DNA from: Candidatus Nitrotoga fabula | GTDB lineage: Bacteria > Pseudomonadota > Gammaproteobacteria > Burkholderiales > Gallionellaceae | DNA: 64,000 nucleotides | Reading direction: 5' to 3' | NCBI RefSeq assembly: GCF_905221025.1 | Contig: NZ_CAJNBL010000041.1 | Span: 62,001 to 126,000 of the forward strand | Shown: in pieces, positions 1 to 64,000 of the stretch | Layout: every line of letters begins with the position of its first letter | How positions within the stretch are numbered: position 1 is the stretch's first letter | The notes under the pieces: model-generated | The model's database searches: none | What the model saw: the letters and a program-made list of their open reading frames with translations, nothing else | What the model was told of the DNA's origin: nothing | Program-made: the position numbers and the translations under genes

Positions 1-1091
1 GCATGACCTACACCGAGGTGGCGGCAATGCTGGAAGATCCGCAGTGTGCCTCCGCGCAAAAATTTTCCTCCGTGCTGCCGCACGTTCGCCAGCTGCACAT
101 CTTGTTCCAAACGCTGTTGCAATCTCGCGAGAAACGCGGCGCAATCGATTTCGAGACGATTGAAACGCAAATGATGTTCAATGATCAGGGCAAGATCGAG
201 CGTATTGTTCCGGTGGTGCGCAATGATGCGCATCGCCTGATCGAGGAATGCATGCTGGCAGCTAATGTGTGCGCCGCCAGCCTTCTCCGTGAGCGCAAGC
301 ATGTTGCATTGTACCGTGTGCATGAAGGCCCTACCCCTGAGAAACTGGAGGCGGTGCGCGAGTTTTTCAGGGAATTCGGGCTGGAGCTTGGCGGGGGAGA
401 AAAGCCGGAGGCAGGGGATTATGCCAGGCTGTTGAAGCAGGTAAAGGGACGGCCCGATGCCGCGCTACTGCAGACCGTGATGCTGCGCTCATTGCGCCAA
501 GCGCGGTATTGCCCGGAAAATACGGGGCATTTCGGCCTTGGGTATGATGCCTATACGCATTTTACCTCGCCCATCCGGCGCTATCCCGATCTTCTGGTGC
601 ACCGTGCGATCAAGGCAGTGCTGAATAACAAAAAATATCGGCCCAGGGTGAAGTGGGATGAACTGGGTATGCACTGTTCCCTGACGGAACGGCGGGCAGA
701 TGACGCCACCCGGGATGTCGAGGCCTGGCTGAAATGCTTCTATATGCGGGATCATCTTGGCAGCTGTTTTGATGGCACCGTTTCGTCGGTAACCGGTTTT
801 GGCCTTTTTGTAATGCTGGATGAGCTTTACATCGAAGGGCTGGTGCACGTTTCGGAACTGGGCACGGATTATTTTCATTTCGATGCAGCCAAGCACCAGA
901 TGCTGGGCGAGCGCACTGGCAAGCGTTATCGGCTTGCGGACCGCGTGCGCGTCCAGGTGGTGAGAGTGGATATGGAGAGCACCAAAATCGATTTCGTGCT
1001 GGACGCGCCGGATGAAAAGGTGCCAGAGGTGTCCGATGTATGGGACGCGAAAAAGAAAAAGCCAAAGAAAGGCAAATCACGTAATGGCTGA
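1..1091 (+). CDS. rnr: Ribonuclease R, C-terminal part (cut by window start)
   Basis: 3'-5' exoribonuclease of the RNB family, which degrades structured RNA and takes part in rRNA/tmRNA quality control. The visible 362 residues hold the end of the RNB catalytic domain, including the conserved stretch [20 protein letters not shown] at about residues 180-199. An S1 RNA-binding domain follows (about 255-335), then a lysine-rich tail (KKKKPKKGK) typical of RNase R and not of RNase II. The true start lies before the window. The last 8 bases overlap the start of rlmB, and rnr-rlmB is a well-known gene pair, so the two are probably cotranscribed. Family assignment is secure. Confidence 0.95.
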
Positions 1092-1821
1092 GACCCGAAT
1101 CATTCACGGTTTTCATGCCGTTACCGCGCGTATACGCCAGCAGGCGGAAAGCGTGCTGGAGCTTTACCTGGATACGCAGCGCCGCGACGCGCGCATTCGC
1201 GATCTGCTGAAGCTGGCGGAGGATCATCATGTGCGGGTAATTCCGGTGGATTCCAGGCGTCTTGACGGTCTGGCAGGAAACGTGTCTCATCAGGGAGTCG
1301 CCGCCCGGGTGAACGCTGCGCAGAGAGTGCGACACCTGGACGACGTACTGGATATCCTAAACGAGCCCGCGTTGCTGCTGGTTCTGGATGGTGTGCAGGA
1401 CCCGCATAACCTGGGTGCCTGCCTGCGCAGCGCGGATGCTTTTGGCGTCCATGCTGTAATTGCACCCAAGGATCGTGCCGTTGGCCTGAATGCCACGGTG
1501 GAAAAGGTTGCCTGTGGCGCTGCGGAAACGGTTCCATACATTACGGTTACCAACCTTGCGCGCACTCTGCGCGAACTGCAGGAACGCGAGATCTGGGTGG
1601 TGGGCGCGGATGGCGCGGCGAAAAAGGACCTTTACGGCTTCCGCCATGCTGGGGGATTGGCCTGGGTGTTGGGGGCGGAGGGGGAAGGCCTGCGCCGCCT
1701 TACCCGCGAGACCTGCGACGAGCTGGTACGCATCCCGATGCTGGGCAGTGTGGAAAGCCTGAATGTATCGGTCAGCGCAGGGATATGCATGTTCGAGTCG
1801 AGAAGGCAGCGCGCAGGGTAA
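1084..1821 (+). CDS. rlmB: 23S rRNA (guanosine-2'-O)-methyltransferase RlmB
   Basis: SpoU/TrmH-family methyltransferase that 2'-O-methylates G2251 of 23S rRNA. I place the start at ATG 1084 (245 aa, reading [13 protein letters not shown]), because the family begins with this I-x-G-x-H/N-A-V signature; an upstream in-frame start at 1012 lies inside rnr. The N-terminal part is the substrate-binding domain. The C-terminal half carries the SPOUT knot motifs: [21 protein letters not shown] near residues 99-119, VLGAEGEGL, and [13 protein letters not shown] near the end. It overlaps rnr by 8 bp and ends 27 bp from the convergent helicase gene. Confidence 0.95.
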
Positions 1822-1848
1822 AACCGGGGCGGCGGCATGCATGACCGC

Positions 1849-3834
1849 TCAGCCCAGCATCGCCTTCAGCCGCGCCAGTTTCGCCATCCCTGCATCTTTG
1901 CTGACTTCGGGGGCTTTGCCTGCCTGAGAGATCCCCGTGTGAATGATTTCATCTGCTGGCAGCTCCTGCAGGAAGCGGCTGGGTTCACAAGCCTGCCATT
2001 CCTTCCCGTGTTTGCGCCGGGTACAATAACTGAGGTGCAGCGAGCGTTCTGCGCGGGTGATGCCGACATACATCAGCCGACGCTCTTCTTCAATCTGTTC
2101 CGGAAGCTCGCTCTGGCGGTGCGGCAGGATGCCTTCTTCCACCCCAATCATGAATACATGGCCAAACTCCAGACCTTTGGCGGCGTGCAGGGTGGACAGT
2201 GAAACCGCATCGGGTTCCTCTGTGCGCGATTCGAGCAGATTCATCAGGGCGATGGTCTGGGTCATTTCCAGCAGGGTCTTGCTGTCGGCTTCCGCTTTAC
2301 GTTTGATCCAGCCGACAAAATCGGCAACGTTCGCCCATTTGCTTTCCGCCTGACGCGGCTCATGGCTGTCGAAGAGCCATGCCTCGTAATCAATGGCAGC
2401 CATTAAATCCGTGATCACCGCTGCGCATTCTTCTTTCCCGGCGCGCGCTTCCATGCGGTGGATGAAATTGCAGAAGGTAAGCAGTTCCTCGTACTGTCGC
2501 GCAGGAATCTGGTGTGCCATGGCGGTTTCGAAAGCGGCCGCAAACAGGCTGATATTGCGGGTGCCGGCATAGCCCGCAAGTTTTTCCAGGGTCTGGTTGC
2601 CGATGCCGCGTTTGGGCGTGGTTATTGCGCGAATAAATGCCGGATCATCATCGGTATTGGCGATCAGGCGCAAATAGGCAGTCAGATCCTTGATTTCGGC
2701 GCGGTCAAAGAAAGAACTGCCTCCGCTGACGGTATACGGCACTTTCTGCAGGCGCAGCTGTTCTTCAAGGGGGCGCGAAAGATGGTTGCTGCGATACAGG
2801 ATCGCGTAGTCGGAATAGCGTGTGTTGTGCTCGAATTTGTGCGCCAGTAGGCGCATGACCACCGATTCGGCTTCACTTTCGTCGTCCCTGGCAGCAAAAA
2901 CGCGGATCGGGTCTCCCGGCCCGTGTTCACTCCACAGCCTTTTTTCGAATAGCTTGCTGTTGTTGCGTATTAGATGGTTGGCGCAGCTCAGGATGCGCTG
3001 CGAAGAACGGTAATTCTGTTCCAGCTTGATTACGCGCAGATTCGGGTGGTCGTTTTGCAAATTCTGCAGGTTCGCGGTGCTTGCCCCGCGCCAGGCATAG
3101 ATCGCCTGGTCGTCATCCCCCACTGCCGTGAGCGCCGCACGGCTCCCTGCCAGCAGGCGAGCCATCTGGTACTGGCATTCGTTGGTATCCTGGTATTCGT
3201 CGATCAGCAAGTAGCGGAATCGCTGCTGCCAGCGTTGCAGCGCTTCCGGAAAATTTTGGAACAGGGCCACCGGCAAGCGGATCAGGTCGTCGAAATCCAT
3301 CGCCTGATAGGCTCGCAGCGTTTCTTGGTAGCGTGTGTAGAGTAGCGCATTGCGCTGCTCTACTTCGGTCTCTGCAAGCTGGTTTGCCTGTTCCGGCAGG
3401 ATGAAGGAGGTTTTCCATCTGGACAGGGCTCCTTGCATGATGCGGATATCCTGCTTGTCTGGTGCGCCCAGTAGTTCGCTGATGATTTTTGCGGTGTCCG
3501 CGCTGTCGAAGACTGAAAACTGCTTTTTGTAGCCAAGCAGGCCCGATTCTTCTCGTAAAATCTGCATGCCCAGTGCGTGGAACGTACTGACGGTCAGCCC
3601 CTTGCTGCGTCCTGCCATTAGCCGGGATACGCGTTCGCGCATTTCATCTGCGGCTTTGTTGGTGAAAGTGATGGCCGCGATGTTGTGCGGCGCATAGCCA
3701 CACTGCTCGATCAGATAAGCCAGTTTATGGGTGATCACCCGCGTCTTGCCGCTACCTGCACCGGCCAGCACCAGGAGAGGGCCATCCAGATAGCGGACTG
3801 CTTCTCGTTGCGAGGAATTGAGTTTGCTCAGCAC
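1849..3834 (-). CDS. rep: ATP-dependent DNA helicase Rep (UvrD/Rep superfamily 1)
   Basis: 3'-5' DNA helicase that helps replication forks past bound proteins. The 661 aa contain the full superfamily-1 motif set: Walker A AGAGSGKT at about residue 24, AITFTNKAADEM (Ia), DEYQDTN (II), GDDDQAIYAWRGA (III), QNYRS (IV), STLHAAKGLEF (V) and VGITRAERSL (VI). Length and the N-terminal start MLSKLNSSQREAV fit Rep better than UvrD, which is longer. It is convergent with rlmB. The upstream stretch up to the tRNA-Leu fragment would hold its promoter. Confidence 0.9.
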   Translation of the reverse strand: MLSKLNSSQREAVRYLDGPLLVLAGAGSGKTRVITHKLAYLIEQCGYAPHNIAAITFTNKAADEMRERVSRLMAGRSKGLTVSTFHALGMQILREESGLLGYKKQFSVFDSADTAKIISELLGAPDKQDIRIMQGALSRWKTSFILPEQANQLAETEVEQRNALLYTRYQETLRAYQAMDFDDLIRLPVALFQNFPEALQRWQQRFRYLLIDEYQDTNECQYQMARLLAGSRAALTAVGDDDQAIYAWRGASTANLQNLQNDHPNLRVIKLEQNYRSSQRILSCANHLIRNNSKLFEKRLWSEHGPGDPIRVFAARDDESEAESVVMRLLAHKFEHNTRYSDYAILYRSNHLSRPLEEQLRLQKVPYTVSGGSSFFDRAEIKDLTAYLRLIANTDDDPAFIRAITTPKRGIGNQTLEKLAGYAGTRNISLFAAAFETAMAHQIPARQYEELLTFCNFIHRMEARAGKEECAAVITDLMAAIDYEAWLFDSHEPRQAESKWANVADFVGWIKRKAEADSKTLLEMTQTIALMNLLESRTEEPDAVSLSTLHAAKGLEFGHVFMIGVEEGILPHRQSELPEQIEEERRLMYVGITRAERSLHLSYCTRRKHGKEWQACEPSRFLQELPADEIIHTGISQAGKAPEVSKDAGMAKLARLKAMLG

Positions 3835-4048
3835 CGGAACCTTTCCTTGAAAATTTCACTTTTGCCGGTGGGGAATTGTAAAGAATACTGTATTCTGGTT
3901 CGGATTTCAGGGAAAAATTTGCGCATTCTAGTGTCAGGGATGCAAGTACAGGGAACCATGCCAGACCGGATATGGATGCAGGAATGACGTTGGAGAACAG
4001 CGAAACAGGCCTGTCTGCTATCTTCACATTCTGTTGAATGTATGTGGC
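3835..4048. other. Intergenic stretch between rep and the island border
   Basis: This 214-base stretch holds the probable promoter region of the leftward helicase gene. I see no convincing open reading frame or RNA gene in it. Its right end meets the truncated tRNA-Leu copy, so it should be ancestral chromosome outside the island. Confidence 0.5.
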
Positions 4049-4106
4049 TGGTGCCCGGGACCGGACTTGAACCGGTACAAAGATTTCTCCCCGGCGGATT
4101 TTGAGT
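4049..4106 (-). repeat. Truncated tRNA-Leu 3' end (att-like direct repeat)
   Basis: This 58-base stretch matches the 3' part of the intact tRNA-Leu at 8742-8799, including the encoded CCA, acceptor strand, T arm, variable region and part of the anticodon stem, with three mismatches. The similarity stops in the anticodon region, so it is not a functional tRNA. It is best read as the displaced end of the tRNA after integration (attL/attR). Confidence 0.85.
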
Positions 4107-4264
4107 TCTTGCAAAATCCCATTTATCCAGCTTTATTTGCTTTATGTAAGAACAATATATTTTTACTTATTGATTAGTTAATGTATTATTTAATCCGTTG
4201 TGGCTAGATGTTGTTTTATTAAATCTGCTTACATGAAACTAAAACCTGGTGTCCGGGCCTTGTC

Positions 4265-4500
4265 GTGAAACTGACCAAGACCCGCGTCGGAGCTTTACTT
4301 ACCCCGGTAACTGGTCAGGCATTTTACTGGGATTGGGAGGATGCGCCTAATGGTTTTGGTGTGCGGATAACCCCATCCGGGGCAGGAAGTTATATTTTGC
4401 AAAAACGGGTCGATGGCAAGTTGAAGCGATTACCCTTGGCGCACATGCGGATATAACCTGCGATCAAGCCAAATTAAAGGCTTCTGAGGAGGTTGTTTTA
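4265..4500 (+). pseudogene. Tyrosine integrase, N-terminal remnant
   Basis: The GTG-started frame encodes MKLTKTRVGALL and continues with GFGVRITPSGAGSYILQKRV, which is the N-terminal DUF4102 / arm-binding domain of P4-type tyrosine recombinases. The frame shifts at about 4433; in another frame the sequence goes on as TCDQAKLKASEEV, again integrase-like. Homology is lost after about 4500, so the core-binding and catalytic domains (R-H-R-Y) are gone. Only 160 bases separate it from the tRNA-Leu fragment, so it probably belonged to the element that made that repeat. Confidence 0.75.
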
Positions 4501-4519
4501 TTAAGCAGGGGCACAACCT

Positions 4520-4587
4520 CATATCAGCGTGTAAAATTTTCCAGATTAGGGGTGGAAACAGTGTTCAATAGTTTCCACGCTGATATG
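4520..4587. repeat. Nested inverted repeats downstream of the integrase remnant
   Basis: A perfect 12-bp inverted repeat (CATATCAGCGTG at 4520-4531, complement at 4576-4587) encloses a second perfect 8-bp repeat (GTGGAAAC at 4552-4559, GTTTCCAC at 4571-4578). The outer and inner right arms overlap by three bases, so the two pairings compete. It could be a transposon end, a recombinase site or a transcript fold. Confidence 0.45.
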
Positions 4588-4734
4588 TAACCATCCGGTA
4601 TTTTTGCCGGGGGTGTCAATCAGCGTTCAATATTTCCCACTTTTTCGATTTGCTAAGATTTGTTTTTCCGTTGCTTAAATCGGTAAGGATCGTTCTCTGT
4701 TTCCAGGATATCGCAGTGATGCGTTATATTAGCC

Positions 4735-4877
4735 AATTTGACTGTCAGATTGCCGCCATTGCCCGTGCACATCAGGCCGCTGTCGTTACGCGTAATATAT
4801 CAGACTTTGAAGGATGTGGAATTGAGGTGATTAATCCGTGGCTTCAATCCACCAGTAGGGAAAAAGAGGAAGCATAA
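4735..4877 (+). pseudogene. PIN-domain (VapC/FitB-like) toxin, C-terminal remnant
   Basis: The translation FDCQIAAIARAHQAAVVTRN followed by DFEGCGIEVINPW matches the C-terminal third of PIN-domain endoribonuclease toxins: D-x-x-I-A-A-x-A, then TRNxxDFxG, then NPW. The N-terminal half, with the first catalytic aspartate and glutamate, is absent, and the upstream part of the frame does not look like PIN sequence. No antitoxin is visible. It is a dead fragment within the island. Confidence 0.65.
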
Positions 4878-5004
4878 GTCTGTATTTGTTGATCGGTCAG
4901 TATTTATTGAGGAATATGCTGACTTGAATTCGGTTCGATTCTGGCTAATACCATTTCCAGCTCCGGGTACTGGGTTCGCACTTTTCCGTATTCGTTATCA
5001 GCGG

Positions 5005-5223
5005 TTAGAACGCGTTGATGAGAACGGGTTTGACACTGGTTGCCACCCCACCACCACTCTCGTGTGGCAGGCATTGCACACTACCACCATTACGTTCAGC
5101 ACTCTGCCTCACCAGTGCCAATCTCAGCCCGTAGCTACCATCTTGCTCGCTACTAGCCGCTGGCCGGTAGAACGGCTTGAAGATGCCAATACCACCAAGC
5201 CGTACTTCTATCCAATCGGATGC
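5005..5223 (-). pseudogene. Sensor histidine kinase, C-terminal ATPase remnant
   Basis: On the minus strand 72 residues read through to a stop at 5005-5007. They include IFKPFYRPAASSEQDGSYGL, then RLALVRQSAERNGGSVQC and SGGGVATSV. This is the F/G2-box end of a HATPase_c domain (normally F-x-P-F-xR ... G-x-GLGLALV ... GGxxx). The G2 box reads GLRLALV, so a conserved glycine is replaced by arginine. The H-box and N-box are missing upstream, where the efflux-pump gene now ends 12 bases away. I read it as a truncated, non-functional kinase gene. Confidence 0.65.
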
Positions 5224-5234
5224 TGAATTATGTT

Positions 5235-6767
5235 CTAGTTCTGTTCAGGACTTAAGACATTGTCGTGCCGCGACAATATCTGACCAGCCAGCGAGAGTCC
5301 CAGTGCAGAGACAATCAGAGCGGAAGCCATCCCGAAGGTGATTTTCATACCCATCTCGATATCTTGCGGTGATGCGATCGTAATATCGTTCGCTCCTGAA
5401 CCCAGAGCAAATATCATACCCATTACAGAGGCTCCGGTGATCAGTCCGAGATTGCGCGACAGACCCAGCAATCCCGACCCCACACCTCGTTGCTGTGCAG
5501 CCAGGTGTATCATGACTGCTGTGTTATTGGCTGCCTGAAATAACGCATAGCCTGTCGTCAGTATCACGAGCGGGAGGATGTAACCGAATACGCCCAATGC
5601 CACCGGCATCATGGACAAGAGCGCAGTGCCAATCGCCATGGCAATCAATCCGGTAATGATTATCTTGACCGACCCAAGTCGGTCAACCACGCGTCCTGCG
5701 GGAGCCCCTGCCAGGGCGGCCACAATTGGACCGGATGCCATAACCAAACCGATCTGGGCAGCATCCAGTGCCAAGACCCCGGAGAGATAAAAGGGTCCTA
5801 CCACCAGGGTGGCCATAACCACGGTTGTCACCAGAGTACTCATTGCAAATCCGGTCGTCAGTGCAGAATTGCGGAACATGGACAACCGAATCAAGGGGGA
5901 GGTGGATCTCATCTGGGATAGGATGAATAACCCCAAGCCAAGCCCCGTTGCCAAAAGCAGCGTCCAATTGATGGTGTTAAAGTGGCCGTGGCCCAGGGTC
6001 ATCGCGAGTGCATAGGCGATCAAGGTCAGGGATAACAGCAAGGTACCCATGGCGTCGAAGAGAGGCCTTTCCCTGGAAACTTGCAGGCAATCCGCGGGCA
6101 GGAAGCGGTAGGTCAGAGCCAAGGCTACAATGCCCAATGGGGCGTTGACCAGAAAGATCATTGGCCAGCCGTACCCGGCGATCAGCAAGCCGCCGAGCGA
6201 AGGACCCAGTGCGGTTCCAATTGCGGAAACGGTGCCGAGTATTCCCATGGCACTGCCGATTTTTTCCTTGGGGATGTTTTCGCCCACCAAAGCCATTGCA
6301 AGCGACATCATTAAGGCAGCACCCAACCCCTGCATCATCCGGGCAGCTATTAATAGTCCGAGGGTGGGTGCCAGGGCGCACAACACTGAAGCTATGGAGA
6401 ACATTGTGATGCCAATCTGGAGCATTTTCTTTCTTCCAAAAAGGTCGCCTATCCGTCCTGCGCTGACAATAAGAGTGGTGATGGCAAGCAGATAGGCCAG
6501 GACGACCCACTGGACTTGCTGGAAGGATGCGCTGAAGGTTTGGGCCAGCGTCGGCAGGCCGACGTTAGCGATACTGGATCCCAGGGACGACAGCAATGCT
6601 GCCAGGGAAAGGCTGGTCAGCGCCCAGCGAGCGGAGCCATTCTGCTTGGAGGACTCACAGTCGTTTTGAGTGGCAGGGTTGTGCATGATTTCTATCTTTG
6701 TGCTGGGGTTTTGGCAAGAACCAGAATTTCCGGGCATTGCTGTTGGTGGAGTTTTACATGTTGTCAT
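5235..6767 (-). CDS. DHA2-family (EmrB/QacA-like) MFS efflux transporter
   Basis: Inner-membrane proton-driven drug/toxicant exporter, 510 aa from ATG 6767; an AGGAA ribosome-binding site lies about 8 bases upstream, and an upstream in-frame start at 6890 would overlap the divergent regulator. About 14 hydrophobic segments are visible after a polar N-terminus of about 45 residues. Motif A reads GRIGDLFGRKK after TM2, and motif C-like sequence GTVSAIGTALGPSLGGLL lies in TM5, as in the 14-TM DHA2 group. It is divergent from a LysR-type gene with 121 bp between starts, which suggests control by that regulator. It is the only apparently intact cargo of the island together with its regulator. The substrate cannot be told from sequence. 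Confidence 0.85.
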   Translation of the reverse strand: MTTCKTPPTAMPGNSGSCQNPSTKIEIMHNPATQNDCESSKQNGSARWALTSLSLAALLSSLGSSIANVGLPTLAQTFSASFQQVQWVVLAYLLAITTLIVSAGRIGDLFGRKKMLQIGITMFSIASVLCALAPTLGLLIAARMMQGLGAALMMSLAMALVGENIPKEKIGSAMGILGTVSAIGTALGPSLGGLLIAGYGWPMIFLVNAPLGIVALALTYRFLPADCLQVSRERPLFDAMGTLLLSLTLIAYALAMTLGHGHFNTINWTLLLATGLGLGLFILSQMRSTSPLIRLSMFRNSALTTGFAMSTLVTTVVMATLVVGPFYLSGVLALDAAQIGLVMASGPIVAALAGAPAGRVVDRLGSVKIIITGLIAMAIGTALLSMMPVALGVFGYILPLVILTTGYALFQAANNTAVMIHLAAQQRGVGSGLLGLSRNLGLITGASVMGMIFALGSGANDITIASPQDIEMGMKITFGMASALIVSALGLSLAGQILSRHDNVLSPEQN

Positions 6768-6801
6768 TTTTAGGTTCCTGTCATCGGTGGTTGTCAAAAG
6801 T

Positions 6802-6817
6802 ATATGCGGTCGCATAT
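6802..6817. promoter_or_regulatory. Palindromic operator candidate between efflux pump and LysR regulator
   Basis: ATATGCG-GT-CGCATAT is a perfect 7+7 bp inverted repeat with a 2-bp centre, lying midway between the two divergent starts. A looser half-site pair (ATATG-ACGC-CATAT) follows at 6855-6868. LysR-type regulators usually bind such a dyad in the divergent promoter. No experimental support is available from the sequence. Confidence 0.5.
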
Positions 6818-6888
6818 CATTGCGGAAGACGCATGGTTTACATGTAATAAATGCATATGACGCCATATCAGCCGATGTTGCGATTACC

Positions 6889-7851
6889 ATGACCTCCAGC
6901 CAGAGCTACTCTATGCCCACACCAGATTTAAACTTGCTGATCACCCTGAATGTATTGCTGGACGAGGGCAACGTGGCTCGCGCAGCACGGAGATTGAAGC
7001 TGAGTCCATCCGCCATGAGCCGGGCGTTAGCACGATTGCGGGAGACGATGGGGGATCCGCTGCTGGTTAGAGCCGGACGGGGTCTCGTACTTACTCCACG
7101 GGCGCTTGAACTGCGTGAGTCAGTCGCCCGGTTATCGCAAGACGTTCAAGCGGTTTTAAGACCTGCAGAACAAATTGATCTCAAAAGGATTGTTCGAACC
7201 TTTACTCTGCGAACCAGTGATGGCTTTGTGGAGAATTTTGGAGCTGAACTCGTGGAGTGGGTTAGTCGGGATGCCCCCGGCATTCGACTGCGTTTTATGC
7301 AGAGAACAACCAGGGATAGTCTGGCTCTTCGTAACGGATCCGTCGATCTGGAAACAGGGGTGATCGGGGATGAAACCGGGCCGGAAGTGCGAGTCCGTGC
7401 ATTATTTAATGATCGGTTCATTGGCGTGGTGCGCATGGGACATCCATTGAGTGCAGGCGATATCACCGCTGTTGACTATGCAGCAGCCAGGCATGTTCTG
7501 ATGTCGCGTCGAGGTCTTGATAAGGGCCTTGTTGATGATGCGTTAAAAATTCTGGGTCTGGAGCGAAAGATTGTGGCGACGGTCGACGGCTTTGCCGCCG
7601 CCCTGGCGCTGACACGTTCAACAGATCTGGTGGCAGCCGTTCCCGAACGTCATACCGAAAACTTGAGAAAAGGCTTGTTTAGTTTTGCCCTACCTTTTCC
7701 AGCGCCTGAAATCAAGGTTTTGATGCTTTGGCACCCGCGGATGCATGGGGATCAAGCACATCGCTGGCTGCGAGAATGTATTCGGGAAATCTGTGGGCGT
7801 AAGGATGGCAAACAGCCCGATGCAGCAAATTGTATCCACGCCCCGAGTTAA
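6889..7851 (+). CDS. LysR-family transcriptional regulator
   Basis: A 320-aa regulator that probably controls the divergent efflux pump. The N-terminal winged helix-turn-helix is clear: DLNLLITLNVLLDEGNVARA, then ARRLKLSPSAMSRALARLRE and GDPLLVRAGRGLVLTPRA. The rest is a LysR substrate-binding domain. The frame is open upstream to 6670, but that would cover the divergent pump; ATG 6889 or ATG 6913 (MPTPDLN) is more likely, and no strong ribosome-binding site decides between them. The C-terminus looks complete. Effector unknown. Confidence 0.85.
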   Translation: MTSSQSYSMPTPDLNLLITLNVLLDEGNVARAARRLKLSPSAMSRALARLRETMGDPLLVRAGRGLVLTPRALELRESVARLSQDVQAVLRPAEQIDLKRIVRTFTLRTSDGFVENFGAELVEWVSRDAPGIRLRFMQRTTRDSLALRNGSVDLETGVIGDETGPEVRVRALFNDRFIGVVRMGHPLSAGDITAVDYAAARHVLMSRRGLDKGLVDDALKILGLERKIVATVDGFAAALALTRSTDLVAAVPERHTENLRKGLFSFALPFPAPEIKVLMLWHPRMHGDQAHRWLRECIREICGRKDGKQPDAANCIHAPS

Positions 7852-8201
7852 AGGCCGATCTGTTCTCTCTGATTTACCCACACCAACGGCGGATCCGCAG
7901 CCAGTTCCAGCAACGTGATATGGTCGGGCAACGTAGTATCATCCAGAATCGCGGCCAACATATAGGGTGCCTGCGGCACGATCTCACTGATCATCACAGG
8001 CTGACGCATCATAGTACCTAACTGGCCCAGCACCGCTGCTTCCAGTTCCGCTGTCGGCAACCTCGGCAGTTTGGATGCACCGGCATATTCCTTGGCATCC
8101 TGCTGCGGAATATAGTACCGGTATCCTCTGGACAGGGGTGCAAGCACAAAAATTCGTTTCCATTGCCGCTTGTTTTGATCATTCCCATATTTCTTTGGCA
8201 A
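7848..8201 (-). pseudogene. Phage-type serine recombinase, C-terminal remnant
   Basis: The minus-strand frame contains GYRYYIPQQDAKEYAGASKL followed by PRLPTAELEAAVLGQL. This resembles the region after the zinc-ribbon of large serine recombinases, where a YRYY segment is followed by an R-(I/L)-P-A-x-E-(L/I)-E helix. The catalytic N-terminal domain and the zinc-ribbon cysteines are absent. The frame overlaps the 3' end of the LysR gene by four bases. I consider it a fragment of a second mobile element within the island. Confidence 0.55.
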
Positions 8202-8293
8202 CCATGGAAACCTGTGATTACAGTTGTGCAGGGGGAGGGTGGGTCAAATCTCTATGCAGAGAAAAAATCCCATTTTTAAGAGGTAATCAGCAA

Positions 8294-8547
8294 ATGGCAG
8301 GGAAACCAGGCAGAAGCGGAGGATTCCGCATTAATTCAGGCGGAGCATGATCAGGAGCAGGCAGGCCAAGCAAGGCGGATGTTATATTGCCAGTCTAGAT
8401 GAAAGCGGGCACGCTGGATCTAAAATTTTTTTGTTGGCTGTTCTAAATAATCCTGATGTTGATTGCAAGTTGGGAATTAATGCGGCCCGGACTTTGCTGC
8501 CGTTCATGTACCCCAAGATCAGGGAGGCAGGGAAAAAGGAGGGATAA
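8294..8547 (+). pseudogene. Phage terminase small subunit-like remnant (frameshifted)
   Basis: The first piece starts at ATG 8294 and encodes MAGKPGRSGGFRINSGGA before a stop at 8348. This resembles the usual terminase small-subunit N-terminus (GRSGG-x-R-x-x-x-G). A second frame then carries FLLAVLNNPDVDCKLGINAA and LLPFMYPKIREAGKKEG up to 8547, resembling the conserved C-terminal helix of the same proteins. The middle is missing and the frame changes, so it is a remnant. It supports a prophage origin for this end of the island. Confidence 0.5.
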
Positions 8548-8741
8548 CAAAAAGCTGCTAAGCTGGCCAGCAAGGGCCGATTCTCCTCAAGCCCGCCGCC
8601 TGTTCTTTTACGGGCCGTAAAGAATGAGCCAAGAATGAGTGATTTAAGCCATATGTAAGCAATATATATTTAAAACTGCTTACATTAGATTTTTTCTTAC
8701 AAAAGTCTACACAGTAAAAATTATGTAACTTTTTGATTGAT

Positions 8742-8830
8742 TGGTGCCCGGGACCGGACTTGAACCGGTACAGAGATTTCTCCCCGACGGATTTTAAGTC
8801 CGTTGTGTCTACCAATTTCACCACCCGGGC
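8742..8830 (-). tRNA. tRNA-Leu (anticodon UAA)
   Basis: The reverse strand folds as an 89-nt class II tRNA with CCA encoded. The acceptor stem is GCCCGGG / CCCGGGC, the D arm contains TGGTAGACA, the anticodon stem is ACGGA/TCCGT around loop CTTAAAA (anticodon TAA), there is a long variable arm, and the T arm has GGTTCAAGTCC. The 3' end faces the island, as expected for an integration target. A truncated copy lies at 4049-4106. Confidence 0.95.
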
Positions 8831-9161
8831 AGGATAAAACATGGCTGGATCGCTCCGGATGCCGGGAGCGTTTTCAGGTAGCGCACATTATACAGAGTTG
8901 CTTCGCAGGTTAGCAAAAACATCGTCAGTTTATGCTTCCGGGCGGGGGAAATTCCCGGCATGGCCACAGTACGAAATAATTTTCGTTCCGGCTGGCGTTA
9001 AAGTTCTTGACATATTTGGAATCAGGCACGTAGTATGCTGCTCTGAGCCTGTCAGATTTGGAGTATGGGCAGGCTTCGTAAAAGCTTGTGGCGTAGAAGA
9101 GAGGCCGGCCTTGATTCTATTTTACTAATCTAGCGTGTTTTATAATTTGAAGGAGCTCCTC
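8831..9161. other. Intergenic stretch with promoter of the first small exported protein
   Basis: No credible gene is present; a 95-residue frame here lacks a ribosome-binding site and protein-like composition. The stretch must hold the promoter of the leftward tRNA-Leu. It also contains the likely promoter of the gene starting at 9162. Confidence 0.5.
9007..9036 (+). promoter_or_regulatory. Sigma-70-like promoter candidate
   Basis: TTGACA at 9007-9012 and TAGTAT at 9031-9036 are separated by 18 bases. This is a perfect -35 box with a fair -10 box. The transcript would have a leader of about 120 bases before the exported-protein gene at 9162. Confidence 0.5.
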
Positions 9162-9629
9162 ATGAAAAAGAATATTATTGGTTTAGCTGTTGCTTCCTGT
9201 TTTGCATTTGGCGCATCTGTGGCCATGGCGCAACCTGCCATTACCCCTGCGATGGAAGCGGACAAAGCCGTTCCATTTTCCGGAAAAGGCCTGAACACTC
9301 CATGGAACTGCTGCAAGCAGTATGAAGGGCAGACCGGCGAGCGTGATCAACCTGCCCAGAAGCATGCCCCCGGAGCCAAAATAAACCACAGTCAGGCGCA
9401 AAGCTTTAAAGTGGATCCTGGCTACAAGAACGACGATGGCAATCGCTTGCCAGAATTCAGAAGACCAGGTACCAATACCGCATCTTCCGAGCCAACCGAT
9501 ACCGCCAAATATGGTGCCGGCAGGGATGCAGCAAAAACCGGAAATCCAGAAGGAACCGGGGATACCCTGGGCAAAAGCCACTTTGATGCCAATTCCCATC
9601 AAAAACAGTGGACCAGCAATCCTAGCTAA
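9162..9629 (+). CDS. Small exported polar protein with conserved signal peptide
   Basis: A 155-aa protein of unknown function. ATG 9162 follows the strong ribosome-binding site AAGGAG. The first 25 residues form a clear Sec signal peptide (MKKNIIGLAVASCFAFGASVAMA). The mature part is hydrophilic and probably disordered, rich in Gly, Asn, Pro, Lys and Asp. It has a CC pair in NTPWNCCKQYEGQ and no domain I recognise. A 25-base DNA block in the signal region (9182-9206) is identical to one in the exported His-rich protein gene at 15962-15986, which links the two. A strong terminator follows. Probably periplasmic or secreted. Confidence 0.75.
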   Translation: MKKNIIGLAVASCFAFGASVAMAQPAITPAMEADKAVPFSGKGLNTPWNCCKQYEGQTGERDQPAQKHAPGAKINHSQAQSFKVDPGYKNDDGNRLPEFRRPGTNTASSEPTDTAKYGAGRDAAKTGNPEGTGDTLGKSHFDANSHQKQWTSNPS

Positions 9630-9652
9630 TCTGCAAATGATTTTGTAGTTTT

Positions 9653-9682
9653 TCAGGCCAGATTTTATCTGGCCTGTTTTTT
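9653..9682 (+). terminator. Rho-independent terminator
   Basis: A perfect 8-bp stem (CAGGCCAG / CTGGCCTG) with a 7-base loop is followed directly by seven T residues. It lies 23 bases after the exported-protein gene. Confidence 0.85.
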
Positions 9683-9776
9683 TAGCATCTGCATTTTCTG
9701 CGGGGAGCAGCGCAGAAAACTTCTTTTCTACTCCATTTCATTGGCTGCCTGGCAGACGCTGCACCAAAAATCAGGT

Positions 9777-10514
9777 TTACTGTTCCAGCCAGATGAAGGT
9801 TCCCATTCTTCCGGTCACGTTATCGCGCCGGAAAGAAAAAAATTTTTTACTGTCGGTATAGGTGCATAGTCCGCCTCCGTACACGCGCGTAATTCCCAGG
9901 TCGCTCAGGCGCAGGCGCGCCAGATGATAGATGTCGGCGAGCCATTTTCCGGGCAAATTCTGGCGGAAGGCAGCGGCAGCCTGAGGATTTTTGGCAATGA
10001 ATTCGGCGCGCACCTCATCTCCGACTTCAAAGGCATTTGCGCCAATTGCTGGGCCCATCCAGGCCATCAGGGCATGGCCGGGTTCATCCATTGCGTATGC
10101 GGTCTGTTCGATCACTCCATCGCACAGGCCGCGCCAGCCTGCATGCACGGCGCTGACCACGCTGCCCCTGTCGTTGCACAGCAGTACCGGCAGGCAGTCG
10201 GCTGTCATGGCCACGCAAACCGAACCGGGCTGGGAAGATATGCTGGCATCGGCCTTGACAGGCTGGGTTGCATGGTCCGCATCCGCTACCGTTATGCCAT
10301 GCACCTGCTGCAGCCATAACGGCTCTCCGGGAAGAACAGTCTGCAGCAGTTCGCGGTTGCGTGTCACGGCAACGGGATCATCCCCTACGTAGCTACTGAG
10401 GTTGAAACTGTCGTATGGAGCGGCACTGATGCCGCCGTTGCGCGTGGTTTGGAGTGCCCTGACGTTTTTCGGGGCTGGCCATTCTGGGATGATGCACTGT
10501 TCAAGCAGACTCAT
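9777..10514 (-). CDS. pgeF: PgeF/YfiH family protein (multicopper-oxidase-fold purine nucleoside phosphorylase / peptidoglycan editing factor)
   Basis: A 245-aa member of the YfiH/DUF152 family, described as purine nucleoside phosphorylases/adenosine deaminases and, in E. coli, as an editing factor for UDP-MurNAc-L-Ser. The metal-site motifs are present: QQVHGITV, MTADCLPVLL and SAVHAGWRGL give the His-Cys-His set. The gene overlaps the 3' end of rluD by 14 bases; rluD-pgeF is a widespread operon pair downstream of the bamD region. Length is normal for the family. Confidence 0.9.
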   Translation of the reverse strand: MSLLEQCIIPEWPAPKNVRALQTTRNGGISAAPYDSFNLSSYVGDDPVAVTRNRELLQTVLPGEPLWLQQVHGITVADADHATQPVKADASISSQPGSVCVAMTADCLPVLLCNDRGSVVSAVHAGWRGLCDGVIEQTAYAMDEPGHALMAWMGPAIGANAFEVGDEVRAEFIAKNPQAAAAFRQNLPGKWLADIYHLARLRLSDLGITRVYGGGLCTYTDSKKFFSFRRDNVTGRMGTFIWLEQ

Positions 10515-11517
10515 TTTTTGCGTTCCTGATTTCGTTGAGCAAGTGGGCCATGTCGGCCGGTATCGGTGCCTGCCATTCCAGCCATAGCCCGGTTGCCGGG
10601 TGCTCCAGGCCTAGCCGGGTTGCATGCAGTGCCTGGCGAGGAAAGGAAGCCAGGATCGGATGCATCCGGGGCGGGCATTTCTGCACACCCCGGATATATA
10701 CGCTGTCACCAACCAGCGGATGGGACAGGTGGGCAAGATGGACGCGAATCTGGTGGGTGCGCCCGGTTTCCAGTTTGCAGCGCAGCAGGGTGCATCCGGG
10801 AAAGCTTTCTGCGATCGTGTAATGTGTAACCGCAGGCTTTCCTTCCGCCACAATGGCCATTTTGGTGCGCTGTACGGGATGGCGACCCAGGGGGGCGTTT
10901 ACCGTCCCTTCCCGCTGCATCTCACCATGGACCAGCGCGTAATATTCGCGCTGCACGCTGCGCGCCTGCAACTGGCGTACCAAACCGGTCTGTGCGACCA
11001 GGGTTTTTGCAACCACCAGCAAGCCGCTGGTATCTTTGTCCAGCCTGTGTACAATACCTACGCGCGGTATTCCGGCAAGTGGCGGCGCATGATGCAGCAA
11101 GGCATTCAGCAGAGTACCCTGCCAATTGCCGCTGCCGGGATGCACGACCAGGCCAGCTGGTTTGTTGATGACCAGAATGCTTTCGTCTTCGTGCCGGATG
11201 TCCAGCCCGATTTCCTCGGCCTGATAGGGTTGTTCGGCTGGGCTGACCTGCGGCGTGACTTCAATGGTTTCGCCGCCCCACACTTTCTGTCTGGGGGTTG
11301 CATCAGCGCCGTCAAGCTTAACCTGCTGCCTTACGATCCAGTCCTGCAGGCGGCTGCGCGAATATTCGGGCAGCAGCCTGGCTAAAACCTGGTCAAGGCG
11401 CATCCCGGCATATTCATCGGATACCCGGAATAAAAGTGGTACAGTCTTCGTTGCAAGCTGGCTAGGTGCGGCAAGGTTTGCGGTATAATCAGGCAATATT
11501 TTTATGGATGTATCCAT
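10501..11517 (-). CDS. rluD: 23S rRNA pseudouridine synthase RluD
   Basis: Forms pseudouridines in helix 69 of 23S rRNA (1911/1915/1917). It has an N-terminal S4 RNA-binding domain (MRLDQVLARLLPEYSRSRLQ) and an RluA-type catalytic domain with the signature HRLDKDTSGLLVVAKT, which contains the catalytic Asp. ATG 11517 gives 338 aa. An upstream in-frame ATG at 11589 lies inside bamD and is unlikely. The ATG at 11517 overlaps the start codon of the divergent bamD, so a shorter start closer to the S4 domain is possible. Cotranscribed with pgeF, as the 14-base overlap shows. Confidence 0.9.
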   Translation of the reverse strand: MDTSIKILPDYTANLAAPSQLATKTVPLLFRVSDEYAGMRLDQVLARLLPEYSRSRLQDWIVRQQVKLDGADATPRQKVWGGETIEVTPQVSPAEQPYQAEEIGLDIRHEDESILVINKPAGLVVHPGSGNWQGTLLNALLHHAPPLAGIPRVGIVHRLDKDTSGLLVVAKTLVAQTGLVRQLQARSVQREYYALVHGEMQREGTVNAPLGRHPVQRTKMAIVAEGKPAVTHYTIAESFPGCTLLRCKLETGRTHQIRVHLAHLSHPLVGDSVYIRGVQKCPPRMHPILASFPRQALHATRLGLEHPATGLWLEWQAPIPADMAHLLNEIRNAKNESA

Positions 11518-12325
11518 GCGACTCAGTTTAACTTTATTTCTGGTGCTCATGCTAAGTGCATGCAGTATTTTTTCCTCGAAGGATGACAAATCTGCGAAAA
11601 CCGATGAAGCTGAGGAAATTTATGCGAAGGCCAAGGAGCAGATGGAACGTGCGGATTATACTGCCGCCATCAAGCATTTTGAAACCCTGCAGTCACGCTT
11701 TCCCTATGGACGCTATGCGCAGCAGGCGCAGATGGAAACTGCCTATGCCTATTACAAGCTGAACGAGACGGAATCCGCGCTTTCCGCTGCGGATCGCTAC
11801 ATCAAGCAATACCCGAACAGTCCCGGCGTGGATTATCTTTATTACCTGAAAGGACTGGTCAATTTCGATGATGATCTTGGCTACTTTGGCTATGTGGCGG
11901 AAGAAATTCAGCCGGACATGTCCGAGCGCAATCCCAAGGCTCCGCGTGAGGCATTCGATGCTTTCAATGAGCTGATTACCCGTTTCCCGAACAGCAAATA
12001 TACGCCGGATGCAAAGGTGCGCATGCAGTATCTGGTGAATGCTCTGGCGCGGCACGAAACGCAGATTGCCGGGTATTACCTGCGCCGTGGGGCTTATGTT
12101 GGCGCGCTCAATCGTGCCAACGCGGTGCTGATTGATTATCCGATGACCCCGGCTACGCTGGATGCGTTGCAGATCATGATACAGGCCTATGACGGGATGG
12201 GCATGAAAGAATTGCGTGACGATACGCAGCGCGTCCTGGACCTGAATGTTGCGAAGGGCGGCCTGAAGCCGGCTATCCAGCAATCTGCGGCGCACAAGAA
12301 ACCATGGTGGAATTTCTGGAAATAG
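11516..12325 (+). CDS. bamD: Outer membrane protein assembly factor BamD (lipoprotein)
   Basis: Essential lipoprotein of the BAM complex that folds beta-barrel proteins into the outer membrane. From ATG 11516 it is 269 aa with a lipoprotein signal peptide ending in the lipobox LSAC (Cys about 16 residues in). An alternative ATG lies at 11504. Tetratricopeptide repeats follow, with typical stretches AIKHFETLQSRFPYGRYAQQ, DRYIKQYPNSPGVDYLYYLK and FNELITRFPNSKYTPDA. A TATAAT box at 11484-11489 may be its -10 element. It is divergent from rluD, the usual arrangement. Confidence 0.95.
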   Translation: MRLSLTLFLVLMLSACSIFSSKDDKSAKTDEAEEIYAKAKEQMERADYTAAIKHFETLQSRFPYGRYAQQAQMETAYAYYKLNETESALSAADRYIKQYPNSPGVDYLYYLKGLVNFDDDLGYFGYVAEEIQPDMSERNPKAPREAFDAFNELITRFPNSKYTPDAKVRMQYLVNALARHETQIAGYYLRRGAYVGALNRANAVLIDYPMTPATLDALQIMIQAYDGMGMKELRDDTQRVLDLNVAKGGLKPAIQQSAAHKKPWWNFWK

Positions 12326-12508
12326 GATTTCAGGTTTGCCGGGAACCTGCTGATGTCTTGCGGTTTTCTGGGCATGCGGAGGACAGGAACCCGCTTCGAG
12401 CCATTCGGTGAGCCGGTTTATCCGGATAACCGGGGCCGGAGGTAAGCCGGGGGTGGAGCGAGTGATGCTGCATGATGGGTTATCCGTTCATTATGCAAGG
12501 AACAGCCT

Positions 12509-13051
12509 ATGAAATTTTGCCCTGAATGCAGCTCTCCGGTTGAATTGCGTTGTCCGCCCAGTGACAATCGCATGCGTCATGTGTGCATTTCCTGCGCTAC
12601 GATACATTATCAGAATCCGAAGCTGATCATTGGCAGTATTCCTGAATGGGAAGATGGACGTATACTGTTGTGTCGTCGTGCAATTGAACCGCGTTATGGG
12701 CTGTGGACCTTGCCTGCCGGTTTTATGGAAAACGGGGAGACAACCGCAGAGGCAGCCATTCGCGAGACTATGGAAGAAGCGACTGCACGCATTGAATTGG
12801 GCGAGTTATATTCCATGTTTAATCTCCCTTATATCAATCAGGTGCATATGCTGTTCCGCGCAAAGCTTCTGGATCTGAATTTCTTTCCCGGACCGGAAAG
12901 CCTGCAAGTCGAGCTGTTTGCGGAACAGGATATTCCGTGGGATACCCTTGCTTTCCGGCCGGTCCATTTCACCTTGCGGCATTATTTTTCTGACCGTAAA
13001 AGCAATCAGTTCCAGTTCCGGATCCGTGATCTGGCACCCGCTCAGCGTTAG
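12509..13051 (+). CDS. NUDIX hydrolase with N-terminal zinc ribbon
   Basis: A 180-aa hydrolase of a nucleoside diphosphate linked compound, substrate unknown. The N-terminus has two Cys pairs (MKFCPEC ... HVCISC) forming a zinc ribbon. The NUDIX box lies at about residues 71-93, with the pattern G-F-M-E-x-G-E-T-x-E-A-A-x-R-E-T-x-E-E-A. It resembles the zinc-ribbon NUDIX proteins related to NudC (NADH/NAD-RNA decapping), but it is shorter than NudC (about 260 aa). It stands alone between bamD and the exported-protein genes. Confidence 0.85.
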   Translation: MKFCPECSSPVELRCPPSDNRMRHVCISCATIHYQNPKLIIGSIPEWEDGRILLCRRAIEPRYGLWTLPAGFMENGETTAEAAIRETMEEATARIELGELYSMFNLPYINQVHMLFRAKLLDLNFFPGPESLQVELFAEQDIPWDTLAFRPVHFTLRHYFSDRKSNQFQFRIRDLAPAQR

Positions 13052-13474
13052 CTATTGCAATTGCCCGGATGATGCAATCCCTGTTTTGCTTTACTTTGAG
13101 GGTGGGTCGTTATTCCGGGAATAATGCAGGTATTCTCAGGTTCAGAGCGGAAACAGCTGTCCCTTGACCGGCTCTGGTTGGAAGAATTGATTCAAAGGGA
13201 AGTTGAACAAATTGCCTTATAGGATTTGCCTATATGCAGATATAATGAACCGCGCAGCATGGTGCATGGGCAGGATGATAGACTGCTGGCAAAGTGCGCG
13301 GGTTTCAGGTTGGTGGGTCTGGGTAATTGCCTGGTTCTTGTTTTTCATGTGGATATTTGATCAATTTTGATTGAAATTTGCCGGGATATGTGGTTTCATG
13401 AAATGGGAATCACGAAGGGCGATACCGTATTATTTAAATTTAATAATTTGATAAGTAGATAAATGGAGTTGCAT
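13052..13474. other. Gene-free leader region
   Basis: About 420 bases without a credible frame or RNA gene. A TATAAT at about 13237-13242 could be a -10 box, but no good -35 box is spaced to it. The last 60 bases are AT-rich, ahead of the exported EF-hand gene. Confidence 0.4.
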
Positions 13475-13849
13475 ATGAAAAAAACTGTAAATTGTCTTGC
13501 CATCCTGTCAAGCTTTGTATTGGGCGCTTCGTTTTCCTACGCAGGCGGCACTGGCCCGCAGGATGGCGCGATGCATGGAAGAATGCACGGAAAAATGCAA
13601 GGAGACATGCATATCAAAATGCACAGGGAAATGTACAAGGCCATGGATTCGGATGGAGATGGTGCCATCAGCAGCAGTGAATTTGATGCTTTTCATGCAA
13701 ACAAATTCAGGGAAATGGATGTAAATGGGGATGGCCGGATCACATCGGATGAAATGATAATGCACAGAAGAAAAGGCAAAGGTGCTGCTCCAGGGAAAAC
13801 CGAAGAGGCCCCTGGAAAGTTCGATTACTACAAAACCAGGAAGCTGTAA
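13475..13849 (+). CDS. Exported EF-hand protein with Met/His-rich repeats
   Basis: A 124-aa exported protein, function unknown. ATG 13475 follows GGAG at a suitable distance; an ATG at 13463 is the alternative. A Sec signal peptide (MKKTVNCLAILSSFVLGASFSYA) leads into a Met/His repeat tract, with MHGRMHGKMQGDMHIKMHRE at about residues 33-52, of the kind that binds copper or silver. Two EF-hand loops follow, DSDGDGAISSSE and DVNGDGRITSDE, both with complete calcium-ligand patterns. The C-terminus is FDYYKTRKL. It shares its first 19 bases with the next exported gene at 14361 and a similar tail, so they are probably related cassettes with different middles. Confidence 0.8.
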   Translation: MKKTVNCLAILSSFVLGASFSYAGGTGPQDGAMHGRMHGKMQGDMHIKMHREMYKAMDSDGDGAISSSEFDAFHANKFREMDVNGDGRITSDEMIMHRRKGKGAAPGKTEEAPGKFDYYKTRKL

Positions 13850-14360
13850 ACTGCGGTGCTCCGAAGACGGGGCACCAGAGTTTTTCCGGACGTATTCTGA
13901 AGTTGTAGAAAAATCCAGCCTTGCTCTGTTCAGGCCAGCATTCTGCTGGCCTGAACATTTGTAGCATGTATATTCAGTGCATATATTTGCGAATCGCGGT
14001 GTGTACCTGCTTTGCGGTAGGCGTTTGCAATCAAGCAGCGGATACATTTTAACTGGCTGTCTGGCACCGGAAGTGGTCGAGAGTGGCTTCTGCTGGTGAT
14101 TAAAAATTTTCCCACATTGGTATATATGAATGTTAAAATCAACAAGCAATATTGGTCGTGTGGCTGAATGATCGGCTGATTTGCAGTTTGTTCAATTCGT
14201 TTTTTGTAAAAGCTGTTTTGGTTTGTCTCGATCTGGAGAACTTGTCTCGTTTGTTTTTTGCAGGGTGTTCTGATTCAGAACAGGATTTTCCCGGAGAACG
14301 CAGACAGGCACCATTTCCTTTTCCCGGAATTATTTTTTTAATTTATCAACGGAGTTAAAA
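13850..14360. other. Gene-free stretch between two exported-protein genes
   Basis: About 510 bases with no credible coding frame. The only clear structure is the hairpin at 13927-13957. The last 40 bases before 14361 are T-rich and end with the GGAG ribosome-binding site of the Ser-rich protein. Confidence 0.45.
13927..13957. terminator. Perfect 14-bp hairpin after the EF-hand gene
   Basis: TGTTCAGGCCAGCA (13927-13940) and its exact complement (13944-13957) flank a 3-base loop. The T run after it is weak (TTT), so it may be a terminator or an RNA-stability structure. Its core CAGGCCAG/CTGGCCTG is the same as the stem of the terminator at 9653-9682. Confidence 0.6.
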
Positions 14361-14723
14361 ATGAAAAAAACTGTAAATTATTTGGCGATCTTATCCTGTT
14401 CTGTCCTGGGGATCACGCTGGCTCATGCGGATGGGTATGATGGTCATCATTTAAAACCATACCCAACGTATCCTGCGTCTTCGTCTTCTTCGATGCCTTC
14501 TTCGTCAATGTCTTCTACATCGAAGCCTGCTTCATCGAAGTCTTTTTCATCGGGATCTTCTGCATCTACGTCGTCTGCTGCTTCCTATAAAACATCTTCT
14601 TTCGGCCCGGTTTCTTCCGAATATTACAAAACGGGTCCGATTGTGAATGTGCCAGGTGCGGATGCCTCGAAGGGAGGAGCAGCAGTCGCCCCATCTGATT
14701 ATTATAAAACTTACAGGCTCTAA
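14361..14723 (+). CDS. Exported Ser-rich low-complexity protein with YYKT motifs
   Basis: A 120-aa exported protein, not assignable to a family. GGAG lies 9 bases upstream of ATG 14361. The signal peptide MKKTVNYLAILSCSVLGITLAHA closely matches that of the protein at 13475. The mature chain opens with a His/Tyr/Pro stretch. A Ser-rich segment of about 45 residues follows (14478-14600), built from degenerate TCT/TCG-rich triplet repeats. The motif EYYKT appears in the middle and DYYKTYRL at the C-terminus, like the FDYYKTRKL tail of the EF-hand protein. The shared ends suggest a targeting or attachment role for the tail, but this is inference. Confidence 0.7.
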   Translation: MKKTVNYLAILSCSVLGITLAHADGYDGHHLKPYPTYPASSSSSMPSSSMSSTSKPASSKSFSSGSSASTSSAASYKTSSFGPVSSEYYKTGPIVNVPGADASKGGAAVAPSDYYKTYRL

Positions 14724-15941
14724 ACAGGTTTTGTTATTTTTTCAGCGGGATAGCGCTTCCAGCTGAAGTTGGCGGCAAGAATTCGGACACGGATCTTTCA
14801 TTCCTGCGTGTGTTCCAATAATTTCATTGGACCATGGCATGCCGGGAGCAGTCAGATGTCTGCATCCATGAAAAATTGCCGCCAGAATGCGCTCAGGATT
14901 ATTTCCTCCAGCGTATCCAATCCATGTTTGGCTGATGAATGACGCACCATATATTCTGGATTTTTCGGAATTCATGGTTTTCTGTTTTAATCCACGGGAT
15001 ATGAATTTATCCCGTTCTGTTTTTTTAGTGGACAGGGATATTTTGTCGGTTAACCAGCAACAGAATATGCAATTCATTTATTCAGCACAAGATTTTTCCT
15101 GAAACGGGTCATGCCAGTCGGCTGATTGTCCAGCCTGAACCGGATGCATTCCACCCCCCCCTTTTTCGCGTGTGTTCTCCCCGTAATGCTCATTTCCTGC
15201 TGTATGCGCTCTGCGCAAGGCTGGTTGTTTTTTATTCCAGGCAGAATGCTGTAGAGGGAGCCGTGTCCTACTGAATCAGGCCTGCAGGTTTGTATCCCGC
15301 AAGGCGGAGATTCGAGTGTTTCCATAGAGATTTAAAGCATTTATGTGGGTTATTTCATTTGCTTGTTTACTTTTTATTGCGGTCATCCTATTATGCAATC
15401 CTCACCTGCATTTATAAGCGAAGGGGAGGCGAGTTGGCTTAAGTGGGGCTGAAGTTGAAAATGGTCATCATTTAATGGCACCTGGCAGACTCCATGATGT
15501 TGATCATTTGTGGTGTGAGAAGATGCATGCAGTAATGTCTGTAGGCGGAGAAACTGTGGTTAGTTGTTTTCGTTTGCAGATCGCTTGATTTACACATAAC
15601 TATGCGGATTATGTAATCTGATCAAATAGTCATGGTATTGCAGTTGAAGCATGATGTTACGCTTCTGCTTTTGATTCGGATTGGAAAAAGGAGTGATCAG
15701 GAGAATACTTTATACGTATGTTTTTTTCTGTAGCCGGTGAATCCTGGTTGTAGTACTGATCATATGGTGAAGGTTGAGTCTGCTTGAATGAGCCAGACGG
15801 GTGCTATGAGAAGCGGTACAGGGTTTGCGTCCATGATGATTATTTGCGTGCGTAATGTAATATAAGAAGTTTGCAGGTGTGAGGTGCAGTTCATGCCCGT
15901 TCAACTATCCTCGTACGATTTGATATTTTAAGGAGCTTATA
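14724..15941. other. 1.2-kb gene-poor region
   Basis: No open frame here has a ribosome-binding site and protein-like composition. The longest (111 codons, minus strand, 14742-15077) has no recognisable motif. I also found no tRNA, no strong terminator and no clear repeat. The region is unusually long for this compact genome and may contain a small RNA or decayed sequence. Confidence 0.5.
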
Positions 15942-16370
15942 ATGAAGAAATCTGTTTTGACTTTAGCTGTTGCTTCCTGTTTTGCACTGGGCTTCTCCAT
16001 GGCCCAGGCTTCAAGCCATTCCCATGAGCATTCAACCGCGGATGAGCATGGCGATGCACACGGACATGGTTCCAGCCTTCCTTACGCCGGCCATACCGAT
16101 CTGACCGGTCAGACACATAATGTCAAGGTGGGTGCAGATGGCGTTCGCCTGCCATACAACATGGCTCAGGACAAGCCAAGCGTGAGCGATGCACAGAATG
16201 GCGTAAGACCTGTTCGCGGCGCAGCGAATCCTATGTTTGCATACAAGAATACACCTAAGACAAGGGTTGAACCTGACGCAACCTGGGGTATGAGCGGAAC
16301 CAACCGTCCAGCCGGTGCCAATCACAATAACTATATCCATAGTTATGGTGGCGGTTATAACGCAAGGTAA
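15942..16370 (+). CDS. Exported His-rich small protein
   Basis: A 142-aa exported protein of unknown function. AAGGAG precedes ATG 15942 at 8 bases. The Sec signal peptide (MKKSVLTLAVASCFALGFSMAQA) has a 25-base DNA block identical to the gene at 9162. Directly after the cleavage site is a His-rich stretch, SSHSHEHSTADEHGDAHGHG (about residues 24-43), a likely metal-binding segment for Zn, Ni or Cu. The rest is Gly/Asn/Pro-rich, with no domain I recognise, ending YIHSYGGGYNAR. A GC-rich hairpin follows. Confidence 0.75.
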   Translation: MKKSVLTLAVASCFALGFSMAQASSHSHEHSTADEHGDAHGHGSSLPYAGHTDLTGQTHNVKVGADGVRLPYNMAQDKPSVSDAQNGVRPVRGAANPMFAYKNTPKTRVEPDATWGMSGTNRPAGANHNNYIHSYGGGYNAR

Positions 16371-16409
16371 TATGGGGTGATTTCTCTTCAGGAATCCTGA
16401 AGTGAACGG

Positions 16410-16429
16410 GGCCGGCAGCAATGCCGGCC
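16410..16429 (+). terminator. GC-rich hairpin after the His-rich protein gene
   Basis: A perfect 8-bp stem (GGCCGGCA / TGCCGGCC) encloses a GCAA tetraloop and is followed by the T-rich TTCTGCTTT. A second inverted repeat, CTTCAGGA-A-TCCTGAAG, lies just upstream at 16386-16402. Probably the transcription terminator. Confidence 0.65.
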
Positions 16430-16609
16430 TTCTGCTTTCAGGCAGGAATATTTTTTATAGTGGCCGTAATCTGCAACTCCAGAGTGGGTTCCAGCGATGC
16501 CTGTGGATGATCCTGCGTAATCCCGTTCTGTTCATGATCTTCCGCAACCATAAGTTTCATTGCATGCAAGCGCCGCTTGCAAGCCCTGGATTTCAGGAAT
16601 AGGGCAGCC

Positions 16610-17548
16610 TTATATTGCCCCAGCCTGATGCGCCTGTTCATCAGCATGATAGCTGCTGCGAACCATGGGCCCGCAGGCTGCATGGGAAAACCCCATCTCC
16701 AGGGCGGTCTGTTCAAATTTTTTAAAGGTGTCCGGGGTGGCATAACGAAGCACTGGCAGGTGGCCTTCCGAAGGCTGCAAATACTGCCCCAGCGTGAGCA
16801 TCTGCACACCATGCTCGCGCATGTCCTTCATGACCTGCAGCACTTCCTCGTCGGTTTCGCCCAGACCCAGCATCAGTCCGGATTTGGTGATTACCTGCGG
16901 GAAGCGTGCCTTGAAATCCTTTAACAGCCTGAGCGAGTGATGGTAGTCGGCCCCCGGGCGGGCCAGCTTGTACAGGCGGGGTACGGTTTCCATATTGTGA
17001 TTCAGGACATCGGGCAGGCAGTGGCCAAGAATGTCGAGCGCGGTTTCCAGGCGACCGCGAAAATCCGGTACCAGGGTTTCCAGTCGGGTTGCGGGGGAAA
17101 CCGCGCGAATGGCGGACAGGCAGTCGACGAAATGCTGGGCCCCTCCATCCCGCAGATCATCGCGGTCCACACTGGTAATCACCACATATTTCAGTTTCAA
17201 AACGGCAATGGAACGGGCTAGATGGGCAGGTTCATCCGGGTCGGGTGGCAGCGGTTTGCCGTGCCCTACGTCGCAGAAGGGACAGCGCCGCGTGCACAGG
17301 TCGCCCAGTATCATGAAAGTGGCCGTGCCCTTGCTGAAGCATTCTCCAATGTTGGGGCAGGAAGCTTCCTCGCACACCGTATGCAATTTGTGTTCACGCA
17401 GCAGGCGTTTGACATCATGGTAGCCCTGGCCGCTACCGGATTTTACCCGTATCCATTCCGGCTTGCGCAGTCTTTGCTCCAGCTGGACGATTTTGATCGG
17501 GTTGCGTGCTGTTTTGGCTGCGCCGGTCTGTTTTTCTCGGATGGTCAT
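16610..17548 (-). CDS. lipA: Lipoyl synthase
   Basis: Radical-SAM enzyme that inserts two sulfurs into protein-bound octanoyl groups. The 312 aa show both clusters: the auxiliary 4Fe-4S ligands in [12 protein letters not shown] (C-x4-C-x5-C) and the radical-SAM motif CTRRCPFC (C-x3-C-x2-C). The C-terminal RSSY, which supplies a serine ligand to the auxiliary cluster, is present in [12 protein letters not shown]. It is the last gene of the leftward run dacC-dat-ybeD-lipB-lipA, 126 bp after lipB. Length is standard. Confidence 0.97.
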
Positions 17549-17674
17549 AGTGGTTATTTCTCTGTATTAGTCAGTATGCATGTATGGAAAATGGTTTTGA
17601 TCGCTATGGTCCGCCCATATACGGTGCGGCAGGATAGATGAGATTTGAAGCCGGGTTGAAGGCAGGGCCGTCTG

Positions 17675-18319
17675 TCAAGGTTTGCATGATCGGGTGATTT
17701 TTTCCGGTTCCTGTTGCTGTAACAAATAAATCAGGTTCTGTGCCAGCAGAGTTTCGAGCCGGGTTTGCGAGACTTCAATTCCCAGATTTTTCGCCTGGGT
17801 AATGCGCAATCCGGAAAATCCGCACGGGTTGATGCTGGAAAACGGGGCAAGATCCATGTTTACGTTAAATGCGAGGCCATGGTAGCAGTATCCACTGCGG
17901 ATTTTTAAGCCGAGCGAGGCAATTTTTTCATCACCCACATATACTCCCGGTGCTTCTGCGCGACCTTGTGCTGATATGTCGAAGGATGCAAGCAAATTAA
18001 TTATGGCCTGCTCCATCAGGCGCACCAGTCCGCGTACATTCAATTTCCAGCGGCGCATATCCAGTAGCAGGTAGGCAATGATCTGGCCTGGGCCATGATA
18101 TGTGATCTGTCCGCCACGGTCGGTCCGGATTATCGGGATGTTGCCCGCATGGAGCAGATGTTCCGGTTTCCCGGCCAGCCCCTGGGTATAGACCGGTGGA
18201 TGCTGAAGCAGCCATATTTCGTCACGGGTAGCGGCATTGCGCACATCCGTGAATTGCCTCATTTCCTGCCAGGCATTTTGGTAATCGATCATGCCAAGAT
18301 GTTTGACCAGCGGCTGCAT
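17675..18319 (-). CDS. lipB: Octanoyl-[ACP]:protein N-octanoyltransferase
   Basis: Transfers octanoate from acyl-carrier protein to lipoyl domains, the step before LipA. The 214 aa contain RGGQITYHGPGQIIAYLLLD, the catalytic lysine region ASLGLKIRSGYCYHGLAFNV and the catalytic cysteine in NPCGFSGLRIT. It starts 4 bases after the end of the DUF493 gene, so the two are almost certainly cotranscribed. Confidence 0.97.
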   Translation of the reverse strand: MQPLVKHLGMIDYQNAWQEMRQFTDVRNAATRDEIWLLQHPPVYTQGLAGKPEHLLHAGNIPIIRTDRGGQITYHGPGQIIAYLLLDMRRWKLNVRGLVRLMEQAIINLLASFDISAQGRAEAPGVYVGDEKIASLGLKIRSGYCYHGLAFNVNMDLAPFSSINPCGFSGLRITQAKNLGIEVSQTRLETLLAQNLIYLLQQQEPEKITRSCKP

Positions 18320-18323
18320 GGTC

Positions 18324-18632
18324 CTAGAGCACCATCACCACTTGCGGATGAGCGCTCAATTCCTGGTACAGTGCATCCAGCTGCTCGCGTGATGTTGCAC
18401 GTATGGTACATGTCAGGCTGATATAGCGTGCCGCCTTGCTTGGTCGCATTTCCACGGTGGCCATATCAAAACCAGGGTCATGCCGCATTACCACGTCCGC
18501 TACTGCCTGCGCGAAACCATGCTGAGACAATCCCATGATCTTGATGGGAAAATCGCAGGGATATTGAATAAGGCTTTCCGGTAGAACCATGGCTGATTTC
18601 ATGTCCGTTCTATAGTTCAGTGTTTCTGTCAT
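18324..18632 (-). CDS. DUF493 (YbeD-like) protein
   Basis: Small conserved cytoplasmic protein with an ACT-like fold, typically encoded between dacA/dat and lipB; its molecular role is not established. The core runs IQYPCDFPIKIMGLSQHGFA, then ARYISLTCTIRATSREQLDALYQEL and ends with HPQVVMVL, as in YbeD (VLMVL ending). Candidate starts are ATG 18632 (102 aa), ATG 18602 (92 aa, closest to E. coli YbeD) and ATG 18689. None has a strong ribosome-binding site, so the N-terminus is uncertain. Confidence 0.85.
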   Translation of the reverse strand: MTETLNYRTDMKSAMVLPESLIQYPCDFPIKIMGLSQHGFAQAVADVVMRHDPGFDMATVEMRPSKAARYISLTCTIRATSREQLDALYQELSAHPQVVMVL

Positions 18633-18739
18633 CGCAGGATTTTCAGCCTGCCATGCAGTGTATATTTTATTCATCAACTGGATGCTCATGCTACCCGTCA
18701 GACTGCTGGCCGATTGTATAAAACAAGGGTCTGATTTTT

Positions 18740-19600
18740 TCAGGAGGTTTTACGCATCACATCCTGTTTGTAATCCTGGTATAGCTTGTGCAGTCTGGTA
18801 AACATCGCCCCGGGTTTTCCGGAACCTACTGGCTGGTTATCCAGTGTGGTGATGGCCAGAACCTCTTTGGTAGAGGATGTCAGCAGCAGTTCATCTGGGC
18901 TGGACAGTTCTTCCTTCCCAATCCGGCGTATTTCGTAGCGGATGTTGTTGGTGGTGGCAATTTCCAGTATCACGTCGTAGGTAATTCCCGGAAGCATGAA
19001 ATGATCCTTGGGCGGGGCAAGCAGAACGTCGTTTTTCACCAGGAAAATGTTGCTGGCCGCTCCTTCTGTCATAAACTCATTGTCGCGGATCAGTATGGTT
19101 TCGGAACAGCCTGCATCTATTGCCATCTGGCGCAACAGCACATTGGGGAGGAGGGAAGTCGCCTTGATGTCGCAACGCAGCCAGCGGTTATCCGGCGCCG
19201 TTATTGCCCTCACGCCGCTTGCAAGAAGTTCGACGGGCGGAGTAACGAGCGGGCTGCTCATGATGAATATGGTCGGCTGGACCAGAGGATTCGGGAAAGC
19301 ATGGTCACGTTTGGCTACGCCGCGTGTGATATGCAGATAAATGTACTGGTCTTCTGCTTCATTGCGTTTGATCAGATCATTGATGATGCCGGTCCATTCC
19401 TGGTTGCTATGCGGGTTTGGCAGGCGTATTCCGTCCAGGCTGTATTGCAGGCGTCGGAGATGCTCTGTCAAGCGAAAAACATGACGTGAATATGCCGGGA
19501 TTACTTCGTATATCCCGTCGCCGAAGATAAAGCCACGATCCAGTACCGGGATTCGGGCTTCTTCAATGGGCATGAATTGCCCGTTCAAATAGACTGTCAT
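18740..19600 (-). CDS. dat: D-amino acid aminotransferase (class IV, PLP)
   Basis: Makes D-glutamate/D-alanine by transamination, feeding cell-wall synthesis. ATG 19600 has AAGGAT upstream; an ATG at 19618 is possible but less favoured. The 286 aa show fold type IV features: VLDRGFIFGDGIYEVIPAY near the N-terminus, the PLP lysine in CDIKATSLLPNVLLRQ, and TEGAASNIFLV. It lies between dacC and the lipoate genes, an order common in betaproteobacteria. Branched-chain aminotransferase is the alternative for this fold, but the context favours the D-amino-acid enzyme. Confidence 0.88.
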   Translation of the reverse strand: MTVYLNGQFMPIEEARIPVLDRGFIFGDGIYEVIPAYSRHVFRLTEHLRRLQYSLDGIRLPNPHSNQEWTGIINDLIKRNEAEDQYIYLHITRGVAKRDHAFPNPLVQPTIFIMSSPLVTPPVELLASGVRAITAPDNRWLRCDIKATSLLPNVLLRQMAIDAGCSETILIRDNEFMTEGAASNIFLVKNDVLLAPPKDHFMLPGITYDVILEIATTNNIRYEIRRIGKEELSSPDELLLTSSTKEVLAITTLDNQPVGSGKPGAMFTRLHKLYQDYKQDVMRKTS

Positions 19601-19632
19601 GGTGCGATCCTTTTGCATTTTTGAAGATGCGA

Positions 19633-20772
19633 TTATTTAAAAAGCAGGCGAATACTGTCCCATCCGCGCGAAAATACATTGGCCAACGGTACTGGGCTGA
19701 GCGCAACCAGCTTGTATTCGGCATAGGGTTTCCCGCCCAGGGTGATTTTCATTGTACCGATTGCCTGGCCACCGGAAACTGGCGCAATCAGCGGCCGGGG
19801 GGTTTCCATGGTGGCTTTTAGTTGTGACCGCTGCCCTGCGGGTATGTTCAGGAACAGATCGTTCCGGAATCCTACATTGATTTTGGTTTCGGTGCCTTTC
19901 CAGATCCGCAGGCTGGCGACGGGCTGGTTTTTCTGGTACAGACGGACAGTTTCAAAATTCTGGAAGCCGTAATTCAGCAGTTTCTGGCTTTCGGTGGCGC
20001 GCAAGTACTCGGAAGGCGCACCCAGTACCACGGATATCAGGCGTCTCTGGTCGCGTTTGGCAGAGGCAACCAGACAGAATCCAGCGCTCTCTGTATGTCC
20101 TGTTTTCATACCGTCGACATAGGGATCCATCCACAATAAACGGTTGCGGTTGGATTGCCTGATATTGTTATACTGGTATTCGCGCATGCTGTAGATGGGG
20201 TAGTGTTCAGGAAACTCACGCACGATGGCGGCTGCGAGCAGTGCGGTATCGTATGCACTGGAATAGTGCTGAGGATGCGGCATGCCGGTGGCATTGGTGT
20301 AGTGGGTGTTGGCCATTCCCAGTCGCTTTGCTTCCTGGTTCATCATTCCGGCGAAACTTTCTTCGCTGCCGGCTATGGTGATTGCCAGTACGCGTGCAGC
20401 GTCATTGCCGGATTGAACGATGAGACCGCGCAATAATTCAGAAATCGTAACCGGCTTGCGTCTGTCCAGAAACATGACAGATTCGGAGCCCAGCTTCTGC
20501 AATGCTGCTTCCGGGGGTGTGACAGCATGATCCGGGGAAAGTTTTTTCTGTCTGAGAGAGCTGAAAGTCAGGTAAGCCGTCATCAGCTTGGTAAGGGAAG
20601 CGGGTTCGTTGCGCTGATGGCCATTTTGGTTGACCAGAGTCTGATTGCTGGCGAAATCGTAGAGTACATAGGATTTGGCCGCCAGTACTGGCGCAGGAGG
20701 TACGGCTGCTACTTGTGCCTGGGCAAGCAAAGGCAAGAACAGGACGATAATAAATGACAGTACAGACTTCAT
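19633..20772 (-). CDS. dacC: D-alanyl-D-alanine carboxypeptidase (PBP5/6 type)
   Basis: Trims the terminal D-Ala of peptidoglycan stem peptides on the periplasmic face. The 379 aa begin with a signal peptide (MKSVLSFIIVLFLPLLAQAQ). The penicillin-binding motifs follow: SLTK (SxxK, catalytic serine), SGNDA (SxN) and KTGHT (KTG). A PBP5 C-terminal beta domain comes next, and the chain ends in an amphipathic anchor (VFSRGWDSIRLLFK). It is the first gene of the leftward operon. Whether it equals dacA or dacC of E. coli cannot be decided. Confidence 0.93.
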   Translation of the reverse strand: MKSVLSFIIVLFLPLLAQAQVAAVPPAPVLAAKSYVLYDFASNQTLVNQNGHQRNEPASLTKLMTAYLTFSSLRQKKLSPDHAVTPPEAALQKLGSESVMFLDRRKPVTISELLRGLIVQSGNDAARVLAITIAGSEESFAGMMNQEAKRLGMANTHYTNATGMPHPQHYSSAYDTALLAAAIVREFPEHYPIYSMREYQYNNIRQSNRNRLLWMDPYVDGMKTGHTESAGFCLVASAKRDQRRLISVVLGAPSEYLRATESQKLLNYGFQNFETVRLYQKNQPVASLRIWKGTETKINVGFRNDLFLNIPAGQRSQLKATMETPRPLIAPVSGGQAIGTMKITLGGKPYAEYKLVALSPVPLANVFSRGWDSIRLLFK

Positions 20773-21113
20773 GTCGGGTCCAGTGCTAAAAGCGTAATTA
20801 TAGACTTCCGGAAATGGATGGGCTACGGGAGAGTGATCGGACGCCCGGTTATGAGCATCGGGTTATGTGTATATGGCAAGAAAATCCGGAAAACTGCAGG
20901 TTGGATAGCCGCCCTTTTCCAGATTTCCTGTAACTAACGTCTTGCAGGAAGTGTGGTGTCTCAGATATGGACTGGAGTATTATGTCAATACTGGCGTCAT
21001 AGTCGGCATGTCTGGCGCACCCAGGCAGAAAAAGGACGATCATTGTTAATTCTTGCATATTTAATGTATCGTAACAATGCAATAAAAATTTTGAAGACAG
21101 AAAGGGGATTCAT
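20773..21113. other. Divergent intergenic region dacC / copper chaperone
   Basis: About 340 bases holding the promoters of the leftward dacC operon and the rightward PCu(A)C gene. AAAGGGGA at about 21101-21108 is the ribosome-binding site of the latter. No credible coding frame. Confidence 0.5.
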
Positions 21114-21572
21114 GTGCGTATTATAATTGCAACCATCGTGCTGTTTTTTTCAATCCAGGCTTGGGCAGGGAACGTGGCGGTGAGCGATGCTTCGGCACGT
21201 GCCACCGCACCCGGACAGGACAGCGCCACCATCCGGCTTTCCATTACCAGCCAAAAAGATGGACGCCTGGTGGCAGTGTCCAGCGCGATTGCCGGTGCTG
21301 TCGAAATTCATGGCATGGTACATGAAAACGGCATGATGAAAATGCGTCCTATGGATTCACTCCCATTGCCGGCGGGCAAGACCGTCAAGCTAGGTGCAGG
21401 CGGCACGCACGTAATGTTGCTGGGTCTCAAAAAACCGCTTAAAACAGGTGATATTGTGCCTCTGGTCATCACGGTAGAGTTTACAGACAAGAAGCAGGAA
21501 AAGGTTGATGTGAACGCTGGAGTCAAGCCTCTTGCTACCGGTCGTGGCGGACATGATCATTCCATGCATTAG
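21114..21572 (+). CDS. Periplasmic copper chaperone PCu(A)C
   Basis: Delivers Cu(I) to cytochrome oxidase and related targets in the periplasm. It starts at GTG 21114, chosen because AAAGGGGA is well spaced; the ATG two bases earlier is out of frame. The 152 aa open with a signal peptide (MRIIIATIVLFFSIQAWA). The copper motif H(M)-x10-M-x21-H-x-M is visible around VEIHGMVHENGMMKMRPMDS and GGTHVMLLGL. The C-terminus GRGGHDHSMH adds His/Met ligands. No oxidase genes are in the window. Nearby exported proteins with Met/His tracts make a metal-handling theme. Confidence 0.9.
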   Translation: MRIIIATIVLFFSIQAWAGNVAVSDASARATAPGQDSATIRLSITSQKDGRLVAVSSAIAGAVEIHGMVHENGMMKMRPMDSLPLPAGKTVKLGAGGTHVMLLGLKKPLKTGDIVPLVITVEFTDKKQEKVDVNAGVKPLATGRGGHDHSMH

Positions 21573-21678
21573 TTTTGATTGCTGAATCTGGAAAGTCTGT
21601 TCCGGGGATGTGATGGTCTGTGTGCCTATTTCTGTTTATTTCCCGGTGATAGGGAGACAAAGTTCTGCGGTAAAATAG

Positions 21679-23246
<1,568 letters not shown>

Positions 23247-23486
23247 TGAATGGCGGCCGTATATTGCATCCATTGTATAGATGACTGGTGCATCAGCAAG
23301 CTGGTGCAATTCTTTTCAGCGGTCATTTTTTCAACTGAATTGCCGGGAACAGGCCTAAAACAGGCTCGTCATGCTGTCCGGATCATTTTCAGCAGGTATG
23401 GCAGCAGTGTTGCCAGATCGTGATGATAAGGTTGCCGTTTGCCATGACCAGGCTTTTTTTATTAATACAATCAGGGGTGCCCCCAC

Positions 23487-24602
23487 ATGATCTTGATCTT
23501 GTCCTCCAATACTGACCGGAATAGTGCGGATTACCGACAACTGATGGCCTATCTTTCCGGATTGCGCGATATTGCCGTGCGTGTGCATGAAGAGCGTGGC
23601 GCAGAACAGTCTCTTACAGAGATTTACCTGATTGGCGATACCATGTCGCTGGATGTCAAGGACATGCAAAGCCTGCCTTGTGTCGAACGGGTCGTGCGAG
23701 TATCAGAGGAATTCCGCATTCTTGGGCGGCATAAGGATGATTTGCGCCCACAGCATTTTGATTACAATGGCATTCGTTTCGGTCAGGATACGTTTCATGT
23801 TTTTGCCGGACTGTGTGCTGTAGACAATGCCGGACATGTCGAGGCCATGCTGAAGGCGTTACGGGATCAAGGCCAGGTCTGCACGCGTATGGGTGCCTAT
23901 AAACCGCGAACCAGTCCTTATGCCTTTCAAGGGCATGGCAAGAATTGCCTGCCATATGTTTTTGACTTGGCAGGAAAATATGGCATAAAAGTAATTGCCA
24001 TGGAAATCACGCATGAATCTCACCTCGATGAAATCCGTGCTGCATTGCAGCAGACGGGTAACCCTACCGGCGTGATGCTGCAGATTGGGACACGAAATAC
24101 ACAGAATTTTGAATTATTGAAAATTGTCGGACGCCAAAAAGAATTTCCTGTGCTGCTCAAGCGGGGTTTTGGTATCACGCTGGATGAATCGCTCAATGCT
24201 GCCGAATATCTGGCATCGGAAGGGAACCGCAAAGTCGTGTTCGGTTTACGCGGGATGAAAACCAACATGGGGGACCCTCACCGCAATTTTGTGGATTTCG
24301 CTCATGTGCCGGTAGTCAAGCGCCTGACCCGGATGCCGGTTTGCATTGATCCTTCACATTCGGTTGGCATCCGTAGTGCTGCACCCGACGGAGTTCTTGA
24401 TTTAATGCATGTTACCGCGCAGGGAGTGATGGCTGGCGCCAACATGGTGCTGGTGGATTTTCATCCTGCCCCGTTACAGGCTTTGGTGGACGGACCGCAG
24501 GCATTGTTGCTGAAAGAATTGCCGCATTTTCTGGAAGATGTGCAAATTGCACGTGAAGCATATCTCCAGCGCGTGGCACTGGCGCAACGGTATGCACAGT
24601 AA
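23487..24602 (+). CDS. 3-deoxy-7-phosphoheptulonate (DAHP) synthase, type I beta
   Basis: First step of the shikimate pathway, condensing phosphoenolpyruvate and erythrose 4-phosphate. The 371 aa contain an N-terminal ferredoxin-like regulatory domain (about residues 1-75) and the KDPG-aldolase-type barrel. Typical stretches are RMGAYKPRTSPYAFQGHG, QIGTRNTQNFELLKIVG, PVLLKRGFG and PVCIDPSHSVG. This architecture marks the I-beta (KDO8PS-like) class and not the AroF/G/H class of E. coli. It stands alone, with about 240 bases of non-coding sequence upstream. Confidence 0.92.
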   Translation: MILILSSNTDRNSADYRQLMAYLSGLRDIAVRVHEERGAEQSLTEIYLIGDTMSLDVKDMQSLPCVERVVRVSEEFRILGRHKDDLRPQHFDYNGIRFGQDTFHVFAGLCAVDNAGHVEAMLKALRDQGQVCTRMGAYKPRTSPYAFQGHGKNCLPYVFDLAGKYGIKVIAMEITHESHLDEIRAALQQTGNPTGVMLQIGTRNTQNFELLKIVGRQKEFPVLLKRGFGITLDESLNAAEYLASEGNRKVVFGLRGMKTNMGDPHRNFVDFAHVPVVKRLTRMPVCIDPSHSVGIRSAAPDGVLDLMHVTAQGVMAGANMVLVDFHPAPLQALVDGPQALLLKELPHFLEDVQIAREAYLQRVALAQRYAQ

Positions 24603-24686
24603 ACAGAATTGCTGCATTACTGCCGGTATATCTCTTTACGCGTTCTTTTGCCCCACATTCAGTTTTCCGTTGGTAGACGGATACGA

Positions 24687-25574
24687 ATGAAGATAGTGCA
24701 GCAATGCCTGTTTTTGATCTTATGGCTGCCTGTTTTTTGTCAGGCTGCGCAGGCTGTGACCCGGCATACGGTTATTGATGATCAAGGCAATCAGGTGGCA
24801 TTTTTTACACCTCCACAGCGAGTGATTTCTCTTGCTCCCAATCTTACTGAGCTTGTCTTTGCGGCAGGGATGGGAGGCCATTTGGTAGCCGTTTCCGCAT
24901 ACAGTGATTATCCCCGGCAAGCCAGATTGCTGAAGCAGATAGGCGACGCATACCGTCTGGATTGGGAGAAACTGATTGCTTTCAGGCCGGACTTGCTGCT
25001 TGCGTGGGGTAGCGGCCTTTCAACGCAAGACCGTGCCAAGCTTGAGAAGCTGAAGCTGAAGGTTTTGATATTGGAACCTCGCAGCCTGAAGGATATTCCC
25101 AGGATACTTCGTTTGCTTGGGCGTATTTCTGGAAACAGGGTACAGGCAGATGCTTCGGCGACAGCCTTCGAGCGAGAGTTGCGTGACTTGCGCATGAAAT
25201 ATGCCGAGCGGGATCCGGTACGCGTTTATTTCCAGATTGCTGCTTACCCCATGCTAACTGTCAACGAAGATCATATAATCAGCGATGTGCTGCGCTTATG
25301 TGGTGGGCAGAACGTATTTGGTGCATTGTTTCAGTTGACTCCTGTTATTTCCAGTGAGGCACTGATAAAAGAAAACCCTCAGATACTGCTGGCAGCCGTT
25401 TCTACCCGTGGACAGGAGGAAGCTGTCGAGGAAATGTGGCGAGGGCTGCCATTACAAGCGGCCAGGCAAGGCCGCATGGCCTTTATCACCTCGGACCTGA
25501 TCAGCCGCTCTGCGCCGCGCATACTCTGGGGAGCAAGACAGGTGTGCGAACAGATCGAATTAGCAAGGCATTGA
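24687..25574 (+). CDS. BtuF-like periplasmic cobalamin/siderophore-binding protein
   Basis: Periplasmic-binding-protein type 2 family (helical backbone). I place the start at ATG 24687; a frame open to 24609 lacks signal-peptide character at its beginning. The 295 aa begin with a signal peptide (MKIVQQCLFLILWLPVFCQAAQA). The two lobes show RVISLAPNLTELVFAAG and FRPDLLLAWGSGLS, then ENPQILLAAVS, as in BtuF. Neither an ABC permease (BtuC) nor an ATPase (BtuD) is adjacent. A cobalamin adenosyltransferase lies 3 kb away, which supports a B12 role; an iron-chelate ligand is the alternative. Confidence 0.75.
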   Translation: MKIVQQCLFLILWLPVFCQAAQAVTRHTVIDDQGNQVAFFTPPQRVISLAPNLTELVFAAGMGGHLVAVSAYSDYPRQARLLKQIGDAYRLDWEKLIAFRPDLLLAWGSGLSTQDRAKLEKLKLKVLILEPRSLKDIPRILRLLGRISGNRVQADASATAFERELRDLRMKYAERDPVRVYFQIAAYPMLTVNEDHIISDVLRLCGGQNVFGALFQLTPVISSEALIKENPQILLAAVSTRGQEEAVEEMWRGLPLQAARQGRMAFITSDLISRSAPRILWGARQVCEQIELARH

Positions 25575-25901
25575 TGGCGGAGCAGGGCGGGCGTTGCAGG
25601 GAAGTGTTCTGCATGGAATTTCATCATGCATGAAAGTGAGTTTTGCAATATACCTATAAATTTAGCTGATATTTTCAGCTTTTCGCTTCATGCAAATAAC
25701 AATGCTGATAAAAAAATCCGGGAAGTGGTTCCCTAGAACGAAATTTGTTATGCTGAATTTTGTTTAATAACAAATTATTATTGTTATTAATTAATGTGAT
25801 TTCTTTAATAAAATCCAGGCAGGATCGCGCTTTTTTTACTACGAATAAGCCAGGATGTTGAGCCGGATTTCTGATGCGATATATAAACGGGTTAATTGAT
25901 T
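25575..25901. other. AT-rich intergenic region before the GDP-fucose gene
   Basis: About 330 bases with low GC between 25640 and 25830 and no credible frame. An imperfect dyad around AACAAATTATTATTGTT lies at about 25770-25788. It is likely to hold the promoter of the next gene. Confidence 0.4.
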
Positions 25902-26888
25902 ATGGATGATAATTCCAGAATTTATATTGCGGGTCACCGCGGTCTGGTTGGTTCTGCGCTAATGCGAAACTTGCATGCCAAAGGTTTTAAGAACCTGATT
26001 GGCCATAGTCACGCCGAACTGGATCTGACCAACCAGGCAGCTACGGACGCTTTTTTTTCACAGGAAAAGCCCAATTACGTCTTTCTGGCTGCCGCAAGGG
26101 TCGGGGGAATACTGGCTAATCATACCTATCCGGCTGAGTTTATCCGTGACAATCTGGCTATCCAGACAAACGTTATTCATGCAGCGTACCGCGCTGGAGT
26201 AAAGCGCCTGATGTTTCTGGGTTCCAGCTGCATCTATCCTAAATTTGCTCCTCAGCCCATGCGTGAGGATTATCTTTTGACCGGTCCACTGGAACCGACC
26301 AACCGCCCGTATGCCTTGGCAAAAATTGCCGGTATTGAAATGAGCTGGAGCTATAACCGTCAGTACGGGATGCAGAACCTGGCCGTGATGCCGACGAATC
26401 TGTATGGTCCCGGGGATAACTACGATCTGAACAATAGTCACGTGATTCCGGCTTTGATTAGAAAATTTCATGAAGCCAAGGTTCGCAACGAGAAACATGT
26501 GGAGGTCTGGGGAAATGGTTTAGCCAGGCGTGAATTCCTGTATAGCGAGGATATGGCGGATGCCTGCGTTCATTTGATGAATCTGCCGGACGAGCAATAT
26601 TGTGGATTGCTCGGTAGCGATGAAACTGTTAGTGGAAAGTTCGAGCCTCCTTTGGTGAACATTGGAACAGGGGAGGATATTGCCATCCGTGATCTGGCTG
26701 CCCTTGTACAGGAAACCGTGGGATATGAAGGAGAGATTTTTTTTGATTCATCCAAACAGACGGGTACGCCGCAAAAATTGCTGGATGTTTCCCGTCTGAA
26801 AGCTTTAGGGTGGAATCCTCCTACATCCCTGCGGCACGGGCTGGAAAAATCTTATGAAGATTTTAAAAAAAATCAAAAGGATAATTAA
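25902..26888 (+). CDS. fcl: GDP-L-fucose synthase
   Basis: NADPH-dependent 3,5-epimerase/4-reductase giving GDP-L-fucose for surface polysaccharide. Start ATG 25902 is preferred over the in-frame TTG at 25896. The 328 aa form an extended short-chain dehydrogenase. The Rossmann motif is [11 protein letters not shown], the catalytic serine and cysteine lie in LGSSCIYP, and YALAKIAG gives Yxxx[25 protein letters not shown] is typical of GDP-fucose synthase. It is convergent with gmd, which makes its substrate; the two genes are normally cotranscribed, so this arrangement is unusual. Confidence 0.93.
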
Positions 26889-27018
26889 TTATCCTGATAA
26901 TATTGTTTTGGTTGAAACCAGAAATTACGGAAGATTTGTTCGGAATGACTTTCGCTATGTTGAAATCAATGCAATGGCAGATGGATGCAAGCTCATGATT
27001 CGGGAAGTTGTCCTCTGA
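26854..27018 (+). CDS. Possible 54-aa ORF overlapping the end of fcl
   Basis: An ATG at 26854, out of frame with fcl, opens a 54-codon frame. It reads [20 protein letters not shown], then [20 protein letters not shown] and stops at 27016-27018. The sequence is protein-like, unlike a random shadow, and may be the start of a longer gene lost to deletion (for example a sugar-metabolism or methyltransferase gene). There is only a weak GGA ribosome-binding site. I do not recognise a family; it may be non-functional. Confidence 0.3.
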
Positions 27019-27044
27019 TTTAGCCCACGGAATTCAAAATTATG

Positions 27045-27064
27045 TTTTCTGACACATCAGAAAA
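27045..27064. terminator. Hairpin between convergent fcl and gmd
   Basis: TTTTCTGA-CACA-TCAGAAAA is a perfect 8-bp stem with a 4-base loop, A/T at its base, so it could act on both strands. It is weaker in GC than a textbook terminator. It lies 22 bases past the gmd stop. Confidence 0.4.
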
Positions 27065-27085
27065 ACGGACGGGTTGCGTTCATGT

Positions 27086-28171
27086 TTATTCATGATAATC
27101 AAAAGCAGAAAATCCGTGCTTTTTAATCAGTTCGTCCCGTTCTGCGGCTTTCAGGTCTTCGCGCACCATTTCTGCAACCAGTTCACGAAATGAAGTTCTG
27201 GGTGTCCACCCCAGTTTCTTCTTTGCCTTGGTTGCGTCTCCCAGCAGGGTTTCTACCTCGGTCGGCCGGAAATAGCGCGGATCCACGGCTACGATACATT
27301 TTCCAGAAGCATCATAGCCTTTTTCGCTGACTCCTGATCCTTTCCAGTACATCCGGATGCCGAGCTCTTCTGCCGCAGCTGTTACAAAATCACGCACACT
27401 GTATTGCACACCGGTGGCAATGACATAATCCTCCGCCTGTTCCTGCTGTAGCATGAGCCATTGCATTTCTACATAGTCCCTGGCATGCCCCCAATCCCGT
27501 AATGAGTCCAGATTTCCTAGGAACAGGCAACTTTGCAGGTTCAGTTTGATGCGTGTGAGGGCGCGTGTAATTTTCCGGGTAACGAAGGTTTCTCCACGCA
27601 ACGGGCTTTCGTGGTTGAACAGGATTCCATTGCAGGCATAGATACCATAGGCCTCGCGGTAGTTGACCGTAATCCAGTAGGCGTAGAGCTTGGCTACAGC
27701 ATAGGGAGACCGGGGATAAAAGGGGGTAGTTTCCTTTTGCGGAATTTCCTGCACCAGGCCGTACAGTTCGGAAGTAGAAGCCTGGTAAAACCGGGATTTT
27801 CTTTCCAGTCCCAGTATCCGGATGGCTTCCAGTATGCGCAGGGGTCCCAGCGCGTCGGAGTTGGCTGTATATTCCGGTTCCTCGAACGATACCGCTACGT
27901 GGCTCTGTGCGGCAAGGTTGTAGATTTCATCTGGTTGCACCTGCTGGATAATGCGAATCAGGCTGCTGGAATCGGTCATGTCGCCATAATGCAGAATAAA
28001 ATTCCGGTTGCTAACGTGTGGATCCTGGTACAAGTGATCAATACGGTCTGTATTGAATAAAGAAGCACGACGCTTGATCCCATGTACATGATAGCCTTTT
28101 CCCAACAGGAATTCGGCAAGGTAAGCGCCGTCCTGCCCGGTTATGCCCGTGATTAAAGCGGTTTTTTTCAT
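27086..28171 (-). CDS. gmd: GDP-mannose 4,6-dehydratase
   Basis: Converts GDP-mannose to GDP-4-keto-6-deoxymannose, precursor of GDP-fucose and GDP-rhamnose-type sugars. The 361 aa show the NADP-binding [15 protein letters not shown], the RR-containing [19 protein letters not shown], the [15 protein letters not shown] segment holding the YxxxK pair, and [17 protein letters not shown]. This is a standard-length gmd. It is on the opposite strand to fcl and convergent with it, 197 bases apart. Confidence 0.95.
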
Positions 28172-28332
28172 TATTCAGGTAACCCTTGAGAGTGTTGATT
28201 TTAGGCCATCAAAATCTGGAAAATCCGGTTGTAATGGGAAATGCTGACAGCCGATTTTTCAGCAATCCCTGGTGGTTGTGTGCAAGTCATCCGCCCATTT
28301 CAAGAAAATCCAACAGGGCGAATGACGGTGTT

Positions 28333-28890
28333 TCATGCTGTGCTGCCTGCCAGATTTTTCTGCCAGTAAGTCTCGCTCTGTCCCATTGTACGGTTGAGGA
28401 CACGACTCAATACAAATAATAAGTCAGATAAACGATTCAGGTAAGGCAGGGCATGCAGAGGAACCGCATCGTGAAGCGCGAGTGCAGCCAAATCCCGTTC
28501 AGCGCGCCGGGCTACTGTGCGTGATATGTGGCATTGCGCTGCGGCACGGGAGCCCCCGGGCAGAATAAATTCCTTAAGCGGGGGCAAATCGGAGTTGTAA
28601 AGGGTAATCGCGGCATCCAGAGATTGGAGCTTGCTTTCGGAAAACTGGGCAGCAGGGTATGCAAGCGCACCACCAAGGTCAAACAGGTCATGCTGTATAT
28701 GCAACAGCAAATTGCGCAAGTCATCGGGTGCGGATTCTGCGAGCAGAAGTCCGATGTGGCTGTTGAGTTCATCCACGCTTCCGATAGCGTGGATGCGCGG
28801 GCAATATTTTTTTACGCGTGTTCCGTCCGCCAGTCCGGTGGAGCCATCATCTCCAGTGCGGGTGACAATTTTGCTTAGACGGTTGGCCAT
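28333..28890 (-). CDS. PduO-type ATP:cob(I)alamin adenosyltransferase
   Basis: Adenosylates cob(I)alamin to coenzyme B12. Start ATG 28890 overlaps the stop of the preceding gene (TAATG), which decides it over an upstream ATG at 28908. The 185 aa contain the ATP-binding N-terminus KIVTRTGDDGSTGLADGTRV, the core SVDELNSHIGL, and LPYLNRLSDLLFVLSR near the C-terminus. These are family signatures. It is the third gene of the leftward run nth, DUF1841, PduO. Confidence 0.92.
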   Translation of the reverse strand: MANRLSKIVTRTGDDGSTGLADGTRVKKYCPRIHAIGSVDELNSHIGLLLAESAPDDLRNLLLHIQHDLFDLGGALAYPAAQFSESKLQSLDAAITLYNSDLPPLKEFILPGGSRAAAQCHISRTVARRAERDLAALALHDAVPLHALPYLNRLSDLLFVLSRVLNRTMGQSETYWQKNLAGSTA

Positions 28891-29312
28891 TATTGTTTTT
28901 CCAGGCAATTGAAATAAATGCCAGCATCAATAGCCGTGCCGCTGCGTTGCGATTGCCAGATCATTTCCCCCAAACATTCCATCATCCGATGTTGAGCGTC
29001 GTGTTCTGATTCATGAAGCACGGTCAATCTCTGAAAGTGTGTGCGGATTCCAGGCGGCTGGTTGATGGAGATCTGCTCTTCGATGGCGAGATGCATCATC
29101 AGGTGCAGAAAGGGGTTGGTCGTGCCCTGTTCCGGGGTATAGTCCTTATGCTGGTAGTGTTCCGGGTTTTCCAGTATGGGGAAGTATTCCGGGTGTTTTC
29201 CTATAAGTTGCGCAGCCAGGTCTTCCAGAGGGGAGAGAAGTTCCCCCGTACGGTGCTTGCGCCAGGTCTCGATGAGGAACATGCGCGCTTCTTCTCTGCT
29301 GGGGTTGAACAT
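28890..29312 (-). CDS. DUF1841 family protein
   Basis: A conserved betaproteobacterial/gammaproteobacterial protein of unknown function, 140 aa. The body includes MFNPSREEARMFLIETWRKH, NPFLHLMMHLAIEEQISINQ and HDAQHRMMECLGEMIWQSQR, which are the family's characteristic helices. There is no signal peptide or membrane segment. It lies 9 bases after nth and is translationally coupled to the adenosyltransferase through TAATG. Confidence 0.85.
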   Translation of the reverse strand: MFNPSREEARMFLIETWRKHRTGELLSPLEDLAAQLIGKHPEYFPILENPEHYQHKDYTPEQGTTNPFLHLMMHLAIEEQISINQPPGIRTHFQRLTVLHESEHDAQHRMMECLGEMIWQSQRSGTAIDAGIYFNCLEKQ

Positions 29313-29321
29313 TATATTTCC

Positions 29322-29954
29322 TTATATTTCCTTGTTGGAATAATCGCACAGATCAACGATGCGGCACATGCCGCATCTGGGTTTGCGTGCCTGACATATA
29401 TAGCGCCCATGCAGAATCAGCCAGTGGTGGGCATCATGCTTGAATTGATCCGGTACGACTTTCAGTAATTTTTTTTCCACTTCCAGCATGGTTTTTCCGG
29501 GAGCAAGCCCGGTGCGGTTGGATACACGAAAAATGTGGGTATCCACCGCGATCGTCGGCTGGCCGAAGGCCGTATTGAGCACGACGTTTGCTGTCTTGCG
29601 CCCTACGCCCGGGAGAGTCTCCAGAGCTTCGCGCGTCTGTGGAACGGCTTCACCATGTTTCTCCAGCAATATCCGGCAGGTTTGAATGATATGCCGTGCC
29701 TTGGTTTTGTAAAGACCGATACGCTGTATGTAATCGCGTAATTTATCCTCGCCCAGATCAAGCAACCCCTGCGGGGTGTTGGCTATCGGGAATAGCTGGC
29801 GGGTAGCAGCATTCACGCTGACATCGGTAGCCTGGGCCGAAAGGATGACTGCAACCAGCAGTTCAAATGCGGAGTGATACTCCAGCTCGGTAGTCGGGTG
29901 CGGATTGGCTGCCTGCAAGCGCAGAAAAATTTCCTGGCGTTTTGCTGAATTCAC
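29322..29954 (-). CDS. nth: Endonuclease III
   Basis: DNA glycosylase/AP lyase for oxidised pyrimidines. The 210 aa contain the helix-hairpin-helix LPGVGRKTANVVLN with the catalytic lysine (GRKTA), the catalytic aspartate in VDTHIFRVSNR, and the C-terminal 4Fe-4S loop C-x6-C-x2-C-x5-C (CQARKPRCGMCRIVDLC). It starts the leftward operon. Length and motifs are standard. Confidence 0.97.
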   Translation of the reverse strand: MNSAKRQEIFLRLQAANPHPTTELEYHSAFELLVAVILSAQATDVSVNAATRQLFPIANTPQGLLDLGEDKLRDYIQRIGLYKTKARHIIQTCRILLEKHGEAVPQTREALETLPGVGRKTANVVLNTAFGQPTIAVDTHIFRVSNRTGLAPGKTMLEVEKKLLKVVPDQFKHDAHHWLILHGRYICQARKPRCGMCRIVDLCDYSNKEI

Positions 29955-30501
29955 AGAGCGGTTTTACTCCAGTAAAAAAAGGGATTACAGTGCTTGCGCG
30001 TCATTGGGGAAGAGTACGCCCGTATAATACAAAATAGACCGGGAGCCCTGAATTGGTACCCGGAAATTGGATGCAATGCCTATGTGTAAGATTTGCGTAG
30101 TTTTGTGAATATTTTACATGACAAATGGATGGTTGCCATGGACAGAAGAGATAAATAATGTGGTCTGGAGAAGCTGAGGACGATGACAAATGGTACAGTG
30201 TCATGCATTTGCAGTGCATGCCCGGAGCAGGTGGTTTTTCTGGCGCTCACCCAGTTGGCTTCGTTTTGTGTCTGGTTCATGGATATGTAGAGGCTGCTCT
30301 GGATGAAAAGCCGGCTTATTTAATGTTGCCGGGAACCGTGATGAATATAGAACCCGTTCACCTTTTGCCTAACGCGCCAGCGCCATTGATCCGGTCTGCG
30401 TTGGGAGCAGGTGCTCGTCTTGACGGCAGGGTATGCTGTACGCTACGCTCACACTGATTCAGTGATCTACCAACCTTTCAGTCAACCTTTCAGTAAATTT
30501 T
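29955..30501. other. Divergent intergenic region nth / mobB
   Basis: About 550 bases between divergent genes. A TATAAT occurs at about 30031-30036. A frame of 99 codons (30158-30457, plus strand) has unconvincing composition and no ribosome-binding site. I looked for a Moco-riboswitch-like fold before mobB and could not support one by eye. Confidence 0.4.
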
Positions 30502-31017
30502 ATGTTTAATGGGAAAATAATGGGTTTTGCGGGTTATTCCGGCAGCGGAAAAACCACCTTGCTTGAAAAAGTAATTCCGATTTTGACTGGAAAAGGTTTG
30601 CGTATTGCCGTTATCAAGCATGCGCACCATGATTTTGATATTGATAAGCCTGGAAAGGATACTTATCGTCATCGCAAGGCAGGAGCGCGCGAAGTGCTGA
30701 TTGTTTCTGCACAGAGATGGGCATTGATGCACGAATTAAGCAAGGAGACGGAACCTACACTTGAAGATCTCTGTTCAAGATTTTCCGGATATGACCTGAT
30801 TCTGGCCGAAGGATACAAGCATGCAGCTATACCAAAACTGGAAGTGCATCGCAAGGAAACCGGGTCTGATGCCATATATCCGACTGACCCGGGAATTATT
30901 GCTGTTGTGACAGACAGCAAGGATTCTTTCCCGTTGCCGAAACTTGACATTAATGCACCGGAAGAGGTGGCCAATTTTATTTTGGACTATTTTTCAAAGG
31001 GTAATCATGCGAATTGA
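30502..31017 (+). CDS. mobB: Molybdopterin-guanine dinucleotide biosynthesis adapter MobB
   Basis: GTP-binding accessory protein that helps MobA make the bis-MGD cofactor. The 171 aa open with MFNGKIMGFAGYSGSGKTTL, a P-loop. AVIKHAHHDFDIDKPGKDTY and ILAEGYKHAAIPKLEVHR follow, both diagnostic for MobB. It is the first gene of the run mobB-moaD-moaD-moaE-moaC and overlaps the next gene by 11 bases. mobA itself is not in the window. Confidence 0.93.
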   Translation: MFNGKIMGFAGYSGSGKTTLLEKVIPILTGKGLRIAVIKHAHHDFDIDKPGKDTYRHRKAGAREVLIVSAQRWALMHELSKETEPTLEDLCSRFSGYDLILAEGYKHAAIPKLEVHRKETGSDAIYPTDPGIIAVVTDSKDSFPLPKLDINAPEEVANFILDYFSKGNHAN

Positions 31018-31330
31018 GATCGTTTATTTTGGTAAGCCGAAGGAAAATTTGAAAATATCGCAGGAGACGGTAACAGTTCCCGGAGATGCGCTTACGCTTT
31101 CTGGTCTGCTAGAATGGCTGAGGTCGCGCGGAGGAGACTGGGTGCGTGAAATGGATGAAGACAAGGTGCGTTGCGCTGTCAATCAGGATTTTGCTGCGCT
31201 GACGAGGGAGTTGAAAGAGAATGACGAGGTCGCTATTACTGCTCATTATCATGGCTGTGCAGAATTCTGGGAGGGGGATCCCCGGCTTAGGCCGCTTCAA
31301 TCCAGCACCGTAATGAAACATTGTTCGTGA
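31007..31330 (+). CDS. MoaD-like ubiquitin-fold protein lacking the C-terminal diglycine
   Basis: A 107-aa paralogue of the next gene. Its first 75 residues match that MoaD closely: MRIEIVYFGKPKENLKISQE ... VRCAVNQDFA ... KENDEVAI. It then diverges into a 30-residue tail and ends MKHCS, with no terminal Gly-Gly. MoaD needs the diglycine to be adenylated and thiocarboxylated, so this copy cannot act as a normal sulfur carrier. Neither other frame restores GG. It is either a decaying duplicate or a repurposed ubiquitin-fold protein. It overlaps mobB by 11 bases. Confidence 0.75.
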   Translation: MRIEIVYFGKPKENLKISQETVTVPGDALTLSGLLEWLRSRGGDWVREMDEDKVRCAVNQDFAALTRELKENDEVAITAHYHGCAEFWEGDPRLRPLQSSTVMKHCS

Positions 31331-31612
31331 TGGCCGCCCCTGCCATTTCTGGCATTTGCAGGAAATAGCATTTTGCAGATTGCAAGATTTGTTACCGGGT
31401 TTTCTGGATGCAGGAAAACGGTACGAGCATTGCAATAAACGGACTTTATTCGGGAAACAGGGAAGGATGCTGCATATGCAAAATATGCAGCTGCCATTTT
31501 CTTCATGAGTGGCATCAGGGTACGATGGACCGGTTGATGTCAAGCGGGTTGCAGACGCAGACAAGTTTCAAAAGTCATTTGTATTTGTTTGAATTATTTT
31601 TCAGGAACAGCC

Positions 31613-31867
31613 ATGAAAATTGAACTGGTGTATTTCGGTCGACCGAAAGAGCATTTAAAGGTAGCACGTGAAACGGCAGATTTGCCAGCGGGTACTTCTA
31701 ATCTGGCAGGTGTGCTGGCATGGCTGCGTACACGTGGGGATGTATGGGCACAGGAGCTGGCCGACAACCGTGTGCGTTGTGCGATTAACCAGGAGTTTGC
31801 CGATTTGCCTGCCACCATTAAAGAGAATGACGAAATCGCCATTTTCTCGCCCATCTCCGGAGGTTGA
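31613..31867 (+). CDS. moaD: Molybdopterin synthase sulfur carrier subunit MoaD
   Basis: Small subunit of molybdopterin synthase: it carries the thiocarboxylate that MoaE uses to sulfurate precursor Z. The 84 aa run from ATG 31613 (MKIELVYFGRPKEHLKVA) to the essential C-terminal ISGG. The ORF is open a little upstream, but this start aligns with the paralogue at 31007. It ends one base before the moaE start, so the two subunits are produced together. Confidence 0.92.
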   Translation: MKIELVYFGRPKEHLKVARETADLPAGTSNLAGVLAWLRTRGDVWAQELADNRVRCAINQEFADLPATIKENDEIAIFSPISGG

Positions 31868-31868
31868 A

Positions 31869-32342
31869 ATGAGCGTATCAATACAGGAATCTGATTTTGA
31901 TCTTGCCGCCGAATTGAATACCCTGCGCTCTGGAAACTCAAAAGTAGGAGCCATGGTCAGCTTTGTCGGTTTGGTGCGGGATTTTAATCTGAATGAAACC
32001 GTGGACAGCATTTACCTTGAGTATTACCCTGGCATGACCGAAAAGGCGCTGAACAAAATTATCGCCGAGGCTACCGAACGGTGGAATTTATTGAACGTCC
32101 GGGTAATTCATCGCATTGGAAGACTGTATGCCAGCGACCAGATCGTGCTGGTGGCCACTACAGCGCTGCACCGCGGGGAGGCGTTTGCTGGGTGCGAATT
32201 TATCATTGATTATCTGAAAACGGCTGCGCCTTTCTGGAAAAAGGAGGAAACCGGGGAAGGTTCGCACTGGCTGGAAACGCGTGAAACGGATGTGCAGCGC
32301 ATGGAATATTGGCATAGCGATAAAGTCAGGAAATCGGCATGA
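31869..32342 (+). CDS. moaE: Molybdopterin synthase catalytic subunit MoaE
   Basis: Large subunit of molybdopterin synthase. The 157 aa start at ATG 31869 ([20 protein letters not shown]). Family motifs are [41 protein letters not shown] and the active-site stretch [12 protein letters not shown] with the catalytic lysines. It overlaps moaC by 4 bases (ATGA). Confidence 0.96.
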
Positions 32343-32833
32343 ATAATGGCATGACACATTTTGACCAGGACGGTCAGGCGCACATGGTTGACGTTGCCGG
32401 AAAAAGAGAGACCCAGCGTGTTGCCAGGGCCTCCGGGTATATTCAAATGAATCCTGCAACGCTGGGGCTGATTGCTTCCGGAACCGCCAAAAAAGGTGAC
32501 GTGCTGGGCATTGCCCGCATTGCTGCGATACAGGCAAGCAAGCGTACCTCAGAACTTATCCCATTATGTCATCCTTTATACCTGACCCGTGTGGCTGTAG
32601 AGTTCCACCTCGACCATCAGAACAATATGGTGGAATGCATTACGACTGCAGAAACATTTGGCCGGACTGGTGTCGAAATTGAGGCCTTAACCGCAACCAG
32701 CATCGCCCTGCTGACGATCTATGACATGTGCAAGGCGGTGGATCGTGGCATGATTATCAACGATATCCGACTGTTGGAGAAAAAGGGCGGGAGATCAGGC
32801 CACTGGCGGGCTCCAGAGGAATCACAGTCCTAA
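32339..32833 (+). CDS. moaC: Cyclic pyranopterin monophosphate synthase MoaC
   Basis: With MoaA converts GTP into cyclic pyranopterin monophosphate, the first Moco intermediate. The 164 aa contain [32 protein letters not shown] and the catalytic/terminal stretch [20 protein letters not shown] with DRGM. moaA is not in the window. It is the last gene of the operon; remnants of mobile DNA begin 90 bases downstream. Confidence 0.96.
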
Positions 32834-32922
32834 AAATCGCTTGAAAATCACTCCAGAATCCTGCTGAAAAATGATGAAAAAAGCCTTTCTGTCCAAATCC
32901 TGTCCAAATGGGATTTCACAGA

Positions 32923-32997
32923 ATGGCTTCAATCCGTTACCGCAACGGCAAATATCAGGTAAGAATTTCAAAGACTTGTACTTTTGCGTACATTTGA
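32923..32997 (+). pseudogene. Integrase N-terminal remnant
   Basis: A 24-codon frame encodes MASIRYRNGKYQVRIS before losing similarity. This resembles the first residues of phage-type integrases (MASI-x-x-R-x-x-x-Y-Q-V-x-I). No downstream integrase sequence follows; the IS481-type element begins at 33033. It marks an old recombination site next to moaC. The evidence is short. Confidence 0.4.
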
Positions 32998-33032
32998 AGC
33001 GTGAATTTGGTCTTGGTAATCGCGACATCATC

Positions 33033-34077
33033 TGACAGTTACCCGATTTGATCGAAGTGACTGTCAGTTCAGATTCAGCTATTCAATGTGGTGATTTTAT
33101 CGTGCCACGCCTCCTTTCCGTCAATTAAAGTTTGCATCGGGGTGCGCCCACAACACATCTTGCCTTGATGAGTGCGGTCGTTGTTGTAGGTCACTATCCA
33201 GGCATCCAGGTCAACCTGCAGTTCTTCAATTGACAGGTAAATCCTGCGGCGGAACGCCACCTGATAGACTCCGTGCCTCGATCCGTCAGAATACGGATCA
33301 AGCCCATCCCTTGTTCGGCAAAGAACGGCAGCACCTTGTCATTGAGCAGATCGGCAGCGGTGATTGGCGTCTTGGTGGTGTATAGCCTGGCTGCAGCCCA
33401 CTTGGAATAAGTATCTACAAAAGTTTGTTGATAAATTCTGCCTACGCCCTTGATCGTGCCGACGTAAAAAGTGTCCTGGCTGCCAAGATAGCCAGGATGC
33501 GCGGTCTCGATTTCACCGTGTGCGGCGTCATCTTCCTGCTTTCTCTCGAGTGCCTGTACCTGCATCTCGGTCAGCACTTCACCGGTCTGGGCAACATGGC
33601 TCTCCAGTGCCGACAGGCGCTTCTTGAACGACTCGAGGTTATGTCGCAGCCAGACCGAGCGGACGCCAGAAGGTGAAACAAAGATGCCGCGTTTGCGCAG
33701 TTCATTTGAAACACGCAACTGCCCGAAGGCGGGCTGCTCCAACGCAAAGGCGGTGACGGCGGACTCCGCTATTTCCTCAACACGGTTCTTGGGATTGGGT
33801 TTGCGGCGATTGGCATCGATCAGCACCTCGACTCCGCCGGTTTCAACGGCGGCCTGATAACGATAGAAGGTATCGCGTGAAAAGCCCATCACCTTGCAGG
33901 CGCGGGATACGTTGCCAAGTACGGCGGCCAGATTCAGCAAGCCAACCTTGTGTTTGATAATATTCTGTTGAACACTACTCATGGGGTTACTCCTTTGCGC
34001 TTACGCGCTTTGGTTGATAAAGATTCGCACCTCTATCAAACCGGGTAACCCCACCCTTTGGCAAGACCTTACTGTCA
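33033..34077. mobile_element. IS481-family insertion sequence remnant
   Basis: The element is bounded by inverted ends TGACAG...CTGTCA (33033-33038 and 34072-34077). Just inside the left end TTACCCGATTTGAT (33039-33052) matches the complement of 34035-34048 with one mismatch, although spaced differently from its end. The single gene is an IS481-type transposase with an internal deletion, so the copy cannot move by itself. No clear target-site duplication is visible. Confidence 0.7.
33075..33982 (-). pseudogene. IS481-type transposase, internally deleted and frameshifted
   Basis: The N-terminal part (to about 33270) has helix-turn-helix sequence VSRACKVMGFSRDTFYRYQA and the first parts of an rve integrase core, including VDTYSKWAAARL and ILTDRGTE, which hold two of the acidic residues. 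The frame then jumps: the C-terminal part YQVAFRRRIYLSIEELQVDL ... YNNDRTHQGKMCCGRTP continues in another frame to 33075. About 50 residues with the catalytic glutamate (the usual CERFHKT region) are missing at the seam, about 33262-33272. The enzyme must be inactive. Confidence 0.8.
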
Positions 34078-34293
34078 GATTAAGTCTGGACTACTAATTA
34101 TGTCTCTGAACCGTATTTTCATTAGATGGCTGTCCACTGAATTTTTGGCGGTGAAATTAAAGAAAAATATCCTACAAGTTGCGTGAATTTATACACTTAG
34201 TTCGTAACAAGGATATAATATTCATTCTTTGATTTCCTTGGCATGTTACCGCAGATTTCAATGCGCTGAACGTCTCAATATCCTTAAAGAGGT

Positions 34294-35430
34294 ATGGATA
34301 ATTCTCTGCAGATTGCAGCTGGCCTGCATAATGAAGCGGTTGCAAAATTTCGTTCAGGTTATATTGAGAATGCGATTGAAACTTTCAATATATCTTTGAA
34401 TATGGGGCTTGCTGCTTCTGGACGGGCACTGTTTGAAATTTACCGGAAACAGCAGATGCCATATCTGGCTGGCGAGGTTTCTGCACGTGCTGCGCTGCTG
34501 GAACCCATGAATTTCAGTTTTGTGCAAGATGCTTTGGCGTTCAATGTCCGTTATGCTTTCGAACAGCGTATTCTATATGAATCTGTCAGCCCACGAGTTC
34601 CAGCGGACTGGTCGGTAATTGTTTGTAGCCACGACAATGACATGTATGCGACATTTCAGGAAAATTTCGAGTCTGTAGCAGGTAATCATCGTTTACAATT
34701 TGTACGCATTTCCGATGCGACTGGCATGAATGAAGGATATAAACGTGGTCTAGAGATGGCTTGGTTTGGTAATATTATTCTTTGTCATCATGATATTGAA
34801 TTGCTTGTTCCAGACTTTTTTGACAGGCTTTTAGGTCACCTTGATTGTTATGATTTTATTGGAGTTGCGGGTGCGTCCAAAATGTCTGGGCCAGCCATTT
34901 TATTTGATGGACATCCGCATCTTCTGAGCAGACTTAGCCAGCCTGCGAAAAACATGAAATCCAGAATACTGGCTTCATCCAGCCCATTTGCCCATGTAAG
35001 ACCTGCGGCTGTACTGGATGGTGTATTTATCGCCTGCAAGCGTTCTGCTTTAGAACAGCTTGGATTTGACACGCAAATTACCGGTTTTCACTATTATGAC
35101 GTGGATCTCAGTCATCGAGCTTTTAAAGCTGGATACGATTTGGCGGTTGTTCCAGACCTTGCGCTTCACCATCAGAGTTATGGGAACTTCAATACAGACT
35201 GGGAGAGGGGATTGTTACTGTTCAAACAGAAGTTTCCCGAACTACGAGGAGAGCCTTCCCCGCACAGGCATTTCTATACAACCTCTATCGGTTCGGAAAA
35301 TGAAATTTCAGTTTGGTCATGGCTGAATACTTTGTCTGGCAAGTGGGACCAATTCAGAAGAGCTTCAGCTGAAGTTCAACCTGGTCTGGCCTGTATGAAG
35401 TCAACTGATCCTATGTTTCCATCGGTGTAA
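34294..35430 (+). CDS. Glycosyltransferase-like protein (StrF / GT-A domain) with helical N-terminus
   Basis: A 378-aa cytoplasmic protein. Residues 1-95 are helical and TPR-like (AVAKFRSGYIENAIETFNIS). From about residue 105 the sequence WSVIVCSHDNDMYATFQENF, LCHHDIELLVPDFFDRLLGH, DGVFIACKRSALEQLGFD and FHYYDVDLSHRAFKAGYDLA matches the StrF-type glycosyltransferase domain (Glyco_tranf_2_5). HHDIE would be the metal-binding DxD equivalent. The GAGGT before ATG 34294 is too close to be ideal, so the start is uncertain. It is flanked by the IS481 remnant and mogA, with no polysaccharide genes adjacent. Acceptor unknown. Confidence 0.7.
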   Translation: MDNSLQIAAGLHNEAVAKFRSGYIENAIETFNISLNMGLAASGRALFEIYRKQQMPYLAGEVSARAALLEPMNFSFVQDALAFNVRYAFEQRILYESVSPRVPADWSVIVCSHDNDMYATFQENFESVAGNHRLQFVRISDATGMNEGYKRGLEMAWFGNIILCHHDIELLVPDFFDRLLGHLDCYDFIGVAGASKMSGPAILFDGHPHLLSRLSQPAKNMKSRILASSSPFAHVRPAAVLDGVFIACKRSALEQLGFDTQITGFHYYDVDLSHRAFKAGYDLAVVPDLALHHQSYGNFNTDWERGLLLFKQKFPELRGEPSPHRHFYTTSIGSENEISVWSWLNTLSGKWDQFRRASAEVQPGLACMKSTDPMFPSV

Positions 35431-35557
35431 TCCCAGGTGCGGTCCAATGAAGTTTTCCTCAAATTCAGGGTAGTAACATAACCAGCTTGGATGATCATGA
35501 ACAGGATACAGCCCCCGAAAATTGGCGCGAACGGTCAAGTTATGGCAACTGCACGAT
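35431..35557. other. Intergenic stretch between the glycosyltransferase and mogA
   Basis: The minus strand reads FRGLYPVHDHPSWLCYYPEF followed by EENFIGPHLGL within 35440-35530. This looks like real protein sequence but has no start of its own and I cannot name its family. It may be a fragment of a lost gene. Confidence 0.25.
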
Positions 35558-36106
35558 CTATTTCGCTTTTTGTGCTGATTTTGGGCGGAATGCCTTGATG
35601 ATGTCCGGATTGGTCTCGATATATGGGCCACCGATCAAATCGATACAGTAGGGTACGGCTGCAAATATTCCATCCAGTGTTTCTTTGATTGCCTTTGGTT
35701 GACCTGGCAGGTTCAAGATCAGTGATTGCCCCCGTGTCACGCCTGTCTGGCGTGACAGGATGGCAGTTGGAACGTAGCGCAGGCTGACCGCGCGCATTTG
35801 TTCACCAAATCCGGGAAGTATCTTATGTGCCACGGCTAGCGTGGCTTCCGGGGTTACGTCACGCAAAGCGGGTCCGGTTCCTCCCGTCGTAAGGATCAGA
35901 TGGCATTTTTTTTGGTCTGCCAGTTCTATGAGGGTGGTTTCAATCAGTTGCTGTTCGTCCGGTATCAGGCGTGTGATGGACTGCCATGGGCTGATTAGTG
36001 CCTGTGTGAACCACTCCTGCAGGGCAGGGAGGCCGGCATCCTGGTATACGCCGCTGCTCGCCCGGTCACTGATGGATACAAGGCCAATGGTAAGAGTATC
36101 AGTCAT
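35558..36106 (-). CDS. mogA: Molybdopterin adenylyltransferase (MogA/MoaB type)
   Basis: Activates molybdopterin with AMP before molybdate insertion. Start ATG 36106 is chosen from the family N-terminus (MTDTLTIGLVSISDRASSGV); an upstream ATG at 36163 adds a non-conserved leader. The 182 aa contain TTGGTGPALRDVTPEAT and SLILNLPGQPKAIKETLDGI, the MoCF_BD signatures. It is separated from the mobB-moaC operon by the IS481 remnant and a glycosyltransferase, and it is read in the opposite direction. Confidence 0.93.
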   Translation of the reverse strand: MTDTLTIGLVSISDRASSGVYQDAGLPALQEWFTQALISPWQSITRLIPDEQQLIETTLIELADQKKCHLILTTGGTGPALRDVTPEATLAVAHKILPGFGEQMRAVSLRYVPTAILSRQTGVTRGQSLILNLPGQPKAIKETLDGIFAAVPYCIDLIGGPYIETNPDIIKAFRPKSAQKAK

Positions 36107-36257
36107 GTTGCTGGTTTGGTTTGATTCGGAAAAATGGCGTGCAGCCTTTTTTCCTAGATTCAATTATTAATTATTAATTATAGTTTGCATATGCTGAAGC
36201 CGCAATCTTATTGTGTTGTATAAGCGGTAAAACTAGGGTGTAGAGACGGCATGTTTT

Positions 36258-36866
<609 letters not shown>

Positions 36867-36894
36867 TCATGCAGGATTATTTGTGGTCCTGGCT

Positions 36895-38622
36895 TCATGG
36901 TAAAGAGGTAATGTGTGTAGTTTTTGACCTCAGAAATGAGAGGATGTCTTTCAGAGGGATGAACTGGGCTTCCAGATCCCATCGTCCCTTGTATTCAACC
37001 ATTGGTACATCCTGCGCAAGTCCACGATCCCCGATCACGACACGGTGGGGGACGCCGATCAGATCGAGGTCAGCAAACATGACCCCAGGGCGTTCATTGC
37101 GGTCATCCAGTAGTACCTCTATATCTGCAGCATCAAGATTTTTGTAAAGCTGTTCGGTTGCTGTTTTTACCGTTTCGCTCTTGTTCATGCCGATCGGTAA
37201 AATTCCTACCTGGAATGGGGCAATGGCGGCAGGGAGGGTAATTCCCTTTTCGTCATAGTTCTGTTCGATTGCAGCAGCGACAATACGTGAAATTCCGATG
37301 CCATAACAACCCATTTCGAAGAACTGGGATTTACCTTGTTCATCCAGGAAAGTGGCATTGAGTGCTTCGGAATAATTGGTGCGCAGCTGAAAAATATGGC
37401 CAACCTCGATCCCACGGCAAAGCTCCAGGATGCCTTTCCCGTCCGGGCTCGGGTCGCCTGCGACCACGTTTCGCAGATCGTGCACGTTGGACTCTTCCAG
37501 GTTGAAATCGCGGCCGGCGTTTACGCTAATGTAGTGAAAACCGTCATCATTGGCTCCGCAGACAAAATTGCTCATGGTTGCAGCAGAGCGATCCGCCAGG
37601 ATGCGTACCGCTGCATTGACCGGGCCAATATAACCGGTACGGCATCCCATGTACCGATGAATTTCATCGTCGCTGGCGAAGCGGAATTCGCCGATTATCT
37701 TGGCTGCTTTGATTTCATTCAGCATATGATCACCACGCAGCAGGATCAGGATGAAGTTGTTTTCTGCATCCAATACGGCGATGGTTTTTAGTACTTGCTG
37801 CGGTGACACATTGAGAAAGGTGCAGATTTCCTCAATGGATTTCTGACCAGGCGTAATGATCTTTTGCATTGTTTCGCCGGTGGGTGCGCGTACCATACTG
37901 GACGGGATGGCTTCTGCCAGTTCCACATTCGCAGCGTAATCAGAAGTGGGGCAATAAGCCAGCCCGTCTTCTCCTGAATCAGCCAGAACATGGAATTCGT
38001 GAGAATTGCTACCGCCTATGGCTCCTGTATCTGCCGCAACAGCACGGAACTGGAGGCCCATACGGGTGAAAATACGAGTATAGGTGTCATACATGACTTC
38101 GTAGGTTTGTTTCAGGCTGTCAAAATCGGCGTGGAATGAATAGGCATCTTTCATTACAAATTCGCGTGCGCGCATCACGCCAAAACGGGGGCGGACTTCA
38201 TCACGGAATTTAGTCTGGATTTGGTAAAAGTTCACAGGTAACTGACGGTAGCTGTTGATTTCACGGCGAGCGATATCCGTAATCACTTCTTCATGGGTGG
38301 GTCCGAAGCAAAATTCATTGTCATGGCGATCCCTGATTTTCAGCATTTGCGGTCCGAATACTTCCCAGCGCCCGGTTTCCTGCCAAAGTTCTGCCGGCTG
38401 GATCGCGGGCATCAGTACCTCTATGCCGCCCCCTTTATTCATTTCTTCCCGGACTACGGTTTCTACCTTGCGCAGTACGCGCAGCCCCAGAGGCATCCAG
38501 GTATACAGCCCGCTGGCCAGTTTCTTGATGTAACCGGCGCGCAACATCAAGCGGTGGCTGATAAGCTCTGCTTCAGATGGAGCTTCTTTCTGGGTGGAGA
38601 TAAAGAATTTGGAAATGCGCAT
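36895..38622 (-). CDS. proS: Prolyl-tRNA synthetase (bacterial type)
   Basis: Charges tRNA-Pro. The 575 aa begin [20 protein letters not shown]. Class II motifs follow ([36 protein letters not shown]). An inserted YbaK-like editing domain lies at about residues 230-390 and an anticodon-binding domain at the C-terminus ([20 protein letters not shown]). Length and architecture are those of the normal bacterial enzyme. It is divergent from rppH. Confidence 0.97.
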
Positions 38623-38778
38623 GATATTTTTGTTAGTTAATCTAATAATCAGGTTTTTGAATTTTACAGCGAACTGGTCAAGGATGCTCTATTGATTATG
38701 AAGGGTCGTCTTTCAATATGCAGTGAAATGTGAAAAAATCCGGACTTTAAAAAATAAAATAATGAACAGGTGACGAAG

Positions 38779-39309
38779 ATGATTGATCGGGATGGTTATC
38801 GCCCCAACGTCGGCATCATACTGGCTAACTCAAAGAACCAGGTATTCTGGGGAAAACGCATCAGGCAGCATGCCTGGCAGTTTCCGCAAGGTGGCATTCA
38901 GCATGGTGAAACACCAGAGCAGGCAATGTATCGCGAACTGCAGGAAGAAATTGGCCTGGAGTCCTGTCATGTGCAGATACTTGGCCGTACGCGTGAATGG
39001 ATACGTTATGATGTACCGCAGCATTGGGTTAAGCGCGAGTGGCGCGGTAACTACAAAGGACAGAAGCAGATATGGTTTCTGTTGCGGCTGGTTGGGCGTG
39101 ATTGTGATGTAAGTCTGCGCGCTTCGCAGCATCCGGAATTTGATGCTTGGCGCTGGAACGATTACTGGGTTGGAATTGACAGTGTGATCGAATTCAAGCG
39201 GGATGTTTATCGCCTGGCATTGAGTGAACTGGTGCGCTATCTGCCGCAAATCAATCATGCAGCGAGCCGGGATGCAGGAAAGAAACGTGATGCCGGATCA
39301 ATCCGCTAG
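38779..39309 (+). CDS. rppH: RNA pyrophosphohydrolase RppH
   Basis: NUDIX enzyme that removes pyrophosphate from 5'-triphosphate mRNAs and triggers decay. Start ATG 38779 gives [17 protein letters not shown], the family N-terminus; the frame is also open from GTG 38770. The 176 aa contain the NUDIX box [20 protein letters not shown] with [20 protein letters not shown] follows, as in RppH. Divergent from proS, a common betaproteobacterial arrangement. Confidence 0.95.
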
Positions 39310-39493
39310 CGGGTAATGATGCAAGCCCTGACTTTTGGCGGCCATGACTGGCAGAAAATTCCGATTTGACCTCGCTTGTTAAATTAAGAATTGCTCTTGT
39401 GATAATCTGAATCACCCGGACGCTGCTTGCATTGCAGATTTCTGATGTACCTGTCTTCCATCCGCAACAAGGGAAATTATTAAGGATGCAATC

Positions 39494-40033
39494 ATGTCAA
39501 AGAAAGCTTTTCTGACCGATATCGTTACCCTGCGCGAACGCGCCCGCAAGCACATAGAACAGGGAGCGATTACCGCCGGTTATCGCGGTGACCGCGAGAC
39601 CATTGTCAAGCTGCTGAATGAAGCACTGGCGACAGAAATAGTTTGCGTGCTGCGCTACAAACGGCATTACTACACTGCTACTGGCATCAATGCACAAAGC
39701 GTTGCGGCAGAGTTTCTGCAGCATGCCAATGAAGAACAGCTCCATGCTGACCAGATTGCACAGCGTATCGTGCAACTGGGTGGAAAACCGGATTTTTCTC
39801 CCGAGGGTCTGGCAACGCGAAGCCATGCCGAATACCATGATGGCGAGGACTTGCTTGAGATGGTACGCGAAGATCTGATTGCTGAGCGGATTGCCATTGA
39901 AAGCTATGGTGAGATGATCAACTATCTTGGTAACGATGATCCTACTACAAGGCGTATGCTGGAATCCATACTTGCCATGGAGGAAGAGCACGCTGATGAT
40001 CTTTCTGGCCTTCTGGCGGAGATGGTGGGGTAA
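39494..40033 (+). CDS. Ferritin-like / bacterioferritin-family protein
   Basis: A four-helix di-iron protein for iron storage or detoxification, 179 aa. AAGGA lies 7 bases before ATG 39494. Helix ligands are visible in order: ALATEIVCVLRYKRHYY, ANEEQLHADQIAQRI (ExxH), EDLIAERIAIESYGEM and AMEEEHADDLSGLL (ExxH). This is the bacterioferritin pattern, with about 20 extra N-terminal residues. It stands alone with gaps on both sides. Heme binding between subunits cannot be judged. Confidence 0.85.
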   Translation: MSKKAFLTDIVTLRERARKHIEQGAITAGYRGDRETIVKLLNEALATEIVCVLRYKRHYYTATGINAQSVAAEFLQHANEEQLHADQIAQRIVQLGGKPDFSPEGLATRSHAEYHDGEDLLEMVREDLIAERIAIESYGEMINYLGNDDPTTRRMLESILAMEEEHADDLSGLLAEMVG

Positions 40034-40487
40034 CAATCGGTTGATTGCGGAATTTTTAACAGTCTTTCAGTCAATTTACCTCGGTTCAGTGTGGGTTGAT
40101 TTGCCACAAAGCTTATGTCGTTGACGGGCAAATTGAATCTGATTATGCATAGTATTTTTTGCTTTTTTCATTCCTTGCTTTCAGACAAGATTTTTGGTTT
40201 GACTTTGATGTTTTTTCTTCGGGACAGGATGATTCCTGGCTCAGGAATGGGAGCATTCCTTTAACCTGGTTCCAGCTTGGGCTGGTCGTTTAATGCATAT
40301 TTCCACGTGAGGGCTGATATTGAGACCAGTGGGCAATCTGTGCGCAACTCGTTATTGTATGTTGGTGTTGTGTGTCATTGTTACAATGAAGCCGGGTGAG
40401 GCTCATTTTTGTTGAAATTATTGTGGAAGTATAGGGTTCTGGCATGGACGGACCTATGCACAGATGAACATTCGTTGAAAGGTATGC
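40034..40487. other. Gene-free region upstream of the DUF475 gene
   Basis: About 450 bases without a credible frame. I compared it by eye with the yybP-ykoY manganese riboswitch, which often precedes TerC-type genes, and could not find the conserved elements. No terminator stands out. Confidence 0.4.
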
Positions 40488-41525
40488 ATGCGTTATTTCA
40501 GGGTTTCATTCCTGTTGGCTTTTCTTGGTCTTGGGCTTGCGGTATGGTGGGGATATAACCGTGGCGGTTGGATAGGGGCTTTTGAAGCTTTTGGAATTGC
40601 TGCGATTCTGAGTATCATGGAAGTTTCGCTTTCTTTTGACAATGCGGTTGTCAATGCTTCGATCCTTAAAACCTGGAACAAGTTCTGGCAGGACATTTTT
40701 CTGACAGTAGGGATGCTGATTGCAGTATTTGGAATGCGGTTGCTCTTCCCGCTGGTAATTGTTGCCTTTGCAGCGGATATCGGAATTCTGGAAGTGTGGA
40801 GCATGGCGCTGGGTAAACCAGATGAATATGCACGCCATCTGCATGAACATCATGCAGAGGTGGCTGCGTTTGGGGGAGTTTTCCTGTTGCTCGTGTTCCT
40901 GAATTTTCTGCTGGATGAAAACAAGGAGCTTCACTGGCTGGGTCATATCGAGAAAAAAATTTCCAGTTTTGGCAAGGTGGAATCCATTTCGGTAATGGTT
41001 GCGATTGGTACCTTGCTGGGCAGTCTCACCATGGTCGGAGAAGAAAAACAGCTTGCAGTTCTGGTCGCCGGTCTCTGGGGAATCCTCTCCTATGTTGGCG
41101 TAGATGCGATCAGCAGTCTTCTCGAAAAGGAAGAAGGGGATGCCAAGGTTGGGGATGCCATCAAGCAGGGCGGGGTAGGTGGATTCCTCTATCTGGAGGT
41201 GCTGGATGCTTCATTTTCTTTTGATGGGGTGATCGGGGCGTTTGCCATTACCAAGGATATTGTCATTATCATGATAGGCTTGGGCATCGGGGCGATGTTT
41301 GTGCGTTCCTTGACGGTTTTTCTGGTACGGAAAGAAATTCTCGATGCGTACGTTTTTCTGGAGCATGGCGCGCATTATGCAATCGGAATTCTTGCAGTTA
41401 TTATGCTTGCGAGTATGAAATTTCATATTCCCGAGGTTTTCACCGGCCTGATCGGAGTAGCCTTTATCATTGCGGCGCTGTGGTCTTCATTGCGCTACAG
41501 GCGTCGCCTGCAGACCAACCACTGA
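40488..41525 (+). CDS. DUF475 (TerC-superfamily) integral membrane protein
   Basis: A 345-aa inner-membrane protein of the TerC/DUF475 group, whose relatives include metal-ion (manganese) exporters and tellurite-resistance proteins; the function here is unproven. About nine hydrophobic segments are present. Conserved acidic motifs lie inside membrane segments: EVSLSFDNAVVNASI near residue 46 and LEVLDASFSFDGVIGAFAIT near residue 231, the paired family signatures. A His-rich loop (ARHLHEHHAEVAAFG) separates the early segments. It is followed by a Na/Pi-type transporter on the same strand. Confidence 0.85.
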   Translation: MRYFRVSFLLAFLGLGLAVWWGYNRGGWIGAFEAFGIAAILSIMEVSLSFDNAVVNASILKTWNKFWQDIFLTVGMLIAVFGMRLLFPLVIVAFAADIGILEVWSMALGKPDEYARHLHEHHAEVAAFGGVFLLLVFLNFLLDENKELHWLGHIEKKISSFGKVESISVMVAIGTLLGSLTMVGEEKQLAVLVAGLWGILSYVGVDAISSLLEKEEGDAKVGDAIKQGGVGGFLYLEVLDASFSFDGVIGAFAITKDIVIIMIGLGIGAMFVRSLTVFLVRKEILDAYVFLEHGAHYAIGILAVIMLASMKFHIPEVFTGLIGVAFIIAALWSSLRYRRRLQTNH

Positions 41526-41713
41526 TCCACGCAGCAATATTGCTGGTTTTTGTTTACAGGGCAGTTAAGCGCTCGGGGGAGCGCCGTCAGCGGGCAGATC
41601 TATTTCCAGGAACTGACAAGAATATTGCAGGAAATGCAAGCGGGTGCTGCTTTTTTCTGGAACCGGCATGTTTGATTTTTTCCAGGTTTTCTCATATTCC
41701 TTAAGATTTGTAT

Positions 41714-43345
41714 ATGCAGGAAATTCTTTTTCCCTTTTTAGGAGGCATTGGATTATTCCTGACAGGCATGATGTTGCTTTCAGACGGACTGACTGCTTTT
41801 GCCTCAGGAACATTCAAACGGGCTTTGGGGCAATATACCGGAACCCCCTGTCGGGCCTTTGCGTCAGGCACACTGGTTACTGCCCTGGCGCAGTCATCGA
41901 CAGCAACAACCGTAACCCTGATTGGTTTCGTCAGTGCCGGGCTGATTCCCTTCTCGCAGGCGATCGGCGTCCTGATTGGTGCAAGCCTGGGAAATACAGT
42001 GACAGGCTGGATCGTGGCTGGTCTTGGTCTTAAGATAAATCTGGGCTTCTACACTCTACCACTGATCGGGCTGGGTGCCTTGCTCAAGTTATTGACCCGG
42101 GGCAGATGGGCGGTGCTGGGCATGGCCCTGGTTGGTTTCGGACTGATGTTTCTTGGTCTGAATACCTTGCGTGAGGGCATGCAAGCTCTTTCTGCCATGG
42201 TTAGCCTGGCCGAACTTCTAGCTGGTGGGTTCAAAGAGCGTTTCATGATCATGTTGTTCGGTCTGGCTATGACGATCATTCTGCAATCTTCCAGCACAGC
42301 GATTGCCACCACCCTTACCGCCCTTCATGCGCATACCATCAATCTTGATCAGGCTGCAGCCCTGGTCGTCGGGGCGGCCATCGGAACCACGTTTACCGGG
42401 GTACTGGTAACCATAGGCGGAACCATATACGCCAAGCGTACGGCGCTGGCCTATATTCTTTTTAATGCTATCACTGGTCTTTTTGCCATTTTACTTCTGC
42501 CCATTTATTTTTCACTGGTTTATTACATCGGTCAATATTTCAGCCTGCAACCGGGCGCCATCAGCCTCGCGGCTTTTCACAGCCTGTTTATTGCTGTCGG
42601 CGTCGTTCTTTTTCTGCCGTTTACCCAGCAGTTTGCTCAGATAGTGGAACGCATTTTACCCAGCAGTGGTGAAAACATCACGGAACGTCTGGATGACAGC
42701 ATGCTTGCAATTCCGGCAGTTGCGCTGGAGGCATCCCAGCGTGCGCTGGAACAGGTTGCAGACAGGCTCCTGGATGCCTATGACCAGCTTCTTCAAAGGT
42801 CTTTATCCTCATCCTGGGAGCAACAGTTAATCGAATCCGGCATAGTGCTGGACGAAATTTTTATATTCGTCAGTCGGGTCCATTTTCCTGCCGGGGAAGG
42901 CAGATGGGATTCCCGGCGGATCGCCCAGCTTCACGCAATTGATCATTTGTTGCGGCTTCGCAGCCGGATTCATGACCTGTTTCAGGCGGAGATTAATTTC
43001 TCGGAACCTGTGTACGGTTGGGCTCTTGAAAATAGCCGCTGCATGCTGGAGCTGGCCCGCAAGGGGATCGCTGAGAAGGATCTGACGGCCCATATGGAGC
43101 GGATTGAGCACATAGCGTCAACCCTGACCAACCTGTCGCATCAGGTGCGGAACGATTTCCTGCAGACAACCGCCCCGGGAAATTCCCATGCTGCTGCGGT
43201 ATTGCGGACAACCGATATTTTCCGGTGGTTGAATCGAACGGGGAATCATATATGGCGTACCTGCCATTATCTTTCGCTGGGACGTAATTCTGGCCATTTC
43301 CCGGCAAAGGTGGTAGAAAATTTTCAGCCTGATCCAGATACATGA
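41714..43345 (+). CDS. Na/Pi cotransporter family protein with PhoU-like C-terminus
   Basis: A 543-aa protein of the NptA/PNaS family, expected to move sodium with phosphate. Start ATG 41714 is preferred to the in-frame TTG 41708. The two inverted membrane repeats each carry a QSS motif: LAQSSTATTVTLIGFVSAGL near residue 62 and LQSSSTAIATTLTALHA near residue 195. About nine membrane segments occupy residues 1-300. The C-terminal 230 residues are soluble and helical with heptad-like spacing, resembling PhoU. Such proteins may regulate phosphate and not only transport it. Confidence 0.88.
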   Translation: MQEILFPFLGGIGLFLTGMMLLSDGLTAFASGTFKRALGQYTGTPCRAFASGTLVTALAQSSTATTVTLIGFVSAGLIPFSQAIGVLIGASLGNTVTGWIVAGLGLKINLGFYTLPLIGLGALLKLLTRGRWAVLGMALVGFGLMFLGLNTLREGMQALSAMVSLAELLAGGFKERFMIMLFGLAMTIILQSSSTAIATTLTALHAHTINLDQAAALVVGAAIGTTFTGVLVTIGGTIYAKRTALAYILFNAITGLFAILLLPIYFSLVYYIGQYFSLQPGAISLAAFHSLFIAVGVVLFLPFTQQFAQIVERILPSSGENITERLDDSMLAIPAVALEASQRALEQVADRLLDAYDQLLQRSLSSSWEQQLIESGIVLDEIFIFVSRVHFPAGEGRWDSRRIAQLHAIDHLLRLRSRIHDLFQAEINFSEPVYGWALENSRCMLELARKGIAEKDLTAHMERIEHIASTLTNLSHQVRNDFLQTTAPGNSHAAAVLRTTDIFRWLNRTGNHIWRTCHYLSLGRNSGHFPAKVVENFQPDPDT

Positions 43346-43508
43346 TGTTGCTTGGTATTTTCAAATCTGTTTGGTATTTCAGGTAAATTGCAAGACAGGG
43401 GGCAGAAAAACTGAATCTTCAGTTCGTAATCTGGCTATCCAAAAGCACTAGGTTAAATAGTTCTTGCTTGTGGATATGTCCTGAAGGAGCCTGTTTATCC
43501 TGAGAAGG

Positions 43509-44624
43509 TTAATCGAGAAAATCTTCCGTGGCGTAAATGGGCAGGTTGAATGCCTTGGCGACCGCAGGATGCGTGATTTTTCCGGAGACGATGTTCAGCC
43601 CCTTTCGCAACGCGGCATTTTCTTTTGACGCCTGTTTCCAGCCTTTCCCGGCCAGTTGCAGTATATATGGAAGCGTTGCATTGGTTAGTGCCAGGGTGGA
43701 AGTGCGCGGCACGGCTCCAGGCATGTTGGCAACGGCATAATGAATGATCCCGTCGACGACATAAATCGGTTTTTCGTGTGTGGTGGGCAGGGAGGTTTCG
43801 ATGCAGCCCCCTTGGTCCACAGCTACGTCCACAATCACTGACCCGGGGCGCATGGCTTTCAGGTCGTCGCGGCGGATGAGCTTGGGGGTGACAGCCCCGG
43901 CAATCAGCACTCCGCCGATGACAATATCAGCGGTGGAAATCTGTTCCAGAAGATTATGGCGGTTAGAGAATATCAGTTGCACGTTAGCAGGCATGATGTC
44001 ACTCAGGTGCCGCAGGCGTTCCAGTGAAACATCCAGGAGGGTTACTTTTGCGCCCAGCCCAGCCGACATTTTTGCTGCATTCATGCCTACAACACCGCCG
44101 CCAAGAATGACGACATGAGCGGGTGGAACGCCGGGGACCCCACTGAGTAAAACGCCTCTTCCTCCGTACAGTTTTTCAAGGTATTTGGCGCCCTGGTTGA
44201 TTGCCATGCGCCCGGCAATTTCCGACATTGGGGTGAGCAGCGGCAATTCTCCGGAAGTCAGCTGGATGGTTTCGTAGGCGATACAGGTAGCGCCTGATTC
44301 CATATGTGCCTGTGTAAGAGCATGGTCTGCCGAAAAATGGAAATATGTGAAGATGGTTTGATCATGGCGGATATGTTGCCACTCCGGGGCGATGGGTTCT
44401 TTCACCTTTACGATCAGGTCTGCTTCCTCCCATAAACTGGCGACATCTGGAACAATGATTGCGCCAGAGGCACGGTATTGTTCGTCATGGAAATCGCTGC
44501 CGAGCCCTGCGCCCTGTTCGACCAGCACGGAATGTCCTGCCGCGATCAGGGCTTCTGCTCCGGACGGAACCAGGGCGACGCGGTTTTCGTTAGTCTTTAT
44601 TTCCTTGGGAATTCCAATTTTCAT
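43509..44624 (-). CDS. ald: Alanine dehydrogenase
   Basis: NAD-dependent reversible deamination of L-alanine to pyruvate. The 371 aa include MKIGIPKEIKTNENRVALVP, the catalytic lysine and histidine regions (EADLIVKVKEP; FTYFHFSADHAL) and the Rossmann motif GGGVVGMNAAKMSAGLGAKV. The NAD site is followed by VVDVAVDQGGCIETSLPTTH. Standard length. It is the only gene on its strand in this gap, 39 bases from the next one upstream. Confidence 0.95.
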   Translation of the reverse strand: MKIGIPKEIKTNENRVALVPSGAEALIAAGHSVLVEQGAGLGSDFHDEQYRASGAIIVPDVASLWEEADLIVKVKEPIAPEWQHIRHDQTIFTYFHFSADHALTQAHMESGATCIAYETIQLTSGELPLLTPMSEIAGRMAINQGAKYLEKLYGGRGVLLSGVPGVPPAHVVILGGGVVGMNAAKMSAGLGAKVTLLDVSLERLRHLSDIMPANVQLIFSNRHNLLEQISTADIVIGGVLIAGAVTPKLIRRDDLKAMRPGSVIVDVAVDQGGCIETSLPTTHEKPIYVVDGIIHYAVANMPGAVPRTSTLALTNATLPYILQLAGKGWKQASKENAALRKGLNIVSGKITHPAVAKAFNLPIYATEDFLD

Positions 44625-44663
44625 TGAATTGCCTTGTCTGAATTGCTACAGGGGTTACTAATT

Positions 44664-45932
44664 TTATCTGGAGACGGGCAGGGGGAGTGAATTTGATTCA
44701 TTCCACGGCGCCACCTTGAACAGCAATATCATACCCGGCAGCGCAAGTAACGTGCAGAGCATGAAGAATCCTGTCCAGCCGATTGACTCCACCAGCCAGC
44801 CGGTGGCGGCGTTGGCGAATGTGCGGGGCATGGCGGCAAGGCTGGTGAACAGAGCGAGTTGCGTTGCAGTGTATGCGGGATGGGTTGTGCGGGCAATGAA
44901 TGCGACGAAAGCAGCCGTCCCCAGTCCGACTCCCAAGGCTTCTATACCAATTACGATGGCAAGCTGGGTAAGCTCCAGCGTGGTGATTTCCGGGTGATGC
45001 CCGACCGAAGCCAGCCAGAGGAAACCGAGGATCGAAACTACCTGGACCACACCGAACAGCCACAGGGCTCGGTTAATGCCAATTTTTATCATCCATAATC
45101 CACCCAGTAATCCTCCAGCCACGGATGGCCATAGCCCCGCATTCTTGGCAATCAGGCCGATTTGTGTTTTGGAGAACCCCATGTCCAGGTAAAACGGGGT
45201 GGCCAGAGCAGTGCACATACTGTCACCAAGTTTGTAAAAAAACAGGAAAATGAGAATGAGGAGTGCATTGTTCCATCCCCGCCGGTTGATGAACTCCCGG
45301 AACGGCTCAACCACTGCTTCACGCAGGGATCGTGGGAAGGAAATGTTCAATGGTTCCTTTACCATTATTGTCATGAGTATTCCAGGTAGCATGAACATTG
45401 CGGTGATAAAAAATACTTTGTCCCATGGCAGAATATCCGCAAGTATCAGGGACAGCGATCCGGGAACCAGGCCGGCAATGCGGTAGGCATTGACATGCAC
45501 GGCATTGCCCAGTCCTAGCTCATTTTCTTCAAGCAATTCCCGGCGGTAGGCATCCAGTACAATGTCCTGAGTAGCGCTAAGAAATGCGAGCAGCGTTGCA
45601 ATGTAGGCGATGATGTGCAGATCGTTTTGAGGAGAAAAGGCTCCCAAGGAGGCAATGACTGTAAGCAGCCCTATCTGGGTAAGCAGCATCCATCCCCGTC
45701 GCCTGCCAAGCAGAGGCAGGGCATAGCGGTCCAGCAAGGGCGACCACAGGAATTTCCAGGTATAAGGGAACTGGATTAGAGCGAACAGGCCGATAGTTTT
45801 CAGATCAAGCTGTTCGCTACGCAGCCAGGCTGGGATCAGGTTGAAGAGCAGGTACAGCGGCAGGCCGGAGCTGAAGCCGGTAAACACACAAATCAGCATG
45901 CGCCGCGTGAACAGCTGCGCAAATACGTTCAT
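44664..45932 (-). CDS. ampG: AmpG-like muropeptide permease (MFS)
   Basis: Inner-membrane transporter that returns anhydro-muropeptides to the cytoplasm for cell-wall recycling. The 422 aa show about 12 membrane segments. The N-terminus FTGFSSGLPLYLLFNLIPAW and the stretch FLWSPLLDRYALPLLGRRRG are AmpG-typical, as is SATQDIVLDAYRRELLE. It follows metW by 4 bases on the same strand, completing metX-metW-ampG. A link between the permease and methionine genes is positional only. Confidence 0.9.
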   Translation of the reverse strand: MNVFAQLFTRRMLICVFTGFSSGLPLYLLFNLIPAWLRSEQLDLKTIGLFALIQFPYTWKFLWSPLLDRYALPLLGRRRGWMLLTQIGLLTVIASLGAFSPQNDLHIIAYIATLLAFLSATQDIVLDAYRRELLEENELGLGNAVHVNAYRIAGLVPGSLSLILADILPWDKVFFITAMFMLPGILMTIMVKEPLNISFPRSLREAVVEPFREFINRRGWNNALLILIFLFFYKLGDSMCTALATPFYLDMGFSKTQIGLIAKNAGLWPSVAGGLLGGLWMIKIGINRALWLFGVVQVVSILGFLWLASVGHHPEITTLELTQLAIVIGIEALGVGLGTAAFVAFIARTTHPAYTATQLALFTSLAAMPRTFANAATGWLVESIGWTGFFMLCTLLALPGMILLFKVAPWNESNSLPLPVSR

Positions 45933-45936
45933 AAGG

Positions 45937-46551
45937 TTATGCCGCTCGCTTGAAACGGTACACTGCGGTGTTTCCCAGCAGATTGGGTAACAATCCGATC
46001 TCGATCTTCCCGGTCATGACGCGGCGTTCCAGGATATTGATCTTGTGTTCAGCGCAGAAAATTTCAAAGTCCTGCAATGTGCAGAGGTGAACATTGGGAG
46101 TGTCATACCACTGGTAGGGTAGAGACTCCGAAACCGGCATTTTTCCCTGCATAATGTTTAAACGGTTTTTCCAGTAGCCAAAATTCGGAAAGCTTACTAT
46201 ACCTTCGCGCCCAACACGCAGCATTTCCTGCATAAGCGATTCAGTGTGATGGGTGGCTTGCAGGGTTTGCGACAGAATTACGTAATCGAAAGAATTGCTT
46301 TCAAAACCCGAGAGCCCGGATTCCAGGTTCCCCTGGATAACGTTTACCTGGTTACGGATGCAGGCCAGGACATTTTTGTCACTGATTTCAACTCCGTAAC
46401 CCCGCACTTTGCTGATACTCTGTAAATAGCGAAGCAGGCTGCCGTCTCCGCAGCCAAGGTCAAGGACGGAAGCGCCGTTTGGAATCCATGCTGCGATGGC
46501 GGCAAAATCAGGGCGGCTTGATGCCAGAGCAGAATGGTCTTGTACGCTCAT
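45937..46551 (-). CDS. metW: Methionine biosynthesis protein MetW
   Basis: A 204-aa SAM-dependent-methyltransferase-fold protein that works with MetX in homoserine acylation in several proteobacteria. The SAM motif is [36 protein letters not shown] and [15 protein letters not shown] are MetW signatures. It overlaps metX by 4 bases and is followed 4 bases later by ampG. Confidence 0.95.
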
Positions 46552-47687
46552 GCAGTAAACTCACTGGCAATATTGTTGAAATAGGTGCGGATTAGATCAT
46601 GATAGTGCGCGTGTCGCATTAAAAAGGAGTCATGTCCGTGTGTTGAAGTAATTTCAGCGTAGCTTACCTTGAGCTGGTTGTGCAGCAATGCTTTGACGAT
46701 ATCGCGTGAGCGCTCTGGCGCAAAACGCCAGTCAGTTGAAAATGACACGATTAGGAAATTTGCACGGGCAGTGGCGAAAGCCTTGTTCAGATCATCATCG
46801 AATTCGCGAGCTGGATCAAAATAATCCAGAGCTTTGGTCATCAGAAGATAGCTGTTTGCGTCAAAATATGTGGCAAACTTGTCACCCTGATAGCGCAAAT
46901 ATGATTCGATTTCAAATTCGATATCATAGCTGTAGATATATTTTCCCGAGCGCAGCATACGTCCGAATTTGTCGGCCATCACATCGTTGGAAAGGTAGGT
47001 GATATGACCCAGCATGCGTGCAAGGCGCAGGCCGCGGGCAGGAACCACTCCATGCGCATAGTAATTTCCACCATGAAAATCCGGGTCGGTCAGAATCGCA
47101 TTGCGAGCCACATCGTTGAATGCAATGTTTTGTGCGGTGAGTCGGGGCGCCGATGCGATTGCCAGCACGTGGCGCACCCGCCCAGGGTACGCCATGGACC
47201 ATTGCAGTGCCTGCATTCCACCAAGGCTGCCCCCAATTATTGCAGCAAATTGTGTGATGCCAAGCTTGTCAGCCAGGCGGGCCTGGGATTCAACCCAGTC
47301 TTCCACCGTAACGAAGGGAAAGCCGGCTCCGTAAGGTTTCCCTGTTTCCGGGTTGATGCTGATGGGGCCCGTGGAGCCATGGCAGCCTCCAAGGTTGTTT
47401 AGTCCGATGACGAAAAACCTGTCCGTGTCCAGCGGTTTTCCGGGGCCGATCATATTGTCCCACCAGCCGATGTTTTTCGGGGCATCTGCGTAGTAACCGG
47501 CTACATGATGGTGACCAGAAAGGGCATGGCAGACCAGGACTGCATTAGATTTGTCGCGGTTTAGCGAGCCGTACGTTTCGTATACCAGTTCGTATTCCGG
47601 CAGTATTCCCCCGCTTTTACAGGCAAGAGGAGAGTTGAACTGCGCTCGCTGCGCACTGACGATACCGATGCTATGTGTTGCTTCCAA
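46548..47687 (-). CDS. metX: Homoserine O-acyltransferase MetX
   Basis: Alpha/beta hydrolase that acylates L-homoserine, the first committed step of methionine synthesis. The 379 aa contain the oxyanion/nucleophile stretch [20 protein letters not shown] with the catalytic serine. The acidic residue lies in [11 protein letters not shown] and the histidine in THGHDSFLM. Acetyl- or succinyl-CoA specificity cannot be decided by eye; when MetW is adjacent, succinyl-CoA use is often reported. It begins the metX-metW-ampG operon. Confidence 0.95.
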
Positions 47688-47982
47688 TTAAAAATCCCTA
47701 AAAACAAACCGTTCAGCCTGAGCGGAGCGGGTTGCTTCGCTTTAGCTGGAATTATTTAAGTGCCCCGCAAGCTGATGTCAAATCGGCACTGACGGATAGT
47801 TTCCGTGTTTTGTATCGGACTGTCAATTTGCTTGGCCCAGTAATTTTTACTTCCATATGAAAAATAAAGATATGCAAGCCATTTTTAATTGGTTCACGCA
47901 ATTAAATATTCTCTCCAGAATGCGCACCTCTATTTGTGAATGTCTGCGACAAGCTATTTTTTTGGAATGAACTGGAAAGGAA

Positions 47983-48996
47983 ATGAAAGTGAAAAAAACG
48001 TTACTTACAACTGCACTGGTTTGGTTATTCAGCACCGGGAGTACGGGCGTTCTGGCTGAAAATGTCAAGTTGCTGAATGTCTCCTACGATCCAACACGTG
48101 AACTGTATCAGGAATTCAATGAAGCATTTGCAAAATACTGGAAGGCGCAGGGCGGCGGTGAAATCACTATCAGGCAATCGCACGGTGGATCGGGCAAACA
48201 GGCACGCGCCATCATAGATGGCTTGGCAGCAGACGTGGCGACCCTTGCTCTGGCGTACGATGTGGATGTGCTGCAGAGCAAGGCTGGTCTGATTCCTGCA
48301 AATTGGCAATCACGATTGCCACACAATAGCTCGCCCTATACATCCACCATCGTATTTCTGGTACGCAAGGGTAATCCGAAAAAAATTCGTGACTGGGATG
48401 ATTTAACCAGACCGGGTGTCTCTGTCATTACACCGAATCCGAAAACTTCTGGCGGTGCACGCTGGAATTATCTGGCTGCCTGGGGGTATGCACTCAGAAA
48501 GAATGGCAATAACGCAGCCAAGGCAAAGGAATTTGTCGGTAAATTGTTTTCGAATGTTCCGGTGTTGGATTCAGGTGCGCGAGGTTCAACAACTACATTT
48601 GTCGAGCGTGGCATTGGAGATGTATTGCTGGCATGGGAAAACGAAGCCTTTTTGGCGGTCAAGGAATTGGGGCCGGACAAATTTGACATTGTTGCGCCAT
48701 CGCTGAGTATCCGGGCCGAGCCGCCGGTTACCGTGGTTGATAAGAATGTTGACAAGCATGGCACGCGAAAAGTGGCGGAGGCCTACTTGCGATACCTCTA
48801 TAGCCCGATAGGCCAGGAAATTGCCGCCAAAAATTACTATCGCCCAACCGATGAGAAAGTGGCGGCCAGGTATGCCAAACAATTTCCAAAGCTCAATCTG
48901 ATCACGATCGATGAAGAATTTGGCGGCTGGAGCAGGGCACAAAAGGAACATTTTGCCGATGGCGGCCTGTTTGACCAGATTTACTCGAAGAAGTAG
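47983..48996 (+). CDS. sbp: Sulfate-binding protein (Sbp type) of an ABC importer
   Basis: Periplasmic binding protein for sulfate. The 337 aa start at ATG 47983, or GTG 47989, which is better spaced from AAAGG. A signal peptide is followed by [40 protein letters not shown] and [12 protein letters not shown]. The anion-site loops are of the sulfate-specific type: [20 protein letters not shown] and [20 protein letters not shown], as in E. coli Sbp. It is the first gene of a cluster with molbindin, a beta-barrel protein, a second binding protein and an EAL protein. Its likely permease, cysTWA, is 7 kb downstream. Confidence 0.93.
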
Positions 48997-49424
48997 CAGT
49001 CAGGCATGTTGTGCAAGGGCCATGCTGTTTCTGGAGGTCAATTGTATATTTTTCAAGGGATAATTTATGGAAATAACCAATGGAGACAAAAGGTTCGTGC
49101 GCACTGAAGCCAGTCACAGCGAACGGAGTCATTATGAACAGGTTCTGCAGTTTGTTGCTGGAAACGGACATCAGGAGGAATCAAGTGTTGATGCGATCCT
49201 GCGGCAGATGAACGGTTATTCCAACAGCTTGCTGCTGTATGAAATCCGGTCCGGCATTCAGTTAATTCTGGCAAATAGATGCCGCCAAGTTGGCTGTTGG
49301 GATTGTGCCTGGCTGTATTAGTTTATGTTAAATACGACAATAAATATTAAATTGAATAAATTCAATTAGTTGATGCTATTGAATAGAGCTGGTTATCGAT
49401 TTTTGATGATTTTGGAGAATAGTA
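48997..49424. other. Gap between sbp and molbindin genes with one doubtful ORF
   Basis: The stretch is about 430 bases. An 84-codon frame (49067-49321, plus strand) has AGGGA 8 bases upstream and reads MEITNGDKRFVRTEASHSER ... WDCAWLY, with no family I recognise. The rest is AT-rich, with no terminator, so transcription may run from sbp through to the barrel protein. Confidence 0.45.
49067..49321 (+). CDS. Doubtful 84-aa hypothetical protein
   Basis: An 84-codon frame preceded by AGGGA at 8 bases. It has no signal peptide and no membrane segment. The middle (VDAILRQMNGYSNSLLLYEI) is helix-like; the end is Cys-rich (NRCRQVGCWDCAWLY). I cannot assign it. It could be a small regulator in the oxyanion cluster or chance coding sequence. 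Confidence 0.3.
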   Translation: MEITNGDKRFVRTEASHSERSHYEQVLQFVAGNGHQEESSVDAILRQMNGYSNSLLLYEIRSGIQLILANRCRQVGCWDCAWLY

Positions 49425-49640
49425 ATGACTATCAGTAAAGTAAATGTAAGAAATCAGTTCAGGGGTAAGGTCATCGAGATATTGGCCGGGCCAGTGGTGT
49501 CGGAGATTGTGGTAGGAACGCCATTCGGCACGATCACTTCTGTCATTACCACGAGATCCATTAATGAGCTGGATTTGACCGAAGGTTCGGATGTGGTAGC
49601 AATGGTGAAATCCACCGAAGTGTCTATTGCAAAATTATGA
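49425..49640 (+). CDS. Molbindin (Mop, single TOBE domain)
   Basis: A 71-aa cytoplasmic molybdate-binding protein. GGAG lies 8 bases before ATG 49425. The sequence MTISKVNVRNQFRGKVIEIL ... VVSEIVVGTPFGTITSVITT ... VVAMVKSTEVSIAKL is a complete Mop/TOBE domain with its usual length. Mop proteins oligomerise and buffer molybdate or tungstate. Its place among sulfate and thiosulfate binding-protein genes, and the Moco genes 17 kb away, suggests handling of molybdate that enters with sulfate. Confidence 0.93.
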   Translation: MTISKVNVRNQFRGKVIEILAGPVVSEIVVGTPFGTITSVITTRSINELDLTEGSDVVAMVKSTEVSIAKL

Positions 49641-49727
49641 GCTGAATAATCAAGATAATTGCAGGGTGACCCAGATGGAATGGAATAAATGAATCGTTGG
49701 ATCACCCTGATTCTCAGGAGTTTAAGA

Positions 49728-51347
49728 ATGAATTTTTTGTATCGGAACAAGAAAAAAGTATTCCGGTTATCGGTGGTTTCCAGTCTGCTTGTCGGTGCGG
49801 CATGGATCAACCAACCTGTTGCCAACGCGCAGGAAGATGCCCCGCAGTTAAGTGATCAGGAGTATGAACTGGACCAGAAAAGGCGCATAGCAGAGCGGCT
49901 GCAGGAAATAGAAGTTGAAAAAGTTGTTCTGAACGCCAAGGAATCTCCCAAGGCAGAAAACCCCACCTATTATGTTCCTGTCCGCAGTTATGGCTTGACG
50001 CGGGAAACCGAGCCCCCGCGATACGTCAGGCAGCTAAACAAGACCTGGCTGAATGATACGGAAACCTTCAAGGGGGTGGATTGGGTAGATTTGGGGCTGG
50101 AATACCGGCTTCGCTATGAATATCGAGATAATGACTATCGACGTCAAAAGCAGACTCTGGATGAGCCCATCCTGCAGCGTACCAAATTTTATGCTGCCGT
50201 TAAACATAAGTTCGACCCGTTTCGGGCTACCGTTGAATTTCAGGATTCCCGGCGTTTCAATAGTCAGTTTACACCCGACAACCGGGATTTTAATTACTTC
50301 GATATGATTCAAGGGTATGGTGAATTGTATTTTAAGGATGCTCTAGGTACCGATGATCTGGGTAATGCACGTCCCGTCAGCGTAAAAGCCGGGCGTATGG
50401 CTTTTGAATTGTCCGATCGGCGCCTGATTGCCCGGAATGAATGGCGCAATACCACGAATTCCTTTCAGGGAGTGCGGGCAACTCTTGGACAGCAAAAAAG
50501 CGACTGGCAGGCAGAACTGTTTGCCTTTCAGCCAGTAATCCGTTTTACCGATTCTGCGGATAAGGTCGATGAAGGTCAATGGCTTTATGCCGCAGTCGGA
50601 GACTGGCGCAAGTGGTCAAAAATTATTTCCCTGCAACCTTATTATTATTTGCTCAAGCAAAATGGTAACAGAGTTGAATATGGCCAAAATGGAAGTCCTG
50701 CAGCCCTTAGTGCTAAAAAAGATCGCGAGATTCATACCCTGGGTTTGCGTGGATATGGTGTGATTGGCAACACCGGCCTGGATTACGACCTGAATTACGC
50801 CAAACAATGGGGGCAGGATGGCGCTCTGAATCACGATGCCTATGCCTATAATCTGGAAGCAGGGTATACCGCAGAACTTCCATGGAAGCCCCGTTTCAGC
50901 TGGAGCTTCGGGTTTGCCAGTGGTGATAAAAACTCAGCAGATGGATCGAGCCAAAGGTTTGAGAGGTTGTTCGGCTTTGCCCGTCCCTGGTCCAATAATG
51001 ATTATTTCCAGATGGAAAACATCGTCACCAATAAGCTTCGCTTTGAGTTTACTCCTGTCGAAAAGCTGAAGGTTGATTTTGGGTTCAGTTCATATAATCT
51101 GGCCAGTGCGACGGACCGCTGGAATAACGCGGGCTTGCGCGATTCCAGCGGTAAAAGTGGGGATGACGTAGGTTCGGAATTTGATATTCGCTTTCGCTAT
51201 CCAGTCAGTAAGTACCTGGCGCTGAATATAGGTTATGCCTACTTCAAGGCTGGAGATTTTACGAAATCAACTTCCCAGAAAATCGATCCAGGTCGCAAGG
51301 ACAGTTCAAACTTCCTGTATGTTGAAACTTCTGTGTTTGCCTTTTAA
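49728..51347 (+). CDS. Alginate-export-type outer membrane beta-barrel protein
   Basis: Outer-membrane porin-like protein, 539 aa. ATG 49728 has CAGGAG 8 bases upstream and is preferred over ATG 49689. The N-terminus has a long signal sequence (to about residue 35, VANAQ). A charged helical segment follows (about 40-75, QKRRIAERLQEIEVEKVV). The rest has alternating hydrophobic/aromatic strands with the conserved pairs EYRLRYEYRDND, LKAGRM-like VKAGRMAFELSDRRLIARNEW and a C-terminal strand ending VETSVFAF (Phe-terminal, BamA signal). This matches the alginate_exp (PF13372) barrel family. Context suggests an uptake or export barrel for small anions and not alginate; the substrate is unknown. 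Confidence 0.85.
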   Translation: MNFLYRNKKKVFRLSVVSSLLVGAAWINQPVANAQEDAPQLSDQEYELDQKRRIAERLQEIEVEKVVLNAKESPKAENPTYYVPVRSYGLTRETEPPRYVRQLNKTWLNDTETFKGVDWVDLGLEYRLRYEYRDNDYRRQKQTLDEPILQRTKFYAAVKHKFDPFRATVEFQDSRRFNSQFTPDNRDFNYFDMIQGYGELYFKDALGTDDLGNARPVSVKAGRMAFELSDRRLIARNEWRNTTNSFQGVRATLGQQKSDWQAELFAFQPVIRFTDSADKVDEGQWLYAAVGDWRKWSKIISLQPYYYLLKQNGNRVEYGQNGSPAALSAKKDREIHTLGLRGYGVIGNTGLDYDLNYAKQWGQDGALNHDAYAYNLEAGYTAELPWKPRFSWSFGFASGDKNSADGSSQRFERLFGFARPWSNNDYFQMENIVTNKLRFEFTPVEKLKVDFGFSSYNLASATDRWNNAGLRDSSGKSGDDVGSEFDIRFRYPVSKYLALNIGYAYFKAGDFTKSTSQKIDPGRKDSSNFLYVETSVFAF

Positions 51348-51358
51348 AGGATAGAGAA

Positions 51359-52363
51359 ATGATAAAACATCTAATGTTGTATTGCATGTTATTTGTTTTG
51401 CTGGAAACCGCCGTGCAGCCTGGTCTTGCTGCAGAGGTTACCTTGCTGAATGCATCCTATGATGTGTCGCGTGAATTTTATAAAAGTTATAACCCGCTAT
51501 TCACTAAATACTGGAAGCAGAAAACTGGAGATGATCTTGCCATTAAACAATCGCATGGCGGATCCAGCAAACAGGCGCGTGCAGTACTGGACGGGTTGGA
51601 GGCAGATGTAGTGACGATGAACCAGTCCATTGATGTAGATGTGCTGGCAGAAAAACAACTGGTTCCAGTTAATTGGGCTGAACGCTTGCCACATGGTAGT
51701 TCTCCTTTCAGTTCTACACTAGTTTTTCTGGTGCGCAAAGGTAATCCAAAAAGGATTAACAATTGGGATGACCTCGCGAAAAATGGGATTTCCGTAATTA
51801 TTGCCAATCCAAAAACATCCGGTAATGGACGTTACGCTTATCTGGCAGCCTGGGGTTCAGTCATCAGGCAAGGGGGAAATGAAGCGCAGGCAAAAGATCT
51901 GACTGCCAGGGTTTTTGCAAATGTACCTATCTTGGAAACTGGTGGGCGCGGCGCAACGACGGCTTTTGTTCAACGTAATATCGGTGACGTGCTGGTTACC
52001 TTTGAAAATGAGGTTCAATTAATCAAGCAGGAATATGGAGCGGACAGGTTCGATATTGCCTATCCAGTTGTCAGTATCGTGGCTGATCTGCCAGTAAGTG
52101 TGGTGGACAAGGTAGTGGATAAGCGCGGTACCCGCAAGGTGGCGGAAGCCTATCTGAAGCACCTTTATTCATCCGAAGCCCAGGAAATTGCGGCGAAACA
52201 TGAGTTGCGACCACGGGATCCAGCGATTCTTGCAAAATACAGCCGCACCTTGCCGCCACTTAATTTGTTCACTGTGAATGAGGTATTTGGTAGTCTGAAG
52301 CAGGCGCAGACAGTACATTTTAAGGATGGTGGCCTGTTTGATCAAATTTATTCACGGAAGTAG
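51359..52363 (+). CDS. Thiosulfate/sulfate-binding protein (CysP-like)
   Basis: Periplasmic binding protein of the sulfate/thiosulfate class, 334 aa, with a signal peptide (LLETAVQPGLAA cleavage region). It shares the scaffold of the Sbp at 47983 (IKQSHGGSSKQARAVLDGLE). Its ligand loops follow the CysP pattern, NPKTSGNGRYAYLAAWG and ETGGRGATTAFVQRNIGDVL, as in E. coli CysP, and not the GGARW pattern of Sbp. I therefore infer thiosulfate preference. It begins 11 bases after the barrel gene and ends 11 bases before the EAL gene, so the three are surely cotranscribed. Confidence 0.9.
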   Translation: MIKHLMLYCMLFVLLETAVQPGLAAEVTLLNASYDVSREFYKSYNPLFTKYWKQKTGDDLAIKQSHGGSSKQARAVLDGLEADVVTMNQSIDVDVLAEKQLVPVNWAERLPHGSSPFSSTLVFLVRKGNPKRINNWDDLAKNGISVIIANPKTSGNGRYAYLAAWGSVIRQGGNEAQAKDLTARVFANVPILETGGRGATTAFVQRNIGDVLVTFENEVQLIKQEYGADRFDIAYPVVSIVADLPVSVVDKVVDKRGTRKVAEAYLKHLYSSEAQEIAAKHELRPRDPAILAKYSRTLPPLNLFTVNEVFGSLKQAQTVHFKDGGLFDQIYSRK

Positions 52364-52374
52364 GAGGCTCTGTC

Positions 52375-53220
52375 ATGTCACCTCTTTTTCGTTTAAATGC
52401 GCTGCAAAATGAGTTGCGGGATGTTCTTAGCCTCAGCCTGAATGATTATCGACTGGAGGTTCAGGAGGGTGATGTTCGGGCAACCTTTATTGGGATGCAA
52501 TTGCGCAGCGCATTTCAACCAATATTCAATCTGGATGCAAATATCCCTTTGGGATATGAGGCGTTGCTTCGGGCATCGGATCTTAATGGAAATGTTATCG
52601 CTCCTCTCGTCGCGTTCAGGAAGGCAGAGGTTGCCGGGAAACTGGTTAAGTTTGATCGTTTGTGCCGTACGTTACATACGCTGAACTATTTAAATATGGG
52701 GACGAAACAAAATATTCTGTTCCTTAATGTGCATCCTGAGTTGTTAGTGGCGGTGAATTCACATGGAAAAATATTTGAACAGGTGCTGCATATTCATTCT
52801 TTGCAACCGGATAATGTGGTAATCGAAATCAATGAAAGTGAAGTGAGTGATGATAATTTATTGAATGATGCCATAGTTAATTACCGCGAGCGTGGCTACA
52901 GGATTGCCATTGATGATTTTGGTAAAGCGCATTCCAATCTAAACAGGCTTTACAAGTTTTCGCCTGACTATGTGAAATTCGATCCCAGTATTATCAAGCT
53001 TGCCGAAAAGAATGACCGTATACAACGTATTCTGCCCAAATTGGTAGGTATAATCGGCGAGTTGGATGCGAAGGTGATTATTGAGGGGATTGAAACAGAA
53101 AATCAACTTGAACTTGCACGCCATGCTGGAGTACATCTCGTGCAGGGGTATTTCCTCGGACGTCCGGCGCCAGCGCTTAGCTGGGATCAGGCAGATCTTG
53201 CCCTACCTGTCGCTGCATGA
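52375..53220 (+). CDS. EAL-domain cyclic-di-GMP phosphodiesterase-like protein
   Basis: A 281-aa cytoplasmic protein consisting almost only of an EAL domain. AGGAGG lies 7 bases before ATG 52375, the strongest ribosome-binding site in the cluster. Catalytic motifs appear intact: YEALLRASD (EAL at residue 62), FLNVHPELL, VIEINESEV, AIDDFGKAHSN (DDFG), VKFDPSII, VIIEGIETENQ and VQGYFLGRP. There is no GGDEF, PAS or membrane part, so localisation or signal input must come from partners or expression. It sits directly behind the CysP-like gene, and a strong terminator lies 148 bases downstream, making it the last gene of the cluster. Confidence 0.9.
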   Translation: MSPLFRLNALQNELRDVLSLSLNDYRLEVQEGDVRATFIGMQLRSAFQPIFNLDANIPLGYEALLRASDLNGNVIAPLVAFRKAEVAGKLVKFDRLCRTLHTLNYLNMGTKQNILFLNVHPELLVAVNSHGKIFEQVLHIHSLQPDNVVIEINESEVSDDNLLNDAIVNYRERGYRIAIDDFGKAHSNLNRLYKFSPDYVKFDPSIIKLAEKNDRIQRILPKLVGIIGELDAKVIIEGIETENQLELARHAGVHLVQGYFLGRPAPALSWDQADLALPVAA

Positions 53221-53519
53221 ATCCCTACCAATAGCGTAAGCTATCTTGGGAAAGAATATTTTTTGCAATTAGGGTAATCAGCTTTATGGCTGATACATAT
53301 GCATCATATCATCCATGAGTTTTGCAAAACTCAACCAAATCTACAAGCGAGTTAAATATCGAATTAGCGAAATCCTCTGAATAGAGGATTTCGTTTCTTT
53401 GTGTTTCAGAGAACCGATATTTTATATCATAAATTCTGTGATGAATATAATATCTAATTGTTTTTAAAAATAAAAATTTTCATGTAATCTGATTCCAGTT
53501 TGTTTACATGGAGAATCAG
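53221..53519. other. Intergenic stretch after the EAL gene
   Basis: Besides the terminator at 53368-53400, this stretch is AT-rich (53400-53500) and has no credible frame. The AT-rich part probably contains the promoter of the next gene. Confidence 0.5.
53368..53400 (+). terminator. Rho-independent terminator
   Basis: A perfect 11-bp stem (CGAAATCCTCT 53368-53378, complement 53383-53393) with a GAAT loop is followed by TTTCTTT. It ends the sbp-to-EAL transcription unit. Confidence 0.85.
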
Positions 53520-53792
53520 ATGGCCGCATTAATTGTAGGGGGGGACATTATTACAACAATCAAGCATGAATTATCCGCTCATGGAATTTCTGATTTTGAA
53601 CATTGGGACGGTCGTAGACCTGGTGACTTGCATCGCATTATTCCAAAAAATACTGAACTAATCGTCGTGGTAACTAATTTTGTAAATCACGGATTGGTAT
53701 CCAAAATAAAAAGAGATGCAAAACGCCTCCGCTTGCCAGTTGTGTACAGCAAAAATTCCCGTTCATTTTTTGCTTCCGTTTCCTCTGTTTAG
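53520..53792 (+). CDS. DUF2325 family protein
   Basis: A 90-aa soluble protein of unknown function. ATG 53520 has GGAGA 6 bases upstream and aligns with the family start (MAALIVGGDIITTIKHELSA); ATG 53508 is the alternative. The pattern LIVGGD ... HWDGR ... DLHRIIPKNTELIVVVTNFV ... PVVYSKNS is that of DUF2325. The domain looks complete. It stands alone, followed by the IS3 remnant. Confidence 0.85.
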   Translation: MAALIVGGDIITTIKHELSAHGISDFEHWDGRRPGDLHRIIPKNTELIVVVTNFVNHGLVSKIKRDAKRLRLPVVYSKNSRSFFASVSSV

Positions 53793-54064
53793 TGCAAAGC
53801 TGAGTAGATAGCCATTCGGTCCATTATTAACGGGCAGATTTTCTTTAAATCAATGCTTCACTTTGGGTTGCTTTTTTTCAATGATTATTGTTCTTATTCA
53901 TGGGTAGATACGATTTGCTTTGTTGTTCATGAATGTGAGATATAAAGTAGCCGAAATCGCTGTGGTTTTGTGCATGTTTAATAAACCGCCTTGAAAAGTT
54001 TGAGGTAGGCTGAAAAAAAGTGGAGTCTAACGTTTCTGTAGAATCATGTAAACGGAGGACGAAG
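53793..54064. other. Intergenic stretch before the IS3 remnant
   Basis: About 270 bases, AT-rich to 53960, with no credible frame. A stretch after 54000 (GAGGTAGGCTG) may be the left end of the IS3-type element, but no matching right end was found. Confidence 0.4.
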
Positions 54065-54592
54065 ATGGAACGACTACCACGAGGGGTTTACAGCCGTGAA
54101 TTTCGGGGGCAGGCAGTTCGTCTGCATGAAGGACGGGCTGACGGTGCCGGAGGTGGCTAAGCGTTGATCCCTGCCGTAGGGGACGCTGAAAAACTGGGTC
54201 TATGCGGCCCGCCAAGGTTAACTGGCTGCGGTGGTCAAGAATTAGACGCTACTGCCTGAGGTGGAAATGGAGTTGGTGCGGGTCAAGCGCGATCTGGCTG
54301 AACTCAAAATGCAGCGTGATCAGTTAAAGAATGCGGCGGCCTACTTCGCGAAGGAATCGTGGTGAAGTTCGGTCGAATGGAAGAATGGCGGCAGCAGTAC
54401 CCCCCGGTGGCGGGGATGTGCCTTGTTTTTGACGTATCCGAAAGTGACTACCATGCTTGTCGGGATCGACCCATGTCACGATGTGCGTAAGAAAATGCCC
54501 GCCTTGAAGTCGAGATTCGAGCGGCACACCAGTCCGCCCGTGAAACCTGTGGCCCGGAGCGGTTGCAAAGCGACCTCGCTTCGCTTAATCTG
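54065..54592 (+). pseudogene. IS3-family transposase OrfA/OrfB remnant, multiple frameshifts
   Basis: The start MERLPRGVYSREFRGQAVRL is an IS3 OrfA helix-turn-helix N-terminus. After a frame break, VEMELVRVKRDLAELKMQRD continues it up to AYFAKES (54362). OrfB follows as KFGRMEEWRQQYP ... CLVFDVSESDYHACRDRP, again with a stop and frame change, and stops matching near RLQSDLA at about 54592. The DDE core is missing. The broken edge coincides with the last codons of the convergent amidotransferase gene. Confidence 0.8.
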
Positions 54593-55412
54593 GCTTTCGG
54601 CACATTTCATCCAACGATTTAACTGGGCTGGGGATCGTTGTCAGTTGAGCTACTGGTTCTCCTTCATAAAACATCCAAAATGTGCCTGGCGTCATTGCCT
54701 GCCAAGGCTCGTTATCCGTTAACGGCATAGTGGCGATAATGGCAACGCGATCATTAGGCGTAGTCACGTCACTGAAATTTACGGACACATCTTCATCCTT
54801 CAAATGCGCTAAACTAAACGGGCTCTGGCGAATCAGAAAACATAATTCGGTGGAACAATGTACGAACAGGCATTCGCCATTCGATAATAAATAGTTGAAA
54901 ATTCCCATGCCAGCGAGGAAAGTGGTCAGTTCGTGCAGGGTCGCAAAAAGAACATCGCGCGTTGGCGGATTATCGTTAAAGCGAATTCTCAGATTTTGGA
55001 GAAACCAGCAAAATATACGTTCGCTATCTGTATTGCCCACCGGAACAAAGCCGCCGAACAACTCTGGCTGAAACTGCGGCAAATTGCCGTTGTGCGCAAA
55101 AACCCAATACTGGCCCCATAATTCGCGCACAAACGGATGAGTGTTTTCCAAAGAAACATGGCCTTGCGTCGCCTTGCGAATATGAGCAATGACATTGAGG
55201 GAATGGATAGGATAATTTCGCACCAACTCCGCGATAGGCGATTGCGCAGAAGGTTTGGGGTCTAGAAATAACCGCACCCCTTTGCCTTCGAAAAAAGCAA
55301 TACCCCATCCATCTGCATGAACCCCGGTTTCCCCACCTCGCTTCCGGAAGCCAGTGAAGGAAAAACAAATGTCCGTTGGGGTATTGCAATTCATGCCAAG
55401 CAGCTCACACAT
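54585..55412 (-). CDS. YafJ-type class II glutamine amidotransferase
   Basis: A 275-aa GATase_4 protein with the N-terminal nucleophile cysteine exposed after removal of Met (MCELLGMN). The family signatures follow: GGETGVHADGWGIAFFEGKG, VIAHIRKATQGHVSLENTHP and YWVFAHNGNLPQF. These are the glutamine-binding and oxyanion elements of YafJ-like proteins, whose acceptor is unknown. The C-terminus (MCRKPD) ends within the IS3 remnant edge, so the original end may have been altered. Confidence 0.85.
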   Translation of the reverse strand: MCELLGMNCNTPTDICFSFTGFRKRGGETGVHADGWGIAFFEGKGVRLFLDPKPSAQSPIAELVRNYPIHSLNVIAHIRKATQGHVSLENTHPFVRELWGQYWVFAHNGNLPQFQPELFGGFVPVGNTDSERIFCWFLQNLRIRFNDNPPTRDVLFATLHELTTFLAGMGIFNYLLSNGECLFVHCSTELCFLIRQSPFSLAHLKDEDVSVNFSDVTTPNDRVAIIATMPLTDNEPWQAMTPGTFWMFYEGEPVAQLTTIPSPVKSLDEMCRKPD

Positions 55413-55577
55413 TTGTATTCTTCTGACCTTTCCAAAGGTATTGAGTGTATTGCATCTTCACACATTGTGCATATAACAACATATAACAAAAAAATATTTG
55501 AATAGCTGAATTAATGATTTCTGATAAATGGCGGGTATCGGTACACTGCCCGGCAAATTCAGCTTAAGGACAAGACA

Positions 55578-56408
55578 ATGTTAAAACTCAAGGAGCATAG
55601 TGTACTGCCCGGATTCAATCTGGCGCTGGGTTTCACCCTCCTCTATCTTTCTTTGATCGTACTGATTCCCTTGTCATCACTGTTTTTCAAAACAGCAACG
55701 TCAGGCTGGGATAATTTTTGGGAGATAGTCACAAATGAAAGGGTGCTGGCCTCGCTGCGAGTTACATTCTTTTCTTCCCTGATTGCTGCTGCATTGAATG
55801 CCATTTTTGGTCTGGTCATCGCGTGGGTGCTGACTCGCTATACGTTTCCCGGGAAACGTCTGATAGACGCGCTGGTAGACCTTCCATTCGCATTGCCTAC
55901 TGCAGTTGCAGGCATTACCCTCGCTATGCTGTATGCACCCAATGGCTGGATCGGCCATTACTTTGCTGAATATGACATCAAGATTGCCTATACCCCGCTT
56001 GGCATAGTCATAGCACTGACCTTCATCGGCTTGCCTTTCGTGGTGCGTACTGTACAACCAGTATTGGAGGAAATGGAATCGGAAGCTGAAGAAGCAGCGG
56101 CGTGTCTGGGCGCAAGTCGCTGGAATACGGTTCTGCGGGTTATTTTTCCTTCCATTTATCCTGCCTTGCTGACTGGATTTGCATTGGCTTTCGCACGATC
56201 CATTGGGGAATATGGCTCGGTGATTTTTATTGCGGGCAACATGCCGTTCATCTCGGAAATTGCACCTTTGTTGATCGTCGCTAAACTGGAGCAATACGAT
56301 TATGCTGGTGCAACCGCAATTGCACTTGTAATGCTGCTGATTTCATTCATGCTACTCCTGATCATCAATGGCTTGCAAGGGTGGAGCAACCGTCGGGGTA
56401 TGAAATGA
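55578..56408 (+). CDS. cysT: Sulfate/thiosulfate ABC transporter permease CysT
   Basis: Inner-membrane permease of the sulfate importer. The 276 aa have six membrane segments. The EAA loop [20 protein letters not shown] carries the ATPase contact; [20 protein letters not shown] and [16 protein letters not shown] are CysT signatures. It is coupled to cysW by overlap (ATGA). It should serve the binding proteins at 47983 and 51359. Confidence 0.95.
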
Positions 56409-57286
56409 GGAATTCCAGCCGATTACAGCCAAGCCACATCAAAATCGCTACTTGTGAGCCCAGAATAGTGGCACGAATTCTTATCGCGATTGCACTGTTC
56501 TATCTGGCATTATTTCTTGGCCTGCCTTTGTTTGCGGTGTTCTACGAAGCGCTTGGCAAGGGATGGGAATTATATCTGGAAGCATTGCGAGACCCTGATG
56601 CAGGGTCGGCGATTGAACTGACCCTAATTGCGGCAGCAATCGCCGTTCCGGCCAATCTGATTTTTGGTGTCGCTGCGGCATGGGCTATTGCGAAATTCGA
56701 GTTCCGTGGCAAAAACCTGTTGATCACGTTGATTGATCTGCCCTTTGCCGTCAGTCCCGTAGTGTCTGGCATGATCTATGTCCTTCTGTTTGGTGCACAA
56801 GGCTGGCTTGGCCCATGGCTGCAGGAACATGATATTAAGCTGATTTTCGCCGTCCCGGGCATTGTGCTAGTCACGATCTTTGTCACCTTTCCCTTCATTG
56901 CCAGGGAGTTAATCCCGCTGATGCAGGCACAGGGCAAGGATGAAGAAGAAGCAGCGGTATCACTGGGCGCTTCTGGCTGGCAAACATTTTGGCGCATCAC
57001 CGTGCCCAATATCAAATGGGGGCTGCTATATGGGGTCATACTGTGCAACGCCCGCGCGATGGGAGAGTTCGGTGCGGTATCGGTAGTCTCTGGGCATATC
57101 CGGGGTATGACCAACACGGTGCCGCTGCATGTCGAGATTCTCTATAACGAATACAACTTTGTTGCTGCATTCAGCGTGGCTTCACTCCTTGCCTTGCTAG
57201 CTCTGATTACCTTGCTCGCCAAATCAATAGTCGAATACAGGGTCAGAAAAGATAGCCAGACCATTCCTCACGGAGAAACAGAATGA
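56405..57286 (+). CDS. cysW: Sulfate/thiosulfate ABC transporter permease CysW
   Basis: Second permease subunit, 293 aa from ATG 56405, which overlaps the cysT stop; a frame open to 56381 lies in cysT. Six membrane segments. The EAA loop [20 protein letters not shown] and the conserved [20 protein letters not shown] identify CysW. It overlaps cysA by 4 bases. Confidence 0.95.
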
Positions 57287-58338
57287 GCATCACAATTCAA
57301 AATTTAAACAAGCAGTTTGGCAATTTTACTGCACTGAACAATATTAATCTGGAGGTCGAAAGCGGAGAGCTGGTTGCGTTACTGGGGCCGTCCGGATGCG
57401 GGAAAACCACGCTGTTACGCATCATCGGCGGATTGGATGTACAGAATTCTGGAAACATACTCTTTCACGGGAAAAACATTGCACATCGCAATGCACGCGA
57501 GCGCAGTGTCGGATTTGTGTTCCAGCATTACGCCTTGTTCCGGCACATGACATTGTTTGAAAATGTTGCCTTCGGTCTTCGCGTGAAACCAAAAAAGGAA
57601 CGGCACAACGAAACTGAAATCAAACGCCGTGTACATGAACTGTTGCAACTGGTTCAACTGGACTGGCTTGCCGACCGATACCCGGCACAACTTTCCGGAG
57701 GACAACGGCAGCGTGTCGCCCTGGCGCGTGCATTAGCCGTTGAGCCACAGATACTATTACTGGATGAACCGTTTGGAGCACTGGATACCAAGGTACGCAA
57801 AGAACTGCGCCGCTGGCTGCGCCGCCTGCATGACGAACTTCACGTCACCAGCGTGTTTGTCACCCATGACCAGGAAGAAGCTCTGGAAGTAGCGGATCGG
57901 ATCGTAGTAATGAATAAAGGTGAAATTGAACAAGTGGGGTCACCCGATGAAGTATATGCCAATCCTGGTTCTCCATTCGTATATGAATTCATAGGAAATG
58001 TAAACTTGTTCCATAGCCGTACACATGCTCTATGGACACACCAACATGGGGACGCCATTGCCTATGTCCGTCCGCACGATATTGAAATAAGCTCCGATCC
58101 GCATCCATCTTCCCTGACAGCCATCGTAAAACAGATCCGGGCAATCGGGCCTACCGTCAGACTGGAAACGGCAACCCTGCCGGACGGAGAAATAGTAGAA
58201 ATCGAGCTGAGTCGCGAGCGTTTCAATGCAACACCGGTAAGTGTAGGAGATAAAGTATTCATTTATCCTCGCCATATCAGGCTGTTTGAAGAAAAAAAGA
58301 AGAACCCTGAGTTTTCAGCAATTGCGCATCATTCATGA
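57283..58338 (+). CDS. cysA: Sulfate/thiosulfate ABC transporter ATP-binding protein CysA
   Basis: ATPase of the importer, 351 aa. Walker [18 protein letters not shown]-loop [20 protein letters not shown], signature [15 protein letters not shown] and Walker [13 protein letters not shown] are intact, with the switch histidine in [11 protein letters not shown]. The C-terminal 110 residues are a CysA-type regulatory/TOBE extension. No terminator follows. Confidence 0.97.
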
Positions 58339-58985
58339 AACGGTAGCGCAAAACTTCAACTGACATAAGTTGAATTCATGTTGCTGTGGAACAACCTGTA
58401 ACGATGATTACCGATCCACCGCTACCGTCGAAGAAGACACTGAGAATGGGGGATTCTTGCGTTCTGGAACGGACAAGAATGGATATGGCGTCTGCCCTCG
58501 TCGCGATGAGGAACAGCTTCTTGTAGCGATATTCTTCCAGTGGTCGATGGAATTTCCGTCGCTGTGCTGCCACTACTGTACCTCCTTGGCGGCTTGTGCC
58601 TCATCACTCTCGGCAAAATTTCTGCTGAGCAAGATGCGAGGCATGCCGCCAAGTTGGCCTTGCAGGTAGCTCTTGCTGATGCCATGGCATGCAATGCATC
58701 ACAGACACTGGATGGTCAACATGGCGATAACCACTTCGCTCAGGATTTCCTTGGAAAAGTTTTGACCCACTGTCTGACATTAAATCACTGGTATCACGAG
58801 AAAAATTTAAAATCCAGGACCGGGAGAAGGGCATGCAGGTTTGAATTCGGTTCGACCGATGACGACCCACGCTTCGTTTTCTTGGTAAGGCAGATTGTAA
58901 ATGACATGTTATATTTCCAGGGGACGGGCTGCAGCCCGGCTTAAATTGAAAAGTTTTTGAAGAAAACTGAACGATCTAACCTTCC
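58339..58985. other. Gap of about 650 bases with possible gene debris
   Basis: No intact gene is visible. The minus strand holds a possible RloB-like piece (58376-58573). Just upstream of it on that strand is protein-like sequence interrupted by a stop (around SKSYLQGQLGGMPRILLSRN, about 58580-58690) that I cannot name. A 134-codon plus-strand frame (58540-58944) covers the same bases and looks like a shadow. Confidence 0.45.
58376..58573 (-). pseudogene. Possible RloB-like protein remnant
   Basis: The minus strand begins MAAQRRKFHRPLEEYRYKKL followed by FLIAT. This resembles the start of RloB-family proteins, which pair with an AAA ATPase (R-x-F-x-R-P-L-x-E-x-R-Y-R-K-L-F-V-I-A-T-E-G). After IAT the frame shifts and similarity soon fades. 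A one-base change of frame gives EGRRHIHSCPFQNARIPHSQ, compatible with the next segment. RloB is associated with restriction/defence loci, so this could be the trace of a lost defence gene. Evidence rests on about 25 residues. Confidence 0.4.
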
Positions 58986-60065
58986 ATGAAAAAAAATAAT
59001 GATTTCCCTTCCAATGGCAATTTACGGTATTTTATTCATCTGGATACCGTACGATGCTATGCGGTATTCATGGTGGTTTTTGCGCATATCTTTCAAATCT
59101 GGACATGGAAAGATGCAACTGAATCGCTGTTTCCATTGGGACAGACTGGAGTCGTCTTATTTTTTGTACTAAGCGGATTTCTGATCACTTACATTTTGTT
59201 GAAAGAACCGCAACACAAGCCGATAGCGCAATCTTTCAAACAATTCTACATCCGCCGTTCCTTGCGAATTTTTCCTATCTACTATTTGTTTCTTGCCATA
59301 TGTTACATAGCCAACATCTCTAATGTTAATGATTATGGCTTCATGCTCTGGTTTTATCTTGGCAATTTCTATATCTTCAACCACAATTCCTGGATAGGAG
59401 AATACAGCCATTTATGGACACTTGCAGTGGAAGAGCAATTCTATCTGCTGTGGCCTTTTCTAGTCTTGTTTTTACGCACACGGACAAAAGCTCTGCTGAT
59501 TCTGTTTGTTTCCGTTATCGCACTGGCTTCTCTAGCGCGATTTTATCTATTGTCTGATGGCTTTTCATATACGCAAGCTAAAGTTTTTCCGTTGGCCAAT
59601 GTGGATTTCTTTGCCTTGGGTGCATTAATAGCTTTAGGCAACATTTACTGCCAACAGACAGTTCGCTCATCAGGTTATCCATTAGTAGTAACTGGTCTAG
59701 TACTTTACTACGGCTCATATTACGTATTTGAGAAAATGATTTTCTATATGATTGGACAACTATCAATAGGATTAGTGGCGACCGGAGTCATCATCATCGC
59801 ACTATTTTCTCAGGCAAAAGAAGGAATTCTGCACAACCGGATGACGGTGCATATAGGAAAAATCAGCTACGGAATCTATCTATATCATAATGCAATTGTG
59901 GCTCACTATGCCGAAATCGCCGGCTATTTTGGAATAGATGCAGGAAATTCGTATTATATTAAGATCGTCATATCAGTCTTGTTTACTTTGATCATTGCAG
60001 AATTGTCATTTTGGTGTATTGAGAAACCTTGCTTGCGTTTTAAAGACCTTTTCCGATCAGCTTGA
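58986..60065 (+). CDS. Acyltransferase family 3 (OafA/YrhL-like) membrane protein
   Basis: An integral-membrane O-acyltransferase, 359 aa, that probably acetylates a surface polysaccharide or glycolipid. About ten hydrophobic segments. The N-terminal HLDTVRCYAVFMVVFAHIFQ contains the family's R-x10-H pair, and FFVLSGFLITYILL with FYIRRSLRIFPIYYLFL follows. TLAVEEQFYLLWPFLVLFL carries the conserved E-Q-F-Y. There is no SGNH domain at the C-terminus. It stands alone between cysA and hoxF. Acceptor unknown. Confidence 0.88.
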   Translation: MKKNNDFPSNGNLRYFIHLDTVRCYAVFMVVFAHIFQIWTWKDATESLFPLGQTGVVLFFVLSGFLITYILLKEPQHKPIAQSFKQFYIRRSLRIFPIYYLFLAICYIANISNVNDYGFMLWFYLGNFYIFNHNSWIGEYSHLWTLAVEEQFYLLWPFLVLFLRTRTKALLILFVSVIALASLARFYLLSDGFSYTQAKVFPLANVDFFALGALIALGNIYCQQTVRSSGYPLVVTGLVLYYGSYYVFEKMIFYMIGQLSIGLVATGVIIIALFSQAKEGILHNRMTVHIGKISYGIYLYHNAIVAHYAEIAGYFGIDAGNSYYIKIVISVLFTLIIAELSFWCIEKPCLRFKDLFRSA

Positions 60066-60447
60066 AAATCAGAATCTTTACATTTCTTTATCTTTCGTAA
60101 ATTCAAATATTGAAGTGCAACGTATGATTTGAAGAATACCTGGTTTGGTGTTTGGTATCCAAGGGAATCCATGAACAAGTCAGCCGTCCTGTAAAATGCT
60201 CATAAGCCAACGGTAACCTGTATCAGGTCCGGCGAGCGTTACTGGCGTCGGGGGCGCAGTCTGCCCGGAAATATGAAAATCACCGGAAATCCCGGAGCAC
60301 TGAATGGATGCTTGTTCCCTAACTTCCTTGGTTGCCTGGTCACAAGATTGCCCCTGGAACTGCATTTGGTTCAATTCATGGTAATTGACCGTACAGCGGA
60401 TGCGAAGGTATGCTTCAAATTGATGGTCCAAAGAATGAGGTGCAATC
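60066..60447. other. Leader region of the hox genes, with possible gene debris
   Basis: About 380 bases. The minus strand between 60180 and 60415 reads protein-like sequence (YLRIRCTVNYHELNQMQFQG ... CDQATKEVREQASIQCSG ... GPDTGYRWLMSILQDG, stop at 60180), possibly the tail of a lost gene. No clear sigma-70 promoter was found for hoxF; GAGG at 60437-60440 is its ribosome-binding site. Confidence 0.4.
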
Positions 60448-62274
60448 TTGGGCAATATTTTGATAACAGGCTGTCCGCATTCGGGGAACGATGCCGGCAT
60501 GCTTCGCCAGATCATTGCCGGAGCCTGCGTGGAGTCGCCTCATTTGTTGCATGTGCTGCATATACTGCAACAGAAATTTTTGCATGTTTCTGAAACTGCC
60601 ATCCGGGAAGTGTCCGCTATGCTGGCTCTTCCGTACAGTCAGGTGGAGGCTGTGGTGGAGTTCTATTCCTTTTTCCACAAAACCCCGCGTGGAAAATACG
60701 ATATTCTTTTCAGCAACTGTATCTGTTGCGGGTATCTGGTGGACGGGACGGACCTGATGGCAATGTTTGGCCGGCGGCTGGGTATTGTTGCCGGCAGGAC
60801 ACGCGAAGATGGCCTGGTAAGCATGGATCAAACTTCTTGCATCGGGATGTGTGACCATGGGGCGGCATTGCTGGTCAATGGGATGCCTGTTACCGGACTG
60901 GATGGCAGCTTGTTGGAACGCATCGCCATTCTGATTGAAGATCGGGTACCACTGGCAGACTGGCCGTCTGAATGGTTTCAAATTGAAGATTCCATTCGCA
61001 TGAGCGGCATGTTGCTGGATCACGAGATGCCAAGAGGAGACAGCTTGCGTGCGATGCTTGCGTTTGGCGCAGAAGCGAGCCTGAACGAGATTATTCAGTC
61101 GGGTTTGCGTGGTCGTGGTGGTGCAGGGTTCAGCACTGGAATGAAGTGGAAATCCTGCCGTGTAGCTCAGGGTGCCGCGCATTATGTGATATGCAATGCC
61201 GATGAGGGAGAGCCTGGCACATTCAAGGATCGTGTGCTGCTTCATCGCTATGCGGACAGTCTGTTTGAAGGCATGACAGTGTGTGCCTATCTGATTGGAG
61301 CCAATCTGGGTTATCTGTATCTGCGCGGGGAATATCGCTATCTGCTGCCCCATTTGCAATCTGTGTTGCTGCTGCGTCGAGAAACCAGCCTGCTGGGTAC
61401 GAATATCTGCAACCAGCCTGGTTTTAGTTTTGATGTCCAGATCGTAGTCGGAGCTGGAGCCTATATCTGCGGAGAGGAATCGGCGCTCATCGAGTCGCTC
61501 GAGGGGAAACGCGGGATTCCGCGCGTGCGCCCGCCGTTCCCGGTTTCTCATGGTTATCTTGGCCAGCCAACCGTAGTGAACAATGTTGAGACGTTTGTCG
61601 CTGCCGCTTGCGTTGTACAGAAAGGCAGTACCTGGCTCAGAGCAATGGGGGATGAAGTCTCGAAGGGCAGTAAAATCCTGAGTATTAGTGGGAATTGTGC
61701 CAGGCCGGGAATTTATGAATATCCGTTTGGAGTTTCTATACGGCAGGTGCTGGAGGACTGTGGGGCTGCGGATACTTATGCGGTGCAGGTCGGGGGACCT
61801 TCCGGGGTGCTGATTGGCAGCCCGGAATTTGATCGCAGGCTTGGATACGATGATTTGCCCACGGGGGGTGCGGTGATGGTTTTTGACAAATCACGGGATT
61901 TGATGGCGATCCTGGTCAATTTCTCCCGTTTTTTTTCTCATGAGAGCTGTGGTTTCTGCACCCCGTGTCGGGTAGGAACCGTTCTGCTCAGGGACAGACT
62001 GGATAAAATCTTCAGTGGGCGTGGTGCGCAGACTGATCTGGAAGAAATACTGCATACCGCCAGGCTGATGAAGCAATATTCTCATTGCGGTTTGGGACAG
62101 ACCGCGGCGAATCCTGTTCTGGATGGATTGCAGCGTTTTCCGCAGGTGCTGGAGAAGTTTTTGCTGAATCGTGATTTTGAGCCGGATTTGGATCTGGACA
62201 AAGCGCTTGCCGAGGGGCGTCGCATTCGTAAGGGTAACGATGGAATTGCATGCGCCGACCGGGGCGGGCAATGA
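60448..62274 (+). CDS. hoxF: NAD-reducing hydrogenase diaphorase subunit HoxF
   Basis: Flavoprotein subunit of a group 3d NiFe hydrogenase; it carries FMN and Fe-S clusters and binds NAD(H). I take the start as TTG 60448 because GAGG lies 7 bases upstream; ATG 60499 is an alternative. The 608 aa have an N-terminal NuoE-like domain (about 1-160), then the NuoF-like domain with FMN motif GRGGAGFSTGMKWK, ADEGEPGTFKDR, the NAD-site GAGAYICGEESALIESLEGK and 4Fe-4S motif ESCGFCTPCRVG. In the NuoE-like part the second cysteine pair C131/C135 is normal. The first pair region reads SNCICCG, where I would expect C-x4-C, so cluster ligation there is uncertain. Overlaps hoxU by 4 bases. Confidence 0.95.
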   Translation: MGNILITGCPHSGNDAGMLRQIIAGACVESPHLLHVLHILQQKFLHVSETAIREVSAMLALPYSQVEAVVEFYSFFHKTPRGKYDILFSNCICCGYLVDGTDLMAMFGRRLGIVAGRTREDGLVSMDQTSCIGMCDHGAALLVNGMPVTGLDGSLLERIAILIEDRVPLADWPSEWFQIEDSIRMSGMLLDHEMPRGDSLRAMLAFGAEASLNEIIQSGLRGRGGAGFSTGMKWKSCRVAQGAAHYVICNADEGEPGTFKDRVLLHRYADSLFEGMTVCAYLIGANLGYLYLRGEYRYLLPHLQSVLLLRRETSLLGTNICNQPGFSFDVQIVVGAGAYICGEESALIESLEGKRGIPRVRPPFPVSHGYLGQPTVVNNVETFVAAACVVQKGSTWLRAMGDEVSKGSKILSISGNCARPGIYEYPFGVSIRQVLEDCGAADTYAVQVGGPSGVLIGSPEFDRRLGYDDLPTGGAVMVFDKSRDLMAILVNFSRFFSHESCGFCTPCRVGTVLLRDRLDKIFSGRGAQTDLEEILHTARLMKQYSHCGLGQTAANPVLDGLQRFPQVLEKFLLNRDFEPDLDLDKALAEGRRIRKGNDGIACADRGGQ

Positions 62275-63095
62275 TGAAAACGGACAACAGGCAGGATCAG
62301 GCTGCCCGGAATACGATTACGATAGACGGACAGGAAATTCCGTTTCAACACGGGCAAACTATCATCGATGCAGCGCTGGAAGCCGGGATTTACATTCCGC
62401 ATCTGTGTCACCGCTCGGGACTTTCGCCGCATGGGAGTTGCAGGCTTTGCATGGTTGATATTGTCGACCGTAAAGAAACTCTTGGTGATTCTGATCGACG
62501 GAGAGAGGGGAAAATACAGGAGGAGACCCGCAGCAGGAGTGTAGCCGCATGCACTATGCCTGCAACGGCCGGACAGTGGATTCGCAATAACACGCCAGAA
62601 TTGAATGAGGCACGCAAGGTAATTACGCAAATGTTGTTTACAGAAGGGAATCATATCTGCCCATCCTGTGAACATTCTGGGAATTGTACGTTGCAGGCTG
62701 TGGCTTATTATCTGGGAATGCTGGATGGGCATTTCCCGCCATTTTTTCCGCGGCGGGACTTGGATGCTTCGCACCCGACCGTTATGCTTGATCGTGACCG
62801 TTGCATATTGTGCGAGTTGTGCGTACGTGCCAGTCGCGAGGCGGATGGAAAAAATATGTTTGCGATTGCAGGCAGAGGAACCCGCGCCCGTTTAATCGTG
62901 AATTCAGCGAGCGGTATGTTGGCTGACAGCGACATCGAAATGCATGACCTTGCAGTGCATGTGTGTCCGGTAGGTGCGATTCTCATCAAGGAACAAGGCT
63001 ATCGGGTGCCGATTGGACAACGAACATTCGATCTTCACCAGGTCGAAGAAATCGACCTGGGAAAAACCATACCCCCAGAAATGGGGCAGAAATGA
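62271..63095 (+). CDS. hoxU: NAD-reducing hydrogenase diaphorase subunit HoxU
   Basis: Small Fe-S subunit passing electrons between HoxF and the hydrogenase module. ATG 62271 overlaps the hoxF stop. The 274 aa show a 2Fe-2S plant-type domain (C46, C57, C60, C94), the NuoG-type H-x-C-x2-C-x5-C (H128, C130, C133, C139) and a 4Fe-4S motif CILCELC with CPVGAI. Unusually, about 24 extra charged residues (about 66-89, with DSDRRREGKIQEETRSRS) lie between C60 and C94 relative to other HoxU proteins. Overlaps hoxY by 4 bases. Confidence 0.93.
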   Translation: MMKTDNRQDQAARNTITIDGQEIPFQHGQTIIDAALEAGIYIPHLCHRSGLSPHGSCRLCMVDIVDRKETLGDSDRRREGKIQEETRSRSVAACTMPATAGQWIRNNTPELNEARKVITQMLFTEGNHICPSCEHSGNCTLQAVAYYLGMLDGHFPPFFPRRDLDASHPTVMLDRDRCILCELCVRASREADGKNMFAIAGRGTRARLIVNSASGMLADSDIEMHDLAVHVCPVGAILIKEQGYRVPIGQRTFDLHQVEEIDLGKTIPPEMGQK

Positions 63096-63628
63096 CCCGG
63101 ATCAGGATTGCCACCACCTCGTTGGCAGGTTGTTTTGGTTGTCATATGTCCCTGCTTGACATGGATGAACGGCTGGTTTCCATTCTGGAAAAAGCCGAAT
63201 TTGACCGTTCCCCGTTTACCGACATCAAGCATTGTGGCTCTTGCGATATCGGTTTGGTAGAGGGCGGAATATGCAATGAGGAAAACGTTCATGTGCTGCG
63301 CGAGTTTCGCAAGAACTGCAAAATTCTCATCGCGGTGGGAGCCTGTGCGATCAATGGCGGGGTGCCGGCCTTGCGCAACAGCTTTCAGTTACGGGCGTGC
63401 CTGGAAGAGGTTTATTTGCATGGGGAGGGAGTGGAAAATCCACAAATTCCGAATGATGCGGAATTACCATTGCTACTCGATAAGGTGTATCCCATTCACG
63501 AAGTAGTGCAAGTTGATTTCTATCTCCCGGGCTGCCCGCCTTCCGCTGACCAGTTTTTCCGAATGTTCAATGATCTGATATCGGGAAATGAGTTTTCACT
63601 TCCACGCAAGCTGTTGCATTTTGATTAA
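63092..63628 (+). CDS. hoxY: NAD-reducing hydrogenase small subunit HoxY
   Basis: Small subunit of the hydrogenase module; it holds the proximal 4Fe-4S cluster next to the NiFe site of HoxH. The 178 aa from ATG 63092 contain LAGCFGCHMSLLDMDERL (C14, C17), GLVEGGICNEENV, VGACAINGGVPALRN and LPGCPPSAD, the four cysteine regions expected. Length is typical. The partner large subunit hoxH, normally the next gene, is absent: 90 bases downstream glnE ends on the other strand. Confidence 0.95.
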   Translation: MTRIRIATTSLAGCFGCHMSLLDMDERLVSILEKAEFDRSPFTDIKHCGSCDIGLVEGGICNEENVHVLREFRKNCKILIAVGACAINGGVPALRNSFQLRACLEEVYLHGEGVENPQIPNDAELPLLLDKVYPIHEVVQVDFYLPGCPPSADQFFRMFNDLISGNEFSLPRKLLHFD

Positions 63629-63718
63629 ATCTGTTTTTGTATCAGCTCGCACAGAATACCGGAAGTTTCCATGAGGATGACAGAGCACCCGGATCGGCTA
63701 CACTTGCTTTTATTCTTC
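63629..63718. other. 90-base gap where hoxH would be expected
   Basis: After the hoxY stop (63626-63628) there is no start of a large-subunit gene. The only downstream ATG frame on the plus strand runs over glnE antisense and lacks the HoxH N-terminus. No terminator hairpin was seen. Confidence 0.6.
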
Positions 63719-64000
63719 TCAATCCTGCTCCAGCAGTGCTGCCCAGAGCGCAACCACAGGAGTTGTGTCGATTTCTTTCCTGTCGATACGGCAAGGTGAT
63801 TGATTGTTCAGTCGCATTTTGTGCTGCAGGGCGCGCAGGATACGGTAGCAGTTGCTGGCAGCTTCCGCCATTTCCATTTTGATTAGTCCCAGTTCGCCAG
63901 CTATCTTCAACAGCGCCAGATTTCCCTTGTTTACCGTTAGCTTAGGCTGGGTGTGGGCATGGGCAAGTATCAGAAACTGTACTATGAATTCGATGTCCAC
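63719..64000 (-). CDS. glnE: Glutamine synthetase adenylyltransferase GlnE, C-terminal part (cut by window end)
   Basis: Bifunctional enzyme that adenylylates and deadenylylates glutamine synthetase under nitrogen control. The visible 93 residues are the C-terminal end: DIEFIVQFLILAHAHTQPKL, then NLALLKIAGELGLIKMEMAE and YRILRALQHKMRLNNQ. The start lies outside the window. It is convergent with hoxY. Confidence 0.9.
   Translation of the reverse strand: MDIEFIVQFLILAHAHTQPKLTVNKGNLALLKIAGELGLIKMEMAEAASNCYRILRALQHKMRLNNQSPCRIDRKEIDTTPVVALWAALLEQD

Follow-up and report, generated by a model that had tools for sequence, protein, structure and literature searches.

A single operon is usual for the genes of a group 3d hydrogenase, but is not required for membership of the group. 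The solved structure closest to the proteins described here is 5xf9, which we take to be the group 3d NAD-reducing hydrogenase of Hydrogenophilus thermoluteolus. In the available part of one report, Candidatus Nitrotoga fabula is described as having all the genes of a group 3d hydrogenase along with accessory proteins (PMC6050957). HoxFUHY is the most common hydrogenase type of the Gallionellaceae in the accessible text of a second report, with a share of 71% among iron oxidisers and 30% among nitrite oxidisers (PMC10734462), and the accessible portion of a third describes small lake Nitrotoga genomes from which NiFe hydrogenase is absent (PMC9239080). Structural hox genes lying in two or more genome places are recorded for Synechococcus PCC 6301 and Nostoc PCC 7120 in the available sections of PMC2674450, and separated hox clusters in cyanobacteria also appear in those of PMC4463661.

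The whole stretch of DNA that was analysed, hereafter the window, comprises 64,000 nucleotides (contig C41:62001-126000) of a Candidatus Nitrotoga fabula genome, G000. This genome is a 44-contig draft of 2,304,384 bases, with a stated completeness of 100% and contamination of 0.03%. The features considered within the window were as follows:

60448-62274, plus strand: hoxF, a fused 2Fe-2S thioredoxin-like domain and FMN/NAD-binding subunit, 608 amino acids from TTG (open reading frame, domains, match to 5xf9_A)
62271-63095, plus strand: hoxU, electron-relay subunit (open reading frame, domains, match to 5xf9_B)
63092-63628, plus strand: hoxY, hydrogenase small subunit, 178 amino acids (open reading frame, domains, match to 5xf9_C)
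63629-63718, no strand: gap of 90 bases between hoxY and glnE, the point where hoxH comes next in nine same-genus relatives with hoxY, and the split point here
63719-64000, minus strand: 3' end of glnE, a convergent neighbour that runs past the window edge and is not part of the hydrogenase

The hoxFUY trio is genuine and undamaged, and goes far beyond what chance would produce. Pfam domains scoring above cut-off were Complex1_51K, NADH_4Fe-4S and 2Fe-2S_thioredx in HoxF, Oxidored_q6 in HoxY, and a set including Fer2_4, NADH-G_4Fe-4S_3 and Fer4_15 in HoxU. Each protein found its best solved match in a chain of 5xf9 and aligned to it with no frame breaks: HoxF to 5xf9_A (E 8.9e-144; residues 30-598 of 608), HoxU to 5xf9_B (E 5.5e-68; residues 11-256 of 273, using the protein from the ATG at 62274) and HoxY to 5xf9_C (E 6.9e-63; residues 3-178 of 178). 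The start of hoxF is uncertain, with TTG at 60448 as listed and an in-frame ATG at 60499; that of hoxU is the ATG at 62271, and the longest hoxU open reading frame begins at 62250. Cysteines C14, C17, C85 and C148 of HoxY were invariant among 10 aligned sequences, and correspond to the four cluster-binding cysteines expected of a short group 3d small subunit. By their flavin/NAD and Fe-S domains, HoxF and HoxU qualify as the diaphorase subunits that group 3d requires. With its open frames and near-full-length alignment to 5xf9, the trio was rejected as a decayed operon, in agreement with an earlier, sequence-only reading of this DNA that had judged the motifs to look mostly intact and the frames to be open. 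The layout given in that reading was also accurate: hoxF, hoxU and hoxY overlap by four bases each (ATGA at 62271-62274 and at 63092-63095), glnE follows on the other strand after 90 bases, and there is no hoxH in the window sequence between hoxY and glnE. The whole glnE gene (L005:5719-8424) encodes 901 amino acids, and glnE, yhdP-like and nit1-like genes were neighbours in every one of the 10 same-genus loci that were inspected.

The sequence-only reading had offered two explanations for the missing gene, namely that hoxH lies elsewhere or that the trio is a diaphorase-plus-HoxY module with another partner. The first of these proved correct and the second gained no support. An intact hoxH was found in the same genome at C17:8419-9921, and a reading of that contig gave the order hoxH, hoxW, hypA, hypB, a short hypF, hypC, hypD, hypE (C17 8419-15231), an outcome that the sequence-only reading had itself named as refuting the second explanation. 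HoxH comprises 500 amino acids, carries both CxxC pairs (RLCGIC and DPCLSC), has 5xf9 as its best solved match, and extends 38 residues past the histidine where the 5xf9 chain ends. It thus has what is required of a group 3d large subunit, namely the paired CxxC motifs and a tail at the C-terminus to be cleaved off. HoxW passed the maturation-protease model TIGR00072 narrowly (49.6 bits, cut-off 47.45), and the Pfam protease model HycI had no match in G000. HypA, HypB, HypC, HypD and HypE all scored above their NCBIfam cut-offs. HypF was about half length, covering profile positions 380-739 of 741 and falling below its NCBIfam cut-off; a full-length HypF was not found anywhere in G000. This short form may be normal in these bacteria, since in relatives, too, the HypF matches start where hypB ends or close to it.

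These findings bear on the proposal that HoxFUY acts independently as an NAD-linked module and pairs with a protein that is not HoxH, for which the intact trio and the lack of hoxH at its own locus could be cited. However, a search of the whole of G000 with the NiFe large-subunit family recovered a single gene at E <= 0.001, with no second large subunit at that threshold; this gene was the hoxH of contig C17, where two segments of a single open frame matched. The HoxH of G000 is 83-85% identical to that of same-genus relatives with a whole operon, and its HoxY, which keeps the conserved cysteines, is 76-78% identical to nine same-genus HoxY proteins encoded beside HoxH. With HoxH, its protease and the Hyp proteins encoded in the same genome, an orphan HoxFUY was rejected, and a separate module is scarcely credible. 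We are instead highly confident that this is an ordinary group 3d NAD-reducing [NiFe] hydrogenase (HoxFUYH) whose operon is broken between hoxY and hoxH, with the other half on C17. Both halves are found in G000 in intact form and match in kind the contiguous operons seen in relatives. Weighing against this reading are the half-length HypF, the lack of a HycI match and the weak HoxH-tree grouping described below.

Comparison of the locus in close relatives, which the sequence-only reading had suggested, identified HoxY in 10 of 19 same-genus genomes searched. HoxY was not found in the other nine of these 19, which recalls the small lake Nitrotoga genomes mentioned above; three of the nine are incomplete, at 71, 72 and 83%. 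In all nine of the other genomes with hoxY, hoxH lay next to hoxY, and hoxF-U-Y-H-W-hypA-hypB-hypF followed in order on one contig (in one, G012, the contig ends within hypF). The hypC, hypD and hypE genes were seen nearby in three of these nine loci (L070, L073 and L076). In another of the nine, G009, the hoxF match was reported with one internal TGA. Within the genus, hox genes are thus usually contiguous where they occur, and G000 departs from this order. Since nine of nine relatives with hoxY keep the operon together, it was probably split in the lineage of G000, and the contiguous order would be ancestral.

The flanks of the two halves were also compared with those of relatives. In G000, the gene after hypE is acyl-CoA synthetase/GNAT-like (named by eye). 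Such a gene stands directly after hypE in L070 (69% identity across the portion present on the contig) and about 0.5 kb from hypE in L076 (51% identity); the examined piece of L073 stops at hypE, so that the comparison rests on L070 and L076. This shared neighbour of hypE is a hint that hoxFUY moved while the hoxH half remained where it was. On the other side of hoxH, the left flank on C17 (ppx, a TPR-like gene and a DUF3617-like gene, the last named by eye and immediately left of hoxH) was not found in the ppk loci of 10 relatives, one of which, L174, is short and reaches a contig end.

Trees of HoxF+U+Y and of HoxH were made the same way from 33 rows. G000 grouped with nine Nitrotoga rows in the HoxF+U+Y tree with a support of 99.8, and the same grouping was obtained in the HoxH tree with a weak support of 62. 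In an earlier, quicker FastTree run, the grouping of HoxH with Nitrotoga was not recovered, with values of 0.248 and 0.649 on the branches concerned. These results suggest a likely shared history of the hoxFUY and hoxH halves, which the HoxH tree does not prove.

The frequency of such splits was examined in a family sample of 150 genomes at a threshold of E <= 1e-60, in which HoxY was found in 103 genomes and HoxH in 105. Among 107 hoxY matches, hoxH lay on the same strand within 500 bases in 87 and at 519-854 bases in seven, and neither held in 13. Nine loci among these 13 were inspected, that of G000 and eight others, and six genomes besides G000 were clear splits. In G055, G090 and G092, hoxY and hoxH were on one contig, about 25-30 kb apart and on opposite strands. 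In G081, G094 and G079 they were on different contigs, and hoxY was followed by at least 4 kb that lack hoxH; in G081 and G094, hoxH was also preceded by tens of kilobases that lack hoxY. Four of the six genomes (G055, G090, G092 and G094) belong to one genus, g2, and their splits may stem from one shared event; G081 belongs to g12 and G079 to g15. In G111, both genes are at contig ends, which proves nothing on splitting. No HoxH was found at E <= 1e-60 in G142, a draft of about 270 contigs with 92% completeness, and its hoxFUY contig (7,913 bases) held only hypA and hypB among the genes sought; it is the sole genome of the 103 where an orphan trio cannot be dismissed. The remaining four (G112, G114, G116 and, in G170, a second copy that is partial) were assessed by coordinates alone and are not counted as clear splits. 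Judging a hydrogenase from one locus can thus mislead, with hoxH clearly elsewhere in 7 of the 103 family genomes with HoxY, G000 included.

Since single-contig splits exist in three family members, such splits do happen. This bears on the possibility that the operon is whole in the living cell and that both junctions are misjoins of contigs, as might be suspected of a 44-contig draft with the halves on different contigs, when nine of nine relatives with hoxY hold them together. However, both break points lie inside contigs, near 125,630 in C41 (148,792 bases) and near 8,400 in C17 (28,349 bases). A reciprocal misjoin would normally need a shared repeat, and the longest exact word common to the hoxY-side and hoxH-side junctions was only 12 bases. 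The DUF3617-like gene to the left of hoxH was found in none of the 10 same-genus glnE loci, and the same split between hoxY and hoxH occurs on a single contig in the three other family members noted above. We therefore regard a double misjoin as very unlikely, and assembly error as an unlikely source of the arrangement in G000.

To place the break at hoxY and hoxH in a wider context, loci were fetched by HoxY from named genomes, and the best 80 of at least 571 were considered; these include members of the genus and family of the window (for example L077-L080, L082 and L083). The hoxH gene was downstream of hoxY in the same locus in 61 of these best 80 loci and was missing from the remaining 19. 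A search for HoxH covered 22 genomes, namely those 19 and three others, and a HoxH-like protein was present in all 19. In 11 of them (G021, G024-G027, G030, G032-G034, G036 and G037), at least 5 kb of contig without the partner followed hoxY or preceded hoxH, which exceeds the largest gap inside an unbroken set (2.4 kb). Titles among these 11 include Methylococcales, Methylomonas, Thiotrichaceae, Thiomargarita and others. The other eight were limited by contig ends or fragments. One of these eight, G023, has a single HoxH-like protein (48% identical), which adjoins a different small subunit, and the true partner of hoxFUY was not found in the genome. The split is not unique to G000, and occurs also in family members, methanotrophs and others. 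No title or abstract opening among the literature matches listed names a split between hoxY and hoxH, which is no proof that it is unpublished.

One could propose from this distribution that the boundary between hoxY and hoxH breaks preferentially and has done so independently in several lineages (the Nitrotoga type, other family genera, Methylococcales, Thiotrichaceae and others), allowing separate control of HoxH and its maturation and perhaps leaving HoxFUY free at times for H2-independent NADH chemistry. We consider this proposal unlikely. In G000, the genes occupy two places and therefore at least two transcripts have to be co-ordinated. A shared promoter for both halves gained no support from pattern searches and was set aside: a sigma-54-like pattern had only loose matches before hoxF and none before hoxH, and sigma-70-like sites were no more frequent in the window than chance would give (3 found, 3.8 expected) and close to chance at hoxH (2 found, 1.0 expected).

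Because 5xf9 is the best solved match for each of HoxF, HoxU, HoxY and HoxH, the four are read as one enzyme. In the proposed model of a broken group 3d operon, the break between hoxY and hoxH would have left two halves that are now at separate places, with both halves expressed together and their proteins assembling into an active enzyme as they would from an intact operon. The Hyp proteins and HoxW would build and process HoxH, which would pair with HoxY as the place of H2 conversion; HoxU would relay electrons and HoxF would reduce NAD, so that HoxFU would pass electrons between H2 and NAD. These subunit and maturation roles are established for the NAD-reducing hydrogenase family. The apparent puzzle of the window is removed, in that G000 has the hydrogenase gene set. 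With this set present, consumption or production of H2 by the bacterium is probable, in line with proposals for published Nitrotoga.

Compared with known systems, the hydrogenase of G000 resembles 5xf9 in that all four subunits find their best solved match there over nearly their full length. It differs in that the thioredoxin-like N-terminal domain of HoxF has cysteines where the 5xf9 chain has mostly none (by eye), in 22 extra residues in HoxU, and in the position of its genes in two places. The group 3d hydrogenase of Candidatus Nitrotoga fabula, as described in the available part of PMC6050957, is of the same genus and is the same kind of enzyme. Whereas the operon is contiguous in the nine same-genus genomes with hoxY examined, it is split in G000, where the structural genes do not form one operon (hoxFUY on C41, hoxH on C17). 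The separated hox clusters of cyanobacteria are alike in having structural hox genes in more than one place; in the accessible accounts of them, however, the break falls between hoxEF and hoxUYH, whereas in G000 it falls between hoxY and hoxH. The enzyme of G000 is of a known kind, with a rearranged gene order.

The HoxF, HoxU and HoxY subunits encoded in the window were compared with the NAD-reducing hydrogenase 5xf9, their best match among solved structures. HoxU carries 22 additional residues relative to 5xf9 (window ~62460-62540); a stretch of equal length was found in three of the five Nitrotoga relatives aligned and was absent from the other two. The N-terminal domain of HoxF (window ~60700-60860) retains cysteines that are mostly missing from the aligned 5xf9 chain. 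With these cysteines retained, the domain may hold an additional 2Fe-2S cluster.

At the hoxH half of the split in G000, the window's genome, the gene located after hypE encodes an acyl-CoA synthetase/GNAT-like protein. A relative of this gene, 61-62% identical, directly adjoins the hoxHW-hypAB block in four Gallionellaceae genomes that also have the split (L205, L206, L208 and L211). In another genome of the family, G142, hypA and hypB accompany hoxFUY (L218, contig C151), and HoxH was not found in this draft, which is 92% complete; the lack of HoxH could reflect incomplete assembly. HoxY was not found in the same-genus genome G011, which carries, close to a contig end, the beginning of a NiFe large subunit other than HoxH, to which it is ~24% identical (L006, L071; G011:C43:3238-3964).

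Among the best 80 of at least 571 loci fetched by HoxY, hoxFUY without a neighboring hoxH was seen repeatedly in Methylococcales, Thiotrichaceae and other groups (L106, L122, L124, L128, L137, L146, L155 and others), with a HoxH-like protein encoded elsewhere in these genomes. The hoxFUY genes of a metagenome-assembled genome labelled Desulfuromonas (G023, locus L116) are close to Proteobacteria versions, and the sole HoxH-like protein found in it is encoded next to another small subunit. This arrangement could reflect contamination, or a piece may be missing.

The hypF gene of G000 lies on the same contig as hoxH:

L003:11645-12817 (G000:C17), short hypF, 390 aa, matching profile positions 380-739 of 741

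HypF of G000 is about half length by profile match, and no full-length HypF was found in the genome. HypF matches in same-genus relatives likewise start where hypB ends or close to that point. In Cupriavidus, forms of HypF exist that are short yet functional. In G000, hypC directly follows hypF, whereas in the relative L070 (G009:C23) three additional genes, which by eye look like those for a PIN-domain protein, an AAA ATPase and a companion protein, separate the two (L070:10737-13362).
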